Shown: piece by piece, positions 1-25,831 of the stretch | Position numbering within the stretch: position 1 is the first letter of the stretch | Layout of the letters: each line of letters starts with the position of its first letter | Source of the DNA: a virus | Strand: one strand, 5' to 3' | DNA length: 25,831 nucleotides | IMG/VR virus record: IMGVR_UViG_3300020204_000335 | Location: 1-25,831 of that record | The notes under the pieces: generated by a model | What the model saw: only the letters and a program-made list of their open reading frames with translations | Database searches by the model: none | Told to the model about the DNA's origin: nothing | Program-made: the position numbers and the translations under genes

Positions 1-199
1 AAAGACCATCTACAATTCCATAAAAGTCTCTACCATTTTCCCTATCTCCAATATACTGAAGTTGTCCACCACTATATTTGGCAATAGCAATCTCTTGAAC
101 TTCTGCTCTTAAAGGTCTTGTTTGATTTCTTTTAAGACCATCAGTTGATTTAACAACGCCAAAAATAGAAGGAAAATCAAATAAATTAGAATTAATCAT
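1..199 (-). CDS. Unrecognised protein, N-terminal 66 residues only
   Basis: An open frame starts with ATG at 199 and runs off the left window edge, so only the N-terminal 66 residues are visible. Its ATG overlaps the stop of the clamp-loader gene gp44 as ATGA, which suggests translational coupling and a real gene. The protein begins MINSNLFDFPSIFGVV and later has a charged stretch, QTRPLRAEVQEIAIAKYSGG. In T4 the gene after 44 is 62, the small clamp-loader subunit, but I see no resemblance to the T4 gp62 N terminus. I therefore leave it unnamed. No transmembrane segment or signal peptide is evident in the visible part. That a gene is here is fairly secure; its function is unknown. Confidence 0.6.
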   Translation of the reverse strand, partial: MINSNLFDFPSIFGVVKSTDGLKRNQTRPLRAEVQEIAIAKYSGGQLQYIGDRENGRDFYGIVDGL

Positions 200-1140
200 T
201 TGAACTTACATTCAACCATGATTTCAGTCAGTGCTGCCAAAAGATTGATCTCTTGATCTGCCACAAAAGCACCTTGATATTGATACTTAGCAACAATGAG
301 AACAGCAGCAGCAATGCTGGGACCTTCCAAATGCTCATAGAGAGCATCATAAACCCTACGCAAGATGATGCCAGCATCATTGTCCAAGTTAGAAACAACC
401 CACTTTCTAACCTCAGCAAATTTCTTTTCTTTGAGACTTTTAATGAGATCATTTACAGCAACATCAGAGAACGTAGCAAGAATACCAGAATCAATTTCAC
501 CACCAACAGAGTATCTTTGACACTCATTTAATACCCTTCGCCAATCTGGAAAGTGTTTATTAATTATTTCAACAAGGACTTTTTGATCATACTTAATACT
601 TTCATGATCCAAGATTTGTTGAATTCTTTTAAAGAAACTTCCTGCAAGTTTTGCCTTTTCTTTTCCTTTGATTGAGAAGTCAACAACTGCACATCTGGAA
701 TGGAGAGGTTCAATGATTTTGTTTTTGTAGTTACAGGTAAAGATAAACCTGCAGTTCTTATAGAATGTCTCAATGTTAGCCCTAAGAAGGAGTTGTACAT
801 CTGAGGTTGTGTTGTCAGCCTCATCAATAATGATGACCTTGTGGTTTGCAGTTGAAGAAAGTGAGACGGTCGAAGCAAAGTTCTTTGCTTGGTTCCGTAC
901 CGTGTCCAGAAATCTTCCCTCGTCAGATCCATTGATGACATAAAAATCTGCTCCTAGTTCATTACACAATGCTTTTGCTACAGTTGTTTTTCCACATCCT
1001 GCAGGACCAGCAAGAAGAAGATTAGGCACTTCTCCTTTCTCTACAAAATCTTTAAATGTTTTTTTGATACCATCAGGTAGAATACAATCTTCAATTGTTT
1101 TTGGGCGATACTTTTCTACCCAAAGAAACTGTTCTTTCAT
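196..1140 (-). CDS. 44: Sliding clamp loader large subunit gp44
   Basis: This is the AAA+ ATPase that opens the gp45 clamp and loads it at primer-template junctions. The 314 residues are close to the 319 of T4 gp44. The N terminus FLWVEKYRPKTIED is the usual clamp-loader opening. A Walker A motif GPAGCGKT lies at residues 45-52, Walker B IIIDEAD at 102-108, and the clamp-loader SRC motif (arginine finger) at 147-149. The C-terminal third is helical, as in the collar domain. The gene starts 3 bases after the stop of the preceding 170-residue gene and overlaps the next gene by ATGA. Clamp (gp45) and loader are separated here by two small genes, whereas T4 has 45 directly before 44. Confidence 0.97.
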   Translation of the reverse strand: MKEQFLWVEKYRPKTIEDCILPDGIKKTFKDFVEKGEVPNLLLAGPAGCGKTTVAKALCNELGADFYVINGSDEGRFLDTVRNQAKNFASTVSLSSTANHKVIIIDEADNTTSDVQLLLRANIETFYKNCRFIFTCNYKNKIIEPLHSRCAVVDFSIKGKEKAKLAGSFFKRIQQILDHESIKYDQKVLVEIINKHFPDWRRVLNECQRYSVGGEIDSGILATFSDVAVNDLIKSLKEKKFAEVRKWVVSNLDNDAGIILRRVYDALYEHLEGPSIAAAVLIVAKYQYQGAFVADQEINLLAALTEIMVECKFK

Positions 1141-1143
1141 AAG

Positions 1144-1656
1144 TTAAATCCATTCAGGTTTTCGTTCTGGCATACGAAGATAATTAGATGCAACCCAAGA
1201 TTTGGATGCAATGTACATCTTGTAAGCAGTAAAAGTGTCAATGCTTTGGTCAAGTTTATACTCATCTGGCATAGCACGAACAAAGGGAGTCACATCATTT
1301 ATGTTTCCTTTGGGAAATATTGAATGTGCATGGACAAGAGTTTCATTACAAGAATGAATCTTGTTATATCTCAAAGTATATTCAGAGGATAAATTCAACC
1401 CCCATTTGATCAACCAATAGGCATTATGGATACTTTCCATTGCCCATTGGGTACAGGGATGATTACGAAATGCACCCTTTTCAGTTCTGTAGGGAGTTCC
1501 ATCAGACTTAGGTAGAGTGCCATAGTCATGACCCCATTTTTGAGATGCCACAATGGAAAGCATTTGGCAACACTCAAGAGGCATTTTGACAATATGTTTA
1601 TCTGGAAGACATGTAGCACTTTCAATAGGTAAAGGAGACGTCACAAAAATATTCAT
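1144..1656 (-). CDS. Unrecognised 170-residue protein in the clamp operon
   Basis: This protein has no function I can name. It begins MNIFVTSPLPIESATCLPDKHIVKMPLECC. The DKHIVKM motif at residues 19-25 followed by an LECCQML segment matches a pattern I associate with uncharacterised proteins of large phages and other large DNA viruses. Such proteins are sometimes labelled as pyrimidine-dimer glycosylases, but I do not see T4 endonuclease V sequence in it. It is rich in Trp, His and Cys (for example HPCTQWAMESIHNAYWLIKWG), which looks more like an enzyme than a structural protein. The ATG at 1656 lies 2 bases beyond the stop of the 48-residue gene, and gp44 follows after 3 bases. The tight placement between clamp and loader suggests a DNA-metabolism role, by context only. 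Confidence 0.85.
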   Translation of the reverse strand: MNIFVTSPLPIESATCLPDKHIVKMPLECCQMLSIVASQKWGHDYGTLPKSDGTPYRTEKGAFRNHPCTQWAMESIHNAYWLIKWGLNLSSEYTLRYNKIHSCNETLVHAHSIFPKGNINDVTPFVRAMPDEYKLDQSIDTFTAYKMYIASKSWVASNYLRMPERKPEWI

Positions 1657-1658
1657 AA

Positions 1659-1805
1659 TTAAGCAGGTTGAGGACCTCCAACGATTATAGCAGAAGGGAT
1701 TTGTGCCTGAGCAATTTTAACTGCATGGCATTGATTATCTGCATCTACAATGATTTCTAGATATCTACTATCTTTGGGAAGTTTATATCTAACTTTGTAT
1801 TTCAT
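1659..1805 (-). CDS. Small unrecognised protein, 48 residues
   Basis: The frame runs from ATG at 1805 to TAA at 1661-1659. The ATG overlaps the gp45 stop as ATGA, and the stop lies 2 bases before the next ATG at 1656, so it fills the interval exactly. The translation begins MKYKVRYKLPKDSRYLEIIV and continues with DADNQCHAVKIAQAQIPSA, ending in a Gly/Pro-rich tail. The pattern of a charged beta-hairpin, then a helix containing AVKIAQAQ, is that of a small folded domain. It is not visible in ORF lists that use a 60-codon cutoff. Function unknown. Spacing and amino-acid composition are the evidence that it is coding. Confidence 0.7.
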   Translation of the reverse strand: MKYKVRYKLPKDSRYLEIIVDADNQCHAVKIAQAQIPSAIIVGGPQPA

Positions 1806-2467
1806 CCAAATGTTGAATCAGGTTCAAGAGCAATAAAGTAAGTCAAATTATACTTGGAGTTCACAAACTTAGATGATTGCCTTTGTGAAACAATTACATC
1901 ATAAGATCCTGGAATAATTTTAATGTTCTCAACTTTGAAGTTAAAAACAAACTCAGCATCAGTTTCTCCAACCACAATAGAATACTCATTAGAAGTATCA
2001 TTGTTCTTGTCTCTGACCACAAGACGAATTACTCCTGCTTCACCAACTGCAGAAAGATCTGGAAGTTTATAAACAGCAGATGCTTTGATTAGTTTATCCA
2101 GTTGTGAATGTTCCAGTTGAAAGCAAACATCTTCTGAGGGAAGATTTACTTCTTTATCTGGAGGAGTGAAAATAACTTCTGGGTCTGCATAGAAATATTT
2201 TACTTTACGCTTGCCTTCCTTAATTGTAATATACTTTTCATCAGCAAAGTCCAGATCTGGATCTTGATGAAGAGTAAGTCCATTCAAAAATTCATTGAGA
2301 TCATAGATTGCCACATCTTTTGGGAAATCTTCATCTACATTTGCCTCAGCATAAATGTTCTTGAGGATGTTCATAGTCCTAATCTTAGAACCTTTCTTAA
2401 TCAGAATAGACTGATTAATGGATGAGAAGTTCTTCAGAATAGTGATAGTATTATCAGTAAGTTTCAT
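1802..2467 (-). CDS. 45: Sliding clamp (DNA polymerase processivity factor) gp45
   Basis: Gp45 is the trimeric ring that tethers the phage DNA polymerase to DNA. In T4 it also activates late transcription together with gp55 and gp33. The chosen ATG at 2467 gives 221 residues starting MKLTDNTITILKNFSSIN, which aligns with the T4 start MKLSKDTTALLKNFATIN. A GTG at 2488 would add seven residues and overlap the previous stop as GTGA, so it is an alternative. Other conserved pieces are DVAIYDLNEFLNGL near residue 60 and the C terminus FIALEPDSTFG, matching VVALEADST in T4. No clear Shine-Dalgarno precedes either start. The gene sits downstream of the DUF3310-like gene. Confidence 0.96.
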   Translation of the reverse strand: MKLTDNTITILKNFSSINQSILIKKGSKIRTMNILKNIYAEANVDEDFPKDVAIYDLNEFLNGLTLHQDPDLDFADEKYITIKEGKRKVKYFYADPEVIFTPPDKEVNLPSEDVCFQLEHSQLDKLIKASAVYKLPDLSAVGEAGVIRLVVRDKNNDTSNEYSIVVGETDAEFVFNFKVENIKIIPGSYDVIVSQRQSSKFVNSKYNLTYFIALEPDSTFG

Positions 2468-2484
2468 AGTTTGAGGTTTTAGTT

Positions 2485-2826
2485 TCACTTGTTTTCAATG
2501 AGATTGAGGTGATTAATTAAAAGAATAGTATAATGCAAAACCTTGAAAAGATCTGCACGAGGAGTCCCTTTAGTATCATACCTATCAATATACTTGGTTA
2601 CATTTCCAGCACAGAATCCTTCTCTACGATTGTGCTTGATTTTGTCTAGAGTCTGCTCTGTTCCACCACCAGTCCTATCCACATAATGTTGACTGTAGGT
2701 ACTAGCAATATACTGCTCTAGTTGTTTTAAAATTTTATCTTCGTTATATTTCCAAAAATGATTTGATTCAGGCATAGAGGGAGTGCTAATGGTAATCTCA
2801 TTCAAACTGTAAGGATACTCATCCAT
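2485..2826 (-). CDS. DUF3310-like protein
   Basis: This 113-residue protein has a C-terminal segment, GFCAGNVTKYIDRY at 70-83 followed by a Leu-rich helix LFKVLHYTILLINHL, that fits the DUF3310 pattern (FxxGNxxKYxxR, then a helix with a leucine repeat). DUF3310 is common in phage replication regions and its biochemical role is unsettled. The N-terminal 45 residues are acidic and less typical. The ATG at 2826 is preceded by a 45-base gap after gp46. The stop lies 18 bases before the preferred gp45 ATG and overlaps an alternative GTG. Its position suggests it is produced with the replication and recombination proteins. Family assignment is from motif memory and is moderately sure. Confidence 0.8.
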   Translation of the reverse strand: MDEYPYSLNEITISTPSMPESNHFWKYNEDKILKQLEQYIASTYSQHYVDRTGGGTEQTLDKIKHNRREGFCAGNVTKYIDRYDTKGTPRADLFKVLHYTILLINHLNLIENK

Positions 2827-2871
2827 AACAAAATAATAAATTAGTCAACCAATATGTTATCACCAAAAGGG

Positions 2872-4590
2872 TCAAGAGTCAACCATGACACTAAAACCCT
2901 TTTGTTTTTCAAACCTAATAGTGGATTCAAACTTGTCCAATAACTCATCAGTTTTATGAGAGATTACAAAGACATTAGAATCTTTAATTACAAATTTAAT
3001 AATCTTAGTAAAGTATTCAGTTCCAAAGTCATCTAAAGAACTGTCAAATACTTCATCCAAAATTAATAGATTTGTATTAATTGAGTTTTTAAGTTTTGCT
3101 ATTTCTCGCCAAGTAAATAAGATGGAAAGATCTATTCTCATCTTTTCCCCTTCGCTGAAAGAAGAGTATGAGAAATCTTCATAAATTGGGTTTAAAGATT
3201 TCTCATTAAATTCTTCATCTAAAGTAAAGTTGACAGAAAAATCCATCAACTCCAAAAACTTATTTAAATTGTAGTTAATTGCAGGAAGATACTTTTTAAT
3301 TATTTTAGTTTTAGCCCCATCATCTTTTAATAGTAGATGAATGAACTCATGATTTAAAAGTTCTTCTTTCCTGGTTGAAATTTCTGTTATTAACTTGTCT
3401 AAACTCTTTTTTAATTGTGCTAACTTTTCATGCTCAGTATCAGTGTTTTTGTTTCTTGTGACAAGTTTTTGAATTTCTTGTTGTAGATCTCTGTGCTGTT
3501 TTTCAAGCTCAGAAACTTTAACATGGTTTTGATTGAGTTCATTATTGAGTTTAGTAATCTCCTTCGAAATTTCTAGAAATTTAAGTTCATTTTGTTGTTC
3601 TTCTTGAATTGTAGATTCAAGTTCATCACATGCAGACTTAATTTCAGATTGCTTACTTTCAATGTCTGCTATCTTATTTAATCTAAATTCATCTTCAATG
3701 GATTGTGTACAAGTAGGGCAAACCCTATTATCCTCAAAAAACCTTTTATCTTCTACAAAGTTTGATACTTTTTGATTAAGTTTAATTTTCAACTCTTCTA
3801 ATTTTTTTAACTTAGCAGAAGATGTAGATGAGGATTTAATTTTGTTTTCAAGTTTACCAATAAGAGATACTAATTTTTTATTACTTATATTTAAATTTTC
3901 CTTATCTTTTTCAATGGAAACTTGTTTGTCCTGTTTAACCTTTACATCTTCCTGGTTTCTTTTCTCCAACTCATTGATAAAACTTTCTTGTGTTTCAATT
4001 TTATCCGAGCAGTTTTCTTTTTTATATTGAAGTTCCTTAATTTGATCCTTGAGTTCTTTAATTTTAGTCTTTGCAACATCATTCATGGAAGAGAACACTT
4101 TAATGTCCAAAAGATCTTCTACTACTTCCCTCCTATGCTGTGTGGATAACTGCATAAAAGGAATAAAATTAGATGATCCTAGAACTACAATCTGAGTAAA
4201 AGACTTGTAGTTCATCTTCAGAATAGTTTGCTCCAACCACTTCTGCTGATCATTTGCAGAAGCAAGTTGATTTTCTTCTTGACCATTCTTATAAATTTTA
4301 AAAATGTTTGGTTTGATTCCTCGCTCAAGTTTCCAAACATTTTCTCCCAACTCAAACTCAACTTCAACTAGGCAATCTTTTTCATTGACTGTATTGACCA
4401 GTTGTGTTTTACTAATCTTTCTGAAAGGTTTATTAAATAACGCAAAAGTAAGAGCATCCAAAAAGGTGCTCTTACCTGCGCCATTCCTACCAATAATCAG
4501 AGTTGAATTGTGGTTAGTAAAATTTATCTCTGTCCAATAATTCCCAGAACTCAAAAAATTTCTATATTTTATTTTTAGGAATTTTAACAT
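2872..4590 (-). CDS. 46: Recombination endonuclease subunit gp46 (Rad50/SbcC-like)
   Basis: Gp46 is the SMC-type ATPase that works with nuclease gp47 to resect DNA ends for recombination-dependent replication and host DNA breakdown. The 572 residues show Walker A GRNGAGKS at 34-41, two long charged coiled-coil arms at about 165-280 and 300-415, and a Rad50-type zinc-hook CPTC at 291-294 between them. The ABC signature SEGEKMR is at 479-485 and Walker B LLILDE at 508-513. The domain order is exactly that of Rad50/SbcC. Its first 29 bases overlap the end of the DUF3110-like gene, so translation is probably coupled. Length is close to the 560 residues of T4 gp46. Confidence 0.96.
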   Translation of the reverse strand: MLKFLKIKYRNFLSSGNYWTEINFTNHNSTLIIGRNGAGKSTFLDALTFALFNKPFRKISKTQLVNTVNEKDCLVEVEFELGENVWKLERGIKPNIFKIYKNGQEENQLASANDQQKWLEQTILKMNYKSFTQIVVLGSSNFIPFMQLSTQHRREVVEDLLDIKVFSSMNDVAKTKIKELKDQIKELQYKKENCSDKIETQESFINELEKRNQEDVKVKQDKQVSIEKDKENLNISNKKLVSLIGKLENKIKSSSTSSAKLKKLEELKIKLNQKVSNFVEDKRFFEDNRVCPTCTQSIEDEFRLNKIADIESKQSEIKSACDELESTIQEEQQNELKFLEISKEITKLNNELNQNHVKVSELEKQHRDLQQEIQKLVTRNKNTDTEHEKLAQLKKSLDKLITEISTRKEELLNHEFIHLLLKDDGAKTKIIKKYLPAINYNLNKFLELMDFSVNFTLDEEFNEKSLNPIYEDFSYSSFSEGEKMRIDLSILFTWREIAKLKNSINTNLLILDEVFDSSLDDFGTEYFTKIIKFVIKDSNVFVISHKTDELLDKFESTIRFEKQKGFSVMVDS

Positions 4591-4843
4591 ACTCAGGAGG
4601 AACTACAATGTCATTAGGGGTAATTATTGCATACTGACAGTTTAACTGATCACATGCCATTATGGCAACCTCTGGATCTACTTCAGTAACTTCCATTCCA
4701 TCATATCCAAGATCTTCCAACATTCCCAAGTACCTATCAGCATCATCTTCTTCTTCAAAGATAAAAAGAACGCTGTCACCATATTCATTGGCAACTGCAT
4801 ATGCTCCTTCGTTGTCTTGGTCTGCAGAAGTTAATATAAACAT
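4562..4843 (-). CDS. DUF3110-like protein between genes 47 and 46
   Basis: This is a 93-residue acidic protein. The opening MFILTSADQDNEGAYAV, the VLFIFEEEDDADRYLGMLED segment at about 25-44 and the ending VVPPEYVKIPKNKI fit the DUF3110 family as I remember it (DNEGIH...FEDEDDATRYALxL...PP). DUF3110 is a small family mostly found in cyanobacteria, so this is a hint of a cyanobacterial host and of gene acquisition. The ATG at 4843 shares a base with the gp47 stop (TAATG), and the 3' end overlaps gp46 by 29 bases. It is therefore locked between the two subunits of one nuclease complex. A role in modulating gp46/47 is possible but is inference from position. Confidence 0.85.
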   Translation of the reverse strand: MFILTSADQDNEGAYAVANEYGDSVLFIFEEEDDADRYLGMLEDLGYDGMEVTEVDPEVAIMACDQLNCQYAIITPNDIVVPPEYVKIPKNKI

Positions 4844-5874
4844 TATATTAATTGAAAAGATTCTTGATAGATGGTATTGAGAAGGTCTTTAATTCTATTT
4901 TTATTTAACTCAATTTCAGATTCATCAACATACATTTTTAACAAGGATAATGTATCCTCATTTTCAACACACTCTGATGCATCAAATTGATCATTAATAG
5001 TCACTTGTTCAATGACTTTTAGATCCTGAACATTTGCTTCTACAAGAGAATTTAAAAACTTCTCATACTTAACTTGATCTTTTCGTTCCTTAACTATCAG
5101 TTTGACTATGCAGTTTTCATATTCAGATAAATCAACAGAAACATCATCAGTATACTGAATGACTTTAAACATTTGATATGGATTATCAATCTTAGTAATC
5201 TCTAGTGTTTCTGTATCAAAGATAGTAAATCCTCTAGTATCTCCATAATCATTCCAATACAGTTGATATGGATTACCTAGGTAGAAGATTTTCCCATCAT
5301 CATTTCTTGTGTGATAATGTCCAGAAAAAACCTTATCAAATTTATTGAAAATGGACTTATCTCGTCCATTATGTTGGATCTGCCCCTTATGGGCATAGAA
5401 CCCACTCAATTCAAGATGACCCATGGCAACCCTTGCATATGATGTTTGAATTGATTGTAGGGTCTCTGCCTCCCCATCTGGAGTGATCCATGGGATGAAT
5501 AAAACATCAAGTTCACCAACTTGAACATTAGTTGGTTTAGTGTACACGTTAATGTTCTTATAATTATTCACCAACAGCATTGGACTGTTAAGATCAGTTG
5601 TGTTCTTATAAAAGATATCGTGGTTGCCAAGAATTACATGAACCTTATATTTTTTCAAAGGTTCAAGAATAACCCTTCTAGTCCAATCAATACTCCAATA
5701 ATCAGTTGTCTTTCTATTGTCAAACATATCTCCCATATGAATGACAGTATCAACTTTATATTTTTTTAGAGTGGGAAAGAATACATTTTTATAAAACTTC
5801 TCAAAATAATCATGAAAGGTTTTATTTCCCTTCTTAAAATTGAAATGAGTATCAGTAATAATTGCTACTTTCAT
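4843..5874 (-). CDS. 47: Recombination endonuclease subunit gp47 (Mre11/SbcD-like)
   Basis: Gp47 is the metal-dependent nuclease subunit that pairs with the ATPase gp46. The 343 residues carry the calcineurin-like phosphoesterase motifs in order: DTH at 8-10, GDMFDNR at 48-54 (D49), GNHD at 83-86, GH at 152-153, and GHYH at 185-188. These residues coordinate the two metal ions in Mre11-type nucleases. The C-terminal part, after about 240, is variable and acidic, like the gp46-binding region. The length matches T4 gp47 (339). The ATG at 5874 overlaps the gp55 stop as ATGA. The end shares one base with the DUF3110-like start. Confidence 0.96.
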   Translation of the reverse strand: MKVAIITDTHFNFKKGNKTFHDYFEKFYKNVFFPTLKKYKVDTVIHMGDMFDNRKTTDYWSIDWTRRVILEPLKKYKVHVILGNHDIFYKNTTDLNSPMLLVNNYKNINVYTKPTNVQVGELDVLFIPWITPDGEAETLQSIQTSYARVAMGHLELSGFYAHKGQIQHNGRDKSIFNKFDKVFSGHYHTRNDDGKIFYLGNPYQLYWNDYGDTRGFTIFDTETLEITKIDNPYQMFKVIQYTDDVSVDLSEYENCIVKLIVKERKDQVKYEKFLNSLVEANVQDLKVIEQVTINDQFDASECVENEDTLSLLKMYVDESEIELNKNRIKDLLNTIYQESFQLI

Positions 5875-6359
5875 GTAGTAAATCTATAATTAATATTATC
5901 TTTAATGCCATTCATACCTGAGTATTCACCACCAAGATCTGATGTATCTGCAGAAAATACTTCATCAAATCCAGATCTTTCAATAATTTTACTCTTGATT
6001 TCAAGTTGTCTTTTTTCTTTTGCAATTCTTCTTAAGAACGCATAGTAAACAATCTGGGTAAAGTATGCAAATGGATTGGTTCTTTTTGTATCAAAATTAT
6101 CAATATATTGAATACAATTTTCAATTCCATCACAGATCATCTCTTCCTTGAACATGTAGTTCACGAAATTTGGTTTGTATGCTAAATGATTAGCGATGCG
6201 AAGAAAACAGTCACCAAGATAATTACTGACTCTGGGTTTAGATAAACCCCTTTCTTTGGCAATATCTACTTTTTGTTTATAATCTACCAGAGCAGCATAG
6301 AAATCTTTATTGTTTACATAGTGCTCTGACTTCTTTTTAGTCTTCTTCATTACCAACAT
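5871..6359 (-). CDS. 55: Late-transcription sigma factor gp55
   Basis: Gp55 is a minimal sigma factor that directs host RNA polymerase to the TATAAATA late promoters, several of which are present in this window. The 162 residues include a region-2-like core: FVNYMFKEEMICDGIENCIQ, then YIDNFDTKRTNPFAYFTQIV and YYAFLRRIAKEKRQ. This is the usual gp55 signature and the most conserved stretch of the family. The N terminus is Lys-rich. Two in-frame ATGs, at 6359 and 6350, are close together, and neither has a clear Shine-Dalgarno, so the start is uncertain by three residues. The gene overlaps gp47 by ATGA. Upstream lies the longest intergenic gap in the window, which would suit separate control. 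Confidence 0.93.
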   Translation of the reverse strand: MLVMKKTKKKSEHYVNNKDFYAALVDYKQKVDIAKERGLSKPRVSNYLGDCFLRIANHLAYKPNFVNYMFKEEMICDGIENCIQYIDNFDTKRTNPFAYFTQIVYYAFLRRIAKEKRQLEIKSKIIERSGFDEVFSADTSDLGGEYSGMNGIKDNINYRFTT

Positions 6360-6488
6360 TAGTTTATTTTATTTAATTATCAAGATAATTCAGTTTAACA
6401 TTTGTCTCTATAATTTGCAACACTTGACACATTATTCAAATGTCACTAGAATCACTCTGTTGGGTTTCAAGAAAAGGTACGGCTTGAG
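6360..6488. other. Intergenic region upstream of gp55
   Basis: This 129-base stretch separates the 126-residue gene from gp55 and is the largest gap in the window. I found no protein gene longer than 19 codons in it. It contains a consensus-like plus-strand promoter (6424-6452), a TGACA/TGTCA inverted repeat within that promoter (6425-6445), and a weak hairpin with TCAAG/CTTGA arms (6467-6487). No TATAAATA late promoter and no intrinsic terminator for the minus strand were found. The gp55 transcript may start here, but I could not place a convincing minus-strand promoter. Confidence 0.6.
6424..6452 (+). promoter_or_regulatory. Candidate sigma-70 promoter, antisense to all genes
   Basis: On the plus strand TTGACA (6424-6429) is followed by exactly 17 bases and then TAGAAT (6447-6452), one mismatch from the bacterial consensus. 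It points right, towards the 3' end of the 126-residue gene and then uvsW, both of which are encoded on the opposite strand. A 5-bp inverted repeat, TGACA/TGTCA, spans 6425-6445 and covers the -35 box and most of the spacer, where a repressor could bind. No plus-strand gene follows, so the product would be an untranslated or antisense RNA. A chance match in AT-rich DNA cannot be excluded. Confidence 0.4.
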
Positions 6489-6869
6489 TTAATTAGAGTT
6501 ATATATCTTCTCTAAGTATCTTCTGGCATCATCAACCTTAGAGATGAATCCCATCTTTCTAGTACTAAGTTCTATTCTAGAAGAACTGTTGAGGAACTTC
6601 TTATAGATTGAAATGATCATATTATCTTTAACTTCAGTCATAGTAATGACTTTATCCATTTTAATAAGATAAACTTCATCATCAGGAATAGACATCCAAG
6701 GTTTAACTTTATATCCCATAGTACCAGACTTTCTGGATACAATAGGTTCAATAATAACAGGATTGTCAAGAATCAAAACGATTTCTTCTTCTTCATGAGA
6801 AGGGCATACTACTGCAAAAACTTCTTCTCCTGATACTAGTTTGATTGCTGCATAAAATTCGTCTTCCAT
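6489..6869 (-). CDS. Small protein, possibly Sm-like fold, between uvsW and gp55
   Basis: This 126-residue protein has no name I can give with certainty. Its first half, AAIKLVSGEEVFAVVC then EEIVLILDNPVII, has the strand pattern of an Sm/Hfq-like barrel (a SGxEV turn followed by a long strand with a D-N-P turn). The second half has an amphipathic strand-helix region (YLIKMDKVITMTEVKDNMI) and a C-terminal helix. The ATG at 6869 shares a base with the stop of uvsW (TAATG). Small proteins of this kind occur next to uvsW and 55 in marine T4-like phages, as I recall. The Sm-like reading is inference from pattern. RNA binding or late-transcription control would be possible roles but is unproven. 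Confidence 0.8.
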   Translation of the reverse strand: MEDEFYAAIKLVSGEEVFAVVCPSHEEEEIVLILDNPVIIEPIVSRKSGTMGYKVKPWMSIPDDEVYLIKMDKVITMTEVKDNMIISIYKKFLNSSSRIELSTRKMGFISKVDDARRYLEKIYNSN

Positions 6870-8332
6870 TATTTTTTAAAATTGATTGTAATAATTTCAT
6901 AATCAAAGTTTTCTTCATTGTAAACTTTAATTCTTTCAATGAGATGATTTAGAGTATAATTTTTTCTTCCTTTGTAAGTTAAGTTATCTGCAATGTCATA
7001 CAGTGTTGCTGACATCTTTTCTTTTCCTTTTCTGAGAACTCTTCCTATGGATTGTAGATTTCTGATTCTTGATTTGCTTGGTGATGCAAAGACCACATTG
7101 TGTAAGTTTCTAATATTGATACCTGTACTGAAAGTGCCATAAGATGCAACAATAATTGCATTGCTTTCCTCTTCGGTAATTTTTCTGATCAATTCTCTTT
7201 CTTCAGTATCCACTCCACCATGAACAAAAAATATTTTTCTATTCTCACTGGCATGACTATTTATGAGATCATATAATGGTTGTCCATGAGTTGCTACTCT
7301 ACTAAACAGAACTAATGTGTTTCCTTCTAAACTTAAAGCTAAGTTTTTGATAAACTTATTTCGTTTTTCATAACCAATTAAATATTGAACTTCTTCTTCA
7401 TAGTCGTTAATTTTATGTTCAGGATGATCTAGAAGAAGAACTTTAATTTTTAACTTAGAAAGGTATCCTTTTTTAATTAGTTCATCAGTTTTGATAAGTT
7501 TATATGTTGGACCAAACAATCCTTCAAGAACTAATTTATGTGTTTGAGATCCATCTAATGTTCCTGTGAATCCAAATCTATATTTGGCATCATGTAATTT
7601 AGACATAATGCTTACCAATGACTTTGATTTGAATTGATGTGCTTCATCCCCAATTACAACATCAAACTCATTGAAATAGGTCTTATCTAACTTGTAGATA
7701 GATTGCCATGTAGATATGGTTACTTGCTTCTCAGAGGACCTTTCATTACCCCCATAGACTCTATGACAATAAACTTCAGAGTTCCATCCATAGTCTTCAA
7801 AGTCCTTATACATCTGTTCTACAAGTGATGTAGTAGGAACAATCAGTAAGACTCTATTACCATGTTCTACAAAGTATCTAACAACAGAATAGATCATCAA
7901 AGATTTTCCTGATGCAGTTGGAGAAAGTAACAACTTTCTTTTATACTTCAAAGCATCATAAACACCTTGCACTTGATAGTCTCTTGGTTCATGACTACAA
8001 ATACTTTTCATGTAGTCTTTTACTCCTTCTAAGGAAATAGACTCATCTATTTCTCCAGGAATACCATAGTATTTGTTTTCTTTAAATTCAAAATTGTATT
8101 GGTGATTATCACAGAATGAAACTAATTTGTCTAGAAGTCCAGCATAGATTTCTCCTGTTTGAATATTGAATAGACGAATTTTTCCATCCCAATGCTTGCT
8201 TCTAAACTGAGGCATGAACTTTGCACCAGGAACATCAAAGGTAAATTGATCACTCAGTTCATATTTGATATGAGGTTCACATTCAACCTTCAAATAGATT
8301 TCATTCTTTTTGGATATGATAAGATCAGACAT
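6869..8332 (-). CDS. uvsW: UvsW DNA/RNA helicase
   Basis: UvsW is a superfamily 2 helicase. In T4 it unwinds R-loops, regresses stalled forks and drives branch migration, which shifts replication from origins to recombination. The 487 residues match the T4 length closely. The N-terminal domain (1-105) has the FMPQFRSKHWDGKIRLF signature of substrate recognition. The motor follows: the RDYQ motif at 117-120, Walker A SPTASGKS at 137-144, DEAH at 229-232, motif III TGT at 256-258, and motif VI QSIGRVLRKG at 427-436. All catalytic motifs look intact. The gene lies one base beyond uvsY and is coupled to the next gene by TAATG. Confidence 0.96.
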   Translation of the reverse strand: MSDLIISKKNEIYLKVECEPHIKYELSDQFTFDVPGAKFMPQFRSKHWDGKIRLFNIQTGEIYAGLLDKLVSFCDNHQYNFEFKENKYYGIPGEIDESISLEGVKDYMKSICSHEPRDYQVQGVYDALKYKRKLLLSPTASGKSLMIYSVVRYFVEHGNRVLLIVPTTSLVEQMYKDFEDYGWNSEVYCHRVYGGNERSSEKQVTISTWQSIYKLDKTYFNEFDVVIGDEAHQFKSKSLVSIMSKLHDAKYRFGFTGTLDGSQTHKLVLEGLFGPTYKLIKTDELIKKGYLSKLKIKVLLLDHPEHKINDYEEEVQYLIGYEKRNKFIKNLALSLEGNTLVLFSRVATHGQPLYDLINSHASENRKIFFVHGGVDTEERELIRKITEEESNAIIVASYGTFSTGINIRNLHNVVFASPSKSRIRNLQSIGRVLRKGKEKMSATLYDIADNLTYKGRKNYTLNHLIERIKVYNEENFDYEIITINFKK

Positions 8333-8333
8333 A

Positions 8334-8765
8334 TTACATTCCAGATTGGAACCTTAAAAACTCAATTGAGTTTTTGATTTGGTATGTTCTATTGGAAATC
8401 ATTTTTATAATTTCCTCAAGATATTTTAATATTGTATCATAATATTCTATTTTCATAAACATTTCTGATAGGTGAGCATCAGCATCAATATGCCTTTGCA
8501 TACCTTCTTTATCTCTTACTTTGTATGGAAAAGGTTCCTCTTTGTAAATATCAGGATCTGCTTTCCCTGCATAAAAGTTATAGCGTTCTAGTTTCTTTTG
8601 TTTGTATTGTGTCTCTGCACGTTTTCTTAACAAAGAAAAATTATTGTAGAGTTCGTAATACTTGGAGTGTAGAAAAGAAACTTTTAAAGATTCATTATGT
8701 AAATCATCTATGTTGATTTGGGAATCTTCCTTCCACATAGATTGAATATCATCAAGAGAGATCAT
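8334..8765 (-). CDS. uvsY: UvsY recombination mediator
   Basis: UvsY loads the UvsX recombinase on single-stranded DNA covered by gp32. The 143 residues compare with 137 in T4. Matches to T4 UvsY are the N-terminal MISLDDIQSMWKEDSQI (T4 MRLEDLQEELKKDVFI), the central YNFYAGKADPDIY (T4 LDYYSGRGDGDEF), and the C-terminal IKNSIEFLRFQSG (T4 IKHIQDMRAFEAG). The protein is basic and mostly helical. The ATG at 8765 overlaps the stop of the gp3-like gene as ATGA, so it is translated from the same transcript as a tail gene. The position after genes 23 and 3 is typical of marine T4-like phages. Confidence 0.93.
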   Translation of the reverse strand: MISLDDIQSMWKEDSQINIDDLHNESLKVSFLHSKYYELYNNFSLLRKRAETQYKQKKLERYNFYAGKADPDIYKEEPFPYKVRDKEGMQRHIDADAHLSEMFMKIEYYDTILKYLEEIIKMISNRTYQIKNSIEFLRFQSGM

Positions 8766-9313
8766 GGAATATCAGTAATAATTTTATAATAAGTATACTT
8801 AAATCTAACTTCTGCTGTAAAGTATCTAATGTCTTCTGCAGTAGCATCAAAATCAAGAGATGACAATGAAATTGGAAATAAGTTTGTAAAAATTACTCTT
8901 GCATTAGGAGTAAAATTGCTAGTTAAAATTTGAAGAGTTCCATCAGAGACTTCAAATAAGTTACCTTTTATTTCTGGTTCTGCTGATGTTGATGCTTCTT
9001 TAAAATCTTTATATTGCTCTAAACTATAAGGGAAACCTAGACCAGTCATCCAGTTCCAAATTTGTAAATAATTTTCTAAATTTTCATCAACTAAAAATCT
9101 CAAATTTAGATCATCAAAATCCATTTTGTCACCAGGAATAGGAATGTTTTTTCCATACCTAGTTTGCAATGCTACTCCTAAATTAATACCAGGAATGTTG
9201 GCAAAGTTAGAAAAAAAATCTACTTTAGGCGCTTTTGATAAATTAAATTTAAACCCAACTGGAGATAGAAAATTTCTATTCTCTGGTTGAGATTGCCAAA
9301 TTTCATTTGCCAT
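8762..9313 (-). CDS. 3: Tail-tube-fold protein, probably tail completion gp3
   Basis: The 183-residue protein has tail-tube superfamily features: FLSPVGFKFNLSKAPKV at about 15-31, a IPIPGDKMDFDDLNLRFL strand pair at 57-74, the NYLQIWNWMTGLG helix at 81-93, and a final strand pair near IRYFTAEVRFKYTYYKI. The same layout, a short basic N terminus, GD...F...L strands, a helix and terminal alternating strands, is seen in gp19 of this window. In marine T4-like phages the gene in this place, between 23 and uvsY, is usually called 3, the tail terminator at the end of the tube. The gp3 name rests on position; the fold rests on sequence. It starts just after the gp23 terminator and has no visible Shine-Dalgarno. 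Confidence 0.8.
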   Translation of the reverse strand: MANEIWQSQPENRNFLSPVGFKFNLSKAPKVDFFSNFANIPGINLGVALQTRYGKNIPIPGDKMDFDDLNLRFLVDENLENYLQIWNWMTGLGFPYSLEQYKDFKEASTSAEPEIKGNLFEVSDGTLQILTSNFTPNARVIFTNLFPISLSSLDFDATAEDIRYFTAEVRFKYTYYKIITDIP

Positions 9314-9337
9314 TTTTTTTTAACTATTTATTTCCAT

Positions 9338-9364
9338 AAAAAAAGGACCCCTTTGGGAGGTCCT
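9338..9364 (-). terminator. Intrinsic terminator after gp23
   Basis: Read on the minus strand, AGGACC pairs with GGTCCT and the stem extends by C-G and a T-G wobble to 8 bp around a 5-base loop, followed directly by seven T residues. It lies 19 bases after the gp23 stop and 25 bases before the gp3 start. This is the best intrinsic terminator in the window. It probably caps the very abundant major capsid message and limits readthrough into gp3-uvsY-uvsW. Confidence 0.9.
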
Positions 9365-9382
9365 GGGAGTTGTGAGTAAAAC

Positions 9383-10825
9383 TCACATAAGGTTCTTGAT
9401 AGCAACTCTTCTGTAGTATCTGTTGGTGTTAGCCTTGATTCTACCTTCACCAGCAGTGGTTCCTTCAGCAAATGGGTTGGCAACCATACCATATCTGGTC
9501 TTGAAGCCAATCTTGGGCTGGAAGGTGTCCTGACCAACGGCACGAACCATTTGGAGAGGAACATATGGGCAGTAGAAGAGACCTGCATCATAAGGGTTGG
9601 TTCCCTTATAACCTACAACATAATACTGCTCAGCAGCAAGGTTAGCAGCATATGGATCAATGTAAACCTTGAACTTACCATTGAGAACACCAGCAAAAGT
9701 ATTGCCAGTATCATCAACATTCAGGTTAGCATTGAGTGCAGGGGTGTAATCAAGAAGACCTGCCATTGTGAGTGCAGAAGCAACATCAGCAGAGCAGAGG
9801 ATTACATTACCCTTCCCTCTTCTTGTTCTTTGAGCGATAGCATTAGCATCTCTCTCAAGTTGGAACAGAAGACCCTTGAACTTCTCAACTGACCATCTAC
9901 CATTTGAGTCAACATCAAGGTCAAAGTAACCAGCATTTGCAACATTGGTCTGAGCACCAGTCTCAGCAATCTTGTAAATGGTTCTGATGACTTCTCTGTT
10001 GATCTCAGCAAGGATTTCAGTGGAGAGGATGTTTGCAAGCTCAGCTTCTGCATCCAGACCATGAATTGCCTTGAGGTCTTGTGCTAGTTCTAGGGTGTAC
10101 TCAGCCTTGAGTGCTCTGGACTTTGCAGTAACAGAGATCTTCTCAATGCTGAATGCCATCTGGTTGAACTGATCACCAGCAGCTCCTCCAAGTGCTTCAG
10201 CATCTTGGGTTCTCATTGCTTGACCAACTCTATACTCTCTACCAGTAGCACCTGAAGCATTCAGGGCAGCGGGGTTGAAAGCATAATCAGTCTTTTGACC
10301 AGCAAGTGCACCAGTTCCTACGAAACCAGTTGTACCAAAACCAACACCAGCACCATCATCTGAACCACCAGTGTAATCACCAGTTGTGGTGTTGTAACCA
10401 TCATCTTGTCCAGAGTATGCAGTATCTGGCTCTTCAAACAGAGCTTCAGTACCATTCTGGTTGACATACTTGCTTCTCATTGCAAAGATAAGTCCAGTAG
10501 GACCATTCATTGGCTGAACACCAGCCAGATCATATGCAACAAGGTTAGGCATTGATCTTCTGATCAATGAAATCAGAACAGGATCAAAACCTGCTACAGG
10601 GGAAGCACCAGCACCAGAGAAACCAGCATTGCCAGTTCCAGATGGATCACTATTAATGTTAGGTGCAGCCTCAGAAAGGAAACCTCTTTCCTCTCTTAAA
10701 AATCTTTCTTGGTTTTCTAACAGAACTGCGGTAACTGCTTTCTTATAAGGGTCTTTGATTGGATCAAGACCTTCTGCTTGAAGAAGAGGGGACCACTTGT
10801 TCTGCAATTGTTCTGAAAGGAACAT
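9383..10825 (-). CDS. 23: Major capsid protein gp23
   Basis: Gp23 forms the hexamers of the capsid shell. At 480 residues it has the size usual for marine T4-like phages and is a little shorter than T4 gp23. The N terminus MFLSEQLQNKWSPLLQAEG is typical. An LSE tripeptide at residues 50-52 is a fitting site for prohead protease gp21, which would remove the first 52 residues during maturation. Other conserved parts are LIRRSMPNLVAYDLAGVQPM near 90-110 and the C-terminal KIGFKTRYGMVANPFAEG. A strong Shine-Dalgarno (AAGGAG, 10840-10835) precedes the ATG, a TATAAATA late promoter lies at 10883-10876, and an intrinsic terminator follows. It is therefore set up as a high-output unit. Gene 24 is absent next to it. 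Confidence 0.97.
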   Translation of the reverse strand: MFLSEQLQNKWSPLLQAEGLDPIKDPYKKAVTAVLLENQERFLREERGFLSEAAPNINSDPSGTGNAGFSGAGASPVAGFDPVLISLIRRSMPNLVAYDLAGVQPMNGPTGLIFAMRSKYVNQNGTEALFEEPDTAYSGQDDGYNTTTGDYTGGSDDGAGVGFGTTGFVGTGALAGQKTDYAFNPAALNASGATGREYRVGQAMRTQDAEALGGAAGDQFNQMAFSIEKISVTAKSRALKAEYTLELAQDLKAIHGLDAEAELANILSTEILAEINREVIRTIYKIAETGAQTNVANAGYFDLDVDSNGRWSVEKFKGLLFQLERDANAIAQRTRRGKGNVILCSADVASALTMAGLLDYTPALNANLNVDDTGNTFAGVLNGKFKVYIDPYAANLAAEQYYVVGYKGTNPYDAGLFYCPYVPLQMVRAVGQDTFQPKIGFKTRYGMVANPFAEGTTAGEGRIKANTNRYYRRVAIKNLM

Positions 10826-10875
10826 TTGCTTTTTCTCCTTGGTTTGTCTTGTTAAAGTGTGTTTTTAACTACGAA

Positions 10876-10883
10876 TATTTATA
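10876..10883 (-). promoter_or_regulatory. Late promoter of gp23
   Basis: A perfect TATAAATA, the T4 late-promoter core read by gp55-RNA polymerase, lies on the minus strand. By T4 geometry the transcript would start near 10870, giving a leader of about 45 bases that carries the AAGGAG ribosome site of gp23. Confidence 0.85.
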
Positions 10884-10896
10884 ATTTAGGTTGTTT

Positions 10897-12045
10897 TCAC
10901 TTAGAGAATTTACCTAGTGCTCTGAGGTAAGCATTCATTTGAGGACCATAATCCTCATTTACTCCTTCAGTCAACACTTCCTCTCTATTTGAAGAAACTA
11001 GAACTTTGTTAAAGTATGACTCTTTAAGAGCCTCCAGTTTGCCTCTATAGTCTGTTTCACTTTCAAACTCAACACCTTCAGCAAGACTTGCAAGTTTTTC
11101 CTTCTGAGTTAAAGCTAACCCTTCAGAAACATCGTTTAGGATTGTATCACTTACAGCCTCACTAAGCCTTTGATTTAACTGAACATTTCTTTCGATTTGT
11201 TCGTTGAGTTTTTCCTCCATTTCATCAAGTCTTTCTACCATACCTTCTAGAACATCATATCTATCTTCAGGGATTTCTACATAATGTTCTTCAAAAAGTC
11301 CCTTGAGACCTTGCATAAAGGATTCTGATAGTTCTGATTTGATTCCTGTTTCTACTTGAAGAGCATTCTCAGTGAGCCACTCTTCTGAAACATACTCAAG
11401 ATAAGAATCAACTCTTGCAGTTAATTCTTCTTTGATTGCGGTAACTTCTTCTACAAGGGTTCTTTCATACTCTTCTTGAAGAGATTCCATTACAGAAATG
11501 ACCTTTGATTTAACAGCAGCCTCAAAAATTGTTGCTGCTTTTGATAGAGTTTCCTCAGAAAGATCTTCTTGACCCATAAGGGCAGAAATGTCTTCTGAGT
11601 AATCTACAGGTTCACCAACAATTTGATCTAGTCTTTCTTGGAGAGAAGGAATCTCTTCTTCAGTTTCTTCTTCAGAAACTAATTCTTGATCTTCCAATAC
11701 TTCTTCTTCCTCTACAACCAGATCCTCATCCTCAGTTTCAGTCTCCTCATAAGACATTGCTGACTTATTAGCATGTGGCATTGGATCAGGAGCCTTAGCA
11801 CCTTTGTTTACCACATTGGAAACTTTGGATAGAGTTCTGCCAGGAGTTTTGAGTTTATTAGACTCATCATCTGGTCTTGAATTGGTAGGAGTTGGTCCTC
11901 CAAGATCTTCCACTGAAGAATTTAAACCTTCACCTGGAATGTTTGCCTTGGGCATACCTTCTGCAGGTTTAGCGTTTTTGTTTACAGCAGTGACAGATTT
12001 TTTAGTAGATACTTCCATTTCTTGTAAATCGTTACCGACACTCAT
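10897..12045 (-). CDS. 22: Prohead core scaffold protein gp22
   Basis: Gp22 is the main internal scaffold around which the prohead assembles; gp21 later degrades it. The 382 residues exceed the 269 of T4 gp22, mainly through an N-terminal half that is Gly/Pro/Ser-rich (residues 20-95) and then extremely acidic (about 100-131, with ETETEDEDLVVEEEE). The C-terminal half is helical with heptads (MVERLDEMEEKLNEQIERN) and ends LRALGKFSK. Several LxE or IxE tripeptides suit gp21 cleavage. A Shine-Dalgarno CGGAG (12057-12053) and a TATAAATA promoter (12091-12084) precede it. The assignment rests on position, charge and the coiled-coil core between 21 and 23. Confidence 0.92.
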   Translation of the reverse strand: MSVGNDLQEMEVSTKKSVTAVNKNAKPAEGMPKANIPGEGLNSSVEDLGGPTPTNSRPDDESNKLKTPGRTLSKVSNVVNKGAKAPDPMPHANKSAMSYEETETEDEDLVVEEEEVLEDQELVSEEETEEEIPSLQERLDQIVGEPVDYSEDISALMGQEDLSEETLSKAATIFEAAVKSKVISVMESLQEEYERTLVEEVTAIKEELTARVDSYLEYVSEEWLTENALQVETGIKSELSESFMQGLKGLFEEHYVEIPEDRYDVLEGMVERLDEMEEKLNEQIERNVQLNQRLSEAVSDTILNDVSEGLALTQKEKLASLAEGVEFESETDYRGKLEALKESYFNKVLVSSNREEVLTEGVNEDYGPQMNAYLRALGKFSK

Positions 12046-12079
12046 TTGTATACTCCGAATAAAATCTTTTTTATTCTTA

Positions 12080-12091
12080 TATTTATTTATA
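12080..12091 (-). promoter_or_regulatory. Late promoter of gp22, tandem core
   Basis: TATAAATA at 12091-12084 overlaps a second core, AATAAATA, at 12087-12080. The pair sits between the gp21 stop and the gp22 start. Initiation near 12078 would give a leader of about 33 bases with the CGGAG ribosome site. Confidence 0.8.
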
Positions 12092-12093
12092 AT

Positions 12094-12744
12094 TTATAGA
12101 TTTAAGAGATAATCTGCAAACACTTTTAGTTTAGTTTGCTCAGTTAATTTTTTTTGATGTGCAAGACGTTCAATTTTTTGTCTTGACTCTGCGGCATTCA
12201 TTTCTTTAAGAATTCCACCATCCCAAACCCACTCTTTACCTTCCATGATACCTTCAACAAAAGCATCTGGTGCAGAAGGATCTGCTACAATATCAGCAGC
12301 AGTGGCAAGCATAAAGTCATCACTGACATACTTAACGCCATTTTTTTCAACTATAGAACCAATACCTCTTGAAGAAACACCAAGTTTTACACCTTCACCA
12401 AGAAGTGACTTGGCAATATTCCCCATTGGAGTGTCAAGAAGTTTTGCTTTCCCAATGAAATTATTTCCTTCCCTTTTCAAACTTGTGATCATGTGAGAAA
12501 CACGATCTAAGTTTACTGTTGGACCGTCAGGGTGTCCAAGTTCACCTAATGCTCTACCACTTTCAATAAAACTAGTATGATACCTAGAAACTTCTCTTTC
12601 TAGAATAGACATTGGATAGCATCTGCCATTCCTATTGGTAATTTCTGCTTGTAAAAATGGTCCCTGAATATACAGGGTCTGTTTTCCATTTCTTTCTTCA
12701 GTAATAATTTCTACTGATTCTATTTCTTCTGTGATAAGTTTCAT
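12094..12744 (-). CDS. 21: Prohead core protease gp21
   Basis: Gp21 is the serine protease that is built into the prohead and cleaves scaffold and capsid proteins at LxE/IxE sites. The 216 residues match the T4 length (212). The likely catalytic His is H71 in ELGHPDGPTVNLDRVSHMI, and the likely nucleophile is a serine in GVSSRG (124-125). The ADPSAPDAFVEGI stretch at 154-166 is typical of the family. The C-terminal 40 residues are charged and helical, as in the self-processed tail of T4 gp21. The gene is 4 bases from the preceding structural gene. It shares the promoter at 13480-13473 with the two genes upstream. Confidence 0.95.
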   Translation of the reverse strand: MKLITEEIESVEIITEERNGKQTLYIQGPFLQAEITNRNGRCYPMSILEREVSRYHTSFIESGRALGELGHPDGPTVNLDRVSHMITSLKREGNNFIGKAKLLDTPMGNIAKSLLGEGVKLGVSSRGIGSIVEKNGVKYVSDDFMLATAADIVADPSAPDAFVEGIMEGKEWVWDGGILKEMNAAESRQKIERLAHQKKLTEQTKLKVFADYLLNL

Positions 12745-12748
12745 TAGA

Positions 12749-13288
12749 TTATGCCTGAGATGCTATTTGAACTTCTGCAATATGAAGATGTGCATTACTT
12801 GCTTCTGGGAATACTTCAACTTTAACGCATCTCGAAACAATAGCATTTGTTACAGTTAGTGCACCACCAACTGCAGTGCTATTGAAATCAAGAGTAATTG
12901 AAGATTCTGTCTTGGAAAGAACTTGAGCAAATGAAGTATTGATTCCAGTATGCTGTGATCCAAGAATACTTACATGATCATTTACAGAAAATGGGTTTCC
13001 AAAATTTTCACCAAATGTAATGACTGTATTTGTTCCTGTAGTAATTCCTGAAATTTTTTGTCTTGCAACTCTTTCTTTAATAATTTCACTGGTGTTTTCT
13101 GGAATTAGGAAAGATGATTCACTACTTGCCCCAGCAACATTATTTCCATCTTTAATTGCAATATGACATCCAGAACCAGAAGCAGTTAATCTCAAATAAC
13201 CAGTTTGAAGATTAATTACACCACTAGTAGCAATTCCATTATTTGGTGGAATTACTGATGTAATATTTTGGACAATTTTTAAAGCCAT
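12749..13288 (-). CDS. Probable virion structural protein between gp67 and gp21
   Basis: This 179-residue protein is beta-rich and low in charge: long runs of Thr, Ser, Gly, Val and Ile, no cluster of catalytic residues and no transmembrane helix. It begins MALKIVQNITSVIPPNNGIA and has SGITTGTNTVITFGENFGNP at about residue 80, a phrase style shared with phage structural proteins. I recall similar uncharacterised proteins just before gene 21 in marine T4-like phages. In T4 gene 68, a small prohead core protein, occupies this place, but this protein looks unlike a helical core protein. Decoration or neck are possible roles. The ATG shares one base with the stop of the 53-residue gene (TAATG), so the two are coupled. 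Confidence 0.82.
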   Translation of the reverse strand: MALKIVQNITSVIPPNNGIATSGVINLQTGYLRLTASGSGCHIAIKDGNNVAGASSESSFLIPENTSEIIKERVARQKISGITTGTNTVITFGENFGNPFSVNDHVSILGSQHTGINTSFAQVLSKTESSITLDFNSTAVGGALTVTNAIVSRCVKVEVFPEASNAHLHIAEVQIASQA

Positions 13289-13449
13289 TACTCTTCCTCT
13301 GAACCAAACATTGATTGGGAAATAACTGGGGTAATTTCATCAATTCTTGATGATGATTTGGTATAAAGAATCTCTTTGATTTTGTCTGAGATTTCTTCAG
13401 GTGATCCATTTGATAGGACCAAATCCATTAAGTCATTACTAGATTCCAT
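13288..13449 (-). CDS. 67: Small prohead core protein, gp67-like, 53 residues
   Basis: The frame runs from ATG at 13449 to TAA at 13290-13288 and overlaps the next ATG by one base. The product begins MESSNDLMDLVLSNGSPEEI and ends ITPVISQSMFGSEEE. It is short, acidic and helical. The pattern of an N-terminal helix, a DKIKEILYTKSSSRIDEI helix and a C-terminal MFG-acidic tail fits the small gp67-like core peptides coded right after portal gene 20. T4 gp67 is about 80 residues with a longer acidic tail. Position and coupling are good; the name is tentative. A TATAAATA promoter 24 bases upstream and the absence of a Shine-Dalgarno suggest a short leader. Confidence 0.7.
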   Translation of the reverse strand: MESSNDLMDLVLSNGSPEEISDKIKEILYTKSSSRIDEITPVISQSMFGSEEE

Positions 13450-13472
13450 ATAAAGTCAAAACAGTATAAAAG

Positions 13473-13480
13473 TATTTATA
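13473..13480 (-). promoter_or_regulatory. Late promoter for gp67-like, structural protein and gp21
   Basis: A perfect TATAAATA overlaps the last codons of portal gene 20. Initiation near 13467 would leave a leader of only about 18 bases before the 53-residue gene. It would drive a three-gene unit ending before the gp22 promoter. Confidence 0.8.
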
Positions 13481-15149
13481 TTTCAGCAGCCTTGGCATTT
13501 ATTGTGGTTGCTGATGTGGCACCCTTAATATCAGGTTCTTTGGGATTGGCACCTATGGTTTGATTTCCTGCTGCCATTGGTTCTAGAGGCATCCCATCTG
13601 GACCAACTGGGGGCATTAGTTTTGGATCAGGATATACGCCATCTTTAATTTCTTTTTGAATCAGTTTATCTTCATCCACAATTTCTTGATCTGTTTGTCT
13701 TAGGATTTTTCTTCTTACATAATCTCTTGAATAGTAAGTTCCAATATAAGGTTCAATGGCAACCATCAGATTTAATCTTTCATTCATTAACTCAGTATCT
13801 TTAAGTTCTGAGAAATGTCCATCATAAAGATAATCATATTGAATATGATCACTCATTTTTTCCCAATCTTCTGGGGTGATAATATTTTTAAGGATCAGTT
13901 GAGTTTTTAGCATGTCATGAAAAACATTGCTAAATCTTTTTCTCAACCTTCCAACAAACTTACCAAACATCAATTCATCTCTAAGAATTTCAGATGAACG
14001 TCCTAAATTAAATCCACCATCAGAAGCAGTTCTTGATTCTGGAACATTTAATGCCCTGAATAATTTTTTTTGGAAATATTGGACATCAGTTAATTCTCCA
14101 AGATTTTGTCCACCAGGAAGAGTAGTAATTTCTGTTCCTCTACCACCTTCTCTTCTTGGAAGCCAGAAGTCTTCCATCATACTCATAAACTTTTTATCAT
14201 CACGCATTTCTCCTGTAGATGCATCATAAACAAGTTTATTTCTATACCTGTTCATCACATCTCTAAGATATTGCTCTGCTTTAATCTTAGGAAGATTGCC
14301 AACATCAATATAGAAAATCCTACGTTCTGGTGCTCTTGACAATCTATAGATAACCAAAGCATCCTCAATCATTCTTAATTGATTGAGTGCTTTGATTGCT
14401 TTATGTAAATATGACAGTGTAAGTTGTCTATTTCTATCAACAAGACCTGAGGTTACAAAGGTAACTGCATCCTTTGCAATCTTAATTCCCCTATTAGTTG
14501 ATCCTATTTTCTGAATATGACCTTGTGGATAGAAAATAAAATACTCATCAATCTCAGGTTCTTTGAATGATGTTGGATTATTTGGATCTAAATTATTTAA
14601 ATAATTAGAACCTAAATTTACTTTACTATCTTCGTCTTTCTTTTGCACTCTCATAAATCTTGTTTTGAGTGCATCCATAAATCTAATGTCCCGAATACCT
14701 TCTTCAGGATGCTTAAGATCTATGACTTTGTGGTATAAAATTCTTCCATCAATATACCAATTCTTAAAAATTTCATGTGCTTTTTTATCAAAGTCCATGA
14801 GGTCTTTGATATATTTAAACTCATCTCTAATAACTTTTTTTAATCCATCACTGGCATTTAAATTACTAAGTTCTATCTCTACAGGAGAATCATTTAGGTC
14901 ACTTACAATTGCTTCATTCACAACATTTTCAATGGCACTATCACACTCTGGGTGAAGTGACATTTCTCTATATCTTTTAATTAGATCATATTCGTTTCTA
15001 TAGACACCCTCAATATCTACATACTGACCATAAAACCCACTAGTTAGATAATAGTCAACCCCATCCTCATTATTTTCTGGGATGGGGGAGACTGCATCCT
15101 TTGGTAATTTATTTTCGTCATCAATAGAAAACCCAAAAAGTCTTGCCAT
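13476..15149 (-). CDS. 20: Portal vertex protein gp20
   Basis: Gp20 forms the dodecameric portal through which DNA is packed and to which the neck binds. The 557 residues match the family (T4 524). Conserved pieces are the N-terminal MARLFGFSIDD, YREMSLHPECDSAIENVVNE near 62-81, SRAPERRIFYIDVGNLP near 270, and the LPGGQNLGELTDVQYFQKKL segment near 345-365. The C-terminal 50 residues are Pro/Gly-rich and end in a low-complexity Ala/Thr tail, usual in the marine group. No clear Shine-Dalgarno precedes the ATG at 15149, and gp19 ends 31 bases upstream. The 3' end contains the late promoter of the next unit. Confidence 0.96.
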   Translation of the reverse strand: MARLFGFSIDDENKLPKDAVSPIPENNEDGVDYYLTSGFYGQYVDIEGVYRNEYDLIKRYREMSLHPECDSAIENVVNEAIVSDLNDSPVEIELSNLNASDGLKKVIRDEFKYIKDLMDFDKKAHEIFKNWYIDGRILYHKVIDLKHPEEGIRDIRFMDALKTRFMRVQKKDEDSKVNLGSNYLNNLDPNNPTSFKEPEIDEYFIFYPQGHIQKIGSTNRGIKIAKDAVTFVTSGLVDRNRQLTLSYLHKAIKALNQLRMIEDALVIYRLSRAPERRIFYIDVGNLPKIKAEQYLRDVMNRYRNKLVYDASTGEMRDDKKFMSMMEDFWLPRREGGRGTEITTLPGGQNLGELTDVQYFQKKLFRALNVPESRTASDGGFNLGRSSEILRDELMFGKFVGRLRKRFSNVFHDMLKTQLILKNIITPEDWEKMSDHIQYDYLYDGHFSELKDTELMNERLNLMVAIEPYIGTYYSRDYVRRKILRQTDQEIVDEDKLIQKEIKDGVYPDPKLMPPVGPDGMPLEPMAAGNQTIGANPKEPDIKGATSATTINAKAAEI

Positions 15150-15180
15150 ATTGTAAAGTTAAACGCCTATTATAATCTAT

Positions 15181-15816
15181 TTAGATTACATCAGCAGCAT
15201 TGCTTCCAGTTCTAGCTTCCCACCACTGGACTTGTAGATCTACTGTAAACTCTTCAATTTCATTTTCATTGTTGTAAGAAAGGTCAATTTGGGAAACATT
15301 AGTTGGGAAAACACCATGAACAATATACTTTCTTAGAACATCAATTTGATTTGTATTGACAACATTTGGAGCAACTCCAGGTGCTCTTGAAAGTTGAGTT
15401 ACATTCATGTCAGCCATATAGTCTGAAGGATTGATTGTACCAGATCCATCAGAAACTTTGATGATGTAATTCATCCATCTTTCAAAGAAACTTCTCCACT
15501 TGAAGTCTGTGTCATTGATGACTGTAATAGTCCAGACATCAAATGTTCTGTCTCCAGCAATCTTGAGAGTTCTTCCTCTAAAAGGAACTGGAATTTCAGT
15601 AATGGTTGATGCAGGTAAACCAGCAGACTTAATAAGCATTAAGTCATCTTGATCAAACTGAGCTTGAAGTTGTGAAAAAATTCCAGTTCCACCAGCACTG
15701 GATGGAGTGCCATTTGCCTCAGTACCAAAGCTAACTTCAAAAAGGTTACTACGAGCACCACCACCTGCTAGTTTAGTTTTAAACTTATCAATGGTTCTAT
15801 CTTGAAATGTTGGCAT
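15181..15816 (-). CDS. 19: Tail tube protein gp19
   Basis: Gp19 hexamers stack into the inner tail tube. The 211 residues exceed the 163 of T4 gp19 through an insertion of Gly/Ser-rich sequence near 33-47 and longer loops. Diagnostic matches to T4 are GDRTFDVWTITVIND at 88-102 (T4 GDRTFDDWTVTVMND) and the end GVFPTNVSQIDLSYNNENEI then VDLQVQWWEA (T4 GLWPTNVGELQLDWDSNNEI, VTLALDYWE). A Shine-Dalgarno AGGAG at 15829-15825 lies 8 bases before the ATG. It starts 20 bases after gp18 and probably shares the gp18 late transcript. Confidence 0.97.
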   Translation of the reverse strand: MPTFQDRTIDKFKTKLAGGGARSNLFEVSFGTEANGTPSSAGGTGIFSQLQAQFDQDDLMLIKSAGLPASTITEIPVPFRGRTLKIAGDRTFDVWTITVINDTDFKWRSFFERWMNYIIKVSDGSGTINPSDYMADMNVTQLSRAPGVAPNVVNTNQIDVLRKYIVHGVFPTNVSQIDLSYNNENEIEEFTVDLQVQWWEARTGSNAADVI

Positions 15817-15836
15817 TGTTTTGTCTCCTGTTTAAA

Positions 15837-18008
15837 TTAAACTGTACCTACAATTGATTCAAAACTAACACCTGTTCTGGTAGCAACAAATGTCAGACCA
15901 ATGAAGTTAATGGATCTAGCAGGTTTCACATAAATGTCTGCAATGAACTCATTTCTATCAATTACATCAGGGGTGTTGTTAGTTTCATCACAAACTAGGA
16001 GGAAGTCAGTGATTCCTCTCTTTGCCTGTACATCTCTGAGGTAAGGCTCAACAATGTTGATGAAGTTTGCTCTGGTTGAAGCATCATTGAACTCAAACAG
16101 TTGTGCATCTGCAGCACCTTTGATTGCTTGCTCAATAGTGATAAACAATCTTCTAACATTGATTCTATCAAATGCAGATTGATAAGAAAGTGCAGTCTTA
16201 TCACCAAACAGAATAATTCCAGATCCTGGTGAAGAAATAACTGGATTGACTCTTTGTGAATAGAGTCTATCTCTATCATCTTGTGCAGGATTGTAAGCAA
16301 GTTTGATTGGGAACTTGAGAGTTCCTCTTGTCTTACCTGCTGGTGAATACCATGGGAATTGATCAATGTCAGTTCTTACACAAAGACCAGCAACATCTGC
16401 TGAACATGGCATGTATACAAACTGTTTATTAAATCTATCATAAACATACTGATATCCACTATCAAAGACTGCATAAGATGATGAAGTCAGTGGACTGAAG
16501 AATGATAGAATGTTTGTAAGTTGTGTTGCTTCTGGAGTTATATTAACAACTCCATCTCTATATGGGGAAATGAATACCACACAATCTTTTCTTCCATCAG
16601 CAATGCTGATTAGTTTATTTGCTTTTGCCTGCTCAATTTCTTTTCCTAGTGAAGCACTTCCTTGTAAAAGGAAATTGATTGTGGTTGCTGCTTCATTTGC
16701 AAACTTATCATAAGCATCAGTTAGATCAGTTAAGTCTACTGAGAACCCTCCAATGTCACCAGTACCACTGTAGTCATGACCTCCAGTGAGTGAGAATGAC
16801 TTGTTACCTACTGAGTTAAAGTTAACTCCTTCTGCAGGAACTCCCCAAACTCCTAGAGTTTCTGATTGTGTAGTAAATCCTGAACTAAACTTAGATGCTA
16901 CAGGATCTACATTCCAATAAGAATCTGTTGCATCTCCAATTGATTTTCCTGCATAAATGTATGCAGAGTTGAGAGCAAGATAATCTTTGTAGTATACGTT
17001 TTGTGATGGAGAAACAGTTGTATCTGATGCTTTAGAAAGATTTGTAAATTTCTCTAGTAATGTTTGTGGATTTCCAGAAACATTATTGAATTTTCTGCTA
17101 TCAACTACAACCACATGGAATGCATCATTTGAACCACCTCTATCAGTTACATACTGATTAGTTCTTGGTTTTGGTGCAATGCTTCTCCAACTTAGATTTG
17201 TATAATCTCCATTAGCAGTGCTTAAAACAAGTTGATTATTGTACCAATCACTTGTTGAAGTTGGATCTACTGTTGTAAGTGCTGAACCAACTGTTGCACT
17301 TCCTGAAGTATGAATACCAATTACAGCATCAGTAAAGGCATAAATGCCATTTTCTGAATAAGAAACTAGAGTTTCTGTTGCCCCAACTACAGTTGAAATA
17401 ACTTTTACATAAATCTCTGAACTTCCAACACCAGCAACAATACCTTTGAGATACCCAGATGCTGCAGATGTAGTTCCTACTCCAGCAATAATCCCAGTTA
17501 ATGCTTGAGTAACCCCATATCCAACTGCAACATATGTAGTATTGATGCCAGTTAAAGTTTGATCTGCAAAGTTGTCAATTACACAGACTTTTAAATCTTC
17601 TGCCCAATGTCCTGGGTTCTTTGCCGCCCAATAGAAAACAGAAGAATTTGAATATGATTCTTGATAGTCATCAAAATTTTCAATAGTGAGGGAAGTTGAT
17701 GCTACTCCTACACCAGCATTGGCGTTATCTAATTTACTTCCTCCACATCTTACAACTCTTAAGCTCCCGCCATATGACAAGAAGTTAGATGCTGAATACC
17801 AGTACTCATAATGGTAATCATTCTTTGAAGGTTTGCCAAAAACTGATACTAATTCATTCTCATTAGTAATAGTTACAATTTGATTTACTGGACCCTTTTC
17901 AAAAGGTGCAGCAATTCCAGCAGATAAAGATGTGGTATTGTTAATTCCACCTCTAGTTAAATCTACTTCTCTTACTTTAATCCCTGGAGATGCTAAGCTT
18001 AAAGCCAT
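15837..18008 (-). CDS. 18: Contractile tail sheath protein gp18
   Basis: Gp18 forms the sheath that contracts to drive the tube into the host. The N terminus MALSLASPGIKVREVDLTRG and the C terminus FIGLTFVATRTGVSFESIVG are hallmarks of myovirus sheath proteins. With 723 residues it is longer than T4 gp18 (659). The extra length lies mainly in the outer part at about 150-270, which is Gly/Ser/Thr-rich and repeats the phrase GI(I/V)AGVG. Such surface domains vary among phages. Late promoter TATAAATA at 18051-18044 and a strong Shine-Dalgarno AGAGGAG at 18020-18014 precede it. It is likely the first gene of a gp18-gp19 high-output transcript. Confidence 0.96.
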   Translation of the reverse strand: MALSLASPGIKVREVDLTRGGINNTTSLSAGIAAPFEKGPVNQIVTITNENELVSVFGKPSKNDYHYEYWYSASNFLSYGGSLRVVRCGGSKLDNANAGVGVASTSLTIENFDDYQESYSNSSVFYWAAKNPGHWAEDLKVCVIDNFADQTLTGINTTYVAVGYGVTQALTGIIAGVGTTSAASGYLKGIVAGVGSSEIYVKVISTVVGATETLVSYSENGIYAFTDAVIGIHTSGSATVGSALTTVDPTSTSDWYNNQLVLSTANGDYTNLSWRSIAPKPRTNQYVTDRGGSNDAFHVVVVDSRKFNNVSGNPQTLLEKFTNLSKASDTTVSPSQNVYYKDYLALNSAYIYAGKSIGDATDSYWNVDPVASKFSSGFTTQSETLGVWGVPAEGVNFNSVGNKSFSLTGGHDYSGTGDIGGFSVDLTDLTDAYDKFANEAATTINFLLQGSASLGKEIEQAKANKLISIADGRKDCVVFISPYRDGVVNITPEATQLTNILSFFSPLTSSSYAVFDSGYQYVYDRFNKQFVYMPCSADVAGLCVRTDIDQFPWYSPAGKTRGTLKFPIKLAYNPAQDDRDRLYSQRVNPVISSPGSGIILFGDKTALSYQSAFDRINVRRLFITIEQAIKGAADAQLFEFNDASTRANFINIVEPYLRDVQAKRGITDFLLVCDETNNTPDVIDRNEFIADIYVKPARSINFIGLTFVATRTGVSFESIVGTV

Positions 18009-18043
18009 TTTAACTCCTCTAGTGCTTCATTTTGCTCTAAAAG

Positions 18044-18051
18044 TATTTATA
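18044..18051 (-). promoter_or_regulatory. Late promoter of gp18 and gp19
   Basis: A perfect TATAAATA lies between the gp17 stop and the gp18 start. Initiation near 18038 gives a leader of about 30 bases that includes the AGAGGAG ribosome site. Confidence 0.85.
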
Positions 18052-18062
18052 AATTTCTCCTT

Positions 18063-19715
18063 TTATCTGTAGTCCCACATGTAAGACCTATCTCCATACT
18101 CATCAGTAAACCAAACTTCACCTTCGGCATCAATTTCGCCATTCATCAGAGCATCAAGTCCATCAGACATAAACCCAAAAGGTGCCATGTCTTGCTCAAT
18201 TTGATTTTTTTGTTCCTCATATAATCTTTTTCTAACATCTTGATCCGTTAGTTCTTTGAAGTAATCTTGTGCAACCAACCATGCATAAATGACTAGGCAC
18301 ATAGCTAGGTCATCATTGCACCCTTCTTCTGCTTCAAATGAATTGTGTTTTTGAATGAATGTAGTCAGTTCACTAATTATTTCATAATCATTGAATATAA
18401 GTTTATCTTCCTCAATCATTGTTTTGAGATTGAGGCATCCAACTTTTTTAACAGTCTTGGACATTTTTAATCCAAGTTGTGTTTTCTTACCAGAGAATCC
18501 TTGACCCACAATTTGACCTGCTCTACCACGCATAGAACACATGAGCAGGTTTTGATATTCTAAATCATATTGTATAATTGATGCTACTTGATCCCCAACA
18601 TCATTAACCTCACAAAGAATAAATGCATTATTATATGCTTTTGCTACTTCATAAATGATTGATGGAAATAGCATAGGTTTGATTTCATTATTTCTATACT
18701 TTGCAACTATTTTATGTGGAAAAGAAGTTATATCAAATACAACAAACGCGGAGTAATCATTGCCTACTCCACGAGCAACATCAACAGTTAAAACATAATC
18801 CCTAGATTCATCTGATTCTTCATATACATCCAATCCTTTACTTTGTTTAATTGGACGATCATAAACTAAACTTTTAAGTTTACTTGGTGCAATTAGAGTA
18901 TCAACTGATCCTAAAAATTCACATTCAAATTCAACCTTAAACTGTTGCTCTGAAGTATTTGAAATGGTTTGCTTCTTCCAATGCTCATCCCTTCCTGGTA
19001 CTTCTGACCAATGAACATCAGTTGGAACATATTCATTCATTCCACGCTCAGCATCATGCCACATTCTATAGAAGTGATTCATGCCATGAGGCGTAGAAAC
19101 TATGATGACTTTTGTGCTCTGACCAGAAGAAATAGTAGGATAAACAGATGCAAAGAATTGGTCTGCAATATGGTTTGGAATAAACGCGAATTCATCAAGG
19201 AATATGATATTATAGGATCCACCTCTGACAGCAGATGCAGATGTAGAAGCAGCCAGTATTTTTGACCCATTTTCCAATTCCATAGAACCTTTATTCCATG
19301 CTAAGATACCCTGCTGTAACCATTTTGGTAGGTTTTCATATGCAGTTTGTAATCTAGACAAAAGATCTCTTGCAGTATTTGCTTTGTTTGCAAGAATAGC
19401 AATATTTACATTATCATTAAAGATGGCGTAGTGAAGCAAATAAGATACAACAGTTGTAGATTTGCCCGTCTGACGAGGCATCTTACAAATGTTAAATCTG
19501 TAATTGTGGAAATTTTCAATTAACTTTTCTTGGAAATGATATGGATTGAATAATTGCAATCCATGGTCCAAAGTTACAATTTGAACGTAATTTTTTGCAA
19601 AATATACAGGATCATTTTTGCACTTTACAAATTCAAAAATTTGATCTTGAGAAAATTCAATAGGTGTATTCGCTTTCTTAAGAAGCGGATTACCTAGGTA
19701 TACATTATCACTCAT
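18063..19715 (-). CDS. 17: Terminase large subunit gp17
   Basis: Gp17 is the motor that packs DNA into the prohead and the nuclease that cuts concatemers. The 550 residues are a little shorter than T4 (610). The ATPase domain has Walker A PRQTGKST at 80-87 and Walker B IIFLDE at 170-175, followed by the coupling motif VSTPHG at 206-211. The RNase H-like nuclease has acidic residues in TVDVARG (D312), CEVND (E369) and CNDDLA (D468/D469), corresponding to the T4 nuclease triad. All key residues are present. The ATG lies 6 bases after the stop of the 339-residue gene and has no good Shine-Dalgarno, so translation may be coupled to it. Confidence 0.97.
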   Translation of the reverse strand: MSDNVYLGNPLLKKANTPIEFSQDQIFEFVKCKNDPVYFAKNYVQIVTLDHGLQLFNPYHFQEKLIENFHNYRFNICKMPRQTGKSTTVVSYLLHYAIFNDNVNIAILANKANTARDLLSRLQTAYENLPKWLQQGILAWNKGSMELENGSKILAASTSASAVRGGSYNIIFLDEFAFIPNHIADQFFASVYPTISSGQSTKVIIVSTPHGMNHFYRMWHDAERGMNEYVPTDVHWSEVPGRDEHWKKQTISNTSEQQFKVEFECEFLGSVDTLIAPSKLKSLVYDRPIKQSKGLDVYEESDESRDYVLTVDVARGVGNDYSAFVVFDITSFPHKIVAKYRNNEIKPMLFPSIIYEVAKAYNNAFILCEVNDVGDQVASIIQYDLEYQNLLMCSMRGRAGQIVGQGFSGKKTQLGLKMSKTVKKVGCLNLKTMIEEDKLIFNDYEIISELTTFIQKHNSFEAEEGCNDDLAMCLVIYAWLVAQDYFKELTDQDVRKRLYEEQKNQIEQDMAPFGFMSDGLDALMNGEIDAEGEVWFTDEYGDRSYMWDYR

Positions 19716-19721
19716 AAATTA

Positions 19722-20741
19722 TCAGCAGTTCCACTTACGAAGAGATAGTGCTTTTCTTGTTGGACGACCTTTTTCATCTTTCATGGGACCAGGCATTCCT
19801 CCCATACGAGCACAAAATGACTTTCTACGATTTGCTGCTTTTGATCCTGGTTTTAATTTTGATGGTGGTGTAGTTACTGGTGGTTTTAAATTATGACCTT
19901 GTGCTCTAGCAGAAGCTCTGCCTTTGGCATTTAATCCTCCTGTGGGATTTTTACCTTCTTTTCTTTGCCAGGCAGGTGATGCTTCTTTGATATCCTTCCA
20001 TCCTTTGGAAGTTTTTACATTATGTTCTTTTCCACCTGGACCAATATCTGCAATTTTAAATTCTATGGGTTTAGTTGTGCTTATTTTTACTTTTTTTCTT
20101 GCTTCAGTAATGAAGTTACTGTAAGTCATACCTTCTGAAACATCTTCATCACTTTGCATATATTCTGCTGCAGTATCAATAAAATCTGCTGCTCTGGTAA
20201 TCTTTGATTGTACCCAAGCAGGAATCTGTTGATCACCTTTTTTAATTTTTCCTCTTAAAATATTAACTGCTCTTTCAATTTGATCAAACTCAACTCTTGC
20301 CATATATCCTTCTTCATCTTTCTTTTTGCCACTTGCAATTTCCTTGTGACCTTCATGAATCTTTAATTCATTGGCAAGATTCATCTTGCCAATAGTATAT
20401 TTGTCCCACATAGAAGGACCCCAAGAACACTCTGCTCTGGTTTCATTCTTTCTGCAAAGAAGACAATACTTTATATCTTCTTTGTATTGTTTTTCTGCAG
20501 TAGTTTCTTCTTTCATGGGTTTGTTTTTTTCTACTTTTTTTAATCTTGTATAATAATCTGGAAATTCATCTACATGTTGAAGCGCTGTAATTCTTGCACC
20601 ACTTTTACTTGTGGTGTGCTCACCTTCAATTTTAGTTCCAATTTTAACCTGCTTCATAATAGTTTCCAAAGAAACTTTATGCTTTTTGGAAAGTTCCTCT
20701 GGAGATTTGTATGGTTTTACAGGTCCTTTTGGATCTTTCAT
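19722..20741 (-). CDS. Basic multidomain protein between gp16 and gp17
   Basis: This 339-residue Lys-rich protein has three visible parts. Residues 12-70 (SPEELSKKHKVSLETIMKQV, then EGEHTTSKSGARITALQHVD) resemble DUF5661, a small phage domain. Residues 144-196 contain EFDQIERAVNILRGKIKKGD and IPAWVQSKITRAADFIDTAA, a pattern I recall from marine T4-like virion proteins (QLPAWVQSKITKASDY). Residues 256-339 (SPAWQRKEGKNPTGGLNAKG, then RRKSFCARMGGMPGPMKDEK) resemble DUF6321. Cysteines C93, C96 and C105 lie in the linker and could bind metal, with C310 and C339 near the end. In T4, 16 and 17 are adjacent, so this is an insertion into the terminase operon. A GAGGAA ribosome site precedes the ATG. 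Function is unknown; DNA or core binding is suggested only by charge and context. Confidence 0.85.
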   Translation of the reverse strand: MKDPKGPVKPYKSPEELSKKHKVSLETIMKQVKIGTKIEGEHTTSKSGARITALQHVDEFPDYYTRLKKVEKNKPMKEETTAEKQYKEDIKYCLLCRKNETRAECSWGPSMWDKYTIGKMNLANELKIHEGHKEIASGKKKDEEGYMARVEFDQIERAVNILRGKIKKGDQQIPAWVQSKITRAADFIDTAAEYMQSDEDVSEGMTYSNFITEARKKVKISTTKPIEFKIADIGPGGKEHNVKTSKGWKDIKEASPAWQRKEGKNPTGGLNAKGRASARAQGHNLKPPVTTPPSKLKPGSKAANRRKSFCARMGGMPGPMKDEKGRPTRKALSLRKWNC

Positions 20742-20745
20742 AAGA

Positions 20746-21162
20746 TCATTCTTCCTCTGTATTATTTAGAATTCCTTGTTTTAAAAATTTTGAAAGTTCT
20801 GCAGTTGATCCCACAAAGAGAGCATTGTTAACTGTAGTTGGACCTTTCTTAGAAGGTGCATCCAAATCTTTCATTTTCTTTTGCAAATCTAAAAGTTTAT
20901 CAGTTACATCTCCAACAGACTTAATAAGTTGACCAGCAACTTCATATGCTCTTGGGTGATCTGAACTTTGTGCTACTTCTAGAATACCATCAATAGCTTC
21001 TTGTCCTTTTTCTATCAAACTATAAAGTTGTCCCCTACTGTACTCGTAATCTTTCTGAGGATCTTCTGGAACTTCTTTTTTTACAATAGGTTCTGATTCT
21101 TTAGATACAATGCTTGTTTCTACATCTAAAGATTGTTCAATGGCAGTAAATTTATTTTCCAT
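20746..21162 (-). CDS. 16: Terminase small subunit gp16
   Basis: Gp16 recognises phage DNA and regulates the gp17 packaging motor. The ATG at 21162 (MENKFTAIEQ) is preferred. A TTG two codons earlier, at 21168, would overlap the gp15 stop. The 138 residues contain DYEYSRGQLYSLIEKGQEAI then GILEVAQSSDHPRAYEVAGQ, and the C-terminal NNALFVGSTAELSKFL, which are the conserved parts of T4 gp16. The centre is a long helical pair that forms the oligomer. T4 gp16 is 164 residues, so this version is slightly short at the ends. The stop lies 4 bases before the ATG of the inserted basic gene. Confidence 0.93.
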   Translation of the reverse strand: MENKFTAIEQSLDVETSIVSKESEPIVKKEVPEDPQKDYEYSRGQLYSLIEKGQEAIDGILEVAQSSDHPRAYEVAGQLIKSVGDVTDKLLDLQKKMKDLDAPSKKGPTTVNNALFVGSTAELSKFLKQGILNNTEEE

Positions 21163-21164
21163 AA

Positions 21165-22019
21165 TCAAATGTCAACATCTTCGCCTTGTGATGCACTATA
21201 AGTCTTAAAGTCTACAAATTCTTCTATTGTATCATTAAACCCAAAGTCATCTCCAAATTCAATTAAGTTATCATCAACACTATCAATGATTCCATCATCA
21301 TTATAATCCTCAAGTGCTTTTGGTGTAACTGTATATCTAACTTCCCTCTTAGCATTTTTGATAGCATCAGTTGCATAATCAACTTGAACTTTCTTAATGA
21401 GACCCTGACTATTTTCTGGGATTTCATTAAAGAGATATGTTTTTGCAGTAAATGCTAGTGTGTATATGATAATTCTTCTAGTTGAATAGTCACCTTCATA
21501 ATCATCTCTAAATCCAACTCTATTTAAAACTACTGGAATGTCTCTTTTCTCATTAATAGATGGAATCATATTCACGGTTACATTAAATGATGGTTGGAAA
21601 TATGGAAGAATCTGTTCCACAATTTGCAAAACATCATCTTGAATTTTGGACATGATGTTAAGTTCGAATCCAATATTGTAAGGAACTGGCATGAACACAC
21701 TGTTCATTGCCTTACCATCAGAAGATTTAGCAGTTTTAAATGTTTGCAAAGATGAAGATTTTCTTTGAGAATCATAATCTAAAGAAGTCATTTCAAAAGA
21801 CATTCTTGGCAATGTCAATGCAAGTTTTCTATCTCCAGTTGGATTTTGCTCTAGTCTTGCTAAGAACTTTTGCATTGGTCCATAAGCAAGGGGAACTTTT
21901 AGTACAGATAATGGAGTCCCATCATCATCAAATTTTCTAATTTGAATATTGTTAAATAACGTTCCAAAAGCAACTACTGTTTTGCTTATAGACTTATGGT
22001 AAAAATAATTGCCAAGCAT
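21165..22019 (-). CDS. 15: Tail terminator / sheath stabiliser gp15
   Basis: Gp15 is a hexamer that closes the top of the tail and joins it to the neck. The 284 residues match T4 gp15 (272). Shared sequence includes the N terminus (MLGNYFYHKSISKTVVAFGT with LFNNIQIRKF; T4 MFGYFYNSSFRRYATLMGDL with FSNIQIKR) and the nearly identical DDVLQIVEQILPYFQPSFN at 128-146. Near the end, residues 238-249 read DYNDDGIIDSVD, which fits a calcium-binding EF-hand/dockerin loop (D-x-N-x-D-G-x-I-D-x-x-D). I know of no counterpart in T4 gp15. An AGGAA ribosome site lies about 11 bases before the ATG. The gene follows the subtilase gene after 35 bases, whereas in T4 it follows gene 14. Confidence 0.95.
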   Translation of the reverse strand: MLGNYFYHKSISKTVVAFGTLFNNIQIRKFDDDGTPLSVLKVPLAYGPMQKFLARLEQNPTGDRKLALTLPRMSFEMTSLDYDSQRKSSSLQTFKTAKSSDGKAMNSVFMPVPYNIGFELNIMSKIQDDVLQIVEQILPYFQPSFNVTVNMIPSINEKRDIPVVLNRVGFRDDYEGDYSTRRIIIYTLAFTAKTYLFNEIPENSQGLIKKVQVDYATDAIKNAKREVRYTVTPKALEDYNDDGIIDSVDDNLIEFGDDFGFNDTIEEFVDFKTYSASQGEDVDI

Positions 22020-22054
22020 TTTATAGAAAGTTCCTAACTATACTATTTAATCAA

Positions 22055-24403
22055 TTAAGATTGTTTATATCTCAATGTTCCCATTCTTGGCCAAGTTTGT
22101 CCTGAAGTTTTTCTAACTCTTTCTGCTACTCTTGGTTGAATAGTTCCTTTAATTGGCCTATCTTGTCTGTAGAATAGGTATCTATTTCCAGAACCTTGAA
22201 GGTTTTGGAAATCTAAGTATGGATTATATAGACTAACTCTTGGGTTTGCTCCCATATGAAGATCTATTGTGTTTGAAGCATTTTCAAAAAATACCATTTC
22301 CCAAACTAAAGTTGGAGATCCCAAAACTCCTCCAAAATAAACAGTATGCCCTTCAAATCTTACTCTATATTCTCTATTTGGAGAAGATCCTGTAGTATTA
22401 GTCCATATTCTTTGAGCAGATCCATCATCAGTTGAAATTTGTATTTTGGGTATAGTTGGAGTACTTGTGTTATATGTCCATGCTACATCTGCGTCATAAG
22501 AATTGCTTGAAGGTTTTGCTCCAAATAAAACATATGAATTTGTATTTACAAAAATTTTGTTATATGAAGTTTCATTATATGATATATTGAAGGGTAAAGT
22601 TAATTCCCAAAATCCATCATCCTCTGGAGGAAATGTAGGATTAAAATGATTTGGAGTAGTGGAAGCAATTCCAACTCCACCAATCAAACTACTTGTGGTT
22701 GGAGTTATTGTTCCTCCACTAGCAGTTGTTACAATTCTAACTGAAGTATTTGGAGCAGCAATAAAATTTTCTGTCCCTGCAAGTTTTGATACTGTATTAC
22801 TGATAGAACTTAAACCTTGATCAATATATGGTGTAGATGCAGGTTCAAATATTTGATTTTTTGATATTCCTTGAATATACTCTATTGCTTCAACATGAGT
22901 CATTCTTGGATATTGTTCTAATGCGCAGGCAAGAACTCCACATATCTGTGGTGATGCCATACTTGTTCCACTATATTTGTCTATTGTAAATGTAGAGTTT
23001 CTATAATCTCCTTCTGGTCCACTATGTGTTGAAGATATAATTGAAGTTCCTGGAGAATATACAGTTATTCTTGGTCCAGTGCAACTAAAATTTACTTTAG
23101 AATCATTTGCCAAATTCCCAATTGCACCAACACAAATAGCATTTGCTCCAGAAGTATTTACAGATCCTCTATGATAATAAAAAGAATTACCTGATCCGTA
23201 TAAAGCAGGTCCTATTAATCTATTGTCGTAATCTACTCCTCCAGGAGCATCAATTTTATATGAAGAATTTCCTGCAGCACCTACAAAAATTACACCATCA
23301 TTCATAGCATCTTGCATATCTGCAAGGTCATCTTCAAACCAAAATTCAAATCCTATGTAACCAGTTCCTTGGAAAGAGAAATAATTGATTACTCCAAATG
23401 ATTCTAATTGAGCATCTGTGAATGGGGCATTATATGTTGTTCCTCTCCAAACAATACCTGTTAAATTACTTCTTATAATATAGTTTGCATATCCCCAACT
23501 ATTGTTTATAATTGTTGGATTTCTTAAACCAGTTTGTGAATTGATTGGTTTTGTTAAATGAAATGCTCTGATATAGTCTGCCCAGAAAATAGCAGCATCT
23601 GATTGATCGTAAATGTATAAATTATAAACTTTTGCATCTCTTGCCCATCCCTGACTATTCCCACATGCAGTTCCAGCAACATGCATTCCATGATCATTGT
23701 TTCCTAGATTTGGGACATTATAATCAATGGTATAAGGGTATGTTCCATTTGCATTACCAGTAACAATACTGTTGAGTGAATACCAATTAAATTGAACTAC
23801 TCTTGTTCCTCCAGTGCCATCTTCATTCACTGCCATTTCTGGGTGATTTGGATTCACAAATCCATCTACAATTACAACATCAACATTTTTTCCTGAACTG
23901 GTTGCAGTAACAATTCCAGTTACTGATGTAGTTCCATTCGATCCCCAATTAGATCGTTGTTGACCTTCTATACATCTTAGTAATGCCCAATTTCTATGAG
24001 TATTGCTGACTGCAAAAGATTTATTCCAGGCATTAGATGATTGTTCCCAAAGAGGTTTTACTATTCTCTGTTCTTTAATTTTTTTGGGAATAATACTTAA
24101 AACTCTAGGATCATTTTTTAAAATTTCAACTTCTTCTGCTGTTAAAATATAATGTGTATTTCTTGAAATTGGTCTTCTTATTGCACATTCAACACATCTA
24201 TCTGGAACACATTCAGTTCCTCCATGAGTTTCTAAATCATCATAAAATTGATCTAAATCTTCTTTGTTTTTTAAAGTAATAATGTACTCCTCTTCTCCAT
24301 CAGAAATTAAGTCTGATGTAATTACTTTAGATGGATCAAAATGTTGTAAAATTCTATCTTCTAAAAATTGTCTAGGATTTTCTTTTACTTTTTTTTCTTC
24401 CAT
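22055..24403 (-). CDS. Subtilisin-like serine protease (S8) with C-terminal structural domain
   Basis: The ATG at 24403 is chosen because GGAAAG lies 5 bases upstream and the previous gene ends at 24405; a TTG at 24424 is the alternative. The 782 residues start with an acidic region containing a Cys-rich patch (ECVPDRCVECAIRR, about 64-77), perhaps a prodomain. The S8 catalytic domain follows: Asp180 in VIVDGF, His238 in NDHGMHVAG, oxyanion Asn379 in GAAGNS and Ser481 in SGTSMASP, all intact. After about 550 the sequence becomes a Thr/Gly/Asn-rich beta domain (GFWELTLPFNISYNETSYNK, then FVNTNSYVLFG) like those in phage fibres or neck proteins. No clear signal peptide is seen. Position before gp15 suggests a virion part. 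Substrate unknown; prohead processing is already covered by gp21. Confidence 0.9.
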   Translation of the reverse strand: MEEKKVKENPRQFLEDRILQHFDPSKVITSDLISDGEEEYIITLKNKEDLDQFYDDLETHGGTECVPDRCVECAIRRPISRNTHYILTAEEVEILKNDPRVLSIIPKKIKEQRIVKPLWEQSSNAWNKSFAVSNTHRNWALLRCIEGQQRSNWGSNGTTSVTGIVTATSSGKNVDVVIVDGFVNPNHPEMAVNEDGTGGTRVVQFNWYSLNSIVTGNANGTYPYTIDYNVPNLGNNDHGMHVAGTACGNSQGWARDAKVYNLYIYDQSDAAIFWADYIRAFHLTKPINSQTGLRNPTIINNSWGYANYIIRSNLTGIVWRGTTYNAPFTDAQLESFGVINYFSFQGTGYIGFEFWFEDDLADMQDAMNDGVIFVGAAGNSSYKIDAPGGVDYDNRLIGPALYGSGNSFYYHRGSVNTSGANAICVGAIGNLANDSKVNFSCTGPRITVYSPGTSIISSTHSGPEGDYRNSTFTIDKYSGTSMASPQICGVLACALEQYPRMTHVEAIEYIQGISKNQIFEPASTPYIDQGLSSISNTVSKLAGTENFIAAPNTSVRIVTTASGGTITPTTSSLIGGVGIASTTPNHFNPTFPPEDDGFWELTLPFNISYNETSYNKIFVNTNSYVLFGAKPSSNSYDADVAWTYNTSTPTIPKIQISTDDGSAQRIWTNTTGSSPNREYRVRFEGHTVYFGGVLGSPTLVWEMVFFENASNTIDLHMGANPRVSLYNPYLDFQNLQGSGNRYLFYRQDRPIKGTIQPRVAERVRKTSGQTWPRMGTLRYKQS

Positions 24404-24414
24404 ATTAACTTTCC
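24404..24414 (-). promoter_or_regulatory. Ribosome site that decides the subtilase start
   Basis: On the minus strand GGAAAG (24414-24409) sits 5 bases before ATG at 24403. It lies in the last codons of the fibre gene. The TTG at 24424 has no comparable site, so the ATG start is favoured. Confidence 0.6.
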
Positions 24415-25831
24415 ATCTGAACAAGAGTTAGAGTAACAGTAATATTTGCTGTAGATCCTGATTTATTGACTACTTTAAGATAAATGTTTGTTGATGGAGT
24501 AGCATCATTATTAAATCCAATAGTTCCTGGAGTAATTAATTGAGTTGTTGCTCCAGTTGTAATGACCTCTGCAATAACTCCAGAACCTGGAAGTGGATCA
24601 GAAGTTTCTCCTCTAGAAGAATCACTAGTTCTAGATGCAGTATCTGTGTAAATTGTCACCCATGCTGCAGCATCAGTTTGAATTTTTGCTAACAGATAAG
24701 TTTTAAACCCTGTGATAGTGAAGTTAGCAGAAGCACCATTTGCAATAGATCCTGTAGATCCTGAAGCAGTAATTCTGCCACCAAGAGCACCCCCAAATGC
24801 ACCTTGAGTTCCTTGAGGTCCAATAGATCCTTGTGAACCTTGTGGTCCACCACCAGCAAATCCTTGGGCACCTTGTGGTCCAAATGTTCCAATTGAACCA
24901 GTTTGACCTTGGAATCCTTGGAATCCAGTTGATCCTTGAGGTCCTCTTACACCTTGAGGACCTTGTACACCTTGAGGACCTTGAGGTCCTCCTCCAGCAG
25001 CACCTTGAATACCTTGTGCACCTTGAGGTCCTGCAACTCCTTGAGCACCTTGTGGACCTCCTCCAGCAGCACCTTGTACACCTTGAGCCCCTGTAGGTCC
25101 AACATCAGTAATTGATATTGTTCCAGACATTCCACCATGAAACTGGCAAATATAATATAAAGTACTAGGAGCATCATAAGGAACTGCAAATGTAATAGTT
25201 CCGCTAGCAGTTCCATTGTTTGTTACGCCGTTATTATAAGCACTTCCTGTTCCAGTAACTTGTGCAGTTTTAATCCAGAATGGATGACCAGAAGCATTAA
25301 CACTAAAAGTATAAGTAAATCCACGTAGTAGATTTAAAGTTGGATTAGATGCACCGTCTATTGTATATGAACTTGCTCCACTATTTGTTACTGAATAGGT
25401 TCTACTACCAGAACTTCCTTGTGCACCTTGGGGACCTGGATCTCCTTGAGCACCTTGTGGACCTCCTCCAGCAGCACCTTGTACCCCTTGTGCCCCAACA
25501 TCTCCTTGAGAACCTTGTGGACCTTCTAATCCTTGAGCACCTTGAGGACCAACACTTGCTGCACTGCCAGCAATTTCAACAGTAATTACTTTAGTAGAAC
25601 TATTATAGGTAATAGTATTTCCTGCACCTGCAAAGTTAATTGCAGTAATAATTCCTGTAGTAATATCTACTCCAGCAGATTGAATGCCAACATTAAATCC
25701 ACCTACTGCAGTGACTATTCCAGAAACTGTTACATTATTACTAAAAGTAGAAACACCAGAAACACTTAATTGATTTGTAAATGTAGTTCCAGTGACTGTT
25801 ACACCAGTTCCAAGAGTTTCAAACTTCTTGG
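24405..25831 (-). CDS. Collagen-like tail fibre/virion protein with cupredoxin-like domain, 5' end outside window
   Basis: The frame is open from the stop at 24407-24405 to the right edge, with 474 residues visible and no N terminus. The Met at 25130, which looks like a start, is internal. Reading from the edge, there is a Thr/Val/Gly fibre-like region ([20 protein letters not shown]), a first Gly-x-y collagen-like block (about 25550-25405), then a beta domain (25400-25116) with SGHPFW and later CQFHGGM. The His, Cys, His and Met there match type 1 copper ligands. A second Gly-x-y block follows (25100-24777), then a beta-rich C-terminal domain of about 115 residues. GPQGxQG triplets dominate. 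Marine T4-like phages often have such proteins as fibres or whiskers. Copper binding is inference. Confidence 0.88.
25037..25079 (-). repeat. 43-bp perfect direct repeat, copy 1
   Basis: This 43-bp stretch in the second collagen-like block is identical to 25442-25484. The copies are 405 bases apart, a multiple of three, and in the same frame, both coding a [14 protein letters not shown]-type phrase. A third, partial match of 20 bases lies at 24988-25007. Together they flank the cupredoxin-like domain. Confidence 0.95.
25442..25484 (-). repeat. 43-bp perfect direct repeat, copy 2
   Basis: Second copy of the 43-bp repeat, in the first collagen-like block upstream of the cupredoxin-like domain. 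The bases just outside both copies differ, so the identity has sharp edges. Gly-x-y coding alone would allow more synonymous change than is seen. Confidence 0.95.

What the first reader, a model, noticed from the sequence alone, without database searches (positions are those of the whole stretch)
22055..24403. Intact subtilase in the tail region of a T4-like phage
All subtilisin catalytic residues are present (Asp180, His238, Asn379, Ser481) within a 782-residue protein that ends in a beta-rich domain like phage surface proteins. It sits between a fibre gene and gp15, where T4 has neck gene 14. Prohead maturation is covered by gp21, so this protease may act on the host surface, on other virion proteins such as the neighbouring fibre, or on itself. 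The Cys-rich acidic N-terminal part may be an inhibitory prodomain.
Basis: partly seen in the sequence, partly recalled or inferred. Interest (0 to 1): 0.6.

Follow-up and report, generated by a model that had tools for sequence, protein, structure and literature searches.

The report
Cyanophage tail-fibre protease with docking tag
This marine T4-like phage carries a complete protein-cutting enzyme whose gene is always paired with a tail-fibre gene, and a shared short end tag, also found on a second kind of protease at the same place, suggests the enzyme is plugged onto the fibre tip to cut proteins on the host cell surface.

Summary
Confirmed: an intact 782-aa subtilase lies on the minus strand, 24403-22055 (PF00082, E 2.7e-27; D180, H238, N379, S481). 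Homologues occur in about 40 cyanophage records and many IMG/VR contigs; the catalytic residues are invariant in 78 full-length relatives. Its real context is a two-gene module. The gene 1 nt upstream is a fibre whose last ~118 aa form a conserved beta domain ("FCD"). All 91 non-redundant FCD-coupled proteases carry an R-P-x-S-G-x-x-[F/Y/W]-P-R-type tag after the catalytic domain; 0 of 63 subtilases coupled to a different fibre domain do. The tag is also on S53 sedolisins, another protease family, that replace the subtilase behind an FCD, and is missing from 5 sedolisins not behind one. In phage S-SCSM1 a subtilase homologue and its fibre carry a "virion protein" label that appears to follow mass-spectrometry data. 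Best reading: a zymogen protease docked by its tag on the fibre's C-terminal end, acting on host surface proteins. Docking and substrate are inferred, not shown. Novelty: new variant of a known kind (fibre plus separately encoded tip protein).

The parts
22055..24403 (-). subtilase gene, 782 aa
   Evidence: ORF and catalytic residues; PF00082 E 2.7e-27; PHROG 9158 E 8.8e-103
24071..24295 (-). propeptide-like domain, residues about 37-111
   Evidence: predicted beta-alpha-beta-beta-alpha-beta order; conserved ISRNTHY..LT..EA..L..D.RV in relatives; only weak Inhibitor_I9 profile matches, 2 of 53 members, E 0.15
22859..24049 (-). S8 catalytic domain, residues about 119-515
   Evidence: Pfam; fold match to proteinase K-like enzymes, Z 31-35
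23864..23866 (-). catalytic Asp180
   Evidence: invariant in 78 full-length relatives
23690..23692 (-). catalytic His238
   Evidence: invariant in 78 full-length relatives
23267..23269 (-). oxyanion Asn379
   Evidence: invariant in 78 full-length relatives
22961..22963 (-). catalytic Ser481
   Evidence: invariant in 78 full-length relatives
22184..22840 (-). variable beta-rich insertion, residues about 522-740
   Evidence: absent from most relatives, which have the tag soon after the catalytic domain; shared with L022 and L001 and a non-subtilase ORF of S-SRM01
22130..22165 (-). first, degenerate tag copy QDRPIKGTIQPR, residues 747-758
   Evidence: several relatives also show two copies about 15 aa apart
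22085..22120 (-). C-terminal tag RVRKTSGQTWPR, residues 762-773
   Evidence: tag in 91 of 91 non-redundant FCD-coupled proteases, 0 of 63 FCD2-coupled
24405..25829 (-). upstream fibre gene, 5' end cut by the record, with collagen-like GPQGAQG repeats
   Evidence: tail-fibre PHROGs; stop codon 1 nt before the subtilase ATG
24408..24761 (-). FCD, the conserved C-terminal domain of the fibre, 118 aa
   Evidence: alignments A1, A4; model pLDDT 96.7, all-beta
25110..25439 (-). cupredoxin-like module within the fibre
   Evidence: C-terminal part of PHROG 9158 matches fibre residues 131-240; in relatives the same module sits at the end of the subtilase
21165..22019 (-). gp15, tail sheath stabiliser, downstream neighbour
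   Evidence: PHROG 227 E 7.3e-99

Best explanation
The gene encodes a zymogen-type subtilisin that works as the tip enzyme of the fibre encoded just upstream. (1) Fibre and protease genes are adjacent with a 1-nt gap, so their translation is probably coupled (arrangement shown, coupling inferred). (2) The protease has no signal peptide and is kept inactive in the host cytoplasm by its propeptide-like N-terminal domain (inferred). (3) A C-terminal R-P-x-S-G-x-x-(F/Y/W)-P-R-type tag binds the FCD, the last domain of the fibre, and so places the enzyme at the distal end of the fibre (inferred from co-occurrence across two protease families). (4) On the virion it cuts host surface proteins during adsorption, much as tailspike depolymerases cut polysaccharides (inferred). 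The enzyme is exchangeable: other phages put a sedolisin, or a family without known protease domain, in the same slot.
For: Catalytic residues invariant in 78 full-length homologues. The FCD ends 0-3 aa before the fibre stop in 212 of 214 ORFs, and the next gene is an S8 protease in 141, an S53 sedolisin in 12 and one further family in most of the rest; gaps mostly +1 nt. Tag in 84/84 non-redundant FCD-coupled S8 and 7/7 FCD-coupled S53, in 0/63 S8 coupled to another fibre domain, against 8% in shuffled tails; absent from 5 sedolisins not behind an FCD. The sedolisin of L042 matches kumamolisin at E 8.8e-31 yet ends DRRPATGMVWPR. FCD2-coupled subtilases have their own tail motif NPFAN in 44/63. 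Relatives add surface-type modules: esterase-like and cupredoxin-like (S-MbCM7), laminin-G (S-SCSM1), carboxylesterase and Ig (S-TIM54), cupredoxin-like. S-SCSM1 virions (CsCl, MS, PMC9602691): the subtilase homologue and its fibre partner carry the 'virion protein' label, as do non-structural proteins that the paper reports as detected. Patchy presence, 42 records, argues against a core assembly role.
Against: No binding, activity or location was measured for this protein. Within S8, tag and fibre-domain type split on a single branch of the tree, so the association there counts as one event; the sedolisins are the second. S-SCSM1's enzyme belongs to the FCD2 type and is 27% identical, and the link between its GenBank label and MS is inferred from the pattern of labels. 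The tag is internal in relatives with added domains. No substrate is identified.
Confidence: 0.52

Rival explanations
1. The protease is an assembly enzyme: it cuts the neighbouring fibre, for instance removing the FCD after it has helped the fibre trimerise, and is not needed on the finished virion.
For: Constant pairing with the fibre gene. An Arg just before the FCD is near-invariant in protease-coupled fibres, 112 of 113, in an otherwise poorly conserved Gly-rich linker.
Against: The same Arg is kept by FCDs whose partner is not a known protease (S-BM3, S-SCSM1 and others, 9 of 37) and is lost in one FCD subgroup; fibres of the FCD2 type, also protease-coupled, have no conserved basic residue there. 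Both partners are labelled virion proteins in S-SCSM1. Added esterase, lectin and Ig modules make little sense for a fibre-processing enzyme.
Confidence: 0.2
2. The subtilase fold serves mainly as a receptor-binding tip, and the activity is only used once, to cut its own propeptide, as in PCSK9.
For: Fold matches include PCSK9; variable C-terminal modules look like adhesins; the gene position matches gp38-type tip adhesins.
Against: A second, separate protease family occupies the same slot, which points to proteolysis rather than shape. All catalytic residues stay invariant over very divergent relatives.
Confidence: 0.13
3. The protease acts inside the infected cell, for example on host proteins or in lysis, and its place near fibre genes reflects a shared late operon only.
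For: No signal peptide or membrane segment.
Against: The close pairing with FCD-ended fibres holds at several genome locations: between gp14 and gp15, among baseplate genes, and in the talC/tRNA island; the fibre-specific tag; the virion label in S-SCSM1.
Confidence: 0.08

Closest known systems
Subtilisin-like serine proteases of Kyanoviridae cyanophages (PHROG 9158; T4-GC_292, e.g. P-SSM2 PSSM2_297, S-WAM2, S-H38)
   Same: Same family; already annotated as subtilisin-like serine protease or as containing PF00082.
   Different: The window protein has its own beta-rich insertion and belongs to the FCD-coupled, tag-bearing branch; the pairing and the tag are not described in the records or in the papers searched.
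T2-type long tail fibre pair gp37/gp38
   Same: A separately encoded tip protein sits on the end of the fibre trimer, and partner compatibility matters (PMC12892980); that gene 38 lies directly downstream of gene 37 is general knowledge, not tested here.
   Different: gp38 is a poly-glycine adhesin, here the partner is a protease; gp38 binds gp37 through its N-terminus, here the candidate is a C-terminal tag.
Kumamolisin / sedolisin family S53
   Same: Occupies the same slot behind an FCD in L042 and L111-L119, with the same tag.
   Different: A different protease family with Ser-Glu-Asp chemistry; the window has S8.
Self-cleaving C-terminal chaperones of phage tailspikes and fibres (Peptidase S74 type)
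   Same: A protease next to the C-terminal end of a fibre.
   Different: S74 is a cis-acting part of the fibre chain (general knowledge); here protease and fibre are separate genes.

Membership tests
Peptidase family S8 (subtilases) | Asp/His/Ser triad with the HG.H and GTSMA motifs plus oxyanion Asn | tested here: met
   D180, H238, N379, S481; invariant in 78 homologues.
Peptidase family S8 (subtilases) | profile and fold | tested here: met
   PF00082 E 2.7e-27; proteinase K-like fold, Z 31-35
Peptidase family S8 (subtilases) | proteolytic activity | not testable with these tools
   needs an assay
Inhibitor I9-type propeptide | I9 fold and sequence N-terminal to the catalytic domain | tested here: inconclusive
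   beta-alpha-beta-beta-alpha-beta prediction; weak profile matches, E 0.15, in 2 of 53 members; no PDB propeptide hit with the profile
FCD-coupled tip-enzyme module (defined here) | FCD-ended fibre directly upstream | tested here: met
   FCD ends at the fibre stop, 1 nt before the subtilase ATG
FCD-coupled tip-enzyme module (defined here) | R-P-x-S-G-x-x-[FYW]-P-R-type tag after the catalytic domain | tested here: met
   RVRKTSGQTWPR, residues 762-773
FCD-coupled tip-enzyme module (defined here) | physical docking of the tag on the FCD | not testable with these tools
gp38-type fibre-tip adhesins | poly-glycine type II sandwich fold | tested here: not met
   the partner is a subtilase
Peptidase S74 intramolecular chaperones | protease domain within the fibre chain | tested here: inconclusive
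   the protease is a separate gene; the PHROGs scan of the fibre showed no chaperone family among the 25 rows listed; no Pfam scan of the fibre was made, and its 5' end is missing

The most novel reading that the evidence does not exclude
Marine T4-like phages use a plug-in system: the fibre's last domain is a socket and a short tag on the next protein is the plug, so that different enzymes (S8 subtilase, S53 sedolisin, perhaps a further family with its own ART-type ending) can be exchanged at the fibre tip. Different sockets have different plugs (FCD with the PR tag, FCD2 with the NPFAN tail).
Probability: 0.5. Interest if true: 0.75.

Novelty: new variant of a known kind. Interest (0 to 1): 0.6.

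Why it matters
Enzymes on phage tails are mostly known to cut sugars. A widespread class of fibre-tip proteases in common marine phages would point to protein layers on picocyanobacteria as a barrier or receptor. The tag and socket give a directly testable binding rule, and could explain how host-recognition enzymes are exchanged between phages.

Tried and rejected
PF08793 (2-cysteine adaptor) matched 12 of 53 homologues; where located, the match lies inside the catalytic domain (e.g. residues 244-258 of the S-CREM1 enzyme) and is taken as chance. A conserved linker Arg before the FCD was tested as a cleavage site: it is not protease-specific. The FCD model gave only generic beta-sandwich matches, best Z 6.3, so no family is claimed for it. 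The propeptide profile found no PDB propeptide. No homologue of the N-terminal part in plasmids. Genome contigs gave only 11 MAG contigs with an FCD, several again with an S8 partner, probably binned phage DNA. Paper searches for phage subtilases, S8 peptidases or sedolisins on tails found no description of this module in the held library.

Full report
Observation. Pfam Peptidase_S8 covers residues 171-505 at E 2.7e-27. The predicted structure has a well-modelled catalytic domain (about 119-515) that aligns best with proteinase K-like enzymes (Z 35), a propeptide-like N-terminal domain and a poorly modelled beta-rich stretch from about 598 to 716.

The phage. The window is the whole virus record. 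The major capsid protein is up to 76% and the portal up to 69% identical to marine T4-like phages, mostly cyanophages, so this is a T4-like cyanophage relative. Downstream of the subtilase come gp15, small terminase, a 339-aa gene, large terminase, sheath, tube and portal. Relatives L022 and L088 show gp13, gp14, fibre, subtilase, gp15 in order, with gp13 and gp14 identified by PHROGs; L094 has ORFs of the same sizes in the same order. P-SSM2 has 13-14-15 without the cassette there. So fibre and subtilase form a cassette between genes 14 and 15, not a substitute for gene 14. In other phages the cassette lies among baseplate genes (S-CREM1, S-H38) or near talC and tRNA genes (S-RSM4, S-WAM2).

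Relatives. tblastn finds 42 phage records, nearly all cyanophages, 26-48% identical; two of them match only the beta-rich part. Several are annotated as subtilisin-like protease. In all 78 full-length subtilases behind an FCD (including the window), Asp, His, Asn and Ser are kept; the one exception in that count, L042, proved to be a sedolisin.

The fibre partner. In the annotated relatives, except S-TIM54, the gene directly upstream is a fibre-like protein with a gap or overlap of a few nt; the annotated start in S-T4 leaves a larger gap. Most end in a homologous domain of about 118 aa (FCD); P-SSM2, S-SCSM1, S-T4 and Sf-CH8 end in a different one (FCD2). Searching IMG/VR with the FCD alone gave loci where the next gene is again a protease in nearly all cases; these are the best 80 of more than 570 matches, so they favour close relatives. 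In the enlarged set of 214 FCD ORFs the next gene is S8 in 141 and S53 in 12; of 40 distinct other partners, 37 belong to one family, roughly 530-870 aa when complete, many ending in ..ART, and three members scanned gave no Pfam match. These counts are not corrected for near-identical contigs.

The tag. After the catalytic domain, FCD-coupled proteases carry a stretch with consensus R-P-[TS]-S-G-x-[VT]-[FYW]-P-R. After removal of near-duplicates an [FWYV]-P-R tag is in 84/84 FCD-coupled S8, 7/7 FCD-coupled S53 and 0/63 FCD2-coupled S8; shuffled tails give 8%, and the longer form G-x-x-[FWYV]-P-R is in 84% of the FCD-coupled and none of the FCD2-coupled. FCD2-coupled enzymes have another ending, with NPFAN in 44/63. 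L042 is the striking case: an FCD fibre followed at +1 nt by a kumamolisin-like sedolisin (E 8.8e-31) that ends in DRRPATGMVWPR plus four residues; the window ends in RVRKTSGQTWPR plus nine. Five sedolisins not behind an FCD lack the tag (one of them is cut by the contig end). Within S8 the two coupling types separate on one branch (100/99 support), so the association in S8 is one event, and the sedolisins supply a second. A tag that follows the fibre domain and not the protease family is what a docking element would look like; binding itself is not shown.

Virion evidence. In S-SCSM1, mass spectrometry of CsCl-purified virions found 45 proteins (PMC9602691). In its GenBank record the label 'virion protein' is on a protein the paper names as detected (the D-alanyl-D-alanine carboxypeptidase) and on a translational repressor, and is missing from several structural genes, so it appears to follow the MS data. 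The subtilase homologue (gp144) and the fibre directly upstream (gp145) both bear it, as do the FCD fibre gp141 and its partner gp140 of the ART family. Supplementary tables could not be read, so this link is an inference.

Function. Added modules on relatives (esterase-like, laminin-G, Ig, cupredoxin-like), the lack of a signal peptide and the patchy distribution favour a virion enzyme acting at the host surface. The main rival, fibre processing, was tested: the linker Arg before the FCD is near-invariant in protease-coupled fibres (112/113) but is shared with FCDs that have no known protease partner and is missing in FCD2 fibres. That lowers this rival without excluding it. T2-type gp38 on gp37 is the nearest known arrangement (PMC12892980).

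Verdict. The subtilase itself belongs to a known annotated family. New here, as far as the held literature shows, are the constant fibre partner, the tag rule, and the replacement by a second protease family. Shown: sequence, gene order, conservation, co-occurrence. Inferred: docking, tip location, latency by the propeptide, and host surface proteins as substrate.

Noticed in passing
L042:5503-7636: FCD fibre followed by a kumamolisin-type sedolisin instead of a subtilase, with the same C-terminal tag; further cases in L111-L119.
   Followed up: yes
L012:1831-4386, L009:2581-4884, L011:1181-3511, L101:4356-6182: A third FCD partner family, starting GNTGW..DV..ALE and often ending ..ARTT, without Pfam match in the members scanned; many of its FCDs end in IGE rather than LE.
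   Followed up: partly
L016:4033-10455 (S-TIM54): 2140-aa protein joining carboxylesterase, subtilase and Ig domains, not paired with an FCD fibre.
   Followed up: partly
L008:5986-8910 (S-MbCM7 / ACG-2014h): Subtilase, alpha/beta-hydrolase-like and cupredoxin-like domains in one chain, the latter two after the tag.
   Followed up: partly
window 25110-25439: A cupredoxin-like module in the fibre that in other phages sits at the end of the subtilase: apparent module exchange between the two partners.
   Followed up: partly
window 19722-20741: 339-aa gene between small and large terminase with a conserved C-terminal end (RRKSFCARMGGMPGPM...) found in several PHROGs of unknown function.
   Followed up: no
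L282: One contig carries both an FCD fibre and an FCD2-subtilase pair.
   Followed up: no
FCD2-coupled subtilases, e.g. L010:5950-7785: Their own conserved ending RRILFNPFANN...ITG, possibly a second plug type for the FCD2 fibre domain.
   Followed up: partly
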